Origin: Streptomyces sp. NBC_01750
GTDB lineage: Bacteria; Actinomycetota; Actinomycetes; Streptomycetales; Streptomycetaceae
NCBI RefSeq assembly: GCF_035918095.1
Contig: NZ_CP109137.1
Span: forward strand, 310,001 to 374,000
Direction of reading: 5' to 3'
DNA length: 64,000 bases
The translations under genes and the position numbers were made by a program. The notes below the pieces were generated by a model. It was not told the DNA's origin. It did not search any database and saw nothing but the letters and a program-made list of their open reading frames with translations. This document shows, in pieces, positions 1-64,000 of the stretch (position 1 is its first letter; each line of letters opens with the position of its first letter).

Positions 1-270
1 CCGCGCGTGCGCGGCCTCGAACAGGTCGAGCCCGAGACCGGGCGCGAACGGGTCGGCGAGGTCGTCGTCACCCTCGGCCGCCGGCCAGTAGTTCTCGGCG
101 TCGTCCCACAGGTAGGCGATAGCAGTCGTCGTGTCGTCCATCACCAGGCGGTATACGCCCTTCTTACTACCACCAGCGACCCGCTCAACCGCCTCCAGCC
201 GCCGCCCGCCGCCCAGCGCGGCCCGCGCCGCACCCGCCAACTGCTCCCGCGTCTCTGCCCTGGGGGCCAC
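1..270 (-). CDS. APH-fold phosphotransferase, N-terminal part (runs off the window)
   Basis: An open minus-strand frame of 90 codons enters from the window edge and reads as coding. It contains GGSKKGVYRL followed by DAENYWPAA and DPFAPGLGLDLFEAAHAR. This resembles the N-lobe start of actinobacterial aminoglycoside/choline-kinase-like (APH family) phosphotransferases, where a Gly-rich strand precedes the nucleotide-binding lysine. The kinase core, including the catalytic HxD, lies outside the window, so neither substrate nor activity can be judged. A GTG at 270 follows a GGAGAGG-like sequence about 11 bases upstream and is the suggested start; an internal ATG at 141 would remove the conserved N-terminal strand. 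Recognition is by pattern only. Confidence 0.55.
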   Translation of the reverse strand, partial: MAPRAETREQLAGAARAALGGGRRLEAVERVAGGSKKGVYRLVMDDTTTAIAYLWDDAENYWPAAEGDDDLADPFAPGLGLDLFEAAHAR

Positions 271-334
271 TTTCCGAACCGCCTCTCCATCACGACAACC
301 TGCGTACCCTACGGGAGCATCTACGTGGGGACGA

Positions 335-515
335 TTGGTTTGTTCCGCATCCGAGGACCCGCCGACCCGGGTCGGTGCCAGCTTCCAGAGCCTCCGAGCG
401 CACCCGCCTTGCCCAGGCGAGTGGCCGCTCGCTCGGAGAACCGACGGTCTGCCACCCGCTACGACGTGGGCAAAACGGTCAGACGACCCGAGAGCATCAC
501 CGAACGCAGGAGGAA
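335..515 (+). pseudogene. Transposase remnant, C-terminal tail (same family as the intact copy at 38649-40103)
   Basis: The plus-strand frame reads ENRRSATRYDVGKTVRRPE and then SITERRRN. This matches the last residues of the intact transposase further along the window (KNRRPATRYDVGKTVKRPE, then SITERNR). Upstream of that the similarity fades and there is no start, no DDE core and no terminal repeat, so only the extreme 3' end of an element survives. It shows that the family was present here before and has decayed. Confidence 0.75.
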
Positions 516-795
516 CACTCGCCAGCAGCGCTCCACGTCATCCGCTGTGACTCCGGTCCTGGAGGATCACAGCCACACTGGCCGCGGCTCGCGGCCCTTC
601 GGCAGATGCCCGACCTTCCACCGGACTAATGTGCCTTCCACCAGGGGAAGTTCGCCGTTGGTCCCTCGCAGGCGCGGAGGCTTCGGCAGGCGCAATGACG
701 GGATCGGAGCGGATCCCGGCCGACCAGCTCGACGGGAAGGTCACGCAGGACTCAGGCACGGCGGGTGACGCGGTGACGATGTCCGGCTCCACGCG
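516..795. other. No convincing gene
   Basis: Several overlapping frames on both strands are open here, as expected at this GC content, but none has a good ribosome site, recognisable motif or family pattern. It separates the transposase tail from a frameshifted minus-strand gene. Confidence 0.4.
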
Positions 796-1127
796 TCAGA
801 CTTGGGCGAGAACATCCGCCGTCAAACGGTCGTATTCAGCAGCCGCCGCAGGCACGCCATCGAAGTAGTCGTCCAGAACCCGGCCCGCTGCCACTCTCGC
901 GGCGCCAACGTCAGCAAGCCATCGGTCAATCCAGCCACCCAGCAGGCAGGCAGTCGCTCGCTCACAACGGTGAACATCGCCGCGTCCCAACGCCCCAGAG
1001 AGTCGAAGGCCCCGGCTCGCTGTTCGGCCGGATCCGGAATACGAAACAGCACTCGATCCTGCGCGGTCACCTCTTCAAGGACCGGATACTCAACTCCCCC
1101 ACGCATTGCGGGGTGGTCACTCACCAC
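796..1127 (-). pseudogene. Small hypothetical gene broken by one frameshift
   Basis: Two minus-strand frames join into one continuous protein-like sequence. The upstream frame gives EVTAQDRVLFRIPDPAEQR and DSLGRWDAAMFTVVSERLPA. Near 955-965 the sense continues in the next frame as GGWIDRWLADVGAARVAAGR and ends EYDRLTADVLAQV. A single-base indel explains the break. The joined product is about 105 residues, soluble, rich in Asp, Glu and Arg, with no motif I recognise. It is either a real pseudogene or an assembly error. Confidence 0.45.
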
Positions 1128-1251
1128 CGCACCGGATTGCGGGACTGATGATCTGAATGCAGCGGACAGTCATCCGCGCAACCCAGAGACCTTCCGCCGC
1201 GGAAGTTGCGGGGCGGTGTCTCTGCACTGCCTGGATCGGTGCACGCCTACA

Positions 1252-1608
1252 TCACTGAGGCCGAGATGGTGTCCGCCGGGTGGTGTAGGCCTTGAGCATC
1301 TCTGTGGGGGTGCGGTACAGCACGCACTGGCGGAGCGGCCCTTCGGGCACGCTGGGATCCTCGAAGTCGTCAGCCGCGTCTCGAGTCATGCCGATCCGGC
1401 GCATCACTGCCTGGGAACGAACGTTGTTAATGGTCGTCGACGCCACGATCTCCGGCAGCCCGAGGACATCGAAGCCGAAGGCCTGGCAGGCCAGGGCGGC
1501 CTGGGTGGCGTAACCGTGACCCCACGCCGTACGCGTTGACCGCCACCCGATATCCACCCCAGCGAACGGCATGTCCTGGTCGACTTCGTCCAAGCCGGGA
1601 CTATCCAT
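1252..1608 (-). pseudogene. GNAT acetyltransferase, N-terminally truncated
   Basis: The product is the C-terminal two thirds of a RimJ/RimL-type GNAT N-acetyltransferase. It has the conserved beta4/motif-A region IGWRSTRTAWGHGYATQAA (acetyl-CoA pyrophosphate loop) and the late motif SQAVMRRIGMTRDAADDFE. The first 50-60 residues of the fold (acceptor-side strands) are missing. Directly upstream the sequence becomes the 5' end of an IS5-family transposase (1602-1655), so the gene was probably cut by that insertion or a later deletion. The remaining ATG at 1608 is fortuitous. A functional enzyme is unlikely. Confidence 0.7.
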
Positions 1609-1655
1609 GAGGGCTCCGACGCCGTGATCACACCAGCCACAACAAGATCATCTCT
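1602..1655 (-). mobile_element. IS5-family element fragment: leader plus first 13 transposase codons
   Basis: A minus-strand ATG at 1640 begins MAGVITASEPSWI, nearly identical to MAGVIMASQPSWM at 12809 on the same strand. Similarity extends into the untranslated leader (a shared ATGATCACACCAGCC-like block). This is the 5' end of an IS5-type transposase gene; the rest is gone and the frame runs into the truncated acetyltransferase. Confidence 0.65.
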
Positions 1656-1969
1656 CGGTCTCGGAGGGCCTTGGCTACGGGCCCTCGGATACTGAGGACG
1701 TTTCCCACCTGGAGACGGTGACGCTCGCCGCCGAGACCGTCCGCGAGAAAATGCGCCTCGAACAACTCTGGGTGCGCGAGGCCTTGGAGGTCCGCCGGTT
1801 CGGTGAACTCCGCACGGTCTGCGACCACTTCATCGCTTCCTGCGCGTCCCGAGTCAGGGGCACGGTGGGCTGGCACCTGGGCCGTGGCACGGCCCAGACC
1901 CGGTCGATCGTCGGGGAGCGCCCTCGGTTCATAGGGGATCGGGAGGCGTGGGAGAAGGGGCGGCCCTGA
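1646..1969 (+). pseudogene. Unidentified coding remnant
   Basis: A 108-codon plus-strand frame without a clear start has protein-like composition, e.g. EGLGYGPSDTEDVSHLETVT, AAETVREKMRLEQLWVREAL and EVRRFGELRTVCDHFIAS. It begins right beside the IS5 fragment, suggesting the 5' end was removed by that element. I do not recognise the family. The last 25 residues look less constrained. An antisense frame is also open, so even the strand is only moderately secure. Confidence 0.3.
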
Positions 1970-2121
1970 CACCCCGGCCCGCCGGTAGCGACCCCGACAC
2001 CGCTACCGATGCCGTCCCGGGCGAGGCGGGTCACGTTACGTCGCGATGACCGATGCCCTCCTGAATCGGGGTGCCTAGTGTCATCTCGTCCCTGGTGGCA
2101 ACGGATCGGAATCGGACCCGC

Positions 2122-2691
2122 ATGCGTCTGCTCACGTACCTCGTCGGCTGCAGTGTCGACGGCTTCACCGCCGGTCCTGACGGACAGTGCGACCCCTTCG
2201 GCTTCGACGGCGATCTCAAGGCCGCCGTTCTGGCCGAGTACCCCGAGACCGTCCCGGACCATGTCCGCAGGCCGCTGGGCGTCGTCAGCACGGCGAACAG
2301 ATTGTTCGACACGGTCGTCATGGGGCGCGGCGTCTACGAATCCGCTCGGGCGGCCGGTGCCGACAGCCCGTATCCCTGGCTGCGGCAGTACGTGGTCTCC
2401 TCGTCCCTGAAACGGCCCGCGTCAGGCGTCGATGTCGTCGCCGGGGACCCGGCGGAGTTCGTCCGCGGGCTGAAGCGGCGGCCGGGCATGGGCATCTGGC
2501 TGTGCGGCGGCCCGGTGCTGGCCGGGCGCTTGCTGCGCGAGGTCGACAAGCTCGTGGTCCACCGCCGCCCGGTGGTGTTCGGGGCCGGCGTTCCGCTGTT
2601 CCACGCGGCATTCGACCCTGCCGCCTTCACGCTGACCGACTTCCGGGTCTTCGCCACCGGCGCCACTGTCACTACGTACACCAAGCAGTAG
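2122..2691 (+). CDS. DHFR/RibD C-terminal family protein
   Basis: A 189-residue protein of the dihydrofolate reductase / RibD-C fold. It starts MRLLTYLVGCSVDGFTAGPD, the typical first strand and substrate loop, then VVMGRGVYES (NADPH-binding strand), WLCGGPVLAGRLLREVDKLV (Gly-Gly nucleotide loop) and VVFGAGVPLF. These small stand-alone reductases are common in actinomycetes and their substrates are mostly unknown; it is not a canonical folA. The ATG at 2122 puts the N-terminus where homologues start; a GTG-initiated form from 2071 would add 17 atypical residues. The gene is followed after 8 bases by an acetyltransferase gene, so the two are probably co-transcribed. Confidence 0.8.
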   Translation: MRLLTYLVGCSVDGFTAGPDGQCDPFGFDGDLKAAVLAEYPETVPDHVRRPLGVVSTANRLFDTVVMGRGVYESARAAGADSPYPWLRQYVVSSSLKRPASGVDVVAGDPAEFVRGLKRRPGMGIWLCGGPVLAGRLLREVDKLVVHRRPVVFGAGVPLFHAAFDPAAFTLTDFRVFATGATVTTYTKQ

Positions 2692-2699
2692 GAGCACAA

Positions 2700-3641
2700 G
2701 TGTTGTTTCGCCCCACGACCGAGGCCGATCAAGAGCGTGTCGCAGCAGTCATCGTGGATGAACCGGTGGGCTGGATCGACGCCGACCGCTACCTGGACGA
2801 TTTGAAGCAGGGGATGTACCGGCCGGAGTGGACCTGGATCGCCGAGGACGACGGGCGGATCGTGGGCCGTTCCTTGTGGTGGGGGCAGCAGGACAGCGCT
2901 CACCCCGTCGCCCTGGACTGTCTGCATGTCGACCCGAGGCTCCCCGACCGCGCGGAGGTGGCGGCCGGGCTGCTGACCGCAGCGCTGCGGGCGTTCGCCG
3001 AAGCCGGTGCGCCCAAAATTCCGCTGTACAACCTGACGCTGCCCGTCGGCTGGCGTGACACCCCGGCCGCGGTGGCCGCCGTGGAGTGGCGGCGCCGGGC
3101 CGCCGTGGCAGCAGGCCTCACGCATGAGGTGGAACGGCTGCGCCTGCAATGGACGGCCGACGTCGGCCTCCCCGCGTCCAGGGGCCGGCTGACGTTCGCC
3201 CCCGCTTCGGACGAGGAGTTCCTCCGGCTGTTCCGTCGGACAGCCGTCGGCAGCCTGGACGACGAGACCCGCAGGAACATCGCCGTCAAGGGCGCCGAAG
3301 CCACGGCCAGGGACGAGATGGACTTCTATCTCGGCTGCCCCGGTCGGCGCGAGTGGTGGCGCGTGGCCCACACCCCGGACGGGCAGGTCGCGGGCCTCGC
3401 CCTCCCCTCCGCGACACCGTATGCCCGCAACGTGGGCTACCTGGGCGTCGTCCCCGAGTTCCGCGGCCATGGGTACGTGGACGACCTCCTCACCGAGATC
3501 ACCCTCATCCACGCGGAATCCGGTGCCGAACTGATCACAGCCACCACGGACACCGGCAACGCCCCCATGGCCGCGGCCTTCGCCCGCGCCGGCTACCGGA
3601 CTTCGGAGATCCGCATGCTGTATTCGGCGCCGGTGGCGTAG
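2700..3641 (+). CDS. Tandem GNAT family acetyltransferase
   Basis: A 313-residue product with two GNAT-like halves. The N-terminal half has the WIAEDDGRIVGRSLWW strand pair and CLHVDP. The C-terminal half has the classic acetyl-CoA site VGYLGVVPEFRGHGYVDDLL, with ARAGYRTSEIRMLY at the end. GTG at 2700 is preceded by GGAG six bases upstream, overlapping the stop of the DHFR-family gene, and fixes the start. Two-domain GNATs of this length in Streptomyces usually modify small molecules, but the acceptor cannot be read from sequence. Its position between a reductase gene and vgb suggests a detoxification neighbourhood; that link is inference. Confidence 0.8.
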   Translation: MLFRPTTEADQERVAAVIVDEPVGWIDADRYLDDLKQGMYRPEWTWIAEDDGRIVGRSLWWGQQDSAHPVALDCLHVDPRLPDRAEVAAGLLTAALRAFAEAGAPKIPLYNLTLPVGWRDTPAAVAAVEWRRRAAVAAGLTHEVERLRLQWTADVGLPASRGRLTFAPASDEEFLRLFRRTAVGSLDDETRRNIAVKGAEATARDEMDFYLGCPGRREWWRVAHTPDGQVAGLALPSATPYARNVGYLGVVPEFRGHGYVDDLLTEITLIHAESGAELITATTDTGNAPMAAAFARAGYRTSEIRMLYSAPVA

Positions 3642-3707
3642 GGCGGAGAAACGGAGGCCCCTTCGCCCGAGGGAGACAGACGGTTGATGAAGGGCGGCAG
3701 CGGGCGC

Positions 3708-3745
3708 GCCGTATGAAGAGAGCCGCATGAGCCGTATGAAGAGAG
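3708..3745 (+). repeat. 15-bp direct repeat upstream of vgb
   Basis: GCCGTATGAAGAGAG occurs at 3708-3722 and again at 3731-3745, just before the vgb start at 3759. The second copy leads into the GAGAGGAG ribosome site. It may be a small slippage duplication or a regulator half-site pair; there is no evidence to choose. Confidence 0.6.
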
Positions 3746-3758
3746 GAGAGCCGGTCTG

Positions 3759-4694
3759 ATGCCGGTTTTCATCGAAGAGTTCACCTTGGCCGGGAGCGAC
3801 AGCGGTCCCTACGCGCTCACCACGGGCCCGGACGGGGCGCTGTGGTTCACGCTGGTTCACAGCGGGGGCATCGGGCGTCTCGTGCCCGGAGGGGTACTCA
3901 CGCACCATCAACTCGACCCGGACTGCGGGCCAACGATCATCGCTGTCGGGCCGGACGACGCCTTGTGGTTCACCGAGCACCGGGCGCACCGCATCGGCCG
4001 GATCGCCCTCGACGGCAAGGTCGAGGAATTCACCGTGCCGACTGCGGAGTGCGGTCCGTTCGGAATCGCCGCCGGGCCGGACGGAGCGCTGTGGTTCACC
4101 GAGACCGCCGCCGACCGGATCGGCAGGATCACCACCGACGGCCGGGTGACCGAGTTCCCGCTGCCCGCCACGGGGACCTACCCCTCCGCGATCACCGCAG
4201 GAGCCGACGACGGGATGTGGTTCACCCTGAACCAGGCCGACGCGATCGGGCGGATCGGCATGGACGGAGCCGTCACTCTGCACCCGTTGCCGACCAGGTC
4301 CGCCGCCCCGGTGGGCATCGCGGCCGGGCACGACGGGGCGGTCTGGTTCGTCGAGATCGGTGCAGGGCAGATCGGGCGGATCACTCCCGACGGCGGGATC
4401 ACCGAGTTCCCGCTGCCCGACCGCACGTCCCGGCCGCATGCCATCACCCCCGGCAGCGACGGCACGTTGTGGTTCACCGAGTGGGCCGGCAACCGGGTGG
4501 GCTCCCTCACCCCCGACGGCACTGTCACCGTGCACGACCTCCCGACCCCGGGCTCGGAGCCGCACGGGATCGCCCTGGGCCCGGACGGAGCTCTGTGGAC
4601 AGCGCTGGAAATCGGTGCACTCGCCCGCGTCGGCGTCCGTGTCCGCACGCAACGAAGCAACGAACAACGAGGGAACGAAAGGGAACGCTCATGA
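3759..4694 (+). CDS. vgb: Virginiamycin B lyase (streptogramin B lyase)
   Basis: A 311-residue seven-bladed beta-propeller with repeated GPDGALWFTE-type blades about 42 residues apart. Vgb linearises streptogramin B antibiotics by an elimination at the ester bond, using Mg2+ and the residues His228, Glu268 and His270 of the staphylococcal enzyme. All three have counterparts here: His227 in RPHAIT, Glu267 and His269 in SEPHGI. The length matches the enzyme family (about 295-310), so this is probably an active lyase rather than a generic propeller. The start ATG has GAGAGGAG seven to ten bases upstream. The stop overlaps the next start by ATGA, implying translational coupling. Residues after about 290 (Arg/Gln-rich) are beyond the propeller. 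Confidence 0.85.
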   Translation: MPVFIEEFTLAGSDSGPYALTTGPDGALWFTLVHSGGIGRLVPGGVLTHHQLDPDCGPTIIAVGPDDALWFTEHRAHRIGRIALDGKVEEFTVPTAECGPFGIAAGPDGALWFTETAADRIGRITTDGRVTEFPLPATGTYPSAITAGADDGMWFTLNQADAIGRIGMDGAVTLHPLPTRSAAPVGIAAGHDGAVWFVEIGAGQIGRITPDGGITEFPLPDRTSRPHAITPGSDGTLWFTEWAGNRVGSLTPDGTVTVHDLPTPGSEPHGIALGPDGALWTALEIGALARVGVRVRTQRSNEQRGNERERS

Positions 4695-5041
4695 AGTACG
4701 CACTCGTGATCTTCGAGACCGATGAGTCGCGCCACCGGATCCGGACCGACCGGGCCGCTCACCGAGCGGCGTACGAGACCTGGATCGGCAAGATCGCGGC
4801 GGCAGGCAAACTGATCAGTGGCGATGCTCTGGACACCGAGTCGGCCACCGCGGCGACCGTGCGCAAGACCACCGGAGCAGCGCCCGCCGCGGTGACCGAC
4901 GGGCCCGCACACCCCGGCGAGGAGACCCTGGGCGGCTGGTTCGTCATCGACGTGGCCGACCGTGAGGAAGCCGTGGAACTCGCCAAGGGGCTCGGCACCT
5001 TGGAGACCATCGAGATCTGGCCGGTGCTCGAAGGCGCCTGA
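4691..5041 (+). CDS. YciI-like protein (DUF1330/YCII superfamily)
   Basis: A 116-residue ferredoxin-like alpha/beta protein that starts MKYALVIFETDESRHRI and has AAGKLISGDALDTESATA, LGGWFVIDVADREEAVELAK and IEIWPVLE. These are the standard elements of YciI-like proteins, often found in sigma-factor or oxidoreductase operons with no proven reaction. The ATG overlaps the vgb stop (ATGA), so it is translated with vgb. A role in streptogramin degradation is not shown by sequence. Confidence 0.8.
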   Translation: MKYALVIFETDESRHRIRTDRAAHRAAYETWIGKIAAAGKLISGDALDTESATAATVRKTTGAAPAAVTDGPAHPGEETLGGWFVIDVADREEAVELAKGLGTLETIEIWPVLEGA

Positions 5042-5123
5042 GGACGGCCCGTTGCGGCATCGCCGCTCCCCCGACGTACAGTGTCGATCATGATGCTCGG
5101 TTGCTGGCGAGGGGGAGCGGACG

Positions 5124-7808
5124 GTGCAGGGGCGCGCAGAAGAACGACGCCACATTGAGCGGATGCTCGCCAACTCTCGGCGCGGAGCGAGCAGTTCACT
5201 GCTGCTGTACGGCGAGGCCGGCATCGGCAAGACCACCCTCCTTGAGCATGCGGCCGCCCACGCGGACGGCATGCGCGCGCTGCGGGTCGAGGGCATCGAG
5301 TCGGAGATGGAGCTCGCTTTCGGAGGGCTCCATCAGCTCTTCCTGCCGGTGCTCGATCTACTCGACCGGCTGCCGGGACCGCAGGCCGGGGCTCTGCGCG
5401 CCGTCTTCGGCCTGAGCGACGAGCCCGTACGGGACCGTCTCACCCTGGGGCTCGCCACACTGTCGCTGCTGTCCGAGGCGGCCACGGACGACCCCCTGCT
5501 GTGCCTGGTCGACGACCTGCAATGGCTCGACCGGCCGTCCGGGGACGCGCTGACCTTTGCCGCCCGGCGGCTGCGGGACGAAGGCATCGTCATGCTCTTC
5601 GCCACCCGCGGCACCTCGCCGGAGAGCGGATCGAGGGCGCTGCCGCGCGTACACGTCACCGGCATCGACCGGCGGTCGGCCGTGGCGCTGCTGCCCGGCC
5701 TCGCTCCCCCGGTCGCCGAGCACATCCTCGACCAGGCGCAGGGAAACCCGCTGGCGCTGCGGGAGTTGGCCGCCGCGCTGACCCCGGCGCAGCGCGCCGG
5801 ACAGCTGGGGCTGCTGGCGCCGGCCGAGGCGCGGCCCGAGCTGCCCCATCGGCTCCAGGACGCGTTCGCACAGCAGATCCGCCGCCTTCCCGACGCGACC
5901 CAGCGCACTCTCGCGGTGGCCGCGGCCGACGACACCGGGGACCTTCCCACCGTGCTGGCAGCCGCGGGCCGGCTCGACGGGGAGGTCAGGGATCTAGAGC
6001 CCGCCGAGCGTGCCGGACTGGTCTTCGTCTCCGCGCAGAAACTGCGTTTCCGGCACCCCCTCATCCGGTTCGCCGCCTACCAACAGGCCCCGCTGGCCTG
6101 GCGGATCGCGGCGCACCGGGCGTTGGCGGCGGACCTGGACGGCGCCCAGCACGCGCACCGGCGCGCCTGGCACCTGGCCGCCGCGACGACCGGCCCGGAC
6201 GAAGAGGTCGCCGCGGAGTTGGAACGGGTCGCCGAGTGGGCTGGAAGCAGGCAGGCGATGGCGTCCGCGTCCGCGGCGTACGAGCGGGCCGCCCGCCTGA
6301 CCGCCGATCCGCACCGGCATGCCCGCCGCCTGATCACCGCCGCGCAGAAGGCGAGCGAAGCCGGCCAGGACGAACGGTGCCGCGCTCTCACCGACCAGGT
6401 GCCACTGCCGTTGCGGGACCCAGGGATGGCGGCGGACTTCGCCCGCGTACGCTCCGTGGTCGAGCTCGGCTACGGCAGCCCCCGCCGGGCCGCCCGCATC
6501 CTGGCCGACTGCGCGGACACGATCTCGGCCGACCGCCCCGACAAGCTCGCGCCGCTGCTGACCGACGCCATCCACGCGGCCTTCTGCGCGGGCGACGCAC
6601 CCCTCATGGTGGAGATCGGCGTCCGCACACCCCATCTGCCGATCCTGGCCGTGCCCGCCCACCTCCTGGCGGGCGACCTGCCCGGCGCGCGCCGGGCCCT
6701 GGACACTCTCGTACGGGCCGGACGCCTCGCCGACGTCGGGCTCATGGACCAGTTGGTGACCTCGATCTACTGCCACCTGATGGCCGATCACGCGACCGCG
6801 CACGAACTGGCCGCCGCGGCGGTCGCCCACTGCCGCGAGCAGGGCATCGGTGGATGGCTGCCCACCACGCTGCATCTGCGCGCCCAGGTGGAGCTGGCGC
6901 TCGGCCGGCTCGACGACGCGCACGCACACGCCACCGAAGCGCTCCGGCTGGCCGACGGCTACGACCTGGACCACCGAGCAGCCCATCTGCGCGCCCTGTT
7001 GGCGGTGCTGGCCGCCGTCCAAGGGGAGGAGGCGCAGACCCGGAAAATGGCCGAACAGGCACTGGAGTACACCCGCCCGCGCTCGGTCGGACGGGGCGCG
7101 GCGGAGGCGCTGTGGGCGCTGGGGCTGCTCGACCTCGGCCTCGGGCGGGCGCAGGACGCGCTGCGCCATCTGGAGGCGGCCCGGCAGGCGGCGGGCCACC
7201 CCTTCCTGGCCCGGCACCTGTTGCCGGATCTGATCGAGGCGGCCGTGCGCGCCGGACATCCGGAAGGGGCGCGGGCACCCGCGGACCAGCTCATGACATG
7301 GGCGGCCGGCCTCGGACAGCTCCACTTCACGGCCCAAGCGCACCGCTGCGCGGCCCTGACCAGCCCGGACACACAGGCCGAGCAGCACTATCTGGCCGCC
7401 TTGGACCTGCACACCGACGGCAACGACTTCGATCGGGCGCGCACCCAACTCCTCTACGGCGAATGGCTGCGCCGCTCGCGCCGCAAAATCGACGCCCGCG
7501 ACCAACTGCGCACCGCACTGAAAATCTTCGATCAGCTGAACGCCCGACCCTGGGCCCACCGCGCTCGCACGGAACTCCAGGCAGCCGGCGAAACCCACGA
7601 CCCGTCCGACGCCACCGACTCCCCCCTGACCCGCCTGAGCGCCCAGGAGCGCGAAGTCGTCCGCCTCGCGGCCACCGGCGCCACCAACCGCGAAATCGCC
7701 ACGCACCTGTTCCTGAGCCCACGCACCGTCGGCCACCACCTCTACCGCGCGTTCCCCAAGCTCGGCATCAGCTCCCGAACAGAACTCGCCGACCTGCTCA
7801 CGCCCTGA
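5124..7808 (+). CDS. LAL-type LuxR family transcriptional regulator (AAA ATPase)
   Basis: An 894-residue large ATP-binding regulator of the LuxR family. Walker A is GEAGIGKTT at residues 30-38 and Walker B is CLVDDLQWLD near 123-132. A long helical, TPR-like middle (roughly 350-800) is followed by a LuxR HTH at the C-terminus: LSAQEREVVRLAATGATNRE, IATHLFLSPRTVGHH and LGISSRTELADLL. Such proteins are usually cluster-situated activators or sense small ligands through the repeat region. GTG at 5124 follows a GGGGGAGCGGAC ribosome site. It lies downstream of the vgb-yciI pair in the same direction, so it may be the local regulator, though about 80 bases separate them and no operator is recognised. 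Confidence 0.85.
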   Translation: MQGRAEERRHIERMLANSRRGASSSLLLYGEAGIGKTTLLEHAAAHADGMRALRVEGIESEMELAFGGLHQLFLPVLDLLDRLPGPQAGALRAVFGLSDEPVRDRLTLGLATLSLLSEAATDDPLLCLVDDLQWLDRPSGDALTFAARRLRDEGIVMLFATRGTSPESGSRALPRVHVTGIDRRSAVALLPGLAPPVAEHILDQAQGNPLALRELAAALTPAQRAGQLGLLAPAEARPELPHRLQDAFAQQIRRLPDATQRTLAVAAADDTGDLPTVLAAAGRLDGEVRDLEPAERAGLVFVSAQKLRFRHPLIRFAAYQQAPLAWRIAAHRALAADLDGAQHAHRRAWHLAAATTGPDEEVAAELERVAEWAGSRQAMASASAAYERAARLTADPHRHARRLITAAQKASEAGQDERCRALTDQVPLPLRDPGMAADFARVRSVVELGYGSPRRAARILADCADTISADRPDKLAPLLTDAIHAAFCAGDAPLMVEIGVRTPHLPILAVPAHLLAGDLPGARRALDTLVRAGRLADVGLMDQLVTSIYCHLMADHATAHELAAAAVAHCREQGIGGWLPTTLHLRAQVELALGRLDDAHAHATEALRLADGYDLDHRAAHLRALLAVLAAVQGEEAQTRKMAEQALEYTRPRSVGRGAAEALWALGLLDLGLGRAQDALRHLEAARQAAGHPFLARHLLPDLIEAAVRAGHPEGARAPADQLMTWAAGLGQLHFTAQAHRCAALTSPDTQAEQHYLAALDLHTDGNDFDRARTQLLYGEWLRRSRRKIDARDQLRTALKIFDQLNARPWAHRARTELQAAGETHDPSDATDSPLTRLSAQEREVVRLAATGATNREIATHLFLSPRTVGHHLYRAFPKLGISSRTELADLLTP

Positions 7809-8236
7809 CAGGTGCAGAAGAACAGGCAGGTCAGGCGCCCTTCCCGACCACAGGCACAAGCTGGGCTGAGCCGGGACGCCAGCTGCGACCGAGAGAGATC
7901 CGCCCGGGGGGAACCCCGCGCCCGCTGGAGGAGGGCATCCGGGCCACGGGACTTCCGCGGCTGCCGACGCTGCCGCGCCTGTATCACCTGCTGTGGCGGC
8001 TGGAGCTGAGCTTGGAGTGGAACCGGGCGATGGGGCCGGACAGTGTGATCAGCGCATCGGCCCGGATGCGTCGGCGATGCGCCGCTCCCTGGAGGCGGAC
8101 GCCGCAGTCAACGACAACGACCTGTTCTGCTCGCAATCCATCACCAGAGACCGCGGCGCGGACATGGCATCAGACATCCTGGACACGCCGGAGAACTGAT
8201 TCACGATGCAGCATTCCACCGCCCAAAGGAACAGCC
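7809..8236. other. Intergenic stretch with a possible decayed gene
   Basis: From about 7920 a plus-strand frame reads PLEEGIRATGLPRLPTLPRL and WRLELSLEWNRAMGPDSV. Near 8050-8060 it shifts into another frame ending MRRSLEADAAVNDNDLFCSQ and stopping at 8199. This looks like a small gene with a frameshift, but no start and no family can be named. The rest is unremarkable. Confidence 0.3.
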
Positions 8237-8962
8237 TTGAACATAGCGATCCGCACCATGCGATACCCCACCGGCAGCGAGAGCAAGCTCCTCGACATCT
8301 ACAACTCCACCCGGCACCGCGGCCAGTGCGTGTTGCTCTGGCACGGCAGGGGACCCGACGAGCGAGACGTACTCGCCCCACTGGCCCGGGAGATCGCCAG
8401 TCTGGGCCCTACCGTCCTCGTACCGGACTGGCGTTCGGACCGGCCGGACGACGGCCGCGGCCATCTCACCGACGCTCTACGGTTCGCCCGTGACTACACA
8501 CAGACCTTCACCAACCCCGAGCGGATAGTGCTCGCAGGCTGGTCGGCGGGCGCAGGCGCCGCTCTGGGGGTATCCCTGCACCCGGAGCTCTTCGACGGCT
8601 GGCGGCCAGCCGCGGTGGTCGGCATCGCGGGCGGCTACCGGCTCCCGGCGCGCACCACGGGCACAGTGCCCCTCGAGATGCTGGGACGGGCGGTGGAACC
8701 GGTGCCCGTACGGCTGGTGCACGGCAGCGCGGACACAGCCGTCCCCTGCGACTCCTCGAGGGAACTGCACGAAGCACTGAGCCAACAGGGCTGGGACTCC
8801 GAACTCTACGAGCCGGCCTCCGACCACGCTGGAGTGATCGGCTGCATGTACGAGCCCACGGTACGTCGGTGCCTGCCTGCGGCAGACCCCTCGGTAAGAG
8901 ACTGCGGACGGGCGACCGCCCGAGTGGTCGCTGACGCGGCACAATCGGCCGCACGCCGATGA
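8237..8962 (+). CDS. Alpha/beta hydrolase
   Basis: A 241-residue serine hydrolase. It has the oxyanion-loop HGRG after VLLW, the nucleophile elbow GWSAGAG, an acid residue in LVHGSADTAVP and the base in ASDHAG. These give a complete Ser-Asp-His triad in the right order. The fold resembles small dienelactone-hydrolase/phospholipase-carboxylesterase-like proteins; the substrate is not predictable. The start is set at TTG 8237 because AAAGGA sits six bases upstream; ATG 8258 is the alternative and would lose seven residues. The C-terminal 25 residues after the last helix are Arg/Ala-rich and may be unstructured. Confidence 0.75.
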   Translation: MNIAIRTMRYPTGSESKLLDIYNSTRHRGQCVLLWHGRGPDERDVLAPLAREIASLGPTVLVPDWRSDRPDDGRGHLTDALRFARDYTQTFTNPERIVLAGWSAGAGAALGVSLHPELFDGWRPAAVVGIAGGYRLPARTTGTVPLEMLGRAVEPVPVRLVHGSADTAVPCDSSRELHEALSQQGWDSELYEPASDHAGVIGCMYEPTVRRCLPAADPSVRDCGRATARVVADAAQSAARR

Positions 8963-8989
8963 GACGAGACCTTCCGCCGTTGCCGAGCA

Positions 8990-9245
8990 CTGGGCGACTT
9001 CGGCAACTGCCGCCGCGGGCTACCTCGATGGGGCCGGGGTAAGCGGCGCCACATTCACCGGTGCCATGGTGCTCTTCAACGGCGCCAAGTTCGCCGGCTC
9101 CAGGGTCCGCTTCAGCGGCACCAGCGGCTCGGTCCGCTTCAGCAACGCAAGATTCACCAGCGGCACAGTCCGCTTCGACGCCGCAGAGTTCACAGGGGCG
9201 ACGTCGACTTCTCTAGTGTGGAGGGAACCGCGCCGCCTGGTCTGA
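8990..9245 (+). pseudogene. Pentapeptide-repeat protein remnant
   Basis: The frame ending with TGA at 9243 contains regular five-residue steps: SGATFTGAMVLFNGAKFAGS, then VRFSNARF and VRFDAAEFTGAT. This A(D/N)Lxx-like spacing with aromatic or aliphatic centres is typical of pentapeptide-repeat beta-helices. No start or ribosome site is seen and only about ten coils remain, so it is probably a gene fragment. A similar remnant occurs at 25812-26052. Confidence 0.5.
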
Positions 9246-9477
9246 TCCCTTCAGGCAGACAGCTCCTATTAACCGGGCCGAGCTTGCCTCAGGCGTGGTA
9301 TCGCCCGACACCCTGCCCACCCTCCTCGCGTCGGCCGGAAGCTCGGTCGCCGCGCCCGCCAGTCATCCGTACACGGCACAGGCTCGCCTCGCTCCCAGCC
9401 GGGCGTCGGTCCTTGTACGTTCGCCCGTCGCGACCCGGGCCAAGGTCAAGCGCGTGCTGGCCCCTGCCGCATGAGCA

Positions 9478-9924
9478 CTATGCTTGGCTCGCCAACTCTC
9501 GCCACCACAGCGGATGTTCGGCGACGGTGGAACGCATCGCCGGACTGTGCTCCAGGATAAAACGGCAGTAGTCCCGCCAGTCCTCGTAGGACTCGGTTTC
9601 CGGGATGCGACGTGTGGCCATCAGGCCAGTTTCCAGAACGTCGGCCAGCACCTCAGTCACGATCAGGATTCGTTCACGCTCTTCCCCTTGATCCGGGCAC
9701 GGCTTGTTGTCGTAGAAGTACGCCCTCATTCCGGGGTACTCCAACATCTTGAAGTAGATCTCTCGCACGTTGTTCAGGCAGGCGTCTATTCCGGTCGTGC
9801 CGTTGATGACGTTGCCCATCCGGACCTGCTCGGACACGGCCTTCGTCTGCTTCGCCAGGAACATCAGCGACACGATCAGCCCCAGCAGGCCACCGAGCGC
9901 ACTCACAGTCGTCACCATGGTCAT
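9478..9924 (-). CDS. Small membrane-anchored hypothetical protein
   Basis: A 148-residue protein with one N-terminal membrane segment (about 8-25, SALGGLLGLIVSLMFLAK) followed by a soluble domain. That domain contains NNVREIYFKMLEYPGMRAYF, EVLADVLETGLMATR and DYCRFILEHSPAMRS. This pattern is familiar from actinobacterial and cyanobacterial hypothetical proteins with one TM helix and a helical cytoplasmic part; no function is known to me. The ATG at 9924 follows a GGGGG run. Isolated gene with no operon partner. Confidence 0.65.
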   Translation of the reverse strand: MTMVTTVSALGGLLGLIVSLMFLAKQTKAVSEQVRMGNVINGTTGIDACLNNVREIYFKMLEYPGMRAYFYDNKPCPDQGEERERILIVTEVLADVLETGLMATRRIPETESYEDWRDYCRFILEHSPAMRSTVAEHPLWWRELASQA

Positions 9925-10068
9925 CCCCCACCGTCAGCGGAGTTGATTCCTTCCCAGAAGCAGCGCCTTTCCACCGCCATGACGGCCGTCAGCACCTGAA
10001 CGGTCACCCGTCACCACACGCACGCGTGAGGCGTGAACAGGCCGTGGTCAAGCTCGTGTTGGAGTCTG

Positions 10069-10100
10069 CGCCTGACGCCCCGCCTACGGACCGTCAGGCG
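10069..10100 (-). terminator. Terminator-like hairpin after the RNase J gene
   Basis: CGCCTGACG at 10069-10077 and CGTCAGGCG at 10092-10100 form a perfect 9-bp stem with a 14-base loop, about 140 bases past the RNase J stop. There is no T tract, as usual in Streptomyces. Confidence 0.5.
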
Positions 10101-10241
10101 GCGCGGACTCAGCTTTTGTCGTCACTCTTCTTCCGGCGCCCACGACACTCACGGAGAAGACGGAGGACCTCTGGGGCGTGCGGGGCTCCGGTGTCGGCGC
10201 CCCGCAGTTCTGGCTGAGCAAGCCGACCGGACATATCCCCG

Positions 10242-11927
10242 TCAGGCGTCGATGATGACCGGGATGATGAGGGGCTTGCGGCGGTGGGTGCGGAACGCCC
10301 ATGACGCCACGGCCCTGGCGATGAGTTGCTCCAGTTGGTGCGCGTCACCGACGCCTTCCAGGGCCGCGGTGGCCAGGACCTTCTCGATCACCGGGATGAC
10401 CGGCTCGAAGGTGGTGTCGTCGTGGACGAAGCCGCGAGCCAGGAAGTCTGGTGCCTCGGCGAGGGCGCCCGTGTCGGCGTCGACGATGGCCACGACGGTG
10501 ACGACGCCTTCCTCCGCGAGGGTAAGACGGTCCTTCAGGGACGCCTCGGTGGCGCCGCCGACCTCCATGCCGTCCACGTAGACGTAGCCCGCGGGCACCT
10601 TGCCGGTGATGGAGGCGCGTCCGCCGACGAGGTCGACAACGACACCGTCCTCGGCGATGACCACCCGCTCGGGATCGACCCCGGTGCGGATGGCCAGGTC
10701 GCCGTTGGCCCGCAGATGGCGCCATTCACCGTGCACAGGCATGACGTGCCGGGGCTTGACGATGTTGTAGCAGTACACGAGCTCACCCGCGCTGGCGTGC
10801 CCCGAGACATGCACCTTGGCGTTGCCCTTGTGGACGACGTTCGCGCCCCACCGGGTCAGCCCGTTGATCACCCGGTAGATGGCGTTCTCATTGCCCGGGA
10901 TGAGAGAGCTGGCGAGCAGGACGGTGTCCCCCTTGCCGATCCGGATCATGTGGTCGCGGTTGGCCATCCGCGACAGTGCCGCCATCGGCTCGCCCTGCGA
11001 ACCGGTGCACACCAGGGCGATCTGGTGGTCCGGCAGCTTCTCCAGTTCCTTCATGCCGACGACCAGGCCGGGCGGAACCTTCAGATAGCCCAGCTCACGG
11101 GCGATACCCATGTTGCGGACCATGGACCGGCCCACGAAGGCGACCTTGCGGCCGTGCTGGTGAGCGGCGTCGAGTACTTGCTGGATGCGGTGCACATGGC
11201 TGGCGAAGCTCGAGACGATGACCCGCCGTGGGGCGGTGCGCAGGACCTGTTCGATCGCGGGGTTCAGCTCGCGCTCGGAGGTGGTGAAGCCGGGCACCTC
11301 GGCGTTGGTGGAGTCGGTGAGGAACAGGTCGACGCCCTCCTCGCCGAGCCGGGCGAAGGCGCGCAGGTCCGTAATGCGGTCGTCCAGGGGGAACTGGTCC
11401 ATCTTGAAGTCACCAGTGTGCAGCACCAGCCCGGCGCCGGTACGGATCGCGACCGCGAGACCGTCCGGGATGGAGTGGTTGACCGCCACGAACTCGCAGT
11501 CGAAGGGACCGAACCCCCGCCGGTCGCCCTCACGTACCCGCACCGTACTCGGCCTGATTCCGTGCTCCTTGAGCTTGGCCTCCAGGAACGCCAGCGTCAG
11601 CTTCGAGCCGACGACGGGAATGTCACGTCGCTCGCGCAGCAGGTACGGTACGCCCCCGATGTGGTCCTCGTGGCCATGGGTCAGCACCACGGCCACCACA
11701 TCGTCCAGACGGTCCCGGATCGAGGTGAAGTCCGGCAGGATCACATCCACGCCGGGCTGGGTCTCCTCGGGAAACAGCACACCGCAGTCGACGATAAGCA
11801 GCTTCCCGGCGTGCTCGAAGACGGTCATGTTGCGACCGATCTCGCCCAGGCCGCCCAGGGCGACGACCCGCAGCCCTCCTTCGGGCAGCGGAGGGGCGGC
11901 TTTCAGATCGGGATGCGGATGACTCAT
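10242..11927 (-). CDS. Ribonuclease J family protein
   Basis: A 561-residue metallo-beta-lactamase/beta-CASP nuclease. The Zn site HGHEDHIGG is at 84-92, with GDFKMDQ, TDSTNAEVPG and the beta-CASP signatures SSFASHVHRIQ and CTGSQGEPMAALSRMANRD, then VHVSGHA. Length and motifs match bacterial RNase J, which processes and degrades RNA with endo- and 5'-3' exonuclease activity. The usual Streptomyces gene lies next to dapA; here neighbours are IS debris and a hypothetical gene, and positions such as MELGGATEAS and the C-terminal third appear divergent. It may therefore be a second, accessory RNase J. Start ATG 11927 (MSHPHPDL) matches the common RNase J N-terminus. Confidence 0.85.
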   Translation of the reverse strand: MSHPHPDLKAAPPLPEGGLRVVALGGLGEIGRNMTVFEHAGKLLIVDCGVLFPEETQPGVDVILPDFTSIRDRLDDVVAVVLTHGHEDHIGGVPYLLRERRDIPVVGSKLTLAFLEAKLKEHGIRPSTVRVREGDRRGFGPFDCEFVAVNHSIPDGLAVAIRTGAGLVLHTGDFKMDQFPLDDRITDLRAFARLGEEGVDLFLTDSTNAEVPGFTTSERELNPAIEQVLRTAPRRVIVSSFASHVHRIQQVLDAAHQHGRKVAFVGRSMVRNMGIARELGYLKVPPGLVVGMKELEKLPDHQIALVCTGSQGEPMAALSRMANRDHMIRIGKGDTVLLASSLIPGNENAIYRVINGLTRWGANVVHKGNAKVHVSGHASAGELVYCYNIVKPRHVMPVHGEWRHLRANGDLAIRTGVDPERVVIAEDGVVVDLVGGRASITGKVPAGYVYVDGMEVGGATEASLKDRLTLAEEGVVTVVAIVDADTGALAEAPDFLARGFVHDDTTFEPVIPVIEKVLATAALEGVGDAHQLEQLIARAVASWAFRTHRRKPLIIPVIIDA

Positions 11928-12264
11928 ACCCTGACGTTATCGGAGAATCTCCTGAGGTGATCCTTCGCGGGTTCTCCAGCCGGTTCACCGGGCGCGCTTG
12001 ATGTCCGGCGGCGCTGTCGCGGTCGGCAACCTACAGTGGGCGGGTCAGAGTGCGGTGGGGGCAGTAACGGTTCCCCTCGGCGAGTCGTACGCCAGTGCGA
12101 GAGAAGATCTCGTGGCTCTTGTCGTGGTTCCCGGCTTCGGCCGCCTCGTCGTGGGCTTCGACACTGGCTCCACTCCGTGCAGAGGAGCACCTGGGTGCCG
12201 TCGGTGCTCAGCGGAGGGTTTCGGCCAGGAGCGGCTTCTGTCCGCAGCCGTACGATTCTGCGCG
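11928..12264. other. No convincing gene
   Basis: Upstream region of the RNase J gene. A plus-strand frame from 11998 is open but has no ribosome site or family pattern and runs into transposase debris. The RNase J promoter must lie in the first part; no clear -35/-10 pair can be named. Confidence 0.4.
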
Positions 12265-12640
12265 GCCGGAACCGGACCGACCGCGACCTTTGTCTGCCCG
12301 GTGGCAACGAACCGCTGCCCCTGTGGCTGTGGTCGTCCGCCACCGATCTGACCGGCGAGGACGTCGACGTGCGCCGGCAAGCGTTTCTGCGGAGGTTCGA
12401 CGTGCAGCACACGTTCCGCATGATCAAGCAAACCCTCGGCTGGACCGACCAGAAGTCCGCACCCCCGAAACCGGCGACCGCTGGGCATGGCTCGTCATCG
12501 TCACGCCATCGCCGCCCACGCTCAGCTGAGGCTCGTCCGCCAGGCCGCCGCCGTCTGCGGCGCCCATGGGAGAAACCAGCCGAGCCCGGTCAGCTCACTC
12601 CAGCCCGGGTCCGCCGCGGGTGCATCCGCCCGCGTCTCGC
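12265..12640 (+). pseudogene. Transposase remnant, C-terminal third (family of 38649-40103)
   Basis: The reading GGNEPLPLWLWSSATDLTGE, then DVDVRRQAFLRRFDVQHTF and MIKQTLGWT, aligns closely with the intact transposase (GGGDPLPLWLWSSATGLNCE, DVDVRWQAFLRRFDLEHTFR). After KQTLGW the frame breaks, then recovers as RRPWEKPAEPGQLTPARVRR. At least two frameshifts are present and the N-terminal two thirds are missing. It is a dead copy. Confidence 0.8.
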
Positions 12641-12689
12641 CTGCCCGGCCGGTGCACCCAACCCTCACGGCCCGGCCCCGGACGGCCGC

Positions 12690-12835
12690 CCGCACCGGGT
12701 CCGCACCCTCGCGACGCAGCATGGCCACCATCGTGCCGAAACTGCGCGGGCTCAGCCCGGCGAACGGTGCCATCCAGGATGGCTGCGACGCCATGATCAC
12801 ACCAGCCATACCAGGACCATCTCACCGCCACCAGC
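12690..12835 (-). mobile_element. IS5-family element fragment: leader plus first ~40 transposase codons
   Basis: Minus-strand ATG 12809 starts MAGVIMASQPSWMAPFAGLS and continues RSFGTMVAMLRREGADPVR. This is the N-terminal substrate-recognition region of IS5-group transposases. It abuts, in opposite orientation, the transposase remnant at 12265-12640, so one element probably inserted near another. A second fragment of the same 5' end is at 1602-1655. Confidence 0.65.
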
Positions 12836-12864
12836 AGACTTGGGACAGCCTTTAGGCTGTGCGA

Positions 12865-13541
12865 ATGGTCGAACGCGATGCAAGGAAGATGCCGGCGGTG
12901 CTGCCCGCCCACGCGATCGAGGTCGGGACCGACCCGCTGGACCGGCCGACGCGGAACTCGGTGGGCGGCTGGCCGTTCCTCGACGATGCCCAGGAATGGC
13001 CCGACTGTTTTTGCGGCGAGCGGATGGCCCTGTCCTGTTCTTCCAACTCGACATACCCCTCGACCTGGAGCACTTCGGCGGAGAGCACCTGCTGGTCTTC
13101 CACTGCCGCACGCACAACGACGCATCCGACCACCAGATGGCTGCTGGTCGGCTCGTGCCCCGGTACTGGGACGCGCCACAGCCGCCCTACCCGCGTCCGT
13201 TCTGGCGCGTGCTGCTCCAACGCCACGCGGCGTTGCCGGCGGCAGAGACCGAACCGTCCCTGTGCGCCCTGCCACTGACGCTGCAGCCCTTCGAGGACAC
13301 CCTCAACCCGCACGGGCTCAGAGCCCAGACATTCAAGGTCGGCGGTACCCCGTCCTGGGCGCAGGATCCCGAGCACTACAAGTGCGCGTGCGGCACCGAT
13401 TTGGTGTACGTCTGCCAGGTGCCGGAGGGCATGGAATTCGGCGCCGACACCGACGGGCTGTTTCTCGGCAACGAGATCTACCTGCTGGCGTGCCCGAGCC
13501 ACTGCGATCCGGCGGCCGTCTGGCCGGTGAACCAGAACTGA
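12865..13541 (+). pseudogene. DUF1963 (YwqG-like) protein gene with one frameshift
   Basis: ATG 12865 starts a frame with NSVGGWPFLDDAQEWPDC and GERMAL. Near 13020-13035 the sense moves to the next frame as LFFQLDIPLDLEHFGGEHLL and continues to the TGA at 13541. The joined protein of about 225 residues has DUF1963 features: the GG.P wall, WP-C, FFQLD and LLVFHC. Late cysteines occur in YKCACGTDLVYVCQVPEG, probably metal-binding or structural. The family has no established activity. Apart from this one-base shift the gene is complete, so it may be an assembly indel. Confidence 0.7.
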
Positions 13542-14028
13542 CCCCTCGGCGTCACCGATCTGCACAACCCCGTCGGCGCCGATAGCCCTCACAACGAGCA
13601 GGTCAGCCAAAGACTCCGTAGATCATTTACGGGAGACTGCCGGGCGAGTAGGCGCCGGTGGCAGGCTTCGGCGCAGTGCCTTTGCGGCGGTCCCACCACC
13701 AGGCGCTGCGCAGCTTCCCCGGGGTGCCGCTCGTGGAAGTCCGCACGGCCCCGCAGACGCGCGGAATGCGCCTCTGGGCGTCCGTCAGGATCTCCTCCCG
13801 CCCCCTCCGGGGAATCGCCGCTGGCTGCCGAAGTCAGCAGCGATCGGTGCACCTGGGAGAGAAGTATGTAGGCGTGCCTCGGGACATGACCGCTACCCAG
13901 GGCGCGGAAGGACTGAATCCATCTCCAATGACAACTCATCCCGCTACATTGTGAGTTGTCCCGCACGCCCTACAGGGGGCCCCGCCACTCCATGACGGGG
14001 CAGCGCTCCGGAAAGGGGAGGTGGGGAC
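13542..14028. other. Non-coding stretch upstream of the small peptide gene
   Basis: Open frames occur on both strands but none has supporting signals. The last 100 bases carry an inverted repeat at 13930-13960 and a GCCCCG/CGGGGC hairpin near 13977-14001, and probably form the control region of the gene at 14029. Confidence 0.45.
13930..13960 (+). promoter_or_regulatory. 9-bp inverted repeat, operator-like
   Basis: GACAACTCA at 13930-13938 and TGAGTTGTC at 13952-13960 are exact inverted copies separated by 13 bases, about 70 bases upstream of the peptide gene start. The relatively AT-rich half-sites stand out from the local sequence and suggest a dimeric repressor or activator site. The binding protein is unknown. 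Confidence 0.5.
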
Positions 14029-14154
14029 ATGGGTGACAAGTCGTCTACCCATCGGGCACGGTTAGCGGCAGAGCTCACCAAGCGGCTGGCTGTTTCACTG
14101 AGCGCTCGCGCTCTTTGGGCAGCCATCGTGGAGGTGTTTAGCAGCTACTACTGA
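14029..14154 (+). CDS. 41-residue peptide gene
   Basis: ATG 14029 follows GGGGAGGTGGGGAC, a strong ribosome site. The peptide begins MGDKSSTHRARLAAELTKRL and ends ALWAAIVEVFSSYY. The first half is basic and polar; the second is a hydrophobic, probably membrane-seeking helix ending in two tyrosines. There is no signal peptidase site, lipobox or Cys/Ser/Thr-rich core that would mark a lanthipeptide. An inverted repeat lies upstream and a perfect 11-bp hairpin follows the stop, before a PLP enzyme gene. It could be a small regulator, a toxin-like peptide or a leader peptide controlling the downstream gene. Function unknown. Confidence 0.45.
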   Translation: MGDKSSTHRARLAAELTKRLAVSLSARALWAAIVEVFSSYY

Positions 14155-14162
14155 TGCTTGGG

Positions 14163-14225
14163 GAGGAGGCACGGGGCTGGAGGGTTGGGTACCCCTGGAC
14201 TCTCGAACCCGCTACGTGCCTCCTC
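14163..14225 (+). terminator. Perfect 11-bp hairpin between peptide gene and PLP-enzyme gene
   Basis: GAGGAGGCACG at 14163-14173 pairs exactly with CGTGCCTCCTC at 14215-14225; two G-U pairs extend it. The loop is about 41 bases. It starts eight bases after the peptide stop and may act as terminator or attenuator. The arm contains an SD-like GGAGG that would be sequestered. Confidence 0.5.
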
Positions 14226-14353
14226 TTAAGGACGTACGCCTCGCTCGCTCTGCTGAACTCGTGGGCAGCCACAAACAGACAGACTCGCCCGACACCAGAC
14301 GTGTCAGGGGCCCGCAACTCGCGGACAACGCTCGGAGGAGAGGTCGGACCGGT

Positions 14354-15364
14354 ATGAGAGGACCGCTGCTGCACCGGCGGTTTCCGCAGTTGGTCACGTC
14401 ATTGCCATACGTCCCGCTCGGCGATCGGCCGACGCCCGTACGCGAGCTGACCGGGTTGGCACACGGGGTCTCGCTGTGGTGCAAGGACGAGAGCGGATTC
14501 GGCTCAGGCGGGTGGGGCGGCAACAAGATCCGCAAGCTTGAGTGGATCCTCCCCGATGTGCAACGCCGTGGGACACCTACGATCCTCACAGTGGGTGGTC
14601 TCGGTACGAACTGGGGCCTGGCCACGGCTCTTTACGCTCGAGAGCAGGGCCTGGCCACCGCGCTCGCCCTGATCGACCAGCCGGTCGATGACCACGTCCG
14701 CGCACAACTGGACCGGCTTCGACGGTCCGGTGCCACCCTGCACTTCACCCGCACCAAGAATCGGACAATCGCCGCCGCCCCCTGGCTCTTCCTTCACCAC
14801 GCCACAGGGAAGCGGCTGCCATACTTCCTGCCGGCGGGCGGGTCCGCACCGGTCGGTACGCTCGGCTACGTCGAAGCAGCCCTCGAGCTCGCGGCCCAGG
14901 TAGCAGACGGAGCTCTGCCGGAACCCTCGCATGTGGTCACCGCCCTCGGCTCAGGGGGTACAGCCGCAGGACTGGCTCTCGGCCTCCGGCTGGCAGGGCT
15001 GCGCCGCACACGAGTGGTGGGCGTGGTCGTCAACCACACGCTGCGGCTGGACGCGAAAGCCGTGGTCGCGCTGGCCAGGAAAACCGAGCGTTTGCTTCGC
15101 AGGCGGGGCGCGAACCTTCCTCCGATCCGGATCACGCCGGACGACGTGACGACAGTGCGGGACTGGCTGGGTCCGGGCTACGGTTACGCCACACCGCAGG
15201 CCGTTGAGGCGCAGCGACTCGCCGCCGACAGTGCGCACATGGAGCTTGAGCCCGTGTACACGGCGAAAGCTCTGGCTGCCCTGCTCGCGATGGCGGCCGA
15301 CGGTCGCCTCGGCACCGGCCCCGTTCTGTTCCTCCATACCCACGGCCCCAGGGACGGCCTCTGA
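14354..15364 (+). CDS. PLP-dependent D-cysteine desulfhydrase / ACC deaminase-like enzyme
   Basis: A 336-residue fold-type II PLP enzyme. The PLP lysine is in GNKIRKLEWIL, the start of the catalytic core is FPQLVTSLPYVPLGDRPTPV, and the phosphate-binding Gly/Ser/Thr loop is TALGSGGTAAGLALGL. The set is typical of the D-cysteine desulfhydrase / 1-aminocyclopropane-1-carboxylate deaminase group, which releases ammonia (and H2S or 2-oxobutanoate) from small amino acids. Which substrate is used here cannot be decided. ATG 14354 follows GGAGGAGAGG by about 10 bases; an earlier GTG at 14216 lies inside the hairpin arm and gives an atypical N-terminus. Confidence 0.8.
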   Translation: MRGPLLHRRFPQLVTSLPYVPLGDRPTPVRELTGLAHGVSLWCKDESGFGSGGWGGNKIRKLEWILPDVQRRGTPTILTVGGLGTNWGLATALYAREQGLATALALIDQPVDDHVRAQLDRLRRSGATLHFTRTKNRTIAAAPWLFLHHATGKRLPYFLPAGGSAPVGTLGYVEAALELAAQVADGALPEPSHVVTALGSGGTAAGLALGLRLAGLRRTRVVGVVVNHTLRLDAKAVVALARKTERLLRRRGANLPPIRITPDDVTTVRDWLGPGYGYATPQAVEAQRLAADSAHMELEPVYTAKALAALLAMAADGRLGTGPVLFLHTHGPRDGL

Positions 15365-15483
15365 GCACCACCGGCTCGTCCGCAGATACCTCTGCCGACC
15401 GGAGTCGGTCAGGCCACGCTCGGGCAACCGCGTTTCCCGCCGGAAGGTTCGGACGCGGAATGCGCGTAACTGGGGGACCTCGT

Positions 15484-15987
15484 CTACTCGAAGGCCTTCA
15501 GGGTGTCCTCGCCGTCGGTCCACCAGACGCCGAGCCTTTGGCGGACGAGGAGCCAGCCGTTCGGGCCCCGACGGAATTCCCAGTCGTAGGGGCCGCCCAT
15601 GGAGTAGGGCGAGGAGGCTTTTCCGGGTGCGGTGACAGCGACGAACCACATGTAGCCGATGCCGGTCGCCCGGTTGCCCTCTATGTCGAAGTGCATGTTG
15701 AGGATGTGGTGCTGCATGCTCGGGTAGGGCGATTCCGCCTCTTCCACCTTCGCCCGGACCGCCTCCTTCCCGTGGGTTTTCTCCCATGGCCCGAACTCCA
15801 GCACCGCTTCCTCAGCCCAGCAGGCGATCCAGGTCTGCCAGTCCTTGCGGTCCAGCGCCCTCCACCCGCGGATCATGAGGGCGCGCAGAGCTTCCTTGTC
15901 CTCCAGGTCCCGAAGTCTTCGGACCAGGCTGTCGTAGTCGGCGACAGTGGGTTGCGCATCAGCTCCTTTGCTTCCGATCTGGGTCAC
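15484..15987 (-). CDS. SnoaL-like / nuclear transport factor 2-like protein
   Basis: A 167-residue NTF2-like protein. The helix start is VADYDSLVRRLRDLEDKEAL, and the cone-fold core is WRALDRKDWQTWIACWAEEA, SMQHHILNMHFDIEGN and SMGGPYDWEFRR. Such proteins include polyketide cyclases, dehydratases and isomerases of small hydrophobic substrates; with an SDR partner a step in secondary or xenobiotic metabolism is plausible. GTG 15987 overlaps the SDR stop (GTGA), so it is the third gene of a coupled operon. Exact reaction unknown. Confidence 0.75.
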   Translation of the reverse strand: MTQIGSKGADAQPTVADYDSLVRRLRDLEDKEALRALMIRGWRALDRKDWQTWIACWAEEAVLEFGPWEKTHGKEAVRAKVEEAESPYPSMQHHILNMHFDIEGNRATGIGYMWFVAVTAPGKASSPYSMGGPYDWEFRRGPNGWLLVRQRLGVWWTDGEDTLKAFE

Positions 15988-16718
15988 TGGGCGCTCGCGG
16001 CGGGCCGGATGACGATTTCGTTCACATCGACCTGCGAAGGCTGGGAAATGGCGTAGGCGATGGCCTCCGCGATGGCCGAGGCGGGCAGTGCTACGGCGCG
16101 GTAGGTCTTCATCGCCTCCCTGGCTTCCAGGTCGGAGATGCTGTCGGCGAGTTCGGACTCGGTCACGCCCGGGGAGACGAGGGTGACCCGGATGTCTCCG
16201 GCGGACTCCTGGCGCAGTCCTTCGGAGATCGCGCGGACGGCGAACTTGGTGGCGCAGTAGACGGCGGCGGTGGGAGAGACCTCGTACCCGCCGACGGAGC
16301 CGATGTTCACGAAGTGCCCGCCGCCCTGTGCGCGCATCGCGGGCAGGGCGGCGGCGATACCGTGCAGGATTCCCCGGACGTTCACGTCGATCATGCGGTC
16401 CCACTCATCGGTCTTGAGCGCTTCCAGCGGGGAGAGGGGCATCAGACCCGCGTTGTTCACGAGGGCGTCGATCCGGCCGTACTCGCAAAGCGCCGCGTCG
16501 ATGAACGCGCGCGTGTCTGCCGCGTCGGTGACATCCAGCTTTCGGAAGGCGGCGGTGCCGCCCTCCTTGGTGATCTCTTCAACCAGCCGCTCCAGCCGGC
16601 CGGTACGGCGCGCGCCGAGAAGGACCCGGTGCCCGTCCGCCGCCAGACGGCGTGCGGTCGCCTCACCGATGCCGCTGCTCGCACCGGTAATGGCCACGGT
16701 CTTGGTGGTCTGCGTCAT
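15984..16718 (-). CDS. Short-chain dehydrogenase/reductase (SDR)
   Basis: A 244-residue classical SDR. The cofactor motif is TGASSGIG at residues 11-18, then NNAG, and the catalytic Ser in NIGSVGGYEVSP with YCATK giving the Ser-Tyr-Lys triad. It should oxidise or reduce an alcohol/carbonyl with NAD(P)(H). The start ATG overlaps the stop of the upstream Atu4866-like gene (ATGA) and its own stop overlaps the SnoaL-like gene. The three genes form one transcript divergent from an HTH regulator, a common actinomycete arrangement in which the regulator controls the SDR. Confidence 0.9.
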   Translation of the reverse strand: MTQTTKTVAITGASSGIGEATARRLAADGHRVLLGARRTGRLERLVEEITKEGGTAAFRKLDVTDAADTRAFIDAALCEYGRIDALVNNAGLMPLSPLEALKTDEWDRMIDVNVRGILHGIAAALPAMRAQGGGHFVNIGSVGGYEVSPTAAVYCATKFAVRAISEGLRQESAGDIRVTLVSPGVTESELADSISDLEAREAMKTYRAVALPASAIAEAIAYAISQPSQVDVNEIVIRPAASAQ

Positions 16719-16993
16719 GCTTGTTCCTCCTTGTGGAGAACGAGGTGTTCGTGGTGGAGCACACCGTCACGGATGTCGCCCGTGGCGGTGAACCCGGTGT
16801 CGTCGACATAGTCGAGATGACTGCCCGTCAGCGTGTAACGGCCGCTGTAGGCACTGCGACGCGTCCCGCGAGCCTCGTCATAACGGCCGTCGGCACGCAG
16901 CTCTTGCCGGATGTGCCCGTCCGCCGTCACCCACACGCCGACCACATCCGCCCTCTCACCGGCCCCTTCCACAGGGCTCGACTCTTCACTCAC
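16715..16993 (-). CDS. Atu4866-like domain protein
   Basis: A 92-residue protein. GVWVTADGHIRQELRADGRY, GRYTLTGSHLDYVDDTGFTA and DGVLHHEHLVLHK match the small Atu4866-type beta-barrel family, which often sits beside SDR genes. GTG 16993 is chosen because AAAGGAACGCG precedes it; a longer frame to 17089 would add 32 residues that look non-coding. First gene of the three-gene operon. No activity is established for the family. Confidence 0.75.
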   Translation of the reverse strand: MSEESSPVEGAGERADVVGVWVTADGHIRQELRADGRYDEARGTRRSAYSGRYTLTGSHLDYVDDTGFTATGDIRDGVLHHEHLVLHKEEQA

Positions 16994-17126
16994 CGCGTTC
17001 CTTTCCGTACTTCCGTCCAGCTCGCTGTCCGGAGTCTGGACGGCGGAGGAAGGACCAGCCAGGACAGGCTGTGCCGGGGTACGGCACACCCAGGTACGCA
17101 GCCGGGTATCGGTCTAACCTGAAGAG
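16994..17126. promoter_or_regulatory. Divergent promoter region between operon and HTH regulator
   Basis: A 133-bp gap holds the starts of two opposite transcripts. Near the regulator start there are repeated GGTAC-containing blocks (around 17076-17113) and a TAACCT that could be a -10. It is the likely binding site of the adjacent MmyB-type regulator; this is inference from position. Confidence 0.45.
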
Positions 17127-17969
17127 GTGACCAGCAACGATCTCGGGGACTTTCTTCGGGCACACCGTGCACGGCTGCGGCCCGGCGACGTCGGGCTGGC
17201 CTCCTACGGCCGGCGCCGGGTGGCGGGGCTGCGGCGGGAGGAGGTCGCCGTCCTGGCCGGCATGAACACCGACTACTACGCCCGTCTGGAACAGGGCCGC
17301 GAGCACAGCCCTTCGCCACAGATCCTCGACGCGATCAGCGGCGCCCTGCGCATGGACCGCGAGGCACGTGACCATCTGTACCGGCTGGCGGACACCCTGC
17401 CGGACTCTCACCGGACACAGCCGAGAGAGACGGTCAGCCCGATGCTGAGTCAATTGCTGGACGGGTACACGAACACCCCGGCATTCGTCCTCAACCCAGC
17501 GCTGGACCTCCTGGCAGCCAACAGCCTGGCCGACGCGCTCTTCTCTCCGTTCGGGAAAGCGGAAAACCTGGCCCGCATGACCTTCCTCGACCCCGCAGGC
17601 CGCAGCTTCTACGCGCAGTGGCACCGTGCGGCCGAGGCGGTCGTCTCCAGCCTGCGCCAGGCCACCGGCTGTGAACCGCACTATCCACGCCTGCACGAAC
17701 TGGTGAGCGTCCTCACCGAATCGAGCGAGGAATTCGCCACGCTCTGGTCCTCGCACACCGTCTACGGAAAAACCCACGCCGCCAAAGAACTCATCCACCC
17801 CGAGGTCGGAACCCTGTCACTCACCTACCAGTCCTTCGACGTACGCGGTGCACCTGGTCAGCAGGTCGTGATCTACCACGCCGAACCAGGAAGCCCCAGC
17901 TCCCAGGCGCTCTCCCTGCTCGGCAGCCTCAACGCCACACGCCGCCGAGAACCGACCCCGGAGCGGTAG
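17127..17969 (+). CDS. HTH transcriptional regulator with MmyB-like ligand domain
   Basis: A 280-residue XRE-type regulator. The HTH is RRVAGLRREEVAVLAGMNTD, followed by YYARLEQGREHSPSPQILDA. The C-terminal part is MmyB-like: NTPAFVLNPALDLLAANSLA, RMTFLDPAGRSFYAQWHRAA and HTVYGKTHAAKELIHPEVG. Members often repress or activate a divergent SDR operon and the C-terminal PAS-like domain is thought to bind a small lipid-like ligand. The GTG at 17127 lacks a spaced ribosome site, so a leaderless mRNA is possible. Confidence 0.85.
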   Translation: MTSNDLGDFLRAHRARLRPGDVGLASYGRRRVAGLRREEVAVLAGMNTDYYARLEQGREHSPSPQILDAISGALRMDREARDHLYRLADTLPDSHRTQPRETVSPMLSQLLDGYTNTPAFVLNPALDLLAANSLADALFSPFGKAENLARMTFLDPAGRSFYAQWHRAAEAVVSSLRQATGCEPHYPRLHELVSVLTESSEEFATLWSSHTVYGKTHAAKELIHPEVGTLSLTYQSFDVRGAPGQQVVIYHAEPGSPSSQALSLLGSLNATRRREPTPER

Positions 17970-18184
17970 CCCCGTGCTCACCAGCCTGCTCGCGCCGGGC
18001 GGGCAGCCGGCGTGTCAGGGTCGGGACAGGCCGCCCGTTGTCTTCCACGGTCCAGTCTCCGGAGCCGCCGGTCAGGATAAGGGGGCTCGTCGCCGGTACC
18101 GCGCTCAGTGCCGGTGCGTGTGGGGACGGCGACTCGATTGAGGTGAAGTCCTCCAGCCCCGGACATTGGCCCCTGCCGGGGCCG

Positions 18185-18370
18185 CCGGCAGTTATGTTGA
18201 ACTGGTAGCGGCCCAGGAAGTTGATGTTCCGGTCCGTCAGCGGGGACAGCCGGGCCACGTCATCGTCCTTGAGGTCGTGGCTGGGCGACAGCCGCGTCCA
18301 GACACCGGGAGTTCCACAGGACCAGGGCGTTCAAGGACGAGTCCCGGACTGGACGCCGTGCACGTCCATG
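18185..18370 (-). pseudogene. Tn3-family transposase C-terminal remnant
   Basis: On the minus strand LNALVLWNSRCLDAAVAQ is followed, after a one-base shift, by HDLKDDDVARLSPLTDRNIN and FLGRYQFNIT. This is the characteristic end of Tn3-type TnpA (ALVLWNT.YLD..V..L, then ARLSPL....IN..GRY.F). Everything upstream is missing and the fragment ends next to the kinase gene at 18417. Confidence 0.65.
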
Positions 18371-18416
18371 TCGATCGACGGTACACAGCGGTTCCACCGG
18401 CCGACGGCCGTCCCCG

Positions 18417-19970
18417 TCAGCGCCGGGTGAGGGTGGACGGCGCTCCGGCGGACTGCGCCCCTTCGTCGCCCAGGCCCAAGGTGTCGCGTCCGGTCATCGT
18501 GACGACGTAGATATTGCCCTCCGGGCAGGAGACGGCGGTCGATTGGTCGGTGGGATGGCTGGTGACCGCCTCAAAGACCATGGATGTCCTGCGCACCTCC
18601 CGCAGTTGCAGAGCCTCGGTGCAGCCCAGCTCACGGCCGGTGCCCACTTCGGTCAGGTGGCTGACCTGCTTGCCCGCCAGTTCACCCTGCCGTCCCGGGT
18701 GGAGGGTCAGGGTGACATTGAAATCGTTGGTCCGGGCCTGGGTGACGCCGTCGGCCGAGGGGGTGCCCGGGCCGGTGCCGACCCATGTACCCGCCCAGGA
18801 TGCGGGCAGAGAAGCGACGGTGGTAGACGGCGAAGGCGTCGCACCGGATGCATCTTTGCCCGGCAGATGCTGCAGAACGAGCGTGGCTGCCGTCGCGATC
18901 AGGGAGGCGGCGATGGCCCCTGCGACCATCCATGCGGTACGGCCGGACAACCGCCGTCGCAGGAAACGGGTAGCGAGCTGGTCGGCATCCCTTACTCCGT
19001 CGGAGGCCGGGCCATCCGGAGCCTCACCTGGCCCAGATGCCACAGCCGGCGGTTGCGGTGCTGCGGAGACCAGCGCATGCGCTTCCTCCTCCCGCACCGC
19101 GATATCTCTCTCCAGCGCCTCGGGCAGCAGCTGCGGCCAGGTACCGGTGCGGCCGCCCAGGCGTTCCAGCAGCGCGCCGACGGCGCCGACCGTAGGCCGC
19201 TTCTGCGGGTTCTTGGCCAGACAGGACCGCAGCAGCGAAACCAGGGGCGCCGGAACCCCGTCGAGGTTTGGCTCCTCGTGCACGATGCGGTACAGCAAGA
19301 CCGCGGCCGAGACCTCCTCGTCCCGGCGGGAGAAGGGGCCCGTTCCGGTCGCCGCGTACACCAGCACAGCAGCCAGGGAGAAGACATCAGCCGGTGCACC
19401 CGAACCCCCGGCACTCGCCTGCTCCGGCGCCAGATAACCGGGAGAACCGATCACGCCGCCGGTCCGCGTGTGGCGCGAGTCCTCCGTGGCGCGCGCGATC
19501 CCGAAGTCGATGAGCAAGGGGCTACGGCGGCCCAACAGCACATTGGACGGTTTGACATCCCGGTGTGCAAGTCCCGCCCCATGCACCGCCCCCAGCGCCC
19601 CGCACATCTCGGCCGCCAGAGCCAGTACAGACCGCTCGGGCAGTCGGCCGTACCGCTGCACCCACTCAGCCAAGGAAGGCGCGGCCACGTACTCCGTAGC
19701 GAGCCACTGCGGCCGCTGCCCCACGGGGCTGTAGTCCACCACCGCAGTGGTCCAACGGGAGCGCACCCGGTCGCTGTTACGGATTTCACGCGCGAACCGT
19801 TCCTCGAACCCCGGCTCATGCCCGAACTCGGCACGCACGGTCTTCAACGCCAGCGGACGCCCCGCCACAGTCCGGGACAGATACACCCGCCCCATACCAC
19901 CCTCACCGAGCCGGGCCAGTAGCGGATAGCCCCCAAAAAACCCCGGATCCGACCTGTCCAGCGACTCCAC
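18417..19970 (-). CDS. Membrane Ser/Thr protein kinase with extracellular C-terminal domain
   Basis: A 517-residue Hanks-type kinase. G-loop GEGGMG is at 22-27, Lys43 in ALKTV, HRDVKPSN at 136-143, DFG at 155-157 and APE at 181-183; all catalytic elements are present. A Pro/Ala-rich linker precedes one TM helix (about 346-366). An external domain of about 145 residues follows (SWAGTWVGTG, NDFNVTLTLHPGRQGELAGK, CTEALQL), a module seen on Streptomyces kinases lacking PASTA repeats and possibly a sensor. The stop at 18417 is very close to Tn3 debris, so the extreme C-terminus may have been altered. No adjacent phosphatase gene. Confidence 0.88.
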   Translation of the reverse strand: MESLDRSDPGFFGGYPLLARLGEGGMGRVYLSRTVAGRPLALKTVRAEFGHEPGFEERFAREIRNSDRVRSRWTTAVVDYSPVGQRPQWLATEYVAAPSLAEWVQRYGRLPERSVLALAAEMCGALGAVHGAGLAHRDVKPSNVLLGRRSPLLIDFGIARATEDSRHTRTGGVIGSPGYLAPEQASAGGSGAPADVFSLAAVLVYAATGTGPFSRRDEEVSAAVLLYRIVHEEPNLDGVPAPLVSLLRSCLAKNPQKRPTVGAVGALLERLGGRTGTWPQLLPEALERDIAVREEEAHALVSAAPQPPAVASGPGEAPDGPASDGVRDADQLATRFLRRRLSGRTAWMVAGAIAASLIATAATLVLQHLPGKDASGATPSPSTTVASLPASWAGTWVGTGPGTPSADGVTQARTNDFNVTLTLHPGRQGELAGKQVSHLTEVGTGRELGCTEALQLREVRRTSMVFEAVTSHPTDQSTAVSCPEGNIYVVTMTGRDTLGLGDEGAQSAGAPSTLTRR

Positions 19971-20228
19971 GCCCCCGCCCCCTCAATCCACACACTGCCA
20001 ACCCTGCTGAGCCCCCGGACCAGCCCAACCAAGAGCCGCATCCGCAACATTCGCACCAAGCATCACCCGCCACCTCGGGTCTCATTATCCGGCTCGGCCA
20101 TGGCGCGATCCGATGGGCCCTGCGGCCTGCGATCCCGGCGTCGTGGTCTGAGTACTCGCCCCAGACCTGCGGGCCGGTGAGCCGCCTCGCCCCGTAGCCG
20201 ATGCGCGGATCTGGTCCAGCTGCGAGGT
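19971..20228. other. No gene seen between kinase gene and terminator hairpins
   Basis: Kinase upstream region. The minus-strand kinase promoter probably lies near 19980-20080. No supported frame is visible. Confidence 0.4.
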
Positions 20229-20256
20229 CCGGATCCGGCCGGGCGGCCGGATCCGG
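20229..20256 (-). terminator. Strong 12-bp GC hairpin downstream of the methyltransferase gene
   Basis: CCGGATCCGGCC pairs perfectly with GGCCGGATCCGG across a four-base GGGC loop, about 60 bases past the methyltransferase stop. A second, shorter hairpin (CGGACCG/CGGTCCG, 20295-20314) directly abuts the stop. Together they are likely terminators lacking U tracts. Confidence 0.6.
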
Positions 20257-20315
20257 GCCCGATTTCCGTTCGCGCCGGTCGGGCGGTCGCGGCCCGGACC
20301 GGTGTCCCGGTCCGC

Positions 20316-21170
20316 TCAGCGGGCGGTCAGCGAGTAGGCCGGCAGCGGCGTGTTGCCGCGGTCCTTCGCCAGGGACCGGAGCACATCCGCCTGGCTCAGT
20401 ACCAGGTCCCGTACTGTCTGCGGCAGCTCAGACATCCGGTCGACGTTGTCGAGCAGTGTCACGCAGGCTTCCACCTCCCAGTCGCCGTCCTGTAGGGCGG
20501 TTGTGTCCACGGCCGTCCCGGGGGCGGGGTCCCAGCCTGTCACTGGGAGAACCCGAAGCAGGCTTTCGTGCGAGAACGGCGTGCGCACATTGCCTCCGCC
20601 CCGCGATCCGCTCGCCTCGATCTGGCCCTGGATCAGGACGGCCAGCAGGTGGGGCAGCTGGTCAGCTGAGCGGGGTGTGAGGTCCCACTCGGTGAAGCAC
20701 AGGTTCCGTGCCCAGCGACGGACCCGGGCGAGGGTCTCCCGTAGCTGGTCCAGGGAGGCGAAGTACCAGGAGCAGTGTGCCAGGACGGCGTAGTCGAACC
20801 CGCTGTCGGGGAAGGTGACGGCCTCGTCGAGGAGGTCCAGGCCGAAGCGGAATTCGATGCGGGAGCCCAGCGGCGTCGCCTTGAGGTGCTCCGCCGACTG
20901 CCCCAGGGTGACCGGGGCGCCGTACGCCGGATCCGCTATGTCGACAGCGACCACCCGGCCCTGCGGGCCGACGGCCTCGGCGAGAACGGCCGTCATGTCA
21001 CCCTGCCCACAGCCGACTTCCAGGACCGAGGCACCGGCGGGAATGTCCCAGCTGGAGACGAGTGCGGCCCGGTACAGGGTCTGGGACAACTGCATGCCGG
21101 GGCTCACGTCGGCGGCGGCCATGGCGGCCGCGATCGAGGGCACCATCGCCATCAGATCGGTCTTGTTCAC
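20316..21170 (-). CDS. SAM-dependent methyltransferase
   Basis: A 284-residue class I methyltransferase. Motif I is VLEVGCGQGDM, the acidic strand end is RVVAVDIADP, and the later strand is DYAVLAHCSWYFASLDQL. The substrate-binding part has SRGGGNVRTPFSHESLLRVL. It resembles a small group of Streptomyces small-molecule methyltransferases with no assigned substrate. GTG 21170 (VNKTDLMAMVPS) is preceded by GAAGGA at five bases; the longer TTG form at 21209 has no such signal. Stand-alone gene with hairpin terminators. Confidence 0.8.
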   Translation of the reverse strand: MNKTDLMAMVPSIAAAMAAADVSPGMQLSQTLYRAALVSSWDIPAGASVLEVGCGQGDMTAVLAEAVGPQGRVVAVDIADPAYGAPVTLGQSAEHLKATPLGSRIEFRFGLDLLDEAVTFPDSGFDYAVLAHCSWYFASLDQLRETLARVRRWARNLCFTEWDLTPRSADQLPHLLAVLIQGQIEASGSRGGGNVRTPFSHESLLRVLPVTGWDPAPGTAVDTTALQDGDWEVEACVTLLDNVDRMSELPQTVRDLVLSQADVLRSLAKDRGNTPLPAYSLTAR

Positions 21171-21433
21171 AGAATCCTTCGTTGTGCTCTTCGGGTGCGT
21201 GCGTGTCAAGGCTGTTGTTGGTCAGGTCGGCGCCGCTCGTTGATCCTCAAGAAGTACCAGACATGGCTGACCACCCAGGCGTGATATCCCTTCGAAACAG
21301 TGGTTCCGGGCCAGGGCCACTGCGACAACACCCGCTATCCAGTCGCCAAGGACCAAAGCGAGCAGTTGAACCCTACGACGTACCATCCAGGACGGCCCCC
21401 GGTGCCATGACCCGGCACGACGGTGTGGACGGC

Positions 21434-23698
21434 CTACGAACCGCCCGGGCTCCGTCGCCTTCTGATGCGCCGCCACATTCCGTGTCCCGCAGCACTACGC
21501 GCCAGGACGTCGGCGAGTTCTGTCAGCACCAGCGCTTCCTCGGCGTTCTCGCCCAGATGCGCAGCGACCGCAACAGCGTCCGCGTGGAGTTCGCACGCTT
21601 CCTCCCGTCGCCCCACCGCGGCGAGCGCGAGACCAAGCCTGCTCAGCGCGTCGCACAGCGCGTGCTCGTGCGCCCTGAGATCCTCTGCGGCCAGTTGCCT
21701 GAAGACGTCCACGCCCTCAGCGGCCCGCAGCACGGCGTCTTCCGGTCGGTCCGCCTCCAACAGCTTCGCACTGAGATGGATCAACAGGTCGGCGAAGTAC
21801 CTCTGGAAGGTCCCCGGGGCCGCCTGTGCCTGGCGTCTGCGGATCTCCACGGCTTCCTGCGCGGGGGCGACGGCCTCCGAGTGCCGGCCCAGGTCCGCGA
21901 GCGCAACGCTGAGGTTGTGCAGTGCTCCCGCGAGTTCCACATCGTGAAGTGCGGGCTCGTCCCCGCGTGCCCATCGGCGTCCGATGGTCACGGCCTCCTC
22001 GGCGGCCTCCCGGCGCCTTTCCGGATCGCGCTCCTGGATGGCGAGGTTCGCAAGGGAACGTCCCACCAGGGGTTCGATGTCAGGCTGGTCCCGGGCGAGT
22101 TCCCGGTAGATCCTGATGGACTCCTTTGTCGCGGCGACAGCCTCCGCCCGCCGCCCGGCCCCGAACAGCGCCATGCCGAGGATGGTGTGGAGCCCACCCG
22201 TGTCGCTCACCGTTCCGTGACCGTCGACCACTGCCAGCGCCGCCTCAGCCACAGCGGTTCCGTCGTCGAAATAGCGCCACTGGAAGAGGCGATACACGAG
22301 GTCGAAAGCGATGCGTACCACGACATCCGGATGGCTCCCGGAGAAGGTCTGGGCGGCAGCGGTGAGGTTCGCGCGCTCGTCCTTGAGCCAGCCGAGCGCT
22401 TCACTGCGGCTGCCGAACCGCTGACGGCTATGCTCCTCCGGCAGGTCCGCCAGGAGCGCGGTCGCGGCTTCGAACGTCGTGGAGTAGTGCTCCAGCAGCC
22501 GGTCCGCCGCCTCCGCCCGGGCACCCGCGTCGTCCCCTTCCGCCAGTTCCGCCGCGTACAGACGGATCAGGTCGTGCATCCGCCACCGCCCTTCGCCCAC
22601 CGGCTGCTCGCTCAGCAACGCCGTGCGGGCGAGGTCAGCCAGCAGGCCCCGGGCCGGGCGGCCGATCAGGGCTTCCGCCGCTTCCGTGGCCAGGTCCGGG
22701 CCGGGGTTGAGGGACAACAGGCGGAAGAGCAGGGCCTGTTCGGGGTCCAAGCGACGGTACGAGCCCTCGAACGCGGCCCGTACGGCGAGGGAGTGGCCGC
22801 CGTCGTCGTAGCGCAGGTGCTCCAGGCGGCCTCGGGTGTTCGCCAGTTCGGCGGCGAAAGCGGCGAGGGAAAGGCCCGGGTCGCCGGTGAGGCGGGCCGC
22901 GGCGATCTCCAGGGCGAGCGGGAGTCTGCCGCAGTGGCGCACGACCTCGTCCAGTGCCTCACGCTCGCGCGAAGGACGGATGTCGTCGGGACGCGCGCGG
23001 GTGAGGCTGTCGCTGATGAGTTCGCGGGCCGGGCCGGGCGCCAGTTCGTAGAGGCCGAGCTGGCGCGCGGGGAGGGCCGCGAGGATGTCCCGGGAGGTCA
23101 CCACCAACCGGTGTTCGCGACGCGCGGGGATCAGGGGGCTCACCTGCGCGGCCGTTGAGGCGTTGTCCGCCACGAGCAGCACGCGTCGGCCGTGGTCGGC
23201 CATGCGGGCCAGCTCGGAGCGGTAGACGGCCGCCTGTTCGTCGGTCGTGGACGGCAGGTCCTCGTCCCGCACGCCGAGTGCCCGCAGCAGCGCGGCAAGT
23301 GCCTGCCCGCCCGTGACCTGGCCCTCGGGGTCGTAACCGCGCAGATTCACGAACAGCACGCCGCCGGGGTACCAGTTGCGTACGACCGCCGCCTCGTGGG
23401 CGACATGCAGCGCCAGTGCGGTCTTGCCGATCCCCCCGAGTCCGGAGACGGCGGAGACCACGACGGCCGAGGGGCCCTGCCCTTCGGGATCGAGGAGTTC
23501 CAGCAGCTGTTCGGCCTCGGACGTGCGGCCGACGAGGTGGGCCGGTGGGGCCGGAAGCGCGGCCGTTGCCTGCGGTACGGGGCCGGTACCCGTGGCGATG
23601 ATGTTGTACTGGTCGCCGGCGAACTGCTCCACGCGTCCCGCTCCCTGGGCGCGCGCGTGCTGCTCTGCGCGGTGGTTACGCCGCTTCTCCCCCGCCAT
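21434..23698 (-). CDS. NB-ARC (NLR-like STAND) NTPase with TPR repeats
   Basis: A 754-residue NLR-type signalling NTPase. After a short N-terminus holding EQFAGDQYNI (residues 24-33), the NB-ARC domain has VGRTSEAEQL, Walker A GLGGIGKT at 86-93, RVLLVADNAS (Walker B), RLVVTSRD (sensor 1) and CGRLPLALEIAAARL (the GLPLA motif). A winged-helix region contains WRMHDLIRLYAAELA (MHD). From about residue 430 there are TPR-like helical repeats (GGLHTILGMALFGAGRRAEA, ALHNLSVALADLGRHSEAVA). ATG 23698 is four bases from the stop of the two-TM protein gene, indicating an operon. There is no DNA-binding or enzymatic N-terminal domain, so output probably passes through the N-terminal peptide to a partner protein. 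Confidence 0.88.
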   Translation of the reverse strand: MAGEKRRNHRAEQHARAQGAGRVEQFAGDQYNIIATGTGPVPQATAALPAPPAHLVGRTSEAEQLLELLDPEGQGPSAVVVSAVSGLGGIGKTALALHVAHEAAVVRNWYPGGVLFVNLRGYDPEGQVTGGQALAALLRALGVRDEDLPSTTDEQAAVYRSELARMADHGRRVLLVADNASTAAQVSPLIPARREHRLVVTSRDILAALPARQLGLYELAPGPARELISDSLTRARPDDIRPSREREALDEVVRHCGRLPLALEIAAARLTGDPGLSLAAFAAELANTRGRLEHLRYDDGGHSLAVRAAFEGSYRRLDPEQALLFRLLSLNPGPDLATEAAEALIGRPARGLLADLARTALLSEQPVGEGRWRMHDLIRLYAAELAEGDDAGARAEAADRLLEHYSTTFEAATALLADLPEEHSRQRFGSRSEALGWLKDERANLTAAAQTFSGSHPDVVVRIAFDLVYRLFQWRYFDDGTAVAEAALAVVDGHGTVSDTGGLHTILGMALFGAGRRAEAVAATKESIRIYRELARDQPDIEPLVGRSLANLAIQERDPERRREAAEEAVTIGRRWARGDEPALHDVELAGALHNLSVALADLGRHSEAVAPAQEAVEIRRRQAQAAPGTFQRYFADLLIHLSAKLLEADRPEDAVLRAAEGVDVFRQLAAEDLRAHEHALCDALSRLGLALAAVGRREEACELHADAVAVAAHLGENAEEALVLTELADVLARSAAGHGMWRRIRRRRSPGGS

Positions 23699-23702
23699 CC
23701 GG

Positions 23703-24086
23703 CTACCGCCCGCCGGTGTGCTGATCGCCGCCGATCTGCGTAATGCGCGCAGTGCCGGACGATTCGGCCTGCTGCTCCACATCAACAGAGGGCGCGGAGT
23801 CCGTACCACCTCGGCTGCCGCCGATCTGTGTGGTCCGTGAGGCCTCCGTCGCCGTCGCCCGCTGGACCACCCGGCCGCCGCCCCGCGTCTCGCGCCCGGC
23901 CCACCAGCCGAGCGGCGCGCCGGCCGCGCCTGCGGCGACCGTCGCGAACGCGGTGGCGACCGCCCAGCGTTCAGCCTCCCCACGCGGCAGCCAGCCGGAG
24001 AACACCGATCCGGCCAGCCACAGACCGACTCCGAAGGCCACGACCGATGCCATCACAGCCACTGCCCACCGACCCGTTCGCGCCAC
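23703..24086 (-). CDS. Two-TM protein with C-terminal TQIGG repeats, partner of the NB-ARC protein
   Basis: A 127-residue protein with two membrane helices (about 7-30 and 41-62) and a polar C-terminal tail. The tail carries two related segments about 30 residues apart: RTTQIGGSRGG (84-94) and RITQIGGDQHTGG (114-126). The x-Q-I-G core resembles RHIM-type amyloid motifs, and GGDQ echoes AGDQYN in the NB-ARC protein. GTG 24086 follows GAGGGGAG at seven bases; an upstream TTG at 24119 has no signal. Four bases separate it from the NB-ARC gene. The natural guess is a membrane effector triggered by the NB-ARC protein, but no such protein is characterised to my knowledge. Confidence 0.7.
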   Translation of the reverse strand: MARTGRWAVAVMASVVAFGVGLWLAGSVFSGWLPRGEAERWAVATAFATVAAGAAGAPLGWWAGRETRGGGRVVQRATATEASRTTQIGGSRGGTDSAPSVDVEQQAESSGTARITQIGGDQHTGGR

Positions 24087-24306
24087 AGCGGAACTCCCCT
24101 CGTGGTCCCAGTGGTTCAAGGGTTCCAGGCTCAGGCCGCCCTGGGAACACGGCAGGGGCCTCCGGTGCTCCTCGCGGAGCTCCGGGGGCCTTCACCCCGC
24201 GTCAGCGTTGCGCGCGCTCAGAGCTTGAGAGTCGTGGTGACGTACCGTGTCTCGGGGCCGAACGCCTTGTTCATCTCAGAGCGCGAGTTCACGTAGCACC
24301 GCGGGA

Positions 24307-25323
24307 TCAGCGTCCCTCCCGCCCGTCCGACTCGAACGCGCTCAGCAGCAGTTCCCGGTAGGAGAATTCGGTGACCTTCCGCCGTCTGCGTAGCAGGAAG
24401 GTCTTCTCCACTGTTGCCACGTAGCTGAAATGAGGGCGGACAGGTCCCTCGTCGGAGGGTTCGTAGGAGGGCTGCTCGTTCCTGAAAAAATGTACACCGA
24501 GCATCCTCGGAGGCAACTTTTCGTCGTAGAAGGCGACACGGTCCTCACTGATGTGTGGATCCGACCCGTCGGGAAGGCCAGCCAAGCACAGCGGGTCCTC
24601 CAGAACCGTCATGATCTTGCAGAGTTCCCGCCGCGCCTTCGGATAGCCGCCCCGTTTCTGGTCGTACGGCGGAATGACCACAGTGAGGCGTTCAAGCCGC
24701 TGCGTCTCCACGACCTTCCGGATCTCCCACCAGGAGGAAGCCCGGATCTCCTGGCGGGGCGGGATGATCAGGACGACGGAATGGGCCTGCTCGATAAGCT
24801 TCTCCACCGGCTGCATCCAATTGTCATTGGCCTTCATGTAGACGGGACCGCCGGGAGCCAGGAAGAGATGGGGGGCCACCACGGCGTACGTCTCGCAGGC
24901 CGACGTGTCGAACCAGGCACGGTTGACGATCTGTTCCATGGTCGACATGACCTTCATCCCGGCGAGCGACACGGACCGCCGCTTTCTGCTGCTCCGGACG
25001 AGGATGTACCCGTCGGAACCGAACGCGCGCAGAATGAGGCAGTACCTCACGCCCGACCGGACAAGTTCGTCGGTGGTCTCACCGAGGTCCTTGATCCTCA
25101 GCTTCGGTCGGTAGCGCCAGAGCCAGATCATTCTGGCTGCCCCTGCGACGAAGACAAGTAGGACGAAGAACTGCAGAGCGCCGGCCATGCCTTCGATGAA
25201 GAGGTCGACGCTGAAGGCCGCGCCGAGGGTGGTCAGCACGCCAAAGCAGCCGATACCGCGGGTGACCTGCTTGGCGACTACGCGGGCCCCGGTCTGCGGC
25301 ACCAGCTCTTTTCGGTCGGTCAT
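24307..25323 (-). CDS. Membrane-anchored TIR-like domain protein
   Basis: A 338-residue protein. Two hydrophobic helices lie at about 25-45 and 48-70, with the soluble part after them. That part has RYCLILRAFGSDGYI, then NDNWMQPVEKLIEQAHSVVL and SSWWEIRKVVETQRLERLTV. This order (LRxF.xDG, then W..V..L...A..VVL, then WE) is the layout of TIR-like domains in actinobacterial membrane proteins. A catalytic Glu cannot be assigned with certainty (the WWEI Glu is the candidate). ATG 25323 is chosen over a longer frame whose extra 45 residues are atypical. It lies 220 bases upstream of the NB-ARC operon in the same direction, so it may belong to the same signalling set. Confidence 0.6.
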   Translation of the reverse strand: MTDRKELVPQTGARVVAKQVTRGIGCFGVLTTLGAAFSVDLFIEGMAGALQFFVLLVFVAGAARMIWLWRYRPKLRIKDLGETTDELVRSGVRYCLILRAFGSDGYILVRSSRKRRSVSLAGMKVMSTMEQIVNRAWFDTSACETYAVVAPHLFLAPGGPVYMKANDNWMQPVEKLIEQAHSVVLIIPPRQEIRASSWWEIRKVVETQRLERLTVVIPPYDQKRGGYPKARRELCKIMTVLEDPLCLAGLPDGSDPHISEDRVAFYDEKLPPRMLGVHFFRNEQPSYEPSDEGPVRPHFSYVATVEKTFLLRRRRKVTEFSYRELLLSAFESDGREGR

Positions 25324-25811
25324 CGAACGTCGGCAGCCTTTCTTCCGGCGCGCGCGGTGATCCCCGCTCCCGTCCCCCGCCATACCCAGCGGACCGGTCG
25401 CGCTCCTACGGCCAGCTTGTCCGATGAAAAGGATGCCCATGGGGACAATGAAGGACATCGCATGGAAAGGGGGTCACCGCTGCTAATCTGCCGCGCATCA
25501 CGTGGACGACGGCCGTGACGTCGACCTCTATGAGGGCGACACGACCCCCGCGCCATCACCAACAACCCGGTGGCTCGTCCCCTGCCTTGTCAACCTGGTT
25601 GTGACCGCGCTTCCGTGATGACTACGGCCGGAGGACGACGCGGGCTTGAGTAAGGGAAATGAGATTCCCCCGTACTTCTGATGCTTGATCGTCTTGATCA
25701 CGGATGATCAGCTCCCGTCTTGGGCAACAGGGAGGTGCTCAATGGGCATCGCCACGGCGGAGGGGGCACCAATGGCGGAGGACGATGACCCGCCAGTTCA
25801 ACCGTCCGTCT
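25324..25811. other. No convincing gene
   Basis: Upstream region of the TIR-like gene. Short open frames exist (for example a plus frame from 25685) but have no good start or family. A comparatively AT-rich stretch at about 25650-25720 could hold promoters. Confidence 0.4.
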
Positions 25812-26052
25812 GCAACGGCGCCACCTCGATGAAGTACCGCTCCTGGAGGGCGGGCGATTCGAGGTCCTTGAGCTCAGCGAGTGTCGGCTCCCCGGTCTGC
25901 GTGCTCAGAGCGCCCACATCACCCAGGAGTTCACGGTGAACGGGTGCACGGTAAACGGCACACTAGACCTTCGCTCCCTCAGCGTCGGCAACCAGCTGGC
26001 CCTCCGGGACACGATCATCCGCCCGGACGGTCGCGTTCTACGCAGAACCTGA
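25812..26052 (+). pseudogene. Pentapeptide-like/'membrane oxidoreductase'-type repeat remnant
   Basis: The plus frame reads VPLLEGGRFEVLELSECRLP, then FTVNGCTVNGTLDLRSLSVG and LALRDTIIRPDGRVLRRT before a TGA at 26050. The G-x-L-x-L steps are typical of the right-handed helix proteins often annotated as membrane-associated oxidoreductases in Streptomyces. No start is visible, so it is a 3' fragment. Confidence 0.4.
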
Positions 26053-26224
26053 ATACTCCCCGCCGCTTGGCCCGATGAGGGCCTCCCTCCAGTGCACGGC
26101 CGGTCCTGCAATTTCCGTACCCGTCACGGGCAGGTGGCCGGCAAAACGGCTTCCCAATGGAGAAGTCAAGCCTCGGAGCCTGTGTTGGGCCCGGTGGACC
26201 GCCTCCCGTTGGGACCGACGTTGA

Positions 26225-26707
26225 TCAGCGGGTTGGGAAGGAAGCCAGAGCAAGATCCCACTGGTCAGCTGCGTGAAGCAGTGCAGCTGTATCCGTCCGG
26301 ACCTCCACGAAGTACTGGTAGATGTCTGCCCTGTCATCACCCTGCTGCCATGGGGGTGTCGCTTCCAGGGACAGGTGAAGGCGAACCACTGCCCCAGCCT
26401 CGCTTCGGTCGGCGAGGCTGAAGGCCAGGACCGGCTCGTTGAACCACGTGTCGGGGGACAAATAGCCTTCGTCATCAGGGTGGGTCACAGACACTGTCCC
26501 TGGGGCCACCGCGCGCAACCAAGCGGCGACCTGGCGGGCTTCGTGGGCCAGCAGAGATGGATCGGTAAAGGACCAACTGCCCTCGGCGGTCGACACCGTG
26601 CCACCGATGATCAGCCAGTTGTCGTCGTAACGGTTGCCTTGGGCCGTGGCGAACTGATAGCGCAGCGGGCGAAGGTCGACACGGTTTGCATGGTCGCTCA
26701 AGAGCAC
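26225..26707 (-). CDS. WapI-family immunity protein (orphan)
   Basis: A 160-residue protein. [36 protein letters not shown], the [13 protein letters not shown] core and [20 protein letters not shown] match the immunity family that neutralises WapA-type polymorphic toxins. No toxin gene (RHS/WapA) is present in the window, so this is an orphan immunity gene that may protect against neighbours' toxins. GTG 26707 is the start implied by family alignment; the ribosome site is weak. The name rests on pattern memory rather than a search. Confidence 0.7.
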
Positions 26708-26833
26708 CGCCGCAGGATCTCACGGGCCCTCCCGGCGATGAACGGCGCCGACCAAGATCAGGGGGACGCTGGGACAAGCGGTGGCGTGACCTCGTAGACC
26801 TACGACCGGATCGCTTGGTACTGCCTCCGGTTC

Positions 26834-27111
26834 CTGCCCGTTCACCCCCGGAAATAGATCACTTATTGGCGTTTACGCGGACTTTTCATCCCCTCACAGT
26901 GCCTGTTTGGCCCCATAGTCAGTTGCTTTCTCGCCCGAAGTGAAACGACAGGGCGGAGAATGCCAATGGAGTTGCTTGACACCAATGCGGCGCGATAGGT
27001 GCAATGGGCCTGCCACGGCCGACAGGAAAAACTGACCGCCATTCAGCGCATGTAACCGGCGCGCGATCCGTTCGCGCGGAAATGCGTGAACACGCAGACA
27101 AGGAGAAACGG
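26834..27111 (+). promoter_or_regulatory. Duplicated control region, left arm
   Basis: A 32-base block (26834-26865, containing GGAAATAGATCACTTA) is repeated exactly, inverted, at 28225-28256. From its inner edge to the start codon is 247 bases in both arms, and the intervening sequence is also clearly similar (shared CGCCCGAAGTGAAA, TTGCTTGACA, GACCGCCATTCA). TTGACA-like and AT-richer parts suggest a promoter. Its conservation after the coding parts diverged suggests function. Confidence 0.7.
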
Positions 27112-27423
27112 TTGGCTCGCAGCGAGAGTCGGGCATCCAGCGAAGCACCGCCGGGGGTGGGAGAATTAGCCGCTGTGGAGCCGACCGCGACGCAATCAGC
27201 GCGGAACGCCGCCCTTTCGGTGACGCGTGCCCCAGCGGCCCGCCCGGCGTGCCCCGTGGCCGAAACGGCTGCCGCGGCAAGGTGTTCGGCCCGGTGCCCA
27301 TGGCCTCCGGGACGCTCACCTGTTTCTTCGAAGTCTCCGTTTTACGCAGAGGCCGCTTCTCCTGCACCGTCTTGCGACCGGGTGACCCGATCCGGCTCCG
27401 AGCCGGGAGGTACTCCCGTGTGA
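27112..27423 (+). pseudogene. Truncated Ala/Pro-rich protein, inverted duplicate of 27316-27978
   Basis: TTG 27112 follows AAGGAG. The first 50 residues (RSESRASSEAPPGVGELAAV, then SARNAALSVT) parallel those of the minus-strand gene facing it (QSGRRASREAPPGGGAAAAE, MSNAALSAT). After about residue 55 the frame loses similarity and ends without the TM helix. The product is 103 residues. It looks like the 5' portion of a duplicated gene, cut where the two copies meet. Confidence 0.55.
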
Positions 27424-27978
27424 CCCTGACATCGGCGCACCTGCACGGGGTTTCGCAGGCGGCGCCGCCGGGCTCGGCTTGGGCGCCGGAGGGGCCGGTA
27501 CGAACTCACCGGGATCCTGCGCCTCCGTACCGTCCTTGAGCAGTGCAGCATCGGCGGCCGCCACAACGGCCGAACCATGCGAGGCCGGGTCGGACTTTCC
27601 CGCCACAAGCAGCAAGGGGTCAGCCACCAGCACCGCTCCTGCTATCGCGGCTCCCGCGAGCATAGGCTTCCGCAGGCCGCCGCCAGGGGACTCGGGGCCC
27701 GTCACGGTGGGCGGGCTCACACCGCCCGCAGCGGCGACTTCACCACCGCCATCGGGCTCGGCGGCACGAGCGGGGCTCGACTCCCCATCGGGAACCGATA
27801 AGGCCGCACCTGTTGCGGCGAGAGCGGCTTCGGTCTCGGGGCCGGCCGTCGGGGGCGCTGTGGCAGATGTCGCTGAAAGGGCGGCGTTCGACATTGGCTG
27901 CGCCGGAGCCGGTTCGGCGGCAGCCGCCCCTCCCCCCGGCGGCGCCTCCCTGGATGCCCGACGCCCACTCTGAGCCAT
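27316..27978 (-). CDS. Ala/Pro-rich single-TM protein (N-terminal part of a larger family?)
   Basis: A 220-residue protein. An acidic/Ala/Pro-rich cytoplasmic stretch (1-100) precedes a TM helix near 105-127 (MLAGAAIAGAVLVADPLLLV), then Pro/Ala/Lys-rich sequence (PAPPAPKPSPAAPPAKP). ATG 27978 follows GAGGAGGGG. In related Streptomyces proteins I recall, such an anchor is followed by a ricin-type lectin domain; here that part is absent and the last 40 residues look like read-through past the duplication junction, so the gene may be truncated. Function unknown. Confidence 0.55.
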   Translation of the reverse strand: MAQSGRRASREAPPGGGAAAAEPAPAQPMSNAALSATSATAPPTAGPETEAALAATGAALSVPDGESSPARAAEPDGGGEVAAAGGVSPPTVTGPESPGGGLRKPMLAGAAIAGAVLVADPLLLVAGKSDPASHGSAVVAAADAALLKDGTEAQDPGEFVPAPPAPKPSPAAPPAKPRAGAPMSGSHGSTSRLGAGSGHPVARRCRRSGLCVKRRLRRNR

Positions 27979-28256
27979 CTGCCCCTCCTCAGCATGTGTT
28001 CACGAATTTGCCTCGCGGGCCAAATCTCACGCCGGCACGGGAATTGAATGGCGGTCACTTTCGCCCGGTCAGCCTCGGCTGGCCCATTGCATCGACCCCG
28101 CCGCATTAATGTCAAGCAATCTCGTGACCTTCTCCGTGCTGTCATTTCACTTCGGGCGACAAAGACAACTGGCTCTGAGGCAAACAGGCAGCACAAGGTG
28201 GCGAGATGTCCACAGTAGGCGCGGTAAGTGATCTATTTCCGGGGGTGAACGGGCAG
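27979..28256 (-). promoter_or_regulatory. Duplicated control region, right arm
   Basis: Inverted counterpart of 26834-27111, driving the minus-strand Ala/Pro-rich gene. The outer 32-base block at 28225-28256 is exact and the spacing to the start codon is the same 247 bases. Confidence 0.7.
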
Positions 28257-28607
28257 CAACCGGGCCCGCAACCGGGCGATCCGGGTCCAAAGTCCGCCTC
28301 TCAATTTCCCGGCCCTGAAGTGACGTCGGCCACCTTCATGTGACGGTGGCATACGTGAACAGCGGACGGCCCCGCGGACGGCCGGGTTACCGTCCGCCTC
28401 GGCCGGGCCGCTTCCACGGGCGTGCGCGGTCAGGCGTCGAGTAGTGCTGGATTAACGTACGGATAGAGCTGTGGTTCGCGCTGCGGCACAGCTGAGGTGA
28501 CCGCGTTCGGGGGTGGTCGGTTCTGGCGAGAGCCCACCATTCGCGCCTGGCAAGCCTGTCACTACCGAACCAAGTCCCCCAAGTGCAACCGTGTTGGAAT
28601 TGCAGGC
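28257..28607. other. No gene seen
   Basis: About 350 bases between the duplicated control region and a small membrane protein gene. It contains GC-rich short inverted repeats near 28360-28400 (GGACGGCC and related) but no frame with a ribosome site. Confidence 0.4.
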
Positions 28608-29090
28608 ATGGTCACTCCTGCCGACGGATCCACGCGACTCGCCCCGGACGAGCCCTCGCGTCGCCTGCGCGCCGAGATCGAGCGGCTGCACGACGAAGCG
28701 GCGCAACAGAAGGCACTGGCCCATCGAAGGGCCGAATTCTGGAACAGGGCCCACATCGTGCTGGGTTTCCCCGCGGCTCTGCTCGCGGGCGTGGCCGGCG
28801 CCGCCGGACTGGCCACGGCGGACGCACGCGTCCCCGCGGCGCTGCTCGCCCTGGTCTCTGCCGGGTTCGCGGCCGGGGCCGGCTTCCTGCGGAGCGATGC
28901 CAGACGCGTGGCCAACAAACGCGCCCGGCAGTCGTGGGCGGACGTGGAGGGCAAGGCAAGCGTCAAGCTGGCGCACGAGCACCTGACCCCCGAAGACCTG
29001 CGCGAGCTGCTGGAATGCCGTCAGGCCGCGCTGGCCGCCTACGACGGTGACGGCCCTCAGCCGGGCCCGGCATCGGCGCTGCCCGGCTGA
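28608..29090 (+). CDS. Two-TM SLATT-like membrane protein
   Basis: A 160-residue protein. An N-terminal coiled-coil-like helix (RRLRAEIERLHDEAAQQKAL) precedes HRRAEFWNRAHIVLGFPAAL, a TM pair (about 45-90) and FLRSDARRVANKRARQSWAD. The layout and the helix between the TM segments resemble SLATT domains, which pair with nucleotide-second-messenger or NAD-linked effectors in bacterial conflict systems. No synthase or sensor gene is adjacent. ATG 28608 gives the expected short N-terminus. The family is proposed on layout and a few residues only. Confidence 0.5.
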   Translation: MVTPADGSTRLAPDEPSRRLRAEIERLHDEAAQQKALAHRRAEFWNRAHIVLGFPAALLAGVAGAAGLATADARVPAALLALVSAGFAAGAGFLRSDARRVANKRARQSWADVEGKASVKLAHEHLTPEDLRELLECRQAALAAYDGDGPQPGPASALPG

Positions 29091-29295
29091 ACGAGCGCTC
29101 CCGCCGTGACGATCAAAGGCGCCGGGCGCATGCCGAAGCCCGGTTACAGCCGGCGCCGTGGCTGCGTACGCTGCCGTCGAACAGCGCGACGTCGCCGAAC
29201 TCGTGGCGTGCGTACGCGCCGGCGGCCCGGGACTGGCTTCGTTGGGATCAGGCCGGATCAGGGAGCCGGTTCTGGTTCGTGCCCTACGGCACCCA

Positions 29296-30099
29296 TTACG
29301 TGCGGCGACCCCAGGCGGAGACCATCGGGGCCGTCGCCAGATCGAGTTGTCCGGTGGCGACGTTCGACAAGTGGCGGTCGATATCCTCGTCGGTCGCGAT
29401 CCCCGCCGCCACGAGTCGGCCACGGATCTGCCGGACGGTCGCTGCCTCAAGAACGGTGCAAGCCGGCGAGGTGATCGGGAAGTAGGCATCCGCCTGTACA
29501 TCGCGCAGGCCGGCTTCGCGCAGCACCCGGGGCAGTGTCCGGCCGTACGAGAGATCGGCACCGCGTGCCGCCATGAGTTCACGGAACCCGGACCGGAGAC
29601 GGTTGGCCAGCCGCTGCTCGGGGCCCGACTCGTCCGGGCACAGCAAAGGCTGCAGCCCTGGATCGGCATCCTCCAGGAGCAGCACACCACCGGGTCGCAG
29701 CGCCTGGACCATGCGGCGCAGCGCCCCGGCGCGGTCGACGACATGCACCAGGACCAGCCGGGCGTGCACCAGGTCGAAACCACCCGGCGGCGGAGGATCG
29801 GCCGCAACGTCGTGGCGCAGGACTTCGACGACATCGGAGGCGGCGTCCCGGGCCCAGGACACATCAATGTCGGTGCAGACCACCTGCCCCGCGGCTCCGA
29901 CACGCTCGGCAAGGCCCGCAGGAACGGAGGGGCCGCCGGCCCCGACCTCCCAGCACCGCATGCCCTTGGTGATGCCGATCCGGTCGATGTGCCGGAACGT
30001 CACCGGATCGAACAGCTCGGCCAGCGCGCCGAATCGGATGCCCGCCTCCGACTGCTGGTTGTCGAGCAGATACCCGTGGTCCATGCCCTGCTCGGCCAT
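29296..30099 (-). CDS. SAM-dependent methyltransferase (UbiE/Coq5-like)
   Basis: A 267-residue class I methyltransferase. Motif I is CWEVGAGGPSVPAGLAERVG, the acidic end VVCTDIDVSW, motif post-I DLVHARLVLVHVVDRAGAL and motif III LRPGGVLLLEDADPG. The N-terminal HGYLLDNQQSEAGIRFGALA is typical of a Streptomyces group methylating secondary metabolites or unknown substrates. ATG 30099 (MAEQGMDHG) is favoured; a longer frame has an unlikely basic N-terminus. Between this gene and 29091 there is no supported gene. Confidence 0.8.
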   Translation of the reverse strand: MAEQGMDHGYLLDNQQSEAGIRFGALAELFDPVTFRHIDRIGITKGMRCWEVGAGGPSVPAGLAERVGAAGQVVCTDIDVSWARDAASDVVEVLRHDVAADPPPPGGFDLVHARLVLVHVVDRAGALRRMVQALRPGGVLLLEDADPGLQPLLCPDESGPEQRLANRLRSGFRELMAARGADLSYGRTLPRVLREAGLRDVQADAYFPITSPACTVLEAATVRQIRGRLVAAGIATDEDIDRHLSNVATGQLDLATAPMVSAWGRRT

Positions 30100-30345
30100 G
30101 CCCTGCCCCACCACTTCTCTCTGCGTCCGCCAGACCCGAAGTCCACCACGCCCGACCCGCTTCTCGCCAACCGACCCACCCGTCACGCCTATTCGCGCGG
30201 CCAGGCCCCGACGGCCATCAAGTGCCCCGACAGAGCCGCAAGCGCAAGGCCCCTGGAACGGGCAGCAGTGGTGGCGCTACCTGCATCCGCTAGGCACCGG
30301 ACGCCGCGTCTGTCCCGTAGAAGAAATAGGGAAGGTTGAGCGGTG

Positions 30346-30792
30346 TCACGCCGCGGTTCCCGCGCCGCTGAGAGGGATAACGCGAGCCGTGGCGCTGGCG
30401 GTTGCGATCACCATGTCGTCCGAGTCGGACAGCGACGCTTCCAGGTGGGCGATATCGCCCACCCGATGCACCACGCGGCCGTTCCCGAGGAGCCGCCCGG
30501 GGCGGACCGGGCGGAGGAAAGACACCTTGAGCTCCATGGTGGACTGAAACTGGTCGGGCTGGAGTGTGGCGAGAAGAGCAGGGCCGACCGTGTCGTAGAG
30601 CATCGCGGCGAGAAAGGCCCCCAGCACGTTACCCGTCGGATTGGTGAAGTCCTCGGTCGCGTTGAACGCCAGACGAATCGTACCGTTGTCGACGTCCGCG
30701 TCGATGAATTCCAACCCCAGGGTGGCCGCCGCACGCGGCAACGGCGAGCGCCCGTCCACCGCATCCCAAAACAGGCCGGATCGTCCGCTCAT
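30346..30792 (-). CDS. PaaI-type hotdog-fold thioesterase
   Basis: A 148-residue hotdog protein. The helix/loop NPTGNVLGAFLAAMLYDTVG contains the Asn-x-x-Gly-x-x start of the hot-dog sausage helix and the Asp nearby; ELKVSFLRPVRPGRLLGNGR and IATASATARV follow. Such enzymes hydrolyse acyl-CoA thioesters. ATG 30792 follows AGGGAGAT; the GTG one codon upstream is possible. It lies near the acyl-CoA ligase gene at 31088, also on the minus strand, which fits a thioester-related role, but about 295 bases separate them. Confidence 0.75.
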   Translation of the reverse strand: MSGRSGLFWDAVDGRSPLPRAAATLGLEFIDADVDNGTIRLAFNATEDFTNPTGNVLGAFLAAMLYDTVGPALLATLQPDQFQSTMELKVSFLRPVRPGRLLGNGRVVHRVGDIAHLEASLSDSDDMVIATASATARVIPLSGAGTAA

Positions 30793-31087
30793 CACATCTC
30801 CCTGGGCCCGCGACAGTCTGGTGCCGTCCGCCGTCCATCCTTTCCCTTGCGGTCCCTTTCATCTGTCGTTCACCCACGTCGGCTCACTCGGATGGCGCCA
30901 CGCGAACAGAGGGGCCTGACCGGTCAACCGTCGGTGAGTCAACGTTCACTGAGACAGGACAGCCTCTCCTCTGCTGGATCTGCCGCCAGTGCGATACCCC
31001 CTCTCCGGCCAGGGCCCGATGCCAGGAGCTGGCGCCACCGCTGGGACGAGCACGGAGAACGTGCACAGAGCCGGGCCTGTTGTCCCG

Positions 31088-32584
31088 TCAGTTCGGCGAA
31101 AGCGTGATCTCGCGCTTGAGGATCTTGCCGGTGGCACTTTTGGGCAGGGCGTCGACGATCCGGACCATGCGAGGGTACTTGTAGGCGGCGACACGGAACT
31201 TGACGAACTCGCGGAGTGCATCCGCTCCCGCGTCGCTGCCGGGTTTGAGGGTGACCACGGCGGCGACCTCCTCCCCGTGGGTGGGGTGCGGTACGCCAAG
31301 GACGGCGGCCTCGGCCACGGCCGGATGCTCGTACAGGACCTCCTCGATCTCCCGCGGGTAGACGTTGAGACCGCCGCGGATGATGAGGTCCTTCTTGCGG
31401 TCCACAATCCGGAAGCAGCCGTCGGGGTCGCGGATGCCGATGTCGCCGGTGCGCAGCCAGCCGTCCGGGATGGCCTCGGCGGTGGCCTCGGGCCTGCGCC
31501 AGTAACCCTTCATGACGTTGTGCCCGCGGACGGCGATCTCTCCGGCGGTGCCGTCCGCCACCTCACTGCCGTCCGGGTCGAGCACCCGCATCTCGACACC
31601 GAGAATCGGGGTGCCGATGGTGCCTGGACGGCGGGGGCGGCCGGGATGGTTGAAGCAGGCGACCGGGGAGGTCTCGGACAGTCCGTAGCCCTCGAGGACG
31701 GCGCAGCCGAAGGCCGCCTCGAAGGCGTGCAGGATCTCTACCGGCAGGGCGGCTCCGCCGGAGACGCACACCCGCAGCGAGGCGGTGTCCGCGTGACCTG
31801 CCGCGGCAAGCAGGGCGCCGTACATGGTTGGCACACCGATGAACGCGGTGACCCGGTCCCGTTCGATGATCTTCAGGGCCTTGGCGGCGTCGAAGCGGGG
31901 CAGCAGGGTCAGGCAGGCTCCGGCGGCGACGGCGCAGTTGAGTCCGACGACCTGCCCGAAGGCGTGGAAGAGCGGCAGACCGCCGAAGACCACGTCGGTC
32001 TCGGTGAGGTGCAACAGCGTGGTGCGGGTGACCTCGGTATTGCGCGCCAGGTTGTCGTGGGTGAGCTCGGCACCCTTGGGCCGGCCCGTCGTACCTGATG
32101 TGTAGAGGATCACTGCCGTGTCGGACGGCTTTCGGGAGGCCACGTCCCACTCCGGGTCGTGGCTCGCCAGGAGCCCACCGAACCCGTCCGCCGGCACCGC
32201 GAAGTGCGGCGTTCCGGCGGACTCGGCGCCCCGGAGCGCGCCGTCGACCTCGTGCGGTGCGAACAGAAGTGAGGCCGCGGAGTCGCGCAGGTGATACTCC
32301 ACCTCGCGCGCCTTCAGCAGCGGATTCATCGGCACCACGACGGCCCCTGCGCGCAGGATGCCGTAGTACAGGACGGCGAACGCGGGCAGGTTCGGCAGCA
32401 TCAGGCCGACCCGGTCGCCCGCGTGCACCCCGGCGCTGCGCAGGAGGGACGCGGCTCGCGCACTCGCTTCGTCGAGTTCGGCGTACCTCAGGGTGGCACT
32501 GTCGAGTCGGACAGCGGGGCGGTCGGGGTGACGCGCCGCGGAGTCCACCAGGATCGCGGTGAGGTTGGCGTTGGGGCTGGGCAT
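31088..32584 (-). CDS. Acyl-CoA synthetase / long-chain fatty acid-CoA ligase family
   Basis: A 498-residue ANL-superfamily enzyme that activates a carboxylic acid with ATP and transfers it to CoA. P-loop [18 protein letters not shown], then [11 protein letters not shown]5 motif [11 protein letters not shown]7 GWLRTGDIG, hinge [20 protein letters not shown] and the catalytic Lys in [13 protein letters not shown] are all present. The length matches FadD-like ligases of actinomycetes. ATG 32584 ([12 protein letters not shown]) follows GAAGGAG. Substrate range (medium/long-chain or aromatic) cannot be read. A membrane protein gene lies 53 bases upstream and may share a transcript. Confidence 0.9.
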
Positions 32585-32637
32585 GTGCGTGGCTCCTTCG
32601 ACGTTCCGGGCCGGCGGCCGGATCACGCTCCGAACTG

Positions 32638-33096
32638 TCAACGGATCGATTGGTTGTTTCTGGCGTGCTGCTGCTTTCCGGGCCGATCGCCGTTTGCGCG
32701 GGCCAGGAGCGGAACGAGTACGGCGGCGACGGCCAGGTGCATCAACGCGAGCGTGGCCTTTGCACTGCCGGATGCCTGGACGTACGTCATGGGCGCGAGC
32801 GACACGAGCAACACGGTGACGGCCAGTCGGGTCCAGACGGTCGAGGCCCGGTCGGTCAACCGGTCCAGCCACTTTCGCGTCGCTGAGGCGAGCAGGGAGA
32901 CGACGAGCGTGCTGCCGGCGACGAGGGGCAGGCCGACGACCTGGGGCGGTCGTCCGTTGCGGGCATCGACGCGAAGTTCGACGCCCAGGCTGCGGGCTGC
33001 GGTCCACAGCAGGGCTGTGGCCAGGACGGCGCCGCCGACCGCGTATGCGTGGCGGCGGAGGCTCGGGGTGGCTGGGCGGGTGGATGTGGCGGTCAT
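32638..33096 (-). CDS. DUF6069-like four-TM membrane protein
   Basis: A 152-residue integral membrane protein with four predicted helices (about 18-36, 55-72, 88-106 and 117-133). [20 protein letters not shown] and [20 protein letters not shown] (helices 1 and 4) match the pattern of a small actinobacterial membrane family often called DUF6069. It ends with a basic Gln/Asn-rich tail. It precedes the acyl-CoA ligase gene. No function is known. Confidence 0.7.
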
Positions 33097-33249
33097 CAGG
33101 GCACTCCATCAGGGGGTAGGCACGGTCTTGGCTGGGCGGGATCGTTGCGGGCGAAGAGGTGTATGCGGGGGCACCCCGGTTCCGGCCGGGGGATCACCGG
33201 GATCGAGACGAACGGACTCCCGGGGCGTTGCGGCCGGAGGGCAACCCGC

Positions 33250-34968
33250 TCATTCGCCGTCCAAAATCGGAAGGAGCAGGCGTGAACTGGAGTGCACCGT
33301 GTTGACGCCCGCGATCCCGACGGGGGCGTGGCTGAACAGCAGCATGGGCTGGAAGTCATCGCGGGTGTCGTCGCTGGTGAGGACCAGCCGGATACGGTGC
33401 CCGCGGTGGAACCGGCGGGCGTTGGCGACCAGCGGGATGCGGTAGTCGACCGGCTCGCCCGGAGGGACGGGGATCCGCGCCTTCATCGGGAGGACGGGCC
33501 TGCCCGTCTCACTCGCGTCCTCATCGACGTGGCGCATGCCGGCGCGCAGCCAGCCCTGGGTGATGTCGGCGGCCTTGCCGTCCGGGCCGACGTCTTGCAG
33601 GAGCAGGATCCATGCCGTGTCGGTCGCGCTGCTGGTGGCGGTGAGCCGTAGTTCGGGGTGGCCGACCATATCGATGTCGTGGGAAAGGGGGGAACTGGTC
33701 CAACTCAGCTGCCCGGGAACGGCGTTCGCGCCGTCGGTGGCGTAACTGCGCTCCCCCGGCTGCTCGTCGGCCGTGAGGGAGCCGTCGGCATTGAGTGCCA
33801 GGGCGATGTGGGTGGCCGGCGGGGGCCAGGAGTCGGCGGTGCGCCACTGTTCGGCCCCGGGCAGCCAGTAGCGGATGGCAGGGCCTTCGAGAATGCCGGT
33901 GTCCCGGCCCTTGAGCCAGTGGTCGAACCAGGCGAGGGCCTCGATGTGCATGCTTTCCCATGGCCAAGGCAGGCTGTGGTCCCCGAGCATGGCCATGCGC
34001 ACGTGCGGGTTGTGAGCGAGGGCGTCCCAGGCATCGAACAGGCCGGTCAGGTGGAGGGCGACGTTGGACCACTCGCCGCCGAGGTAGACGGGGATGTCGA
34101 CACCGGCAAGCAGTCCGGTCAGGTCACGCTCGTCCCACCACGCGTCCCGGGTGGGGTGCTCGGTGGCCACTGCGTTCAACAGGGCATTCCATGGGTGGGC
34201 GTCGTGGCGGAAGCGGCTGATCAACTGCAGGCCGCGAGTCGCCTGGACGCCGTCGGTGTGGCGGAACCGCCGGTGGATGACGGGGATGGCGAGAAGCCGG
34301 CGCAGGAGACGGGACAGGCCCTTGCGGTAGAGGCGGTCGCCGTGGGCGGACAGGACGCCCAGCGCATGGATCCAGGGGGTGATGAAAGCATCGCTGAACA
34401 GGCCGTTGTGGTAGGCGGCTTCCCGGACCTGGACCGTGACGTTGAAGGGGAACAGGGCCTTGAGGTGGGGCGGGCGCTGGGTGGCGGCCTCCATCTGGCT
34501 CATGGCGTAGTAGCTGATGCCGATCATTCCTACGTTCCCGTCGCACCATGGCTGCCCGGCGACCCACTCGACCACGTCGAACAGGTCCTTGCGCTCCTGC
34601 TCGTCGAAGAAGGTGTAGGTGCCGCCCGAGCCGACCGTGCCGCGGAGGTTGGCGATCACATGGGCGTAGCCGCGCGGCACCCAGAAGTCACTGGCGCCGG
34701 CCTCGATGACGGCTGCGGGAGCGCCCAGATCCTGGAGCTGGCGGGGATAGGGAGCCGCCGCGATGAGCGCGGGGAACCTGCCGTCCGCGTCGGGTCGGTG
34801 AATGTCGGCCAGGAGCTGGGTACCGTCGCGGACCGGGACGGGCACATTGTCCTCGCGGGTCGTCCCGTGGAGGGCCTGGGACAGGTTGTGGTACTGACGA
34901 CCGGTGGTCTGCGGTCCGTTGAGCTGACGCTGACCGGGCTCCAACCCAGCGGCCTTGAACCGGGCCAT
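33250..34968 (-). CDS. CocE/NonD family (X-Pro dipeptidyl-peptidase-like) hydrolase
   Basis: A 572-residue serine hydrolase. N-terminal VPVRDGTQLLADIHRPDADG, GYAHVIANLRGTVGSGG, and the elbow IGMIGISYYAMSQ giving GxSYxA with the nucleophile Ser. The acid and His fall in GDHSLPWPWE and the following helix. The C-terminal jelly-roll domain includes HPELRLTATSSATDTAWI and GHRIRLVLTSDD. The family covers cocaine esterase, amino-acid ester hydrolases and X-Pro peptidases; the substrate is open. ATG 34968 is internal to a longer frame but matches the family start. Palindromic motifs just upstream suggest repressor control. Confidence 0.85.
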   Translation of the reverse strand: MARFKAAGLEPGQRQLNGPQTTGRQYHNLSQALHGTTREDNVPVPVRDGTQLLADIHRPDADGRFPALIAAAPYPRQLQDLGAPAAVIEAGASDFWVPRGYAHVIANLRGTVGSGGTYTFFDEQERKDLFDVVEWVAGQPWCDGNVGMIGISYYAMSQMEAATQRPPHLKALFPFNVTVQVREAAYHNGLFSDAFITPWIHALGVLSAHGDRLYRKGLSRLLRRLLAIPVIHRRFRHTDGVQATRGLQLISRFRHDAHPWNALLNAVATEHPTRDAWWDERDLTGLLAGVDIPVYLGGEWSNVALHLTGLFDAWDALAHNPHVRMAMLGDHSLPWPWESMHIEALAWFDHWLKGRDTGILEGPAIRYWLPGAEQWRTADSWPPPATHIALALNADGSLTADEQPGERSYATDGANAVPGQLSWTSSPLSHDIDMVGHPELRLTATSSATDTAWILLLQDVGPDGKAADITQGWLRAGMRHVDEDASETGRPVLPMKARIPVPPGEPVDYRIPLVANARRFHRGHRIRLVLTSDDTRDDFQPMLLFSHAPVGIAGVNTVHSSSRLLLPILDGE

Positions 34969-34977
34969 GGCACTCTC

Positions 34978-35064
34978 ATTTCCACGTATACGGAAATTAA
35001 TGATGCTCACCGTACGCTCGCCGGCTCGCTGCGGGCAAGAGAAATTTCCATACGTCATGAAAAT
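34978..35064 (-). promoter_or_regulatory. Two operator-like ATTTCC sites upstream of the CocE-type gene
   Basis: ATTTCCACGTATACGGAAAT at 34978-34997 has inverted ATTTCC/GGAAAT arms, and 35044-35064 (ATTTCCATACG followed by TCATGAAAAT) is a degenerate second copy. The AT-rich arms are unusual here and lie at the promoter of the hydrolase gene. TetR- or MarR-type repression is a reasonable guess; the regulator is not identified. Confidence 0.55.
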
Positions 35065-35291
35065 GAGGTCGGCGGGGACACCCGCATGGGCGGTCACTCC
35101 CTGCCAGACGTTCGCTGAGAGCTCGACGCCCAGGGGCGCACATCCAGCGTGGCGGTGCGGGCGGGGAGCCCGGGTGACGAAGCTCGTCCAGCGGCGCGCG
35201 TTCGCCGCGGTTGGTCTACAGCTCGAACCAGAGTCGGAAAGGGCGTGCGTCCGGCGCGTGGAGCGGCCCCGTGGCCGTCGGGCGCGCGGTC

Positions 35292-35641
35292 TCACGTCTC
35301 GCTCTGTCCCGTGCGCCGCCTGCGCCAGGCCCGTTTGCGGCAGCGGGGAGAGCAGTACGTTGCCGAGACAGGATGTTCGACCCGACCGTCCAGGACCTTC
35401 CGCATTCCGGGCAGCTGGACGTTCGGTCGGCCCGGACCGCCTCGGTTCTCGCCCGCGCTCGTCGCATCTGGCGCCAGTGCCGCGACCGGCATACCGACGA
35501 GCAGAACACGGCCGTCGCCTTCGGCATCAGCGGACCGCCGCACCCGTGGCACAGCCGCGGCCCGGCATCACGGTCATCCGCGACTACAAGCAGCCGCAGC
35601 CGGGGCACACCGTCCTTCCCCGTGGCGCCACCGTAGGGCAA
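35292..35641 (-). pseudogene. Small zinc-ribbon protein gene with one frameshift
   Basis: Reading from 35641, RLCHGCGGPLMPKATAVFCS and CRSRHWRQ give a first CxxC...C...C ribbon, then CPECGRSWTVGSN. Near 35385 the sense shifts frame and continues VEHPVSATYCSPRCRKRAWR to a stop at 35292. Joined, the protein is about 115 residues with two treble-clef/zinc-ribbon units, each ending CxxxCRxRxWR. Such Streptomyces proteins may bind nucleic acid or proteins. A single-base indel would restore it. Confidence 0.6.
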
Positions 35642-35746
35642 CCGCGGGCGTTCGCGCGTTTCAGAAGCAGAGCGCGAGCAGAGGGGGTGCGGAGACGTGG
35701 GGCGCGAACTTGAGTCTCCTGCAGGGGGAGACAGGAAGGTGAGCTC

Positions 35747-36013
35747 ATGGACGGCGGCATCCTCTACTCAATCGGTGAACTGGCCCAGCGCACGGGGCTG
35801 ACAGTCAAGACGATCCGGTTCTACTCCGATCGCGGCATCGTGGCGCCTGCTGACCGCACCCACGCCGGCTACCGGCGCTACGCCCCGGATGCCGTCGCTC
35901 GCCTTGCCCTCGTGCGGACACTGCGCGAACTGGGACTCGGCCTCGACATGATCCGGCGGGTCGCGGATCAGGAACTCACCCTCAGTAGGGTCGGGGACTG
36001 GCGCGGTGGCTGA
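35747..36013 (+). pseudogene. MerR-family regulator cut short by a group II intron
   Basis: ATG 35747 starts YSIGELAQRTGLTVKTIRFY, the MerR winged-helix recognition region, followed by RTHAGYRRYAPDAVARLALV and TLRELGLGLDMIRRVADQEL. The frame crosses into intron sequence at about 35985 and stops at 36013, so the effector-binding/dimer helix region is lost. Joining the flanks across the intron gives about 17 further codons that do not look like MerR, so the gene was probably already damaged or rearranged. DNA binding without dimerisation is unlikely. Confidence 0.75.
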
Positions 36014-36039
36014 TGCTCCGTTTCCAGTCCCCGCCGCTT

Positions 36040-36073
36040 CAAACCGTGCATGCGGTTCTCCCGCACACGGCTT
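36040..36073 (-). ncRNA. Group II intron domain V
   Basis: Reverse-strand sequence AGCCGTGTGCGG-GAGA-ACCGCATGCACGGTTT folds into the standard 34-nt catalytic hairpin: two helices separated by a bulge, with a GNRA-type GAGA terminal loop and the AGC triad near the base. It lies 12 bases past the RT stop and about 55 bases before the proposed 3' end. Confidence 0.8.
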
Positions 36074-36084
36074 TCCGACATCGT

Positions 36085-37449
36085 TCACCGACTGGCATGC
36101 GCCGTCGCCCAGCGTACGTTTCCGGTGAGGCGGTAGACCCCGAGCCGGGTGATCCATCCGTAGGTGTAACGGGTGGCCCAGTTCCGACCCGCTCGGCCGT
36201 GTTTCCGGCTGGTGAAGATCGCCAGCCGTTCGTGGATGTAGCCGTCGATCACGTTGAACTTCCGTCCGGAGTTCCCGTTACGGAAGTACGCCGCCCAGCC
36301 CCGCAGGACCGGGTTCAGATCGGCGACCACGGCGGACACCGGCCGCTCGGTCTTCGAGATCGCGGTAGCCGTGCGGACTTTCTCCCGCAGCACTCGCATC
36401 GCTCTGACCGAGGGCCAGCGACGCAGGTAGAACCTGCCCCGCCACTTCCACGATTCCGCTTTCCGGTGGTGGAATCCGAGGAAATCGAAGCCCTGTCCGC
36501 CCCGCGTGAGACAGACAATGCCGGTCTTCTCCGGATGCAGGCGCATCCCGAGCCGTCCGAGCACTCTCGCCGCCAATTCCCGGGCCTGCTGGGCCCGATG
36601 CTCGGTCGGCGACAGAACCACGAAGTCGTCGCAGTACCTCACCAGCACTCCCAGCCGACGGCCCTCGACCTGCCACGCCTCATCGAGGACATGCAGGGCG
36701 ATATTTGCCAGCAGTGGGGAAATCGGTGAGCCCTGCGGAGTTCCCGCCCCGGTCGGGGAGGTCACCCCGCCCTCCAGAACTCCCATCCTCAGCCAGGCCC
36801 GGATCACCTTCAGGAACGGCCGGTCCACCACATGTCGGGCCACCTGGGCCATCAACGCGTCGTGGTCGATCGTCCCGAAGCAGTCCCGGATATCGGCCTC
36901 GAAAACCCACTCCCGCCGTTGGTTCGCCGCGACGCGCACTGTTTCGCACGCGCCGATCGCGGACCGCTTGGGCCGGAATCCGTAGCTCGCCTCGGTGAAC
37001 TGGGCCTCGAAGACCGGTTCCAGAACCAGTTTCGCGGCCGTCATCACCACCCGGTCCGCCACGGTGGGAATCGACAGGGGCCGAAACTCCCCCGGCCGCC
37101 CCGGCTTGGGAATCCGGACCCGCCGCAGCACCGACGGACGATACGTATACGTCCGCAGGCGCTCGGCCAGGTCCTGGAGGAACGCATCCACCCCCGAGAC
37201 CGCCACTGCGTCGACGGTCACGCCATCAACGCCCGGGGCTCCTCGGTTCGCACACACACCGACCCACGCCCGCCGAAGAACGTCCATGCGGTGGACATGG
37301 CTATACAGGGCGTGAAACCGGCGTTCGGGTTCTTGCTTGGCACAGCGGTAAAGCGTCCGTTGCAAGGCTCGGACCTTGTCCAAAGGACGGCCACCCGGTC
37401 CTGCGGCGCCTTCCTCCCGGCGGATGGAACTAGCCGAAACGGCACTCAT
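36085..37449 (-). CDS. ltrA: Group II intron reverse transcriptase/maturase
   Basis: A 454-residue RT-maturase. RT blocks include ANRGAPGVDGVTVDAV, RPLSIPTVADRVVMTAAKLV, EASYGFRPKRSA, VFEADIRDCFGTIDHDALMA, GAGTPQGSPISPLLANIALH and the active-site box RYCDDFVVL (YCDD in place of the usual YADD). The maturase/X region is at the end (WAAYFRNGNSGRKFNVIDGY, GWITRLGVYRL). There is no HNH endonuclease domain. The protein reverse-transcribes and helps splice its own intron RNA. The reading frame is intact, so the element could still be mobile. Confidence 0.9.
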   Translation of the reverse strand: MSAVSASSIRREEGAAGPGGRPLDKVRALQRTLYRCAKQEPERRFHALYSHVHRMDVLRRAWVGVCANRGAPGVDGVTVDAVAVSGVDAFLQDLAERLRTYTYRPSVLRRVRIPKPGRPGEFRPLSIPTVADRVVMTAAKLVLEPVFEAQFTEASYGFRPKRSAIGACETVRVAANQRREWVFEADIRDCFGTIDHDALMAQVARHVVDRPFLKVIRAWLRMGVLEGGVTSPTGAGTPQGSPISPLLANIALHVLDEAWQVEGRRLGVLVRYCDDFVVLSPTEHRAQQARELAARVLGRLGMRLHPEKTGIVCLTRGGQGFDFLGFHHRKAESWKWRGRFYLRRWPSVRAMRVLREKVRTATAISKTERPVSAVVADLNPVLRGWAAYFRNGNSGRKFNVIDGYIHERLAIFTSRKHGRAGRNWATRYTYGWITRLGVYRLTGNVRWATAHASR

Positions 37450-38120
37450 CCGGGTCCCTCCCTGTTCGCGAATCGCATCGATGAAGCAGGAGTCCTTCGC
37501 TCCCGACGGGTTGTGTTGTCCCGCCGATCACCACTACTACGACCCCCTCCGACTGCCTCTCGACAACCCGCCATTTCCCGGTTCTGCCGGTTATAGGCAG
37601 GCCACGCTTCCCGGGCCGCAAACCCGGGGCCGAGGAGGCCCTCTCCAGTTCCCAGGACGACCTTCCGACCATTCCACGCCCCTTACGCCGGGAGGTTCTT
37701 CGGCGACCGCTCCAGGCCCGAGATCGCCTTCCATGGCCTTCGCCAAACAAGCACAGGCTCGGCTCCTCCTTGGCCCGCCCGGGGGCGGGGGTTAAATGAC
37801 GACGCTGCAGGCTTCACTTCATGTTGCGGACTGGTCGGTTGCACGCCCCCGAAGGGCGCTTGTCACTCCACTTCGACGCCACCATTTCGAGTGACGCCGG
37901 GAGTCAGCTACCGGGGACCCTGGCGTCTCCCCGAACCGGACTTACACCGGCTGGCTATCCTGAGCTTGACGTCCGGATACATCACCCACACCCCTTCTGA
38001 ACTGTGATGACGCCCGGACTGCTGGACGTACGCTTGTTCTTTAACCTCACGTCCTGCGGAATGCTTGCCGGTGGAGAAAATGCGGTGCGTGCTGGCACCA
38101 CGCTGGTCAGACTCGCTGAC

Positions 38121-38531
38121 ATGACTGAGAAGATCACCCGCATCAACCCCGAGCAGCTGCATGAGACACCCGGCTACCACCACATCACCGTGGTGGAGGC
38201 AGGCCGTACCGCCTATCTGGCGGGGCAGTGCCCGCTTGATCGGAATAGTGACCTCGTCGGTTCCGGTTCCCTCGAGACGCAGGTCGACCAGGTTGTCGCG
38301 AACGCGCTCGCTGCCCTGGCAGCGGTGAGTGCCCAGCCTGAACATGTGGTGCGGTCAGTGATCTACGTGCGGAGCGATGAGAGGGACATCCTCGGAGCCG
38401 CATGGCGTCGGCTCACCGAGTCTGCCCTGGGTCCGGCGTTCACCACCGCCAGCACGCTCTTGGGCGTCGCCCAGCTGGGCTTTCCGGGACAGCTCGTCGA
38501 GGTGGATCTCACCGTGGCGCTGCCTGACTGA
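38121..38531 (+). CDS. RidA family protein
   Basis: A 136-residue YjgF/YER057c/UK114 (RidA) protein. It starts MTEKITRINPEQLHETPGYH and has YLAGQCPLDRNSDLVG, TQVDQVVANALAALAAVSAQ, VVRSVIYVRSDERDI and FPGQLVEVDLTVALPD. The active-site Arg in YVR and the acidic end VEVD fit the enamine/imine deaminase group, though some members have other roles. The start lacks a strong ribosome site. It lies beyond the 5' end of the group II intron and upstream of an IS, so its original neighbours are unknown. Confidence 0.85.
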   Translation: MTEKITRINPEQLHETPGYHHITVVEAGRTAYLAGQCPLDRNSDLVGSGSLETQVDQVVANALAALAAVSAQPEHVVRSVIYVRSDERDILGAAWRRLTESALGPAFTTASTLLGVAQLGFPGQLVEVDLTVALPD

Positions 38532-38648
38532 TTTCGAACGGCGTATCGAACTGGGTAGCCCAGCTGGGCATTCGCGGGACGCTGGGGCGGCCTTCGTCTG
38601 ATCATGTGCTCCGACCAAGGTGCACCGATCAAGACGAAGGCCGTGAAG

Positions 38649-40103
38649 GTGAGTCTGCTGCCTGACGCCGGTCCCGGGGAAGCGTTCGCGCAAGCGTCAC
38701 GCTTCCGGGAGGACTTATTCGACTGCCTGACCGTGCGCGGGGACGAGCTGTTCGAGCTCGTGGACGCATTGCTGTGCGCGGACGGCCCGGTGACGTCGCC
38801 GGTGGATCTGACGCTGGTGGCCGAGCACCGGCGTGGGCACGGTGCGATGTACGAGGCGTTGAACCACGGGAACGTGGACGTACCCCGGTTGCGGCAGGTG
38901 CTGGCCGGTCTGCCGATGCCGCGGGCCGCCGACGGGCGCCTGGCCCTGGCGGTCGATGTCAGCAACTGGCTCCGCCCTGACGCGCCGACCAGCGCGGATC
39001 GCCTGTTCTGCCACGTCTACGGCCGCAGCGGACGCTCCTCGGACCAGTTCATCCCCGGCTGGCCGTACTCGTTCGTCGCCGCCCTCGAATCGGGCCGGAC
39101 GTCCTGGTGCCAGCTCCTGGATGCCGTCCGCCTCGGGCCCGAGGACGACGTCGCCGAGGCCACCGCCTCCCAGCTCCGCCGGGTGGTCACCGACCTGATC
39201 GAGATGGGCCGCTGGCACGTCGGCGACCGCGACATCCTCATCGTCTTCGACGCCGGCTACGACGCTCCACGCATGGCCCACCTCCTCGACGGCCTCCCGG
39301 TCGAGGTGCCGGGACGGATGCGTTCCGACCGCGTCATGCGACGGCCGACGCCCTCGCTCAGGGAGTACGCCCTGGCCTATCCCCAGGGCGGGCGACCGCC
39401 GAAGCACGGCAAGGAGTTCCGCTTCGCCAAGCCGGACACCTGGGGTGAGCCGGACGCGGCCACAACGCAGGTCACCGACCGATACGGCACCACCCGCGCG
39501 ATGGCCTGGGACCGTATCCACCCGCGCCTGACCACCCGCTCCGCCTGGATCGAGCACAGCGGCGAACTCCCCATCATCGAGGGCACACTGATCCGCCTCC
39601 AGGTCGACCGGCTGCCCGGCGGAGGAGACCCGCTGCCGCTCTGGCTGTGGTCGTCCGCCACCGGCCTGAACTGCGAGGACGTCGACGTGCGCTGGCAGGC
39701 ATTCCTGAGGCGCTTCGACCTGGAGCACACCTTCCGGCTGATGAAACAGACCCTCGGGTGGACCCGCCCGAAGCTGCGAACCCCCAAGGCCGGCGAGCGC
39801 TGGACCTGGCTGATCATCGCCGCCCACACCCAGATCCGCCTTCTGCGCGAGGCCGCCGCCGACTTGCGGCGGCCGTGGGAGAAGCCCGCCGAGCCCGGCC
39901 GACTCACCCCGGCCCGAGTCCGCCGGGGGTTTCGGAACCTCCGCCCGCACCTGCACTGCCCGACCCGCGCGCCAAAACTCTCAACCCCCGGACCTGGCAG
40001 GCCACTTGGCTCGAAAAACCGGCGGCCCGCCACCCGTTACGACGTGGGTAAAACCGTGAAACGACCAGAGAGCATCACCGAACGAAACCGACTCAAACCA
40101 TAA
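38649..40103 (+). CDS. Intact IS701-like (NF041680-type) transposase
   Basis: A 484-residue DDE transposase, full length. DVSNWLRPDAPTSADRLFCH carries the first Asp, ILIVFDAGYDAPRMAHLLDG the second, and RRFDLEHTFRLMKQTLGWT the Glu region (HTF.L.KQT). The C-terminal arm is PWEKPAEPGRLTPARVRRGF and ends RPESITERNR. GTG 38649 (VSLLPDAGPGEAF) matches the usual start; an in-frame ATG at 38604 adds 15 residues. Decayed relatives occur at 335, 12265 and 57325. Terminal inverted repeats were not recognised by eye; the element probably begins near 38550 and ends before 40113. Confidence 0.85.
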   Translation: MSLLPDAGPGEAFAQASRFREDLFDCLTVRGDELFELVDALLCADGPVTSPVDLTLVAEHRRGHGAMYEALNHGNVDVPRLRQVLAGLPMPRAADGRLALAVDVSNWLRPDAPTSADRLFCHVYGRSGRSSDQFIPGWPYSFVAALESGRTSWCQLLDAVRLGPEDDVAEATASQLRRVVTDLIEMGRWHVGDRDILIVFDAGYDAPRMAHLLDGLPVEVPGRMRSDRVMRRPTPSLREYALAYPQGGRPPKHGKEFRFAKPDTWGEPDAATTQVTDRYGTTRAMAWDRIHPRLTTRSAWIEHSGELPIIEGTLIRLQVDRLPGGGDPLPLWLWSSATGLNCEDVDVRWQAFLRRFDLEHTFRLMKQTLGWTRPKLRTPKAGERWTWLIIAAHTQIRLLREAAADLRRPWEKPAEPGRLTPARVRRGFRNLRPHLHCPTRAPKLSTPGPGRPLGSKNRRPATRYDVGKTVKRPESITERNRLKP

Positions 40104-40112
40104 AGAACAAGC

Positions 40113-40730
40113 TCAGGCGTTCTCCGAGATGTCGTCGCCCAGGGGGCCGGTGAGGTAGTACTGCACAGTCGGCGCGATCAGGCGGATGACCTGCTCCGAA
40201 GGCATGTGGGCGATGCGGTCGATCGCCCAGACATAACGCGTCATCGCCAGGCCCACGATCTGTGTGGCGACCAGGTCTGCGCGCAACTGGGCCTCGTCGT
40301 CGGGAAGGCTCGCCGACACGACCTGCAGGACAAGAGCGGAGAAGACAGAGCGGAGGCGCTCCATGGCGAAGGGCTCGTGGCTTGCGGCGAGGATGATCGA
40401 GCGCAGGATCTCCGAGGTGGCCTGGTCATCCCACATACGCAGCGCCGCCTCCACGAAGGCCCGCCCGCGCTCCTCCAACGGCACCTCGGCGGCCTCGGCA
40501 ATGCCGTCGCCGAAGGCATCCGGCGGCTCCAGCGCCGCCTTCAGCAGTCCCATCTTGTTGGAGAAGTAGTAGTTCACCAGGGTGGGATCCACATCGGCGG
40601 CCTGAGCCACCGACCGCAATGAGGTCCTGTCGTAGCCCCGCTCCGCGAAGGACTTGCGTGCCGCCGTCAGGATGCGGTCCGCCTGCGCGCCACGTTCCCC
40701 GCGGGGCCCCCTTCCTGCCCGTGCCGCCAT
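40113..40730 (-). CDS. TetR family transcriptional regulator
   Basis: A 205-residue TetR repressor. The HTH is ILTAARKSFAERGYDRTSLR followed by VAQAADVDPTLVNYYFSNKM. The C-terminal domain resembles the common actinobacterial TetR_C type (ATSEILRSIILAASHEPFAM, TQIVGLAMTRYVWAIDRIAH). ATG 40730 follows GGCGGGAG. The stop is only ten bases from the transposase stop, so the last few residues may have been modified by the insertion. The natural target is unknown; the frameshifted hydrolase gene at 41164 is divergent and a candidate. Confidence 0.85.
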   Translation of the reverse strand: MAARAGRGPRGERGAQADRILTAARKSFAERGYDRTSLRSVAQAADVDPTLVNYYFSNKMGLLKAALEPPDAFGDGIAEAAEVPLEERGRAFVEAALRMWDDQATSEILRSIILAASHEPFAMERLRSVFSALVLQVVSASLPDDEAQLRADLVATQIVGLAMTRYVWAIDRIAHMPSEQVIRLIAPTVQYYLTGPLGDDISENA

Positions 40731-41163
40731 CTCCCGCCGTCCTCCATTTTCCCGTTCCGGACTTGCGTGATCGCCTGCCGGTGAAGTTTCAGCATCCGCT
40801 GAACCGGTTTTCACTGTACCGTGAAATTGCAACCACAAGGCCGCACCCACTGGCGCTCCCCCTGCGCGGGTAAAGGACGCCGCCGACAAGCGCCGGGCCG
40901 GCCAAGACAGCGACGGCGAAGAAACAGACAGAGGCTTCGCCATTCGCTTTCCTGACGAAGGCGGAGCTCTACCGGCGCGCCACGGAGGCGCGCAACGAGA
41001 AAGTCCGGGTGGAGGTCGGCGGCGGCCGCGGTGATGTCGGGGAAGGCGCGGGTGAGGTCCACCTTCCTGGTGACCCCAGGGGGGTTCGGCGTGCGGTGGC
41101 TGCCGGGCTGAGGTCTGCTTGGTGAGTCGGACACCCCCGGCTCCGCTGAAAGGGCACCGATCC
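40731..41163. other. Divergent intergenic region with a possible gene scrap
   Basis: Contains the tetR promoter (AT-richer at 40790-40840, TTTTCACTGTACCGTGAAATT with inverted TTTCAC/GTGAAA arms suggesting an autoregulatory operator). From about 40900 a plus frame reads KQTEASPFAFLTKAELYRRA, reminiscent of the end of a Ku-like or SAP/Rho-N-type tail, with no start; this identification is weak. Confidence 0.4.
40803..40830 (-). promoter_or_regulatory. TetR operator candidate
   Basis: GGTTTTCACTGTACCGTGAA contains TTTCAC and GTGAAA half-sites around CTGTACC, about 80 bases upstream of the tetR start. Half-sites of this type are common for TetR autoregulation. Assignment to the adjacent gene is by position. 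Confidence 0.5.
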
Positions 41164-41876
41164 ATGGCTGACAAGCCCGCAATCGTCTTGGTACACGGTG
41201 GTTTCGTTGACGGGTCCGGCTGGCGACCGGTCTACGACCTGCTCACCCGCGACGGTTACCGCGTCGCCGTGGCGCAGACCCGACCCTGTCCCTGCAGGGC
41301 GACGCCGCCGCGGCGAGGCTGATCATCGACGCACAGGACCGCCCGGTCGTGCTGGTCGGTCACTCCTACGGCGGCGCGGTCATCACCGAAGCGGGCACCG
41401 ACCCGAACGTGGCGGCCCTGGTCTACATCGCGGGGTTCGTACCGGACGCCGGCAAGTCGGTCAACACACTCCTCGCCGACTTCCCAACCGACGTTCCCGG
41501 ACCGCCGATCCTGCCGCCCGCGGACGGCTTCCTCTCTCTCGACCGGGACAAATTCCGTGCGTCGTTTGCTGGTGACCTGCCTGCTGACATGGCTGCGTTC
41601 ATGGCCCACTCGCAGGTTCCCTGGGGCGTAGAGGCCCTCGGCGGGCAGGTCACCGAGGCCGCCTGGCGGACCAAGCCAAGCTGGTACCTGATCACTACCG
41701 ACGACAAGATGATCCCCCCGCCTGCCCAGCGCACCATGTCCGGGAGAGCCGGTTCTACCACCGTCGAGGCCGCGGGCAGCCATTCCATCTACGTGTCACA
41801 ACCGGCCGCAGTGGCCGACCTCATCAAACAGGCTGCCGCGGGAAACTGCCACGACGTCACCCGATCGTGGCACTGA
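41164..41876 (+). pseudogene. Alpha/beta hydrolase gene with one frameshift
   Basis: ATG 41164 starts MADKPAIVLVHGGFVDGSGW and RPVYDLLTRDGYRVAVAQ. At about 41281 one base shifts the sense into the next frame as PTLSLQGDAAAARLIIDAQD and RPVVLVGHSYGGAVITEAG. The rest is normal to the stop: nucleophile GHSYGG, LITTDDKMIPP with the acid, and AGSHSIYVSQP with the base. Joined length is about 237 residues, full size for this hydrolase group. It may be an indel artefact. Confidence 0.7.
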
Positions 41877-42279
41877 TCAACACCGTGTCCGCCGTCGAGG
41901 AGATGAGTCCCTGCCACAACCGCGCGGCTTCGCCAGGTAGCTGCCCTTCGGGGGATTCATCATCTTCAGTTGATGTCCCCGGCACTGATCGGGCCGCCCG
42001 CCGTCCCTCGTATACGAGTTCGACCACACTGAGCGAGTGAGTGCCGTACCAGCTACTAGCCATGATCACCGGCGCAGCCGGCGCACTTGGCGGAGCCATC
42101 TGGTTCAGCGGGTGATGACAGCCGGGCCGGCCGAGCATCCCGGCGAGCATCCGCCGGCCTGTGCCGTCGTCGACGCACCAAATGCGCACCCGAAGAATGA
42201 GCAGCTGTGCCGGAACCGGCGTACTGAAGGTGGAGGGAATCGACCCACGAAGCCTTTCCGTACCGGAGGTACCTCGCCC
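41877..42279. other. No convincing gene
   Basis: About 400 bases upstream of the permease pair. Frames are open on both strands but carry no motif. The final 30 bases hold the ribosome site GGAGGT for the permease. Confidence 0.4.
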
Positions 42280-43290
42280 GTGACCACCAGCAAAGCGGCC
42301 CCGAGGCGGGTTGACGACCGCGAGGCGGAGGATCCGCAGGGTTGGCAGTTCAACTCACCCCTCGTCCTCACCATGCTGCTGCTCCTGGTGGTTGTGCTGC
42401 AGGGGCCGATCCGCCGGGCGTTGTCCGCGCCGGTGATGCAGAGTTGGATGACCGTGTTCGTCGCGGTGTTCGTCCAGGCCCTGCCCTTCCTCGTGCTCGG
42501 CGTGCTGCTGTCGGCAGTCATCGCGGTGTTCGTCCCACCCTCGTTCTTCGCCCGCGCGCTGCCGAGACGGCCCGCCCTCGCGGTGCCGGTCGCCGGGATG
42601 GCCGGGGCCGTCCTCCCCGGCTGCGAGTGCGCCTCCGTGCCGGTGGCCGGAGCGCTCGTGCGCCGGGGCGTCACCCCTGCGGCGGCGCTGGCATTCCTGC
42701 TGTCCGCCCCGGCGATCAACCCGATCGTGCTGACCGCCACCGCCGTCGCCTTTCCACGTAACCCGGAGATGGTCCTCGCCCGGTTCGCGGCGAGTCTGCT
42801 CGTGGCGTGCGCGATGGGCTGGTTGTGGCACGGGCTGGGCCGCGCCGACTGGCTGCGCCCACCGGACCACCCGTCGTTCGACGGCCTCGGCAAGGGGGCG
42901 GCTTTCTGGGGATCCGTACGGCACGACGTGATGCACGCCGGCGGCTTCCTCGTCGTCGGCGCGCTAGCCGCGGCCACCCTCAAAGCCGTGGTGCCGGCAA
43001 GCTGGCTGCACACCGCGGCCAACAACCCCGTGGTGGCGGTCCTCGCCCTGGCGACCCTCGCGGTGGTGTTGTCGATCTGCTCCGAGGCCGACGCATTCGT
43101 GGCAGCGTCCCTGTCCCAGTTCTCGCTCACCGCCCGGCTGGCGTTCCTCGTCGTCGGACCGACGATCGACCTGAAACTGTTCGCCATGCAGGCCGCCACG
43201 TTCGGCCGCGGGTTCGCGCTGCGGTTCGCCCCCGCCACCTTCACCCTGGCCGTCCTCATGTCGGCCCTGGTCGGGGCGGTCCTCCTGTGA
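42280..43290 (+). CDS. YcgR/YraQ-type permease (DUF318)
   Basis: A 336-residue membrane protein with eight or so helices. The family signature PGCECASVPVAGALVRRGV and AALAFLLSAPAINPIVLTAT is clear, and a second half contains LSICSEADAFVAASLSQFSL and GPTIDLKLFAMQAATFG. The conserved Cys and Glu in GCEC suggest metal or thiol chemistry; Bacillus YcgR and its partner YcgQ have been linked to metal homeostasis. GTG 42280 has GGAGGT eight bases upstream. It overlaps the next gene by GTGA, so the two are translated together. The transported substrate is not established. Confidence 0.85.
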   Translation: MTTSKAAPRRVDDREAEDPQGWQFNSPLVLTMLLLLVVVLQGPIRRALSAPVMQSWMTVFVAVFVQALPFLVLGVLLSAVIAVFVPPSFFARALPRRPALAVPVAGMAGAVLPGCECASVPVAGALVRRGVTPAAALAFLLSAPAINPIVLTATAVAFPRNPEMVLARFAASLLVACAMGWLWHGLGRADWLRPPDHPSFDGLGKGAAFWGSVRHDVMHAGGFLVVGALAAATLKAVVPASWLHTAANNPVVAVLALATLAVVLSICSEADAFVAASLSQFSLTARLAFLVVGPTIDLKLFAMQAATFGRGFALRFAPATFTLAVLMSALVGAVLL

Positions 43291-44018
43291 ACCGGCAGGC
43301 GCAAGCAGCCGTGCTGTTCCTCGTCGGCGGGGCGGTGCTGCGCGCGAGCTTCACCGACCTCTACCTGCGCTACGTCAAGGCCGGGTTGCGCCCGTTGCTG
43401 CTCGTGGCCGGCATCGTCCTGATTTTCGCCGCCATCGCCACCGTCTGGTACGAACTGCGACAGCCGCGCACGAGCCCGGAGAACCAGCCCGAGCGTGAGC
43501 ACGACGGGCGCGGCCACGCCCACCGCGAACCACGTATCTCCTGGCTCCTCGTCCTGCCTCTGTTCGCTCTCATTCTGGTCGCCCCACCCGCACTGGGCTC
43601 CTACAGCGCCACGCGCACCGGCACGGCCCTGCAAAAACCCTGGGGCTTCCCCACCCTTTCCGCCGGTGACCCCCTCCAGCTCAGCGTCGTCGACTACGCC
43701 GGCCGCGCCGTTTACGACCACGGACGTTCCCTTGGCGACCGGCGGATCAGAGTTACCGGCTTCGTCACCGTCGACCGCAACGGCGCGCCCTACCTGACCC
43801 GCATGGTCCTCAACTGCTGTGCTGCCGACGCCCAACCCGTCAAGATCGGCCTGACCGGCCGGATTCCCCCCGTCATGCAACCCGACAGCTGGCTTGAAGT
43901 CACCGGCACCTACACCACCAAGCAGACCAAAGACCCCGTCAACGACGGTGCCATCCCGTTCATCAACATCAGCCAAGCCAGACCGGTCCCTACCCCACAC
44001 AACCAGTACGAAGAGTGA
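43287..44018 (+). CDS. TIGR03943/YcgQ-like putative permease subunit
   Basis: A 243-residue protein. Two TM helices flank a short loop at the N-terminus (AVLFLVGGAVLRAS, LLLVAGIVLIFAAIATVW), a His-rich linker follows (EREHDGRGHAHRE), a third TM at about 82-100, and then an external domain of beta character (IRVTGFVTVDRNGAPYLTRM, VLNCCAADAQPVKIGLTG, WLEVTGTY). The LNCCAADA motif with paired Cys is characteristic of the YcgQ group. Start overlaps the permease stop. The His-rich loop and Cys pair point to a metal. Together they form the usual two-gene module. Confidence 0.85.
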   Translation: MNRQAQAAVLFLVGGAVLRASFTDLYLRYVKAGLRPLLLVAGIVLIFAAIATVWYELRQPRTSPENQPEREHDGRGHAHREPRISWLLVLPLFALILVAPPALGSYSATRTGTALQKPWGFPTLSAGDPLQLSVVDYAGRAVYDHGRSLGDRRIRVTGFVTVDRNGAPYLTRMVLNCCAADAQPVKIGLTGRIPPVMQPDSWLEVTGTYTTKQTKDPVNDGAIPFINISQARPVPTPHNQYEE

Positions 44019-44023
44019 AGTAG

Positions 44024-44215
44024 TCAGGGACGCAGATCCGCTGCCGGGCGGGCCGAGCCTGCCACGAGTGAAGCGGTGAACCCGTGCCGCGGCGCGGTGA
44101 GCACCTGCTGCGCCGGTCCCCGCTCGATGAGCTCACCGGCGTCCAGTACGGCGATCCGGGCGGCAGTCGCTGCGGTGCCGAACTCCGGACGGCCAACCAC
44201 GCAGATCAGCGACTT
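44024..44215 (-). pseudogene. ABC transporter ATP-binding protein, C-terminal scrap
   Basis: The minus frame reads ARIAVLDAGELIERGPAQQV and LTAPRHGFTASLVAG to a TGA at 44024. This is the usual end of an ABC ATPase (V.VL..G.l.E.G....vl..P.h..t..L). The Walker and signature parts are absent, so only about 60 codons remain between the permease pair and the flavin enzyme gene. Confidence 0.6.
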
Positions 44216-44224
44216 CTATACCCC

Positions 44225-45352
44225 CTAGCTCAGCGTCTTCATCGCCGCCGCGTCGAACGGCTTCATCTCCTCGAACCGGTCCCCCAGGACCTTCGCCGCC
44301 CACTGCGGGTCCTGGAGCAGGGCGCGGCCGACGGCGACCAGGTCGAACTCGTCGCGCTCCAGGCGGTCGAGGAGGTTGTCGATGCCCTGGACCGGGGCGC
44401 CCTCGCCCATGAAGCCGCGGATGAAGTCGCCGTCGAGGCCGACCGAGCCGACGGTGATGGTGGGCCTGCCGGTGAGCTTCTTGGTCCAGCCCGCCAGGTT
44501 CAGGTCCGAGCCCTCGAACTCCGGGAGCCAGTAGCGGCGAGTGGAGGCGTGGAAGGCGTCGACGCCGGCCGCGGCGAGCGGGGTCAGGATCGCCTCCAGC
44601 TCCTCCGGGGTCTGGGCAAGCCTTGCATCGTAGGCTTCCTGCTTCCACTGCGAGTAGCGGAAGATCACCGGGAATTCGGGCGAGACGGTCTCGCGGACCG
44701 CGGCCACGATCTCGGCCGCGAACTTCGTACGGGCCACAAGGTCGCCGCCGTAGGCGTCGGTGCGGCGGTTCGTCCCCGCCCACAGGAACTGGTCGAGGAG
44801 GTAGCCGTGGGCGCCGTGCAGTTCGACGCCGTCGAAACCGATGCGCTCGGCGGCCGCCGCGGCCTCGGCGAAGGCGCCGATGACGTCGTCCAGGTCGCGC
44901 CGGGTCATCGCCCTGCCGGCGTTCTCGGTGCCGTCGACGCGGATGCCGGAGGGGCCGACGGCGGGGGCGTCGGCGTAGGGCGCATCACCCTGCTTGCGCA
45001 CCATGCCGATGTGCCACAGCTGCGGCACGATGGCGCCGCCCGCCGCGTGAACGGCCTCGGCGACCTTCGCCCACCCCGCCAGCTGCTCCTCGCCGTAGAA
45101 CCGCGGCACACGGTCACTCTGCCCGGCCGACTCGTGGCCGACGTAGGTCCCCTCGGTGACGATCAGGCCCACACCCGCGGCGGCGCGACGGGCGTAGTAC
45201 GACCGCACGTCCTCACCAGGGACGCCGCCCGGGGAGAACATGCGCGTCATCGGCGCCATCACGATGCGGTTCGGGACAGTCAGGCCGTTCAGCACGACGG
45301 GCCGGGACAGGATCTCGGCCGCACGGGAGGCGGAGGACGTAGTGACGGTCAT
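44225..45352 (-). CDS. Old Yellow Enzyme family NADH:flavin oxidoreductase / alkene reductase
   Basis: A 375-residue FMN enzyme. It starts TSSASRAAEILSRPVVLNGL, then NRIVMAPMTRMFSPGG, PQLWHIGMVRK, GFDGVELHGAHGYLLDQFLW (substrate/FMN loop with HGAHG), NRRTDAYGGDLVART, and VGSVGLDGDF plus DLVAVGRALLQDP for FMN phosphate binding. OYE enzymes reduce activated C=C bonds with NAD(P)H. ATG 45352 follows AAGGAG. The gene lies 130 bases after the MFS exporter gene and on the same strand, so both may respond to the divergent MarR; reduction plus export of an electrophile is a plausible joint role. Confidence 0.9.
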   Translation of the reverse strand: MTVTTSSASRAAEILSRPVVLNGLTVPNRIVMAPMTRMFSPGGVPGEDVRSYYARRAAAGVGLIVTEGTYVGHESAGQSDRVPRFYGEEQLAGWAKVAEAVHAAGGAIVPQLWHIGMVRKQGDAPYADAPAVGPSGIRVDGTENAGRAMTRRDLDDVIGAFAEAAAAAERIGFDGVELHGAHGYLLDQFLWAGTNRRTDAYGGDLVARTKFAAEIVAAVRETVSPEFPVIFRYSQWKQEAYDARLAQTPEELEAILTPLAAAGVDAFHASTRRYWLPEFEGSDLNLAGWTKKLTGRPTITVGSVGLDGDFIRGFMGEGAPVQGIDNLLDRLERDEFDLVAVGRALLQDPQWAAKVLGDRFEEMKPFDAAAMKTLS

Positions 45353-45481
45353 GGGGTGCTCCTTGTAAGCATCAGTAGATATGTGCAACGTGCATTTGAA
45401 TACGTGTAGGGGTCGATCGTCCGGGCGGTCACGGCATTCCGCCTGTCCGGTGAGCTGCCCTGTGATCCCGGACACCGCCGC

Positions 45482-47554
45482 CTACTGCGCCGCGGGGTGC
45501 GCCAGCGCCATGTCGAAGCTGTCCGTACCGCGACCCTCGACGGCCAGCGTCGACGCCACGGGCGGGTAGCCGCTGGCGATGAGCGAGTACTCGCCCGCGG
45601 TCAGATCGGTGAAGGCGTACGCGCCGTCGGCGTCCGTGATGGTGGTGCGCACCACGTTCCCGGCGGCGTCCACCAGCGTCACCCGGGCATCGGGCAGCCG
45701 GCGGCCGCCCTCCCCGGCGCGTACGGTGCCCCGCACCTGCAGACCGGCCGGTCCTGTGACGCGGGGGAGCTTGATGGCGTACGCGACCGGGGTGGCCGCC
45801 GCCATGACCGTGGCGGCCTGCGGCTGATGGCCTTCGGCGGCCGTGATCAGGACGTACGGGCCACTGGTGGGGGCGTCCAGCGCGTACCGGCCATCGGGTT
45901 GGGAGACCGTGCGTCCCACCTGCCGTCCATCCGGCGAGACAAGGGCGAGGGCGGCACCGCCCAGTACTTCGCCGTCGGCGTCCCGCACCAGGCCGCGGAA
46001 CCCGGCCCCAGCCTGGACAGCATCGGCCTGGACCGCAGGCTCCGTAACCGGATCAGCAACGGCCGTCTCCACGGCCGGAGTTGACGGGGCGTCCGCGCTT
46101 GCCCTGCCCGCCTCGACGACCCGGGGGCCGTGCTGTCCGCGCAGGCCGAGCCAGCTGATCACCACGACCAGCGCGAAGGCGACGGCCCCGATGCCGAAGG
46201 TGAGAGTGAACCCGGATTCGGCGGGCAGCGGCGGAACGCCCGCCGGCAGGTGCTCGATGGTCTTGGACGCCAGGATCGTGGTGACAATGGCGCTGCCGAT
46301 CGCGCTGCCGGTGGAGCGGGAGATCGAGTTGATGCCGTTGGCGATGCCGCTTTGGTGGTGCGGGACGCTCGCCATGATGACGGCGGGCATGGCAGCGTAG
46401 CCGAAGCTGACGGCCGCGCCGGTCATGAGGCCGGCTCCGATCACCGAGGCGGTGTGGGCGTGGTCGAGGGCCAGCCAGCCGAAGCCGACGGCCCCGAATA
46501 CTGCGGCCATGCCGAGCACGAACCGGGGGCCGCGCTGGCGCACCAGCTGGCCACCGATGGGCGAGGCGAGCAGGGAGACGATCGCGCCGGGCAGCAGGAA
46601 CTGGACGGATGCGCGCAGGATGGACGCGTCGAAGCCGAAGCCGGTGAGCGCCTCGGGCATCTGCACGAAGTAGGAGACGCCCAGGAAGTTCGCGAACATG
46701 CCGAAGCCGACGAGGACGCCGGCGAGGTTGGCCATGAGGACCGGGCGATGGATGAACATCCGCATGTCGACGAGGGGCTCGCGGACCTTGAGCTCGGTCA
46801 ATACCCAGACAACGGTCATGACGGCCGCGCCGGCGAAGGTGCCCAGCGTGCGGCCGGAGGTCCAACCCCACTCGTGGCCTTGGGAGATCGGCAGCAGGAG
46901 CAGCAGCAGAGCGATGCCGAGGGTGAGGGCGCCGAGGAAGTCGGTGCGGCCGCCAGTCTTGTGCCGGGTCGCGGGGACCAGGAAGACGACGGCGAGCAGA
47001 GCAAGGGCCGCGAAGCCGGTCGCCATCCAGAAGGCGTTGCGGTAGTCGGCGTCGGCGCCGGAGGTGAGCAGGCCCGTGGCGACGAGTGCGAGCCCGCTGC
47101 CGAACGCAAGGGTGCCGCTGACCAGGGCCATGGCGCCGGGCAACTTCTGCGGCCGGACCTCCTCACGCAGGACGGAAAGGGCCAGCGGGAAGATCGCGGT
47201 GGCGGCACCCTGGAGCACCCGGCCCAGAATCAGCAGCGGCAGCGAGCTCGCGAGCGCGGCGACGACGGAGCCCGCGACCATGACGACGAGCACGGCCACC
47301 AGGGTGGGCTTCTTGCCGTGCTGGTCCCCGAAGCGGCCAAGCAGCGGGGTGAAGACGGCGGCGGACAGCAGGGTGGCGGTGGTCACCCAGCTGACGTTGG
47401 CGGTCGAGGTGCCGAGGTCGCCCTGGATCAGGCCCAGGATCGGGACGGGCAGGGTCTGCATCATCGACACGACCATGGCGGCAAGGCTCAGGGCGAAGAC
47501 GATGACCGTCTCGTTCCGTTGCCCGGCGGCGGGGACGGATGCGGCGTGGCTCAT
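45482..47554 (-). CDS. DHA2-type MFS exporter fused to carboxypeptidase-regulatory-like domains
   Basis: A 690-residue protein. Residues 1-480 form a 14-TM drug:H+ antiporter (EmrB/QacA type): motif A GRFGDQHGKKPTLVAVLVV, motif C region LVSGTLAFGSGLALVATGLL, with further helices to about 475. After an Ala/Val/Pro-rich linker there are two beta-sandwich repeats, FRGLVRDADGEVLGGAALAL with PDGRYALDAPTSGPYVLITA, and VRGTVRAGEGGRRLPDARVT with DADGAYAFTDLTAGEYSLIA. These are carboxypeptidase-regulatory/CNA-B-like domains. The fusion places them on the outer face, assuming even TM number. ATG 47554 is divergent from the marR gene. It probably exports a toxic compound; the role of the external domains is unknown. 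Confidence 0.88.
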   Translation of the reverse strand: MSHAASVPAAGQRNETVIVFALSLAAMVVSMMQTLPVPILGLIQGDLGTSTANVSWVTTATLLSAAVFTPLLGRFGDQHGKKPTLVAVLVVMVAGSVVAALASSLPLLILGRVLQGAATAIFPLALSVLREEVRPQKLPGAMALVSGTLAFGSGLALVATGLLTSGADADYRNAFWMATGFAALALLAVVFLVPATRHKTGGRTDFLGALTLGIALLLLLLPISQGHEWGWTSGRTLGTFAGAAVMTVVWVLTELKVREPLVDMRMFIHRPVLMANLAGVLVGFGMFANFLGVSYFVQMPEALTGFGFDASILRASVQFLLPGAIVSLLASPIGGQLVRQRGPRFVLGMAAVFGAVGFGWLALDHAHTASVIGAGLMTGAAVSFGYAAMPAVIMASVPHHQSGIANGINSISRSTGSAIGSAIVTTILASKTIEHLPAGVPPLPAESGFTLTFGIGAVAFALVVVISWLGLRGQHGPRVVEAGRASADAPSTPAVETAVADPVTEPAVQADAVQAGAGFRGLVRDADGEVLGGAALALVSPDGRQVGRTVSQPDGRYALDAPTSGPYVLITAAEGHQPQAATVMAAATPVAYAIKLPRVTGPAGLQVRGTVRAGEGGRRLPDARVTLVDAAGNVVRTTITDADGAYAFTDLTAGEYSLIASGYPPVASTLAVEGRGTDSFDMALAHPAAQ

Positions 47555-47640
47555 GGCTGGCGGGACCTTCTCAATGCTTCAGATCGTATATGTTTGATGA
47601 CGTCAAGCACTTCGCAGACGGTAGACCTCAATAGTTAAGG

Positions 47641-47690
47641 TAGTCAAGTAAACAATTGATGATATGAAGCAAATTGAGTACGCTCAAGCC
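47641..47690 (+). promoter_or_regulatory. MarR operator candidates in the divergent promoter
   Basis: TCAAGTAAACAATTGA at 47644-47659 has TCAA/TTGA arms, and TTGAGTACGCTCAA at 47674-47687 is a perfect TTGAG-N4-CTCAA palindrome. They share the TTGA half-site and lie between the MFS and marR starts, in a clearly AT-rich stretch. Autoregulation by the MarR protein fits this arrangement. Confidence 0.6.
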
Positions 47691-48131
47691 ATGAGCGCCA
47701 CCGCCCCGCAGGCACCCACCAAGCTCCAACTGCTGGAACTGCTCGCCGCCATCGGCACCGCCCAGTGGCGCGATTTCGCAGCCACCGCCGCCCATCACGG
47801 CCTCACCTCCGTGCAGGCCAAGGTCCTCGCCCAGCTCGACGGCCCGCTGCCGATGCGCGGCCTCGCCGCCCTGCTGGTGTGCGACGCGTCGAACGTCACG
47901 GGGATCGTGGACCGGCTGGAGGCCCGCGAGCTGGTCCGCCGTGAAGCCGACCCCGCGGACCGCCGGGTGAAGAACGTCGTCGCGACCGACACGGGCCGCG
48001 AGATCATCCGCTGCGTGCGCGAGGAGATGCAGGAGACGCACGGCGCCCTCGACGCCCTGGACGAAGCCGAGAGCGCGACGCTCTACGCCCTGCTGGAACG
48101 CTTGCGAAAGACGATGGAGAAGGACGCCTGA
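47691..48131 (+). CDS. MarR family transcriptional regulator
   Basis: A 146-residue MarR protein. AAHHGLTSVQAKVLAQLDGP, MRGLAALLVCDASNVTGIVD (recognition helix), RLEARELVRREADPADRRVK (wing with DxRxxK-like DRRVK) and a C-terminal dimer helix (EAESATLYALLERLRKTME). ATG 47691 is favoured because the TTGAG-N4-CTCAA palindrome would otherwise lie inside the coding region; an ATG at 47664 gives nine more residues. Neither has a clear ribosome site. It is divergent from the MFS exporter gene and presumably represses it until a phenolic or drug-like ligand binds. Confidence 0.85.
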   Translation: MSATAPQAPTKLQLLELLAAIGTAQWRDFAATAAHHGLTSVQAKVLAQLDGPLPMRGLAALLVCDASNVTGIVDRLEARELVRREADPADRRVKNVVATDTGREIIRCVREEMQETHGALDALDEAESATLYALLERLRKTMEKDA

Positions 48132-48647
48132 CAGCGACTGTTACCCATCGCGTTCCCACCGACGCCGGAGGCTTTCGAGGAGACAGTCCAGGCTTCGCCG
48201 GGAGTGGAGGTGCTCAACGCGATTGCGCAGGAGTTCGGTCCCGAGTTCCTGCTCGCAGGGAAGGTCTTGACTGACCAGGCGATGGTCGTCAACGGCTTGC
48301 CGGCGTCGGGGTGGACGCCGGCCCGGATCCGGCACGTTGTCGCGGGCCCGGACTGGCCAGGAGAGATCAGGACGAGTCGGGACGCGATCATCGCCGACCG
48401 GCTGCGGCGCGCCTCAGCCGGTCCGGTCCCAGCTTCCGCTCCTCCCATTCCGCTGCAGGCATCGTCACAGCGCCGTGATTCCTCGGCGGGCGCGGACGGT
48501 GGTGCGACGTGGACTCCGCCTCCGTGGACGGGTGATGTGCCGAGGGTGCGCCGTAACCAGCCCCCCAGTAGTCGAGTGTCGACGACGCCTGAATCCGGGT
48601 TCAGGCACAGATTCCGTGAAGTCGATCATGCTGCCGTGCGCCGGTGA
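48132..48647 (+). pseudogene. Unidentified C-terminal gene fragment
   Basis: In the same frame as the marR stop, an open sequence reads PIAFPPTPEAFEETVQASPG, VEVLNAIAQEFGPEFLLAGK, LTDQAMVVNGLPASGWTPAR and DWPGEIRTSRDAIIADRLRR. The L-T-D-Q...GW.p..lR.v..g..wP..i..s..aii..RL pattern is familiar from the ends of Streptomyces plasmid/ICE helix-turn-helix proteins, but no start is present. Probably a decayed mobile-element gene; low confidence on identity. Confidence 0.35.
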
Positions 48648-48665
48648 CGCTCCGAACGGCCCTGC

Positions 48666-49529
48666 TCAGTAAAGGGCCGGCGGCCCCTGCTCAATGCGGC
48701 GCAGCACCGGCGTGAGCTGGTCGAGTTCATCGCTGCCTTGGAGCTGCCGTTCGTCCCACCATGTGGCGCCGGCGTCCAGCAATGGCCCGATCACGTCGCG
48801 CGCCTTCGCGCCCTCGCCGGCAGTCGCGCCGCCGAGGACGATCTCGAAGGGACTGTCCTCCTGGTCGTCGCGGTGCTGGTGAAGGTATTCGATCAGGTCG
48901 CGGACCTGATCGACGGGTGGAACGTGGCCGTGCCTGGCGGAAGCGAACAAGGGGACCGCGCCGTCCCAGCGGGCGGCGCGGCGCATCGGCGGGCGGTTCG
49001 GCCAGAATCCGGCAATCCAGACCGGCGGTCGGGGGTGTTGCACGGTGGCGGGCAGCAAGGTCACGTCTCGTACCTGGTAGTGCTGTCCGTCGTGGTTTAC
49101 GGGCTCGCCCGACCAGAAGCGTTGGAGCAAGTCCAGCCCCTCGTCGAGGCGTTGGGCGAGTACGAGGGGGTCGGTTGTGTCGCCGAAGCTGCCGTACTCG
49201 TCCTCGATCGGACCGCCCAGACCCGCCCCGAAGATGACCCTGCCGCCACTGAGGGTGTCCAAGGTGGCTACTTGGCGGGCGAGTTGCTGCGGACGCTGCC
49301 GGGCGACGGGGGTGACCAGCGTGCCCAGCCTGATCCGCGACGTCGCCAGCGCTGCGGCCGTCAGCAACATCCAAGGGTCCCCGAACGGCCGCTGGTGCCG
49401 TCTGTGCACAACATGGTCCCAGACGAACAGCCCATCCCAGCCGGCCTGTTCCGTCGCAGCGGCGACGGTCGCCACCGTCCTGGGATCGGCGAAGTCCCCG
49501 AAGTTGGGGATGTTGATGGAAAAACGCAT
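48666..49529 (-). CDS. LLM class (F420/FMN-dependent) flavin oxidoreductase
   Basis: A 287-residue bacterial luciferase-like TIM-barrel protein. MRFSINIPNFGDFADPRTVA, ATEQAGWDGLFVWDHVV, LTAAALATSRIRLGTLVTPV, RQPQ-like RQRPQQLARQVATLDTLSGG and VIFGAGLGGPIEDEYGSFGD are family hallmarks. Many actinomycete members use coenzyme F420. ATG 49529 follows GGAGGACTATGCGGGA. The substrate is unknown and there is no operon partner; upstream lies transposase debris. Confidence 0.85.
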   Translation of the reverse strand: MRFSINIPNFGDFADPRTVATVAAATEQAGWDGLFVWDHVVHRRHQRPFGDPWMLLTAAALATSRIRLGTLVTPVARQRPQQLARQVATLDTLSGGRVIFGAGLGGPIEDEYGSFGDTTDPLVLAQRLDEGLDLLQRFWSGEPVNHDGQHYQVRDVTLLPATVQHPRPPVWIAGFWPNRPPMRRAARWDGAVPLFASARHGHVPPVDQVRDLIEYLHQHRDDQEDSPFEIVLGGATAGEGAKARDVIGPLLDAGATWWDERQLQGSDELDQLTPVLRRIEQGPPALY

Positions 49530-49589
49530 TCCCGCATAGTCCTCCGCACGGCCAGGCGCGGCAATCGGATAACAGGACATGGCCAGCCG

Positions 49590-49790
49590 AGCGTGACGCA
49601 GTGGGTGGACGTAGTCGTGCAGGGTGCTGTAGCTGCGGCAGGCCCCGCGTTCGTGTAGTTCGCGGTGCAGCGATGCCGCCGGCGGCCAGCACCCCGCGGC
49701 CGCACCAGAGCAGTCGGCACGCCCGTTGGAACAGTTCCCACAACTCATCCCGCCCCAGCCGCTCCACGAGCAACCAGATGAAGTGAGCTG
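49590..49790 (-). pseudogene. Transposase-like remnant (IS21/ISL3-type middle region?)
   Basis: On the minus strand HRELHERGACRSYSTLHDYV, preceded by a Cys/Gly-rich stretch in the same frame and by WELFQRACRLLWCGR in another, resembles the linker 'lWrEirerGy.GSystlr.yl..lR' found in ISL3- and IS21-type transposases. It is short and frameshifted. Family assignment is tentative. Confidence 0.3.
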
Positions 49791-49860
49791 CCAGGTCTGA
49801 GCATCGCGGTAGGACGCCCGCGCCCAACTCCGGGAAGCGGCAGACATGACCACCAAGGAG

Positions 49861-50152
49861 GTGGCGGCCCGGCTGTACTCATGGGCGGCACGCAGCGATG
49901 CCGCACACGAGGGACGTCGAAGCGAGCAACAGAACGCCCGAGGCACGTCCCCGGTGGCGCGCACTGGAACTGGCCCGCACATGCCTGCTGTCCCGACGCG
50001 TCCTGACCGAGCCTCGGGAACTGGTCCGGCCTGACTCCCCCATCCACCCCCGTGCCGTACTTGGCCGTGGCACAGTGGTGTGAGGCACAGCACACGGGGG
50101 GCTCGGTCCGCGGGCCCGTAGGACATGGCGTGCGGCGGAGAGGTGGTCTGCC
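49861..50152. promoter_or_regulatory. Upstream region of the EACC1 cassette
   Basis: No supported gene. The last part (from about 50060) carries repeated CACAGTG/GGCACAGC and GGCACAGCACAC-like short motifs and the ribosome site GGAGAGGTGG, so the cassette promoter is probably here. Confidence 0.35.
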
Positions 50153-50554
50153 ATGGAATCACGGCTGGCTGTCGATGGTCCCGAGGGACCGGACACCCTG
50201 GTGGAATTCCGGGATTGGCTCGGCGAGGAACCGCAGCTCCGCGGGTGCGTCCGCGTCCCCGCGTCGGTGCCACGCCCGGGCGATCTCGGCTCCTGGAGCG
50301 ACACGCTGGTCGTCGCGGTCGGGGCAGGCGGCGCACTCACCCCACTGGCCAGGGCGCTTGCGGTCTACCTGAGGCAGCCGCGGCGCAGCACCGTTCGGGT
50401 CAAGGTCATCGAACGTGACGGAACCCGTACGGAGTTGACCGTCCAGCACGCCAAGGATGTCGGCGAGGTGGAGCACCTGCTCCGGGCAGCGCTGCACCCC
50501 GACTCCGATGCCAATTCCCCTGCTCCGGGCGGACCGGCTGATCCGGCGTCCTGA
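50153..50554 (+). CDS. EACC1-like effector-associated constant component
   Basis: A 133-residue small alpha/beta protein. The pattern DTLVVAVGAGGALTPLARAL (51-69 region) followed by YLRQPRRSTVRVKVIERDGT and RTELTVQHAKDVGEVEHLL matches the 'effector-associated constant component 1' family described in actinobacterial NTP-dependent conflict systems, where it accompanies a protease- or caspase-type effector and an NTPase or kinase. ATG 50153 has GGAGAGGTGG upstream. The stop is three bases before the caspase gene. The biochemical role of EACC1 proteins is not established; they are thought to be adaptors. Confidence 0.8.
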   Translation: MESRLAVDGPEGPDTLVEFRDWLGEEPQLRGCVRVPASVPRPGDLGSWSDTLVVAVGAGGALTPLARALAVYLRQPRRSTVRVKVIERDGTRTELTVQHAKDVGEVEHLLRAALHPDSDANSPAPGGPADPAS

Positions 50555-50557
50555 CTC

Positions 50558-52471
50558 ATGCTGCGTCCACCCGACGCGGCCCGATCGCGCGCGGTACTGG
50601 TGGGCGTCGCCGAGTACCCCGACGATCCTCGGCTGCCGGACATCTCCGCCGCTCGGAACAACGTCCGCGATCTGCGACGGCTCCTCACCGAAGGCCGTCC
50701 GGGCTCCTTCTCCGTGGAGCACACCGAGGAGGTGATCGACCCGGCAACGCCACGGGACCTCGGGCTGCCTCTGCTGCAGGCCGCCCGCCAGGCGGAGGAC
50801 GTGTTCCTCGTCTACTACACCGGCCATGGATTGATCGGCCGTGAGAAGCGCGAACTGCATCTCGCACTGGGCCGCTCCGACTCCGAGGCACCCTCGTTCA
50901 CCGCCTTCCCTTTCCAGGGCATTCGCGAGGCGTTCCTGGCCAGCCCGGCACGCAACCGCGTATTGATCCTGGACTGCTGCTTCTCCGGCCGCGCCATCAC
51001 CGGAGGGCTCTCAGGGGTGTACGAGCCACTCATCGACCAGATGGAGATCGCCGGTACCTACACGCTGACCTCTGCCTCCGCAAATGAGGTTGCCCGCTTC
51101 GAGGAGGGCGAGCGGCACACGGCCTTCACCGGCGAGCTGCTGCTGGCCCTACGGGACGGAATACCCACAGCGCCCACGGCCGAGGTAACCCTCGGCGCCC
51201 TCTACCGGCACCTCAAGCGGGTTCTGCCGGCGAGGGGTCTGCCCGAGCCGCAGCACTGCGGGACCGATACCGCCGAGTTCCTCGTTCTCGCCCGGCCTCC
51301 ACGCGCTACCGGTCGCCCTACGGCATCCCGTCCCGACCCGGGGATCTCCACGGGCCCACGCGAGGACCTACTGGCCCGCAGGGACCTCGGCCACCGCAGA
51401 GGCGAGGCGGGCCAGACCGGAGAGGCAGTCCGTCTGCTGAGCGAGGTGGTGCCCGACCTGACCAGGTTTCTGGGGCCGGACGACCGGGAGACCCTCGTCG
51501 GACGGATCAATCTCGCTTACTGGACGGGAAATGGAGGAGACGCGGACGAGGCACTGCGACTTTCCCACGCTGCCGTCAGCGATATGACACGCGTTCTGGG
51601 ACCGAGCCACCGTGCGACCCTCGTCGGCCGCGCCCAACTCGCACACTGGATCGGGGAAACAGGCAATGTCGGGGAGGCGCTGCGGCTGTCCACCGCCGTT
51701 GTCTCCGACCTCACCCAGATCCTCGGCCCCGACGACCGTCAGACCCTCATCGGCCGCGCCCGGCTGGCACGCTGGACCGGCGAAGCCGGCGACCCGGCAT
51801 CGGCGGCCGGCCTGACCGGGGCGCTTGTACCCGATCTCTCGCGGGTGCTCGGGCCCGACGACCGGGAGACCTTCGTCGGACGGATCAACCAGGCTCAGTG
51901 GACAGGCCGGGCAGGCGGCAGTAGGAAGGCGACGAAGCTGCTCACCGGACTTGTACCGGACCTCTCGTGGGCACTCGGCCCTGATGACCGCCACACCCTG
52001 GTGGGACGGTCGCGACTGGCTCAGTGGTCGGGTGCGGCAGGTCGGCGCCGACAGGCGCTGCGACTGTTCACTGCCGTGGTGCCCGACCTGGGGCGGATCG
52101 TGGGCCCGGACGACCGGGAGACGCTGCTCGCCCGGGGTCAACTCGCCCAATGGACGGGGGAGACGGGAGACGCGGTAGAGGCCGTACGGATGTTCGCGTT
52201 GCTCGTGAACGACCTGGCCTGGGTGTTGGGCCGCGACGACCGCGCGACCCTGGTCAGCCGGGCGCGGGTGGCGCACTGGACAGGGGCCGCGGGGGACGTG
52301 GGCGAGGCCGTGCGTCTTTTCAACACAGTGCTGCCCGATCTCAGGCGCGCCTTGGGTCCGGACGACCCGGAGACCCTCGGCAACCGTGTTCTCCTCGCCC
52401 GGTGGCGGCGGAAGGCGGACCGGCGGCTCAAGGCGCAGCTCTTCTACGGGGCACAAGGGGGGCCGCGGTGA
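50558..52471 (+). CDS. Caspase-like (C14) protease with eight 42-residue repeats
   Basis: A 637-residue protein. Residues 1-245 are a caspase-like peptidase: RAVLVGVAEYPDDPRLPDIS, the catalytic His90 in YYTGHG and the catalytic Cys141 in LDCCFSG, then TLTSASANEVARF and AFTGELLLALRDG. Both dyad residues are present, so an active protease is expected. From about residue 286 to 621 there are eight tandem 42-residue TPR-like units of the form EA.RL...VVPDL..VLGPDDRETL.GR..LA.WTGE.G. Such repeats usually sense a ligand or bind partners. The start is three bases after the EACC1 stop and the kinase gene follows after 22 bases. Acts presumably as the cell-death or signalling effector of the cassette. 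Confidence 0.88.
   Translation: MLRPPDAARSRAVLVGVAEYPDDPRLPDISAARNNVRDLRRLLTEGRPGSFSVEHTEEVIDPATPRDLGLPLLQAARQAEDVFLVYYTGHGLIGREKRELHLALGRSDSEAPSFTAFPFQGIREAFLASPARNRVLILDCCFSGRAITGGLSGVYEPLIDQMEIAGTYTLTSASANEVARFEEGERHTAFTGELLLALRDGIPTAPTAEVTLGALYRHLKRVLPARGLPEPQHCGTDTAEFLVLARPPRATGRPTASRPDPGISTGPREDLLARRDLGHRRGEAGQTGEAVRLLSEVVPDLTRFLGPDDRETLVGRINLAYWTGNGGDADEALRLSHAAVSDMTRVLGPSHRATLVGRAQLAHWIGETGNVGEALRLSTAVVSDLTQILGPDDRQTLIGRARLARWTGEAGDPASAAGLTGALVPDLSRVLGPDDRETFVGRINQAQWTGRAGGSRKATKLLTGLVPDLSWALGPDDRHTLVGRSRLAQWSGAAGRRRQALRLFTAVVPDLGRIVGPDDRETLLARGQLAQWTGETGDAVEAVRMFALLVNDLAWVLGRDDRATLVSRARVAHWTGAAGDVGEAVRLFNTVLPDLRRALGPDDPETLGNRVLLARWRRKADRRLKAQLFYGAQGGPR
51413..52420 (+). repeat. Eight tandem 126-bp units coding 42-residue repeats
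   Basis: Eight consecutive units of exactly 42 codons within the caspase gene. Conserved cores are LGPDDRETLVGR and LAQWTGETG; unit 4 has ETFVGR, unit 6 IVGPDDRETLLAR, unit 8 degenerates after RWRRKADRR. Exact periodicity with moderate divergence suggests expansion by unequal recombination. Confidence 0.85.
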
Positions 52472-52493
52472 CAACGGCTGCGGGTGCGGCGAG

Positions 52494-53768
52494 GTGACCG
52501 GCGGCAGTCCCCTGCCCCTGAAGGCCGGTGACCCGGAGCAGATCGGCCCGTACCAGCTCATCGGACAATTGGGCGCCGGTGGCATGGGCAAGGTGTACCT
52601 CGGCAGGTCGCCGAGCGGCCATCTGGCAGCGGTCAAAGTGATCCACGATTTCCTCGCTGACGACAACGAGTTCCGCGCACGGTTTCAGCGCGAGGTGCGC
52701 TTGGCGTCGTTGGTCAACGGTCCGTTCACCGCTCAGGTGTTGGATGCCGACGCGCAAGGGGGACGGCTCTGGATGGCCACCCAGTACGTGCCGGGACCCT
52801 CGCTGAACGACGCCGTCACCGCCTTCGGACCGCTGCCGCCCCGGTCGCTGCTGGCGCTGTGGCTGGGCCTCCTCAGCGCGCTGCAGACTTTCCACTCCGC
52901 CGGGGTGATCCACCGGGATCTCAAACCGTCCAACGTCCTGCTCGCCATCAACGGGCCACGGGTCATCGACTTCGGGATCTCGACGCACGGCGGGGAGAGT
53001 CGGCTCACTCGTACCGGTGTGGCGGTCGGCACCCCGGGCTTCATGTCACCCGAGCAGGTCGCCGGTAGCCCGGTGGGCCCGTGGAGCGACATCTTCGCGC
53101 TGGGCAGCGTGCTGGCATTTGCGGCCTCGGGCACCAGTCCGTTCGGGACCGGCGCGCCGATAGCCCTGCTCTACCGCATCCTCCACGAGGAACCGGAACT
53201 CATCGGCCTCCCGAACAGAGTCACCGCGCTGGTGCGCCGCTGCCTGACCAAAGCGCCGGAGGACCGGCCGACCGTTGGCGAGCTTCTGGCCGGCCTCGCT
53301 CCGGAAGAGGAGGACGAAGCTTCACGTCTCCTGGCGCACGGCAACTGGCTGCCGCCGTCCGTGAAGCGCGAGACGCTCGAACGCGCCCAGATGGTTCTCG
53401 CCTGGGACGACCGGCGCCGTTCCGCCGGCCGGAATGCGCCGGACGACGACCAGGACACGTTCATCCTGCGGCCGCCGAGTTGGAAGTACGCGTCCGCACC
53501 GTCCGTGAACGCCGATGCGGACGGCACCGCCGGCCAGGGGCAACCCGCTCAGGCTGCCGAACCACAGACCGAAATCCGACCCATCCCGCTGCCCGGCGGC
53601 GGCACACCCCCACCGCCTGATATCCCGCCGCATCTTGCGACCGCCTGGGGGCCCGATCCCGACCCCGGTGACGACGACTCAGCCCTCCGGACCACCACCG
53701 CGCCGCTACCCGCCGACACACCGCCGCTGCCCAGAGCCCTGCGCCGGCGGTGGACCCGATGGTTCTGA
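52494..53768 (+). CDS. Ser/Thr protein kinase of the EACC1/caspase cassette
   Basis: A 424-residue Hanks-type kinase. G-loop GAGGMG is at 27-32, Lys48 in AAVKVI, HRDLKPSN at 140-147, DFG at 159-161 and SPE in place of APE. All catalytic residues are present. The C-terminal 130 residues are Pro/Asp-rich without a TM helix, so the kinase is probably cytosolic. GTG 52494 lies 22 bases past the caspase stop; a clear ribosome site is not seen, suggesting coupling. In related conflict cassettes kinases are thought to set the threshold or state of the effector; here it is inferred from context. Confidence 0.85.
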   Translation: MTGGSPLPLKAGDPEQIGPYQLIGQLGAGGMGKVYLGRSPSGHLAAVKVIHDFLADDNEFRARFQREVRLASLVNGPFTAQVLDADAQGGRLWMATQYVPGPSLNDAVTAFGPLPPRSLLALWLGLLSALQTFHSAGVIHRDLKPSNVLLAINGPRVIDFGISTHGGESRLTRTGVAVGTPGFMSPEQVAGSPVGPWSDIFALGSVLAFAASGTSPFGTGAPIALLYRILHEEPELIGLPNRVTALVRRCLTKAPEDRPTVGELLAGLAPEEEDEASRLLAHGNWLPPSVKRETLERAQMVLAWDDRRRSAGRNAPDDDQDTFILRPPSWKYASAPSVNADADGTAGQGQPAQAAEPQTEIRPIPLPGGGTPPPPDIPPHLATAWGPDPDPGDDDSALRTTTAPLPADTPPLPRALRRRWTRWF

Positions 53769-54191
53769 GGCGGGCCCCGTCCAGGTCAGACGGGTGAGAG
53801 CCACTGTCGGCGCTCCCTGTCTTTATGTCTTCGTCAGTCTGTTCCTATCCGTGTGTCCCGGCGGCTTCCTAACCGCGTCTCGGTTGGACAGGATCGAAGG
53901 GCACAAGCGCGATCGCACCAGCTCGGGTCGGCTCCCCACATCCACGACGATGGCCGTGGGCTGCGTGTCACCGCGACCCGCCAGCAGCTGCGCTCCGAAG
54001 GCGGACGCGTCGTCCGGCATCGGCCCCCGGGAGGCGCCTACCTCTTCGTCCGCCGCATTTTGGAGCTCCGGCACGAGTGGGACGCAACTGGTGCTGAGCG
54101 TCGGGGTGACGTCACCCGGACTGCGTAACCGGACATGCGCGCGACAGGCCCTGGGCATTGACTGGTACGGCAGCCGACCGGAGGGAACGTC
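53769..54191. other. No convincing gene
   Basis: About 420 bases between the kinase and a lipoprotein gene. A plus frame at 53853-54128 (SAPHIHDDGRGLRVTATRQQ, GAYLFVRRILELRHEW) is mildly protein-like but lacks a ribosome site and family. The lipoprotein ribosome site GGAGGGAAC is at the end. Confidence 0.35.
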
Positions 54192-54710
54192 ATGGCAGGG
54201 ACGCGGACTCGTGGGCTGGCCGGAGCGGCATTGACCACAGCAGTCGTCGTGGCCGCGGCGGGATGCTCGGACACCGACTCGAACCCCTCGGACACCGTTT
54301 CCAAGGCTGCGTCGGCGATCGGTTCAGTGGGCTCGGACGTCACGGCCGCCGCCTCGTCCCTGGCCTCGCGTGCAGCGTCGGCGCTGGCGTCCGCAACTGC
54401 CGAGGCGCAGCGGAAGCTCGACGAGGTCAAGGGCGGCGTGAACGCCAAGGACGCCGTGACCCTGGGCGACCCGACCACGGACGACGACGGACGGACCACC
54501 GTCAAGGTCATGGCGAAGAACACCACAGACGCGGCGAAGTCCTTCGCGGTGCAGGTCAACTTCACCGACAAGGACGGCAAACTGCAGGACGTGGCCGTCG
54601 TCACCGTGTCCGACGTGCCGGCCGGGAAGTCCAAGGACGCCGTCGCGCGCAGCACCCACAAGCTGTCGGGCGACATCATCACCAAGGTGGCAACGGCCCT
54701 GCGCTACTGA
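54192..54710 (+). CDS. Lipoprotein with FxLYD-like beta domain
   Basis: A 172-residue secreted lipoprotein. The signal peptide ends in lipobox VAAAGC with lipidated Cys24. An Ala/Ser-rich helical stalk follows (SVGSDVTAAASSLASRAASA), then a beta-sandwich DAVTLGDPTTDDDGRTTVKV, MAKNTTDAAKSFAVQVNFTD and VVTVSDVPAGKSKDAVARST. This is the FxLYD/DUF4352-like arrangement found on the outer face of actinobacterial membranes. ATG 54192 has GGAGGGAAC seven bases upstream. Being next to the conflict cassette does not prove a link. Function unknown. Confidence 0.75.
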   Translation: MAGTRTRGLAGAALTTAVVVAAAGCSDTDSNPSDTVSKAASAIGSVGSDVTAAASSLASRAASALASATAEAQRKLDEVKGGVNAKDAVTLGDPTTDDDGRTTVKVMAKNTTDAAKSFAVQVNFTDKDGKLQDVAVVTVSDVPAGKSKDAVARSTHKLSGDIITKVATALRY

Positions 54711-55074
54711 AGCGATCCTGGGAAAGCCACATCCATACCACTGCAGACCTGGCAGGGACGTTTCCTTCCGAAGGCCCCGCGCGACGGCTACCGGCTGAAG
54801 GCGTCCGCCCGGCGGACGGTCCGCCCCCGTCCGCCCCGACGGTCGGGCAGTCCGAGCATCGTAAAGGCCCGCTCGGCCGCGCCACCACGCCGTACGACGA
54901 GGGGACCCGGCCAGAAGGACGGCGACCGGGACACGGAGCCTCCAGCCCAGCAGGTGCACCAGAACCGAGGCGGCCGCGGCCGCGCGAAGCAGCAAGCTGC
55001 GGCTGGGAGACCACCTGGGCATCACAAGGCAGCGAGGTGGGACCTGTCGCAGGTGGCTGCCAGTCCCTCCAGCT
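54711..55074. other. No convincing gene
   Basis: GC-rich stretch. A minus-strand frame (SLLLRAAAAASVLVHLLGWR, LRVPVAVLLAGSPRRTAWW) has a membrane-like segment but no start signal; other frames are equally open. Nothing can be supported. Confidence 0.35.
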
Positions 55075-55524
55075 CTACGTAACGCGGCGGTTCCCGAAGA
55101 CGCGCGACACCCACTGATCGAGCTGGGTGGCGAATGCCGCTGCCGAATCGATGCCGGATGCGGGCAGCGTTCCGGCGTCGTCGAGGCTGGCGACGAAGTC
55201 CACATCAGCCCAGCCGCCCCGGAACAGCACCACGGACAGCTCAGAGTCCGGCGGCCCGGAGATGAGCACGCCGATCGAGTCAGGATCACGCACGAGTGCC
55301 CTGTCAGTCTCAAGCTGCTGAGGCCACGGCGCGGCTTCGTCCCGCCAAGTCACCTGCCCAACCGTGAGACCGGCCCCTAGCCATCGCACGACCCGCTCCG
55401 CAATCGATGCGACTGCCTGATCAAGATCAATGACTCGTTCCACAAGCGGATCATCCCGCACCCGGACGAGCTGTTCCACCGGCTTCCACCTGAGCTTGGG
55501 CCGGCAGCCACCAAACCGACTCAC
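55075..55524 (-). CDS. Hypothetical soluble protein
   Basis: A 149-residue acidic protein. LVERVIDLDQAVASIAERVV, DPDSIGVLISGPPDSELSVV, LFRGGWADVDFVASLDDAGT and IDSAAAFATQLDQWVSRVFG form alternating beta-alpha elements reminiscent of small immunity-type proteins. I do not recognise a named family. ATG 55524 begins MSRFGGCRPKLR; an internal start at the VRVRDD region is possible. Alone on its strand. Confidence 0.6.
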   Translation of the reverse strand: MSRFGGCRPKLRWKPVEQLVRVRDDPLVERVIDLDQAVASIAERVVRWLGAGLTVGQVTWRDEAAPWPQQLETDRALVRDPDSIGVLISGPPDSELSVVLFRGGWADVDFVASLDDAGTLPASGIDSAAAFATQLDQWVSRVFGNRRVT

Positions 55525-55904
55525 GTACGGTCCTCACTCAGGCTCAGCGCAGGTGATCCCCCGATGCGTTGGAGATGATTTCCCAGTCGGGACGGATTTT
55601 GGATACGCAGGAGCCGGTCGACTGCCAGGCATGCCGTCCTGAGCTGCGTCACCGTGCCAGTGCCGCTCCCGGGCAGAGGTCGACGTTCGACCAGCCCCCG
55701 CGTCCGCATCATTGCACAGTGCAAAAGACGTTCGCCAGGTTGAACACTCGGGGTTCTCTTCCCTTTCTTCTTCGCCGAGTGCGTCGAGTTTCGGGGAGGG
55801 AAAGCAAGGGCCCCGCCGCAACAGGCTTCCGCAAGACCGGGCAAAGGAGTCGTTCCGTGGCGATACCCGCCGCCCGGCCTCAGCCGTCATCTCATTTGGG
55901 TGTC
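55525..55904. other. No gene seen
   Basis: About 380 bases of mixed sequence before IS5 debris. There are short open frames on both strands and a slightly AT-richer patch at 55700-55790, with no motif or ribosome site. Confidence 0.35.
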
Positions 55905-56443
55905 TCGGTAGGCGGTCTCGGCTCCCGCGGCCAGTTGGACTGGTCCCGCTGCGCGATCGACTCGGTGAACATGCGGGCCCTGAAGAGGGGGAGCTCACGG
56001 GTCCGAATACTGTCGACCGAGGCGAGTACGGCTCGAGATCCGCTTGATCGCCGAGCGGGCCGGTCTCCCCCTGTCCGTTGGAATCTCGGGCGCGAACCTG
56101 CACGACAGCCAGGCCCTGACGCCTCTGGTGGAAGGTATGCCGTCCATCCGCTCGCGCCGAGGCCCACGACGACGCAAGCCGGGGAAGCTCCACGCCGAAG
56201 GGCTACGGCTACTACTCCCACCTGGTCGATGGTTGCGCGAGTGCGGCATCACGCACCGCCGCCCGCAAGGGAATCGAGACCTCACAGCGACTGGGCCACC
56301 ACCGCTGGACGATCGGACGCACCATGGCCCGGCTCGCCGGCTGCCGCCGCCTTCTCCGCCGCTACGAGCGCAAGGCAGAGCGCTTCCTCGCCATCACCAG
56401 CATCGCCTCCACCCTCATCTGCTACCGCAGACCGACCAGATGA
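55905..56443 (+). pseudogene. IS5-family transposase remnant, C-terminal half
   Basis: Reading across frames: RGQLDWSRCAIDSVNMRALK, GELTGPNTVDRGEYGS, LSVGISGANLHDSQALTPLV, RSRRGPRRRKPGKLHA, then HHRWTIGRTMARLAGCRRLL and RYERKAERFLAITSIASTLI with the final CYRRPTR. These are the DDE-domain blocks of IS5 (the second Asp in GISGANLHD region, the Glu region replaced by IGRTMARLAG). Frameshifts at about 55990, 56045 and 56200 and a missing N-terminus make it inactive. Confidence 0.75.
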
Positions 56444-56464
56444 GTCTTGGCGCAGTACCGGCTG

Positions 56465-57160
56465 CTACTTCGGGGCAACGGCGGCCTCGACCTCCTGGAA
56501 GGTCTTGGGGTCGACAAGGCCTGTGTCCTCGAGCACCTCCATATGGTCCAACACCGTCTGGTTGGCCTGACGGGCATGACGGCGGATCAGGTCGTTCTGG
56601 GTGGACGCCCGTACCTCCCCGATGGTGGCGAAGATCTTGCCGTGCGATGCGCGCAGCAGATTGGCGAAAAGACGGTCGAACTCGTCCCCTTGGGCGTCGT
56701 CGAGCTGCCTGACCCACCCTTGCTGCTCCGGCGTCGCCTCGTTCGGCAGCTCGACGCCGAGGATATTGGCATCTTCACGGACCAGCTGGTCGAGTTTGCT
56801 GTGCCCGTCGATCAGATGAAGTCCCGCACGCCGTACGGCATCACTGGACGCGTGCGTCTGGGCCAGCCGACCGGCGGGGATCTCCCACAGTCCCGCCTGT
56901 CGGACCTTCACGAGGAATGTGCGGTCAACCTGCGTCACAGGCTGAGCCTGACCGGCCTTGCTCTGGCCCGCCACACCTGAGGCGTCGTAGTGACCGCTGC
57001 TGTGCTGGGGAATTGCTGAGGCCACCTGGTCGGCCGAGGCCTCACCGCTGGTGCCCCGGATCGCTATCAGAACGGCGGCGACAACGGCGCACGCGGTAGC
57101 GATGATCGCGATGGTCCGCATGGAAACCCTGGGCTGTACTGCGCGTCGGCTCGGACGCAT
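56465..57160 (-). CDS. DUF4142 secreted or membrane-anchored protein
   Basis: A 231-residue protein. An N-terminal TM/signal segment (TIAIIATACAVVAAVLIAI, about 16-34) precedes a helical DUF4142 domain: VDRTFLVKVRQAGLWEIPAG, AQTHASSDAVRRAGLHLIDG, HSKLDQLVREDANILGVELP and FDRLFANLLRASHGKIFATI. The domain resembles four-helix ferritin-like bundles and occurs mostly in exported proteins of unknown role. ATG 57160 follows GGGAGGC. There is IS debris on both sides. Confidence 0.8.
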   Translation of the reverse strand: MRPSRRAVQPRVSMRTIAIIATACAVVAAVLIAIRGTSGEASADQVASAIPQHSSGHYDASGVAGQSKAGQAQPVTQVDRTFLVKVRQAGLWEIPAGRLAQTHASSDAVRRAGLHLIDGHSKLDQLVREDANILGVELPNEATPEQQGWVRQLDDAQGDEFDRLFANLLRASHGKIFATIGEVRASTQNDLIRRHARQANQTVLDHMEVLEDTGLVDPKTFQEVEAAVAPK

Positions 57161-57324
57161 GATGCCTCCCGGTTCGGCATAGAGAGCTCTTTCTTCATGT
57201 CGTCGGGAGCTGGCACTTTGTGGCGGCTGGCACGGCACGCAAAGAGGGATACGCATGAGGCGACGCCGATGTTCAATGGACCGGCACGCCTGCGCGGCGA
57301 ACTTTGACCACCGCCCCGTGACAC

Positions 57325-57830
57325 GTCCGTGCCGAAAGGACGCGGGTCCGCGGCCACGGGGCCCTCTACCGCGGGTGCAACCAGAGGCGGGGCGACGTCG
57401 CCCGGCTGCGTCGGGCCCTGGCCGGGATGCCGTTGCCGAGGGCTGCGAACGGTCGGATCTTGCTGGCCGCGGACGACTCGGCGTGGCTTCGTCCGGTCGC
57501 CAACGCCTGCCCTCATCGGGCCTTTTGCCACACGTTCGGCCGGGGAGAGGGCAAGTGTCAGATGGGCTCAGCCGGCCGTACTCGATCGTGGCCGCGCTGG
57601 AGACCGGCCGACGTCGTGGACGGCAGCGCCGGTTGGGTCCGGAACCCGTCGCGGACGTCGCCGCGGTGACCACGGTCCAGATCCGTGAGCCGGTCGAGCG
57701 GCTCGTTGCCGCCGGCCAGTGGAAGCCGGGCCACCCCGAGGTCCCGGTCGTGCTGGACGCCGGATACGACGCACCCCGCATCGCCCACCTGCTGAACGAC
57801 CTGCCCGTCGAGCGTTATTTGGAAGTCGAC
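57325..57830 (+). pseudogene. Transposase remnant, N-terminal/middle part (family of 38649-40103)
   Basis: RGHGALYRGCNQRRGDVARL and RRALAGMPLPRAANGRILLA match RRGHGAMYEALNHGNVDVPR and LAGLPMPRAADGRLALAVD of the intact copy. CHTFGRGEGKCQM is the expected Cys-His block. After a frameshift, YSIVAALETG and VTTVQIREPVERLVAAGQWK, then VVLDAGYDAPRIAHLLNDLP follow. The sequence ends at about the second catalytic Asp. Several indels are present. Confidence 0.75.
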
Positions 57831-57839
57831 TGCCGCGGC

Positions 57840-58048
57840 ACCAAGCTGCAGTTCCAGGTCCGAACGCGAGAAAACAGCATCGCGATCGCCTCCAACGCAT
57901 CGTTCAGCGGCTGGACCAAGACCTTCACCGACCCTCGCCTCTGCGCGGCCATCGTCGACCGGCTCACCTTCAACAGCGCCACCATCCAGACCGGCACCGA
58001 GTCGTCTCGCCCACACCAAGGGCCGGGCCGAACGAGCCGCAACCAGCT
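57840..58048 (+). pseudogene. IS21-family IstB-like helper ATPase, C-terminal remnant
   Basis: RENSIAIASNASFSGWTKTF followed by TDPRLCAAIVDRLTFNSATI matches the end of IstB proteins (S.iltSN..f..W...f.D..la.A.iDRl.h....i...G.SyR). After GTES the frame slips. It is fused directly to the transposase remnant, showing nested insertion and deletion. Confidence 0.65.
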
Positions 58049-58082
58049 GAACACCCGGCCGGGTGCGCCAGGAGGCGTGGGC

Positions 58083-58694
58083 TCACGCCTGCATACGCTT
58101 GATCCAAGGGTGAGGCCCGTATGTCTCAGTGATCGCGTCGAGGAGCCACCGTCGCTGCTGATCCGTCAGCATAGGTAACACCGCGTTGAAATCCTCTTCA
58201 TCCTTGGGCCGCGGTGCCTGAGCTTTGTAATACAGCTGCACGTCCGGGGCCAGAAAAGGAATCCCGTCAGCCGAGATCATTCCCAGCGTGCTGATCGGTC
58301 TACGCACTCGGGGGTCCCGTCGTGACACCCATTCCTCACCACGGGACTCGTCGAGCATGACCTGGATGCGCCAGGGTTCATCAGGCCCAGAACGACACCA
58401 GATGTCGTGAACACCAACGGGCAGGACCTCACCCGAGACCCATTCGCGCAAGCTGCCGGGCGGATCGGCGGCCCACCATTGCCAGCCTGCCAGAACACGC
58501 TGGGCCGCGAGCTGGTCACGCCGCAGCAACAGGACATCAATGTCGCCGTGGCTCCGAATGCGGCGGCCCACCGCCAGCTCGATCGCGAAGCCTCCGGCCA
58601 CCCACCAGCGGGACGTCAGGCCCGAGAACCGCGCGACAACTTCGGCTAACGGAGCAGGATCCCACCTGCCGAGGGGGGCTGGGCCACGTGTCAT
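58083..58694 (-). CDS. Nucleotidyltransferase of the aminoglycoside adenylyltransferase type
   Basis: A 203-residue nucleotidyltransferase-fold protein. SRWWVAGGFAIELAVGRRIR and SHGDIDVLLLRRDQ give the GG...D-x-D metal site, and FLAPDVQLYYKAQAPRPKDE with EDFNAVLPMLTDQQRRWLLD follows. This layout resembles ANT(2'')-like enzymes and related uncharacterised actinomycete proteins; resistance is possible but not proven. ATG 58694 (MTRGPAPLG) has GAGAGG nine bases upstream; ATG 58703 is too close to it. The gene is divergent from the GNAT gene at 58840. Confidence 0.75.
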   Translation of the reverse strand: MTRGPAPLGRWDPAPLAEVVARFSGLTSRWWVAGGFAIELAVGRRIRSHGDIDVLLLRRDQLAAQRVLAGWQWWAADPPGSLREWVSGEVLPVGVHDIWCRSGPDEPWRIQVMLDESRGEEWVSRRDPRVRRPISTLGMISADGIPFLAPDVQLYYKAQAPRPKDEEDFNAVLPMLTDQQRRWLLDAITETYGPHPWIKRMQA

Positions 58695-58836
58695 GTCGCT
58701 CATCCTCTCCTGACTGAGCGACATGACATCAAAACTCAGGTTCTGACTCAACTTCTGTGAGACGAACACCGTGAGTGAGGAGTCGGCGGTGATCACCGCT
58801 CCAGCTGTGCGCTTGTGATCACAGAGCTACCGTGTC
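58695..58836. promoter_or_regulatory. Divergent promoter region
   Basis: About 140 bases between the nucleotidyltransferase and GNAT genes. It is AT-richer than its surroundings, with TGACATCAAAACTCAGGTTC and CTGACTCAACTTCTG blocks that could hold -35/-10 elements for one or both genes. Confidence 0.45.
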
Positions 58837-58839
58837 GTG

Positions 58840-59493
58840 ATGAGTAACGACTCTCTCTCTGGTCACACTGTCCGCCTTGTCCCGCTGTCTGTTGACCATG
58901 CCGAAGCCCTCTTCCCCTCTGCATCGGATCCAGAGGTATGGCGGTGGATGCCTCGGCCGCGCCCTGAATCCCTGATACAGATGAGGGCGATGCTCAGCCG
59001 GATGCTGGCGGATCCAGCCCGGCGGTGCTTCGCGGTCCGACGCCTGGCCGACGGGGTGGTGATCGGCTCGACCAGTCTGTATGAGCTTGACCAGGATCAG
59101 GGCCGTGCTGAGATCGGTGCGACATGGTTCGATCGCTCTTGCTGGGGAGGCCCCTACAACGCCGAATCCAAGCTCTTGCTCTTCGGCCACGCCTTCGATG
59201 ACCTGGGCCTCACCAGAATCGCCCTGCGCACCGACAACCTCAATGAGCGGTCCCAGCAGGCCCTGACGCGCCTGGGGCTAATCTACGAAGGGACGCTACG
59301 CAGCCACATGGTGCGCCAGGACGGCACGCGTCGTGACTCGCTGTACTACAGCCTGCTCACAGATGAGTGGCCGATCGTTCGCGACAAGCTACTCAGCAGG
59401 ATCGCGGCAAAGGCCACCGCCAGCACTTGTCCGGGCGATCACGTTCGAGGGCAGATGGCGACAGCTGCTGTCGCGGTGCCGAGGAAGACGTAG
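58840..59493 (+). CDS. GNAT acetyltransferase (RimJ/RimL-like) with IS-derived C-terminus
   Basis: A 217-residue GNAT. LVPLSVDHAEALFPSASDPE, GSTSLYELDQDQGRAEIGAT, WFDRSCWGGPYNAESKLLLF (acetyl-CoA loop region) and IALRTDNLNERSQQALTRLG with YEGTLRSHMV are classic. After LLSRIAAKA the last 26 residues are encoded antisense to the end of an IS5 transposase (59439-59640), so the original C-terminus was replaced by an insertion. The catalytic domain is complete, so activity is plausible. ATG 58840 (second codon of a GTG-ATG pair) is chosen. Confidence 0.8.
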   Translation: MSNDSLSGHTVRLVPLSVDHAEALFPSASDPEVWRWMPRPRPESLIQMRAMLSRMLADPARRCFAVRRLADGVVIGSTSLYELDQDQGRAEIGATWFDRSCWGGPYNAESKLLLFGHAFDDLGLTRIALRTDNLNERSQQALTRLGLIYEGTLRSHMVRQDGTRRDSLYYSLLTDEWPIVRDKLLSRIAAKATASTCPGDHVRGQMATAAVAVPRKT

Positions 59494-59640
59494 CCGCGCT
59501 CGTCATACCTGGTGGCCACCGCTCTGGACTGCTTGAGCCTATTGATCGCCCGCTCGAGGGTGTTGCGCTTCTTGTACCGCTCTTCGTCGAAGCCGGGTGG
59601 CCGTCCGCCACGTGAGCCGTTGCGCAGGCAGGCTGCGGTC
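59439..59640 (-). pseudogene. IS5-family transposase C-terminal remnant
   Basis: RGGRPPGFDEERYKKRNTLE and RAINRLKQSRAVATRYDERG end in YVFLGTATAAVAICPRT. This is the last part of IS5-group OrfB-type transposases: the ERxINRLKQxRxVATRYD block holds the final catalytic Glu. Everything N-terminal is missing. The insertion sits in the 3' end of the acetyltransferase gene. Confidence 0.75.
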
Positions 59641-60120
59641 TTCGCCGGACCGGCCGGGCAGCTCCCTGACGGGTGGCTTCCGGTGACCGGTGCCCCGAGC
59701 GTGCGGCATCTCGCATGCCCCAGCCGAAGACGCGACTGCCTCATCCTGAGATCCGGCAACCGAGGCTCAGGCCTCGGCGCGCTCCTCATGAACACCTCAC
59801 CCGGGCCGCCTTTCAGCGACGATGACGACGAATGGCGACGCGTGAGGCTCGGCTCTGCTCCATAGCGTGGTCAGAATTCTATAAGGAATCAACCCGCCGC
59901 AAGAATGCGGGGAATCAAATGCCTTGAAATTAGAGGAAATTGATGGTACATCAAATTGCGGCTACGGTGACTGCGGGATTTTTCCTGGCGGCGGTCTGGG
60001 GGACGCATCGATGGCCAGGTGGTGGTCGGCGCCCCGCTTCGGCCTGCGAGCCGGCTCTCATGATCACGCGTCCGTGACGTGCTGATCTATGCTGGACAGC
60101 ATCACTCGAAGGGGGTCCAC
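59641..60120. other. No gene; AT-rich promoter-like stretch at the end
   Basis: From 59870 to 59960 the sequence is unusually AT-rich for this genome (AATTCTATAAGGAATCAA, TTGAAATTAGAGGAAATTG) and includes a CCCGC/GCGGG hairpin at about 59890-59915. It probably holds the promoter of the gene at 60121; the ribosome site GAAGGGGGT is at 60108-60116. Low GC suggests horizontal origin. Confidence 0.5.
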
Positions 60121-61263
60121 GTGCACTTTCTCACTCTCGGAGTGATGGCACAGTCACGTAAAGAGAACGAGCGTCGACTGCCGATTCACCCCTCACACTT
60201 CGACCAGATCGACTCAGACCTCCGGGAAAGCATTTTCCTTGAACGCGGGTACGGGGAGCGCTTCGGCATCCCCGACGAGAAGCTGGCGCCCCTCGTCGCG
60301 GGGTTTCGCTCCCGAGAGCAGCTGATCACTGAGTGCGATGTCGTCCTGCTGGCCAAACCGCTGCAGGAAGATCTCGAGGAACTGCGCTATGGACAGGTCC
60401 TCTGGGGCTGGCCGCACTGCGTCCAGGACAAAAGGCTCACTCAGGTGGCGATCGACCGGAAGCTGACGTTCATCGCCTTCGAGGCGATGAACCACTGGAC
60501 CAACGACGGCTCATTCAACCTGCACGTCTTCCACAAGAACAACGAGCTGGCCGGCTACTCCTCCGTACTTCACGCCTTGCAGATCAACGGTTCGACGGGC
60601 GACTACGGCCGTCGGCTTCGAGCGGCCGTGCTCGGCTTCGGCGCGACCGCCCGCGGAGCCGTGACCGCTCTGAGCGCCCTGGGCGTGCACGACGTCGACG
60701 TCCTCACCCAACGTGGCGTCACAGCCGTCAGCTCGCCGATCCATTCGGCGCGGATCGTACAGTTCGACCGTGACGAAACCGACACCCGCCGCAGTTACGC
60801 CCTCTCCGACGCCGGCCGAGTACCACTGGCCGGATTCCTCGCCGAGCACGACATCATCGTCAACTGCGTACTGCAGGACACCGCGGCGCCACTGATGTTC
60901 CTCAGCGACGACGACCTCGATCTGCTCGCACCGGGCACCCTCATCATCGATGTCTCCTGCGACGAGGGCATGGGCTTCAGCTGGGCGCGGCCGACATCGT
61001 TCATCGAGCCGACGTTCGTGGTCGGCGAGAACATCCTCTACTACGGCGTGGACCACAGCCCGTCCTACCTGTGGAACTCCGCGACCTGGGAGAACAGCGA
61101 GGCCCTGCTCCCCTTCCTGCGGGCCGTGCTCACCGGACACAGCACCTGGGACTCCAACGAGACCATCCGCCGCGCCATCGAGATCCGCGACGGTGTCATC
61201 CAGAACTCCAGCATCCTGGCGTTCCAGCACCGTTCGGCTCAGTACCCGCACCCGCCTGACTGA
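60121..61263 (+). CDS. N5-(carboxyethyl)ornithine synthase-like / alanine dehydrogenase-PNT family enzyme
   Basis: A 380-residue NAD(P)-dependent enzyme of the alanine dehydrogenase/transhydrogenase fold. SRKENERRLPIHPSHFDQID (pyruvate/keto-acid site with conserved Arg-Arg/Lys), RYGQVLWGWPHCVQDKRLTQ, FEAMNHWTNDGSFN, Rossmann RAAVLGFGATARGAVTALSA, DIIVNCVLQDT and IIDVSCDEGMGFSWARPTSF. This matches the group named after N5-(L-1-carboxyethyl)-L-ornithine synthase, which reductively condenses pyruvate with ornithine (or lysine). GTG 60121 has GAAGGGGGT upstream. A single gene without operon partners, behind a low-GC promoter. Confidence 0.8.
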   Translation: MHFLTLGVMAQSRKENERRLPIHPSHFDQIDSDLRESIFLERGYGERFGIPDEKLAPLVAGFRSREQLITECDVVLLAKPLQEDLEELRYGQVLWGWPHCVQDKRLTQVAIDRKLTFIAFEAMNHWTNDGSFNLHVFHKNNELAGYSSVLHALQINGSTGDYGRRLRAAVLGFGATARGAVTALSALGVHDVDVLTQRGVTAVSSPIHSARIVQFDRDETDTRRSYALSDAGRVPLAGFLAEHDIIVNCVLQDTAAPLMFLSDDDLDLLAPGTLIIDVSCDEGMGFSWARPTSFIEPTFVVGENILYYGVDHSPSYLWNSATWENSEALLPFLRAVLTGHSTWDSNETIRRAIEIRDGVIQNSSILAFQHRSAQYPHPPD

Positions 61264-61881
61264 CCGACACGATCGACGCCGAAGCAGCAGCGCACGCTGT
61301 CCGGCCGAGCCACCGCAACAGCGAAGCTCGGCGACGGCCTTGTCGAGGCGCTGCGAATCGCTGGCTGACGGCCGGTCGGGCGGGCGGTCGGCCAGGCAGA
61401 TGCCGGCCTTCGGCCAGGTCGATCCGGCAATGGTGGAGACGACGCGGCAGGCGATCGCCGAAACGGCCGACGCCTCGTCGAGGACTGTCGCGCCCGGGCT
61501 CGCCCACGAGCTACTCGACCGGGCCCGCCACCCGAAGGTCGCCGACCGCATCCCGGTGCTCTACATCACCGTCCCGCCCGCGGCGACCGCTCCCGCATGT
61601 TCGCTTCCCTTCGCGCGCTCCCTGAACCTGCCGGTCCGTGCGTGACCAGGGCCATGAACGGGTCGATGCCGGTGCGCTGCTCGCAGCGGCCGAACACGCG
61701 GGCGTCGTGGACGTCGTAGGCGACCGGGTAGGCCAGGCCGCGGCTGCGGACCCCATGGAGTCACCGCCGCCGCTTCCAGCGACACACCCGTCCGCTTACC
61801 TGCGCGACCTGCCTCCGCGGCGCTTGCCGCAACATCGAGGCTGAGGGACGGCCGGAGATGCGGGCCGATGGCTCTGAATGC
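61264..61881. mobile_element. Transposase debris (IS630-like and Mu/other scraps)
   Basis: On the minus strand at about 61620-61765, SRGLAYPVAYDVHDARVFGR and CEQRTGIDPFMALV match the start of the DDE domain of a Streptomyces IS630-type family. On the plus strand at about 61400-61520, FGQVDPAMVETTRQAIAETA and DASSRTVAPGLAHELLDRA resemble the N-terminal helical part of Mu-type transposases. Both are short and frame-broken. No intact gene lies in this 620-base stretch. Confidence 0.5.
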
Positions 61882-62841
61882 TCATTGCCCGCTGCGGAAC
61901 TTGTCGAGTTGCTTCTCGAAAGCCTTCGTCTCCGCGATCAGCCACTCGCGTGCGTTCTCCTGCGCCTTGTCGCCCTGGTCCTTGAATGCTCCGCTGAAAT
62001 GCTTCTGGAGTTGGGTCCACCAGCCGAAGTCCAGCATCGCCCATGCCTGCGGACACAACGGGGCCCGGGTTTTCGGCAGGTAGCCCGCACCGACCAGGGG
62101 CCCGTGGAACCTCTTCGGGTCGCTCCCCTCGAGGTAGCAAAGGAAGTTGAAGACTCGTTGCTGGATGACGGGGTGATCGCTCGAGAGCCCCTCCAGCGTC
62201 AGTTTGCCCTGCTCGCGGGCGATCTCGTCGAAAAGGATTGCGGCTGCCAGCGACGGATCCGGTCCAACCTCGTTGACGGTGTAGAACGACGCGAAGCCGT
62301 CGGCGGCATCCTCCTCAAGGCCGGGGTTCGCAAGCAGAAGCTGACGCTGCAGAGCATGGCCCATCTCGTGGCCGAAGATGAACTGGGTCGACAGCGCGGT
62401 CAGGTCGTCGGCGTTGAACTTGGCCTTGGGGAACAGCGCGGGACGCTTGACGGTCTTGACGACGTTGCTGAGGACCCCTTCGATCTGAGTCAGGAACGGC
62501 GGGGGCACAAAGATCGTTCCACCGTCGGGCTGGGTGACCGCATCCGTAACCCCCGGTGGGACCTTGTCGGTGACTTTTACGACCAGGTCATGCGGAAGGG
62601 CGACCGACTTGTTCACCCAGTCGGCGACCTGCTCGAGCACGCGGGACTTCCGGATCACCGCTACGGCCCGCCGGTCCTCCGGCTTGATCGCCTTGTCCTG
62701 GTAGACGACCGTGACTTTGCCGTTCGCGTCAGCCTTGTTGCCATCTCCACTACACGAGGCGACGGCGAAGCTGGCGACGAGCAGCGCCCCCGCGGAAGCA
62801 GTCCTCAACATGGCCGAGTACCCACCGCTGCTCAGCACCAT
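61882..62841 (-). CDS. DUF4344 metallopeptidase lipoprotein
   Basis: A 319-residue lipoprotein metallopeptidase. The signal (LRTASAGALLVASFAVASC) ends in lipobox VASC. The catalytic zinc site is FIFGHEMGHALQRQ (HExxH), with Glu in LEEDAADGFASFYTV as third-ligand region. GTIFVPPPFLTQIEGVLSN and VADWVNKSVALPHDLVVKV precede it. The family (PF14247-like) acts outside the membrane; its substrates are unknown. ATG 62841 is preceded by AAGGAA at 11 bases; an internal ATG at 62811 gives a standard 20-residue signal and may be the true start. Confidence 0.85.
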   Translation of the reverse strand: MVLSSGGYSAMLRTASAGALLVASFAVASCSGDGNKADANGKVTVVYQDKAIKPEDRRAVAVIRKSRVLEQVADWVNKSVALPHDLVVKVTDKVPPGVTDAVTQPDGGTIFVPPPFLTQIEGVLSNVVKTVKRPALFPKAKFNADDLTALSTQFIFGHEMGHALQRQLLLANPGLEEDAADGFASFYTVNEVGPDPSLAAAILFDEIAREQGKLTLEGLSSDHPVIQQRVFNFLCYLEGSDPKRFHGPLVGAGYLPKTRAPLCPQAWAMLDFGWWTQLQKHFSGAFKDQGDKAQENAREWLIAETKAFEKQLDKFRSGQ

Positions 62842-62901
62842 AGTCAGCTCTTTTCCTTGGTCAAGGCGTTGGGGCGGGCGGTCTCCGGAGCCACTTCCCG
62901 A

Positions 62902-62946
62902 TGCCGGAGGCAGGACTCGAACCCGGCACGCGGATTATGATCGACC
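62902..62946 (-). other. tRNA 3'-half-like sequence (possible attachment site)
   Basis: The minus strand reads GATCATAATCCGCGTGCCGG and then GTTCGAGTCCTGCCTCCGGC. It contains an anticodon-loop-like CATAATCCG, a GGTTCGAGTCC T-loop and a plausible acceptor strand. No matching 5' half is seen, and the T stem pairs poorly. tRNA 3' ends are common integration sites in Streptomyces, so this may be an att remnant. Weak. Confidence 0.35.
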
Positions 62947-62998
62947 GACCATCTGTCCACAATGGACCATCTACAGACGTTTCGTCCCATTGGTTCGA

Positions 62999-63020
62999 CT
63001 TGGTGCGATCTTGCACCAAG
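62999..63020. terminator. 8-bp perfect hairpin
   Basis: CTTGGTGC and GCACCAAG are separated by GATCTT. It could terminate transcription from either side or be an operator; it lies between the tRNA-like sequence and the broken HNH gene. Confidence 0.45.
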
Positions 63021-63172
63021 GTGACGCGCCCCGAGTCTCCGGGGGCGGCGTTTCGCCCGCCCGAGCAGTGATTCTTCGGTTGTCCGGATCGACGCTCGAA
63101 CCCCGGAACATTCACCTTGAAGGTGCAGCGCGATGGCCGCTCATTCCCCCAATCCGTCCGGGCTGACGGCTT

Positions 63173-63640
63173 CTACGGTGCGGGCGTGTATTGGACGACC
63201 GTGGTCTGGCACGGCCCGTCGGCGAATACCTTCAAGGCCGCCAACTCGGGTGCGTCCGCGGCCGGCTGCCAGCGCAGTTGGGTCGCCACCACTCCCCCAC
63301 ATACCGGCAGTCCGCATCCGCGGCCGGCGGCAGCCACTCCGCCGGATCCTGATCCGCCTTGACCGGTTCGTCCGCGCAGTCACCGCGACCAGCGACGTCG
63401 CCGCCTTTGGTCGTTCGCGTACGCTTCACGCCGGGCCGAGGTCCCGGCGGAGGCGCCGGAGTCCCGGGCTTCGGCCGGCTGCACCATGTCGTCGATGTCG
63501 AGCGCGCCGGGGTCGGTGACTGCCTGCCGTCGTAGTAGTAGGAGAGCCACCCACCGAGGGCGCCCTCCTCGCTGGTGTTCCGCCTTGCCGCCGAGCCGCC
63601 TACGAGGACCGTCATAGGGCTCGCAAGGCAAGTTGATCCG
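63173..63640 (-). pseudogene. HNH endonuclease-family (DUF1524/GmrSD-like) protein, broken and active-site altered
   Basis: Across frames the minus strand reads LGGWLSYYYDGR, DPGALDIDDMVQPAEARDSG and REAYANDQ, then KADQDPAEWLPPAADADCRY and, after another shift, VATQLRWQPAADAPELAALK to a stop at 63173. This is the secreted Streptomyces HNH family (DALDIDHMVPLAEAWDSGA... KADQDP..W.P). At least three frameshifts occur, and the catalytic His of DIDHMV is Asp here, so it is inactive even if the frame were repaired. The N-terminal part with the signal is missing. Confidence 0.7.
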
Positions 63641-63710
63641 GTCCGATTCGCTTCTGGTCTCAGGTGATCCGGTACGACTGGCGGGCGGCGGTCATCGCAC
63701 ACAACGTGGA

Positions 63711-64000
63711 TCAGCACACGAGGGAACGCGCGACGCGGAAGCCCACGTCGTCGACGTGGAAGGTCGGGTGGCTGCGGCGCCGCGCGGATGCCCGGCAGCT
63801 CCAGTGCTCGTCGAACCAGCCTCCGCCGCGTAGCACTCTGTAGGCGCCGTAAGCCTCGGCGTCGTAGATGTCCCAGCACCAGTCCCAGACGTTTCCGAGC
63901 ATGTCGTAAAGGCCCCACGGATTGGGCTGCTTGCCGCCCACGTCGTGGATCTGCTCGTGGGAGTTGCCGCGGTACCAAGCAATCTCGTCGAGCGGCCCGT
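63711..64000 (-). CDS. Formylglycine-generating enzyme-like (SUMF1) protein, C-terminal part
   Basis: The frame enters from the window edge and ends at 63711. PLDEIAWYRGNSHEQIHDVG, GGKQPNPWGLYDMLGNVWDW, RVLRGGGWFDEHWSCRASAR and DDVGFRVARSLVC are the hallmarks of the FGE-sulfatase domain (NPWGLYDMLGNVWEW, RGGSW, GFR). FGE oxidises a Cys to formylglycine in sulfatases; many homologues do other oxidations (e.g. EgtB-like). Here the common E of NVWEW is D (NVWDW), and RGGSW is RGGGW, so a non-canonical role is likely. The two catalytic Cys cannot all be judged from this part. Confidence 0.85.
   Translation of the reverse strand, partial: GPLDEIAWYRGNSHEQIHDVGGKQPNPWGLYDMLGNVWDWCWDIYDAEAYGAYRVLRGGGWFDEHWSCRASARRRSHPTFHVDDVGFRVARSLVC

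Follow-up and report, generated by a model that had tools for sequence, protein, structure and literature searches.

A Streptomyces NLR-type gene adjoins the gene of a putative membrane-hairpin effector whose tail repeats the amyloid-like motif of the NLR N terminus

INTRODUCTION

Dyrka et al. (2020, J Mol Biol) reportedly described BASS and Bell-NLR bacterial amyloid signalosomes. In these signalosomes, the NLR and effector genes are adjacent and a motif is carried at the N terminus of the NLR and at the C terminus of the effector; such systems are known in Streptomyces, according to the available parts of four sources (PMC7889193, PMC8086366, PMC12261475, and PMC9815663). Already known, as far as the available part of PMC7889193 goes, are this arrangement, described in bacterial amyloid signaling mainly for Bell effectors, and, less often, CHAT and TIR proteins carrying BASS motifs. 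The same part of that source describes the HET-S/NWD2 system, in which an NLR with one motif copy (R0) adjoins an effector with two 21-aa C-terminal pseudo-repeats. Finally, SLATT proteins, which are predicted pore-forming effectors with two transmembrane (TM) helices, have been proposed to act in conflict systems (PMC7159879, available part).

Here, we describe a gene pair of Streptomyces sp. NBC_01750 located within a window of 64,000 nucleotides (the whole stretch of DNA analyzed). As in BASS/Bell systems, its NLR gene adjoins a putative effector gene, with a 4-nt gap, and homologous motifs are found at the N terminus of the NLR and the C terminus of the effector. Unlike in those systems, the effector is a predicted membrane hairpin with no detectable Bell-like relation, and in its family the tail usually carries two motif copies. 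The effector tail with repeats R1 and R2 and the single R0 of the NLR recall HET-S/NWD2 of Podospora, yet the NLR is of the NB-ARC-TPR type, whereas the HET-S partner is of the NACHT-WD type, and the hairpin is predicted to lie in the membrane from the start. No HeLo domain was found in the hairpin protein (P0001) by Pfam at the sequence level, and the tail is preceded only by a two-helix hairpin in the AlphaFold2 model. Like SLATT proteins, the effector is a predicted two-helix membrane protein, but it is tied to an NLR by a common motif, and no Pfam SLATT model matched it at E values up to 1.

RESULTS

Gene pair and predicted proteins

Both genes lie on the minus strand of a 9.0-Mb genome, approximately 0.33 Mb from the end of the main contig, the 127-aa gene first and the 754-aa gene after 4 nt. 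The junction reads TAG-CCGG-ATG, with the NLR ATG at 23696-23698, which bears out the 4-base spacing given in the initial annotation. The features of the pair are listed below; NB-ARC and TPR coordinates were converted from matches on an 849-aa open reading frame (ORF).

23703..24086, minus strand: hairpin (two-helix) membrane protein gene, presumed effector, 127 aa, GTG start
24000..24068, minus strand: predicted transmembrane helix 1, approximately residues 7-29 (hydropathy peak 2.07; AlphaFold2 helix)
23904..23966, minus strand: predicted second helix, approximately residues 41-61, Ala/Gly-rich (hydropathy peak 1.42, marginal; AlphaFold2 helix)
23799..23870, minus strand: tail repeat R1, VVQRATATEASRTTQIGGSRG plus 3 residues (repeat alignment)
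23709..23780, minus strand: tail repeat R2, VEQQAESSGTARITQIGGDQH plus 3 residues (repeat alignment)
23699..23702, minus strand: 4-nt gap CCGG from the stop TAG to the NLR start ATG (sequence)
21434..23698, minus strand: NLR-type gene, 754 aa, with N-terminal motif, NB-ARC, and TPR repeats (Pfam/NCBIfam matches)
23597..23668, minus strand: NLR N-terminal repeat R0, AEQHARAQGAGRVEQFAGDQY plus 3 residues (alignment; 25.2 bits to the tail-only profile)
22898..23512, minus strand: NB-ARC domain (Pfam PF00931, E 4.4e-7)
21833..22189, minus strand: TPR repeats, span of the best matches (Pfam TPR families)

The NLR-type protein also matches TPR_10 (E 1.1e-11), and no further output domain was detected in it by Pfam. 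Its residues 41-733 match the NCBIfam AfsR model (E 2.6e-73), as would be expected if the protein were an AfsR-like regulator and the pair acted in metabolism or development instead of defense or death. However, the match reaches 247.5 bits against a cutoff of 1430 and covers the model only from position 284 onward, and a DNA-binding domain was not detected in the NLR, all of which makes this reading very improbable.

For the hairpin protein, no Pfam, NCBIfam, or PADLOC family scored above chance (best Pfam match, Thi4, E 0.13), and neither protein of the pair matches any PADLOC family below an E value of 0.06. The initial annotation had called it a two-TM protein, a label that holds as a prediction: helix 1 is plainly hydrophobic, and AlphaFold2 builds two long helices with modest confidence (mean pLDDT 62.1), leaving the low-confidence tail disordered, but helix 2 is marginal. 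The N terminus is positively charged in 28/28 family members and the loop is acidic in 22/28, while the charge after helix 2 is near neutral (mean -0.18; at or above 0 in 20/28). With helix 2 marginal and the charge behind it near neutral, these features suggest only weakly a membrane topology, in which both ends of the hairpin would probably be cytoplasmic.

A 21-residue motif is common to the hairpin tail and the NLR N terminus

As noted in the initial annotation, the NLR N terminus reads MAGEKRRNHRAEQHARAQGAGRVEQFAGDQYNI and the tail of the upstream gene product reads RTTQIGGSRGG...RITQIGGDQHTGGR. The motif common to both was confirmed and is longer, at 21 aa, than first described: the tail contains two clear pseudo-repeats of this length (R1 and R2) and the NLR N terminus one (R0), in a gapless three-way alignment with 9/21 identities between R1 and R2, 7/21 between R1 and R0, and 9/21 between R2 and R0. 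The best local alignment of the tail to the NLR scores 52, a value that shuffling of the NLR N terminus reached 6 times in 10000. The short Q-I-G-G string alone carries little weight because its DNA pattern, CARATHGGNGG, is frequent across the genome (83 + 96 matches, against 8 + 3 for the reversed control). In the whole genome, a motif profile with Bell-like copies in its training set matches the three copies belonging to this pair and no others.

The consensus of 39 copies, including the three from the window, is xxQxAxASGxARVxQVGGDQ, with both Q residues invariant, in part by construction since the copies were chosen with a pattern requiring those two Q. The initial annotation had likened the motif to RHIM. 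The Q-[VI]-G core common to RHIM, PP, and BASS3 is indeed present, but T or N usually precedes the Q, and the flanks depart from those of RHIM and, in the consensus, from the published BASS3 peptide. A narrow DNA pattern modeled on that peptide gave 0 matches in 101 genomes of the genus Streptomyces. According to the profile, 28 of 36 family tails carry two repeats, six carry three, one carries one, and one carries none; the window tail was scored as three repeats, of which only two are clear by eye. The double motif, previously considered unusual, is therefore the rule in this family (two in 28/36 tails and three in 6/36), and HET-S offers a precedent for it.

The pair recurs across related loci

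A protein search returned 33 proteins at E <= 0.01, including the window's own, with all named organisms belonging to Streptomyces. An alignment of P0001 with 31 of these 33 (leaving out P0002, the window's own, and P0034, a weak match) shows that P0022 and P0024 (2/31) bear other tails and that elsewhere the tail repeats are kept down to approximately 40-50% identity. A broad profile matched 36 of 392 genus genomes at E <= 1e-8, and in a class-wide sample 8 of 394 genomes matched at E <= 1e-5, all eight from the genus of the window. Profile searches of genome contigs added Wenjunlia, Trebonia, and a Streptosporangiaceae metagenome-assembled genome (MAG).

From 43 distinct matches, 34 loci were kept, and L142, L143, and L144 were added later to give 37. 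Those dropped were tailless (L076, L018, and L077), encoded long unrelated proteins (L016 and L020), had a tail that appears frame-disrupted (L071, re-read as L145), or carried another motif and were handled separately (L019, L022, and L028). Only some of the weaker matches (E 1e-18 to 1e-8) entered the set, and tailless homologs are undersampled since the search profiles contained the tail. L143 is counted among the 37 loci, and statistics use the 36 others.

An NLR neighbors the hairpin gene in 34/37 tailed loci, directly downstream in 33 and directly upstream in L108, so that the proposed combination of an NLR and a membrane protein is a recurrent two-gene system. The initial annotation had regarded two-TM homologs lacking both NLR partners and TQIGG conservation as evidence against its reading. 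Such cases were found in a weak form in the three remaining loci, where the neighboring gene encodes a TM protein in L110 and is divergently transcribed, with a helical product, in L109 and L143. By eye, all 37 neighbors have a motif-like N terminus, including these three, of which that of L143 was recognized by eye only and scored below 3 bits by profile.

The motif is conserved and co-varies between partners

We built a profile from tails only (79 repeat segments, with possible overlaps, from 33 hairpin tails including that of the window) and set its threshold at the 99th percentile of shuffles. Partner N termini scored above this threshold in 34/36 loci, the exceptions being L047, which is diverged, and L074 (3.7 bits). 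Among NLR homologs without a hairpin gene, only 2/26 exceeded it (L101 and L104), and the rest have other N-terminal motifs or none, by eye. The NLR of L104 adjoins a Bell-like protein bearing the motif; no motif-bearing Bell-like neighbor was seen at L101. The absence of the hairpin gene from the 26 control loci was established by a profile check, which gave matches only in L104; these were weak (16.0 and 15.1 bits) and fell on the ORFs read as the motif-bearing NLR and the Bell-like protein. NLR homologs lacking the motif, which the initial annotation had also counted against its reading, are thus confined to loci without a hairpin gene (24/26 below the threshold).

Whichever redundancy cut was applied (n = 36, 24, 16, and 9), a tail resembled its own partner more than permuted ones (P = 0.00005 to 0.00025), and the same test without L045 and L047 gave P values of 0.00005 to 0.00265, the latter under the strictest cut. 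When partners were ranked by score, the true one had a median rank between 5.0 of 36 and 2.0 of 9 and came first in 6/36. Own-pair similarity passed the 1% shuffle level in 31/36 loci, failing in L042, L043, L044, L055, and L109. The own-pair signal is real without being absolute, and the shared descent of linked genes contributes to it. Conservation and co-variation of the motif between partners are established computationally, as are the gene pair itself and the likeness of its motifs.

Both partners show a spacing of 10 between the two Q residues in nine loci, of 12 in 18 loci, and of 11 in L045; the partners of L072 differ (10 in the tail and 12 in the NLR), and in seven loci the spacing could not be called for one or both partners. 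The pairs with a spacing of 10 amount to approximately one event since the NLRs of these nine loci form one weakly supported group in the tree. The tree implies four label changes for hairpin-associated NLRs, at least three of them forced by starred branches; because its long branches meet, the count of pairing events is uncertain. In L047, the copies of both partners have changed together (GGSAYVVQDGNQHI / GGAAYVVVHGDMHI).

Two other explanations bear on these data. Co-variation and near-identity would equally fit a specific, non-amyloid pairing, in which R0 and R1/R2 would assemble at a fixed stoichiometry into a finite beta-sheet or beta-solenoid complex and no templated polymerization would follow. 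Both the 21-aa pseudo-repeats and their Q-[VI]-G cores nevertheless resemble proven amyloid motifs in the available parts of PMC8086366 and PMC7889193, although this is a matter of resemblance only, and we hold such a finite pairing to be quite unlikely. Alternatively, a local duplication spanning the junction of the two genes could have left the shared motif as a neutral side effect. That such duplication occurs is apparent from L045, where the two motif copies are identical over 69/69 nt, with starts 92 nt apart and flanks matching at 13/60 and 17/60 positions. Yet even between highly diverged loci, the motif stands in frame at matching gene ends; it is also rare in NLR homologs without a hairpin gene and recurs in Bell-like pairs, so this disfavored explanation is scarcely credible.

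The same motif occurs on Bell-like proteins, and other motifs occur on hairpins

A motif alignment search matched 51 of 121 genus genomes at E <= 0.05, and 29 motif loci (L147 to L175), drawn from the best matches, were examined. In 22 of the 29, the motif was found on helical proteins of approximately 140 aa ending in ITQHATASGxARVYQAGRDQHI or similar, which we call Bell-like from published descriptions of Bell effectors, not from a Bell profile; an NLR with a like motif was seen directly after the Bell-like gene in 13 of those 22. Given this ending, the motif class is apparently the same as that of Bell-NLR systems and is probably already known; its correspondence to BASS1 is conjecture based on a single position range in the available part of PMC12261475. 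The motif is common to a nonhomologous type of effector: in hhalign comparisons, among which there were no unrelated TM hairpins, the hairpin scored 0.2% against 23 Bell-like domains and two diverged hairpin subfamilies scored 97.5%. In L108, a Bell-like gene, an NLR gene, and a hairpin gene are consecutive, and all three carry the motif.

Hairpins are also found with other tails. Those of L019, L022, L028, and L179 carry twice a different motif, SGERSIAIGGDNxGxVSTGD-like, which in L019, L022, and L028 is also present in the N terminus of their own NLR (0-1 of 2000 shuffles). In addition, the tail of P0022, DHVDFSGGTFHAPVLGK, matches the N termini of six NLR homologs from other genomes (0/2000 shuffles each).

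Relatives of the hairpin are fused to NLR-type proteins

Gene fusion is a classic argument for partnership. In L176, L177, and L178, a hairpin relative lies in one frame with a P-loop NTPase and a TPR region. Pfam TPRs were found in L176 and L177; for NB-ARC, L177 passes (27.6 bits) and L176 does not (19.0 against 23.5). A protein search gave 16 such fusion proteins, query included, with TPR annotated in 16/16 and NB-ARC in 10/16. By hhalign, again with no unrelated TM hairpins among the comparisons, the fusion hairpin scored 97.5% against the main standalone subfamily, 97.4% against the whole set, and 52.0% against the second subfamily. A relative of the hairpin is, therefore, fused in cis to NLR-type proteins. 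No Q-motif was seen by eye ahead of the NTPase in the fusions, so the covalent link seems to stand in for the motif. Taken with the paired loci, the NLR and the hairpin are very probably partners linked by the motif.

The fusions also bear on the role of the hairpin, which they set at the N terminus of the NLR-type protein. It could be a membrane anchor or an input sensor that docks the NLR through motif pairing, the output then coming from the NLR or from another protein. The hairpin protein is small and has no recognized enzymatic domain, and the hairpin of L110 is paired with a motif-bearing TM protein, as such an anchor might be. Against this, the tail position and repeat number are effector-like and not receptor-like by the example of HET-S/NWD2 (PMC7889193, available part), unrelated Bell-like proteins bear the same C-terminal motif, and the window NLR offers no other output domain; we thus find an anchoring or sensing role unlikely, and we retain the hairpin as the presumed effector.

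DISCUSSION

We consider it fairly likely, from sequence and by analogy, that the pair is a two-component NLR operon in which the NLR motif would template the tails of a membrane-hairpin effector, with membrane disruption as the consequence. In this mechanism, which is modeled on HET-S/NWD2 and BASS/Bell signaling (PMC7889193 and PMC8086366, available parts), the hairpin protein would reside in the cytoplasmic membrane, its two termini probably facing the cytoplasm and its soluble tail made up of two amyloid-like pseudo-repeats. Its NB-ARC/TPR partner would sense a cue and oligomerize, thereby clustering its N-terminal R0 copies, and this cluster would act as a template on which the effector tails adopt a beta-arch, cross-beta-like fold. 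The templated tails would gather hairpins in the plane of the membrane, and the gathered hairpins may leak or disrupt it, leading to growth arrest or suicide, plausibly as an antiviral response. We infer the direction of signaling, the amyloid state, the membrane output, and the role in defense; by comparison with the described systems, amyloid templating is likely, and membrane damage as the output is somewhat favored.

Among the titles and abstract beginnings in open PubMed Central, we found no two-helix effector with NLR-matched repeats, and in these and the available parts of the cited papers no earlier report of a hairpin effector with a repeated tail, of the fusions, or of motif copying, all of which the 2020 primary paper or its supplement could list. 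More tentatively, with a little less than an even chance in our judgment, the hairpin may represent a new class of executioner for NLR amyloid signaling in Streptomyces, which would signal by the clustering of proteins already in the membrane, as opposed to the dispatch of a soluble helix bundle. A hairpin of this type would be wired to NLRs by the present motif, by one or more further tail motifs that have a counterpart in the NLR of the same pair, or by direct fusion, and the copying of motifs between partner genes would keep pairs private.

The fusions, the two-effector operon of L108, and the identical copies of L045 offer direct tests of the role of the motif and of pair specificity. If this reading is true, a nonhomologous hairpin effector carrying the same motif class would make the motif an exchangeable wire between sensors and executioners.

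Genes adjoining hairpin and NLR genes

Upstream of the hairpin/NLR pair lies a further ORF, on the same strand and about 220 nt away:

24307–25458, minus strand, 383-aa ORF with hydrophobic segments

None of its family matches exceeded the family's own cut-off, and no evidence assigns this ORF to the pair.

Several loci from other genomes place a hairpin gene, or one resembling it, beside something other than an NLR gene, or have the hairpin as part of a larger protein. At L109 and L143, the hairpin gene adjoins a divergently transcribed gene for a helical protein in which no P-loop was found and whose N-terminus carries a motif-like stretch. At L110, the place of the NLR downstream of the hairpin gene is taken by a motif-bearing protein with one TM helix and a presumed extracytoplasmic part. 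Small hairpin-like proteins without a tail, weakly similar to the hairpin family, adjoin the type I-E CRISPR Cse1 gene at L076 (Cse1 Pfam E value, 2.2e-98) and also at L018 and L077 (Cse1 recognised by eye). At L176, L177, and L178, an N-terminal membrane hairpin, a P-loop NTPase, and TPR repeats are found in one protein of about 1,320 aa, several relatives of which are named “FxSxx-COOH system TPR protein” in public records.

Variation in tail and N-terminal motifs

The tails of the hairpin proteins at L019, L022, L028, and L179 carry a repeated SGERSIAIGGDNxGxVSTGD-like motif that differs from that of the pair in the window, and the same motif is present at the NLR N-terminus at the first three of these loci. 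The hairpin homologue P0022 has DHVDFSGGTFHAPVLGK in its tail, which is the N-terminal motif of a separate group of NLR homologues (L081, L083, L085, L087, L088, and L090). At L045 (positions 6229–6389), an exact direct repeat of 69 nt, with copies starting 92 nt apart, gives two neighbouring genes an identical in-frame motif, the first gene at its end and the second at its start.

Among the NLR homologues from loci L083 to L107, at least two further N-terminal motifs recur, HVDFxGGxFxGPV and NTISGGIFFHAVIQGRDI, with a similar NB-ARC-TPR core behind each, a modular arrangement of the N-termini. Directly upstream of the HVDFxGGxFxGPV-type homologues (L081, L085, L087, L088, and L090) is a gene whose product has four or five predicted TM segments and is perhaps another membrane partner.
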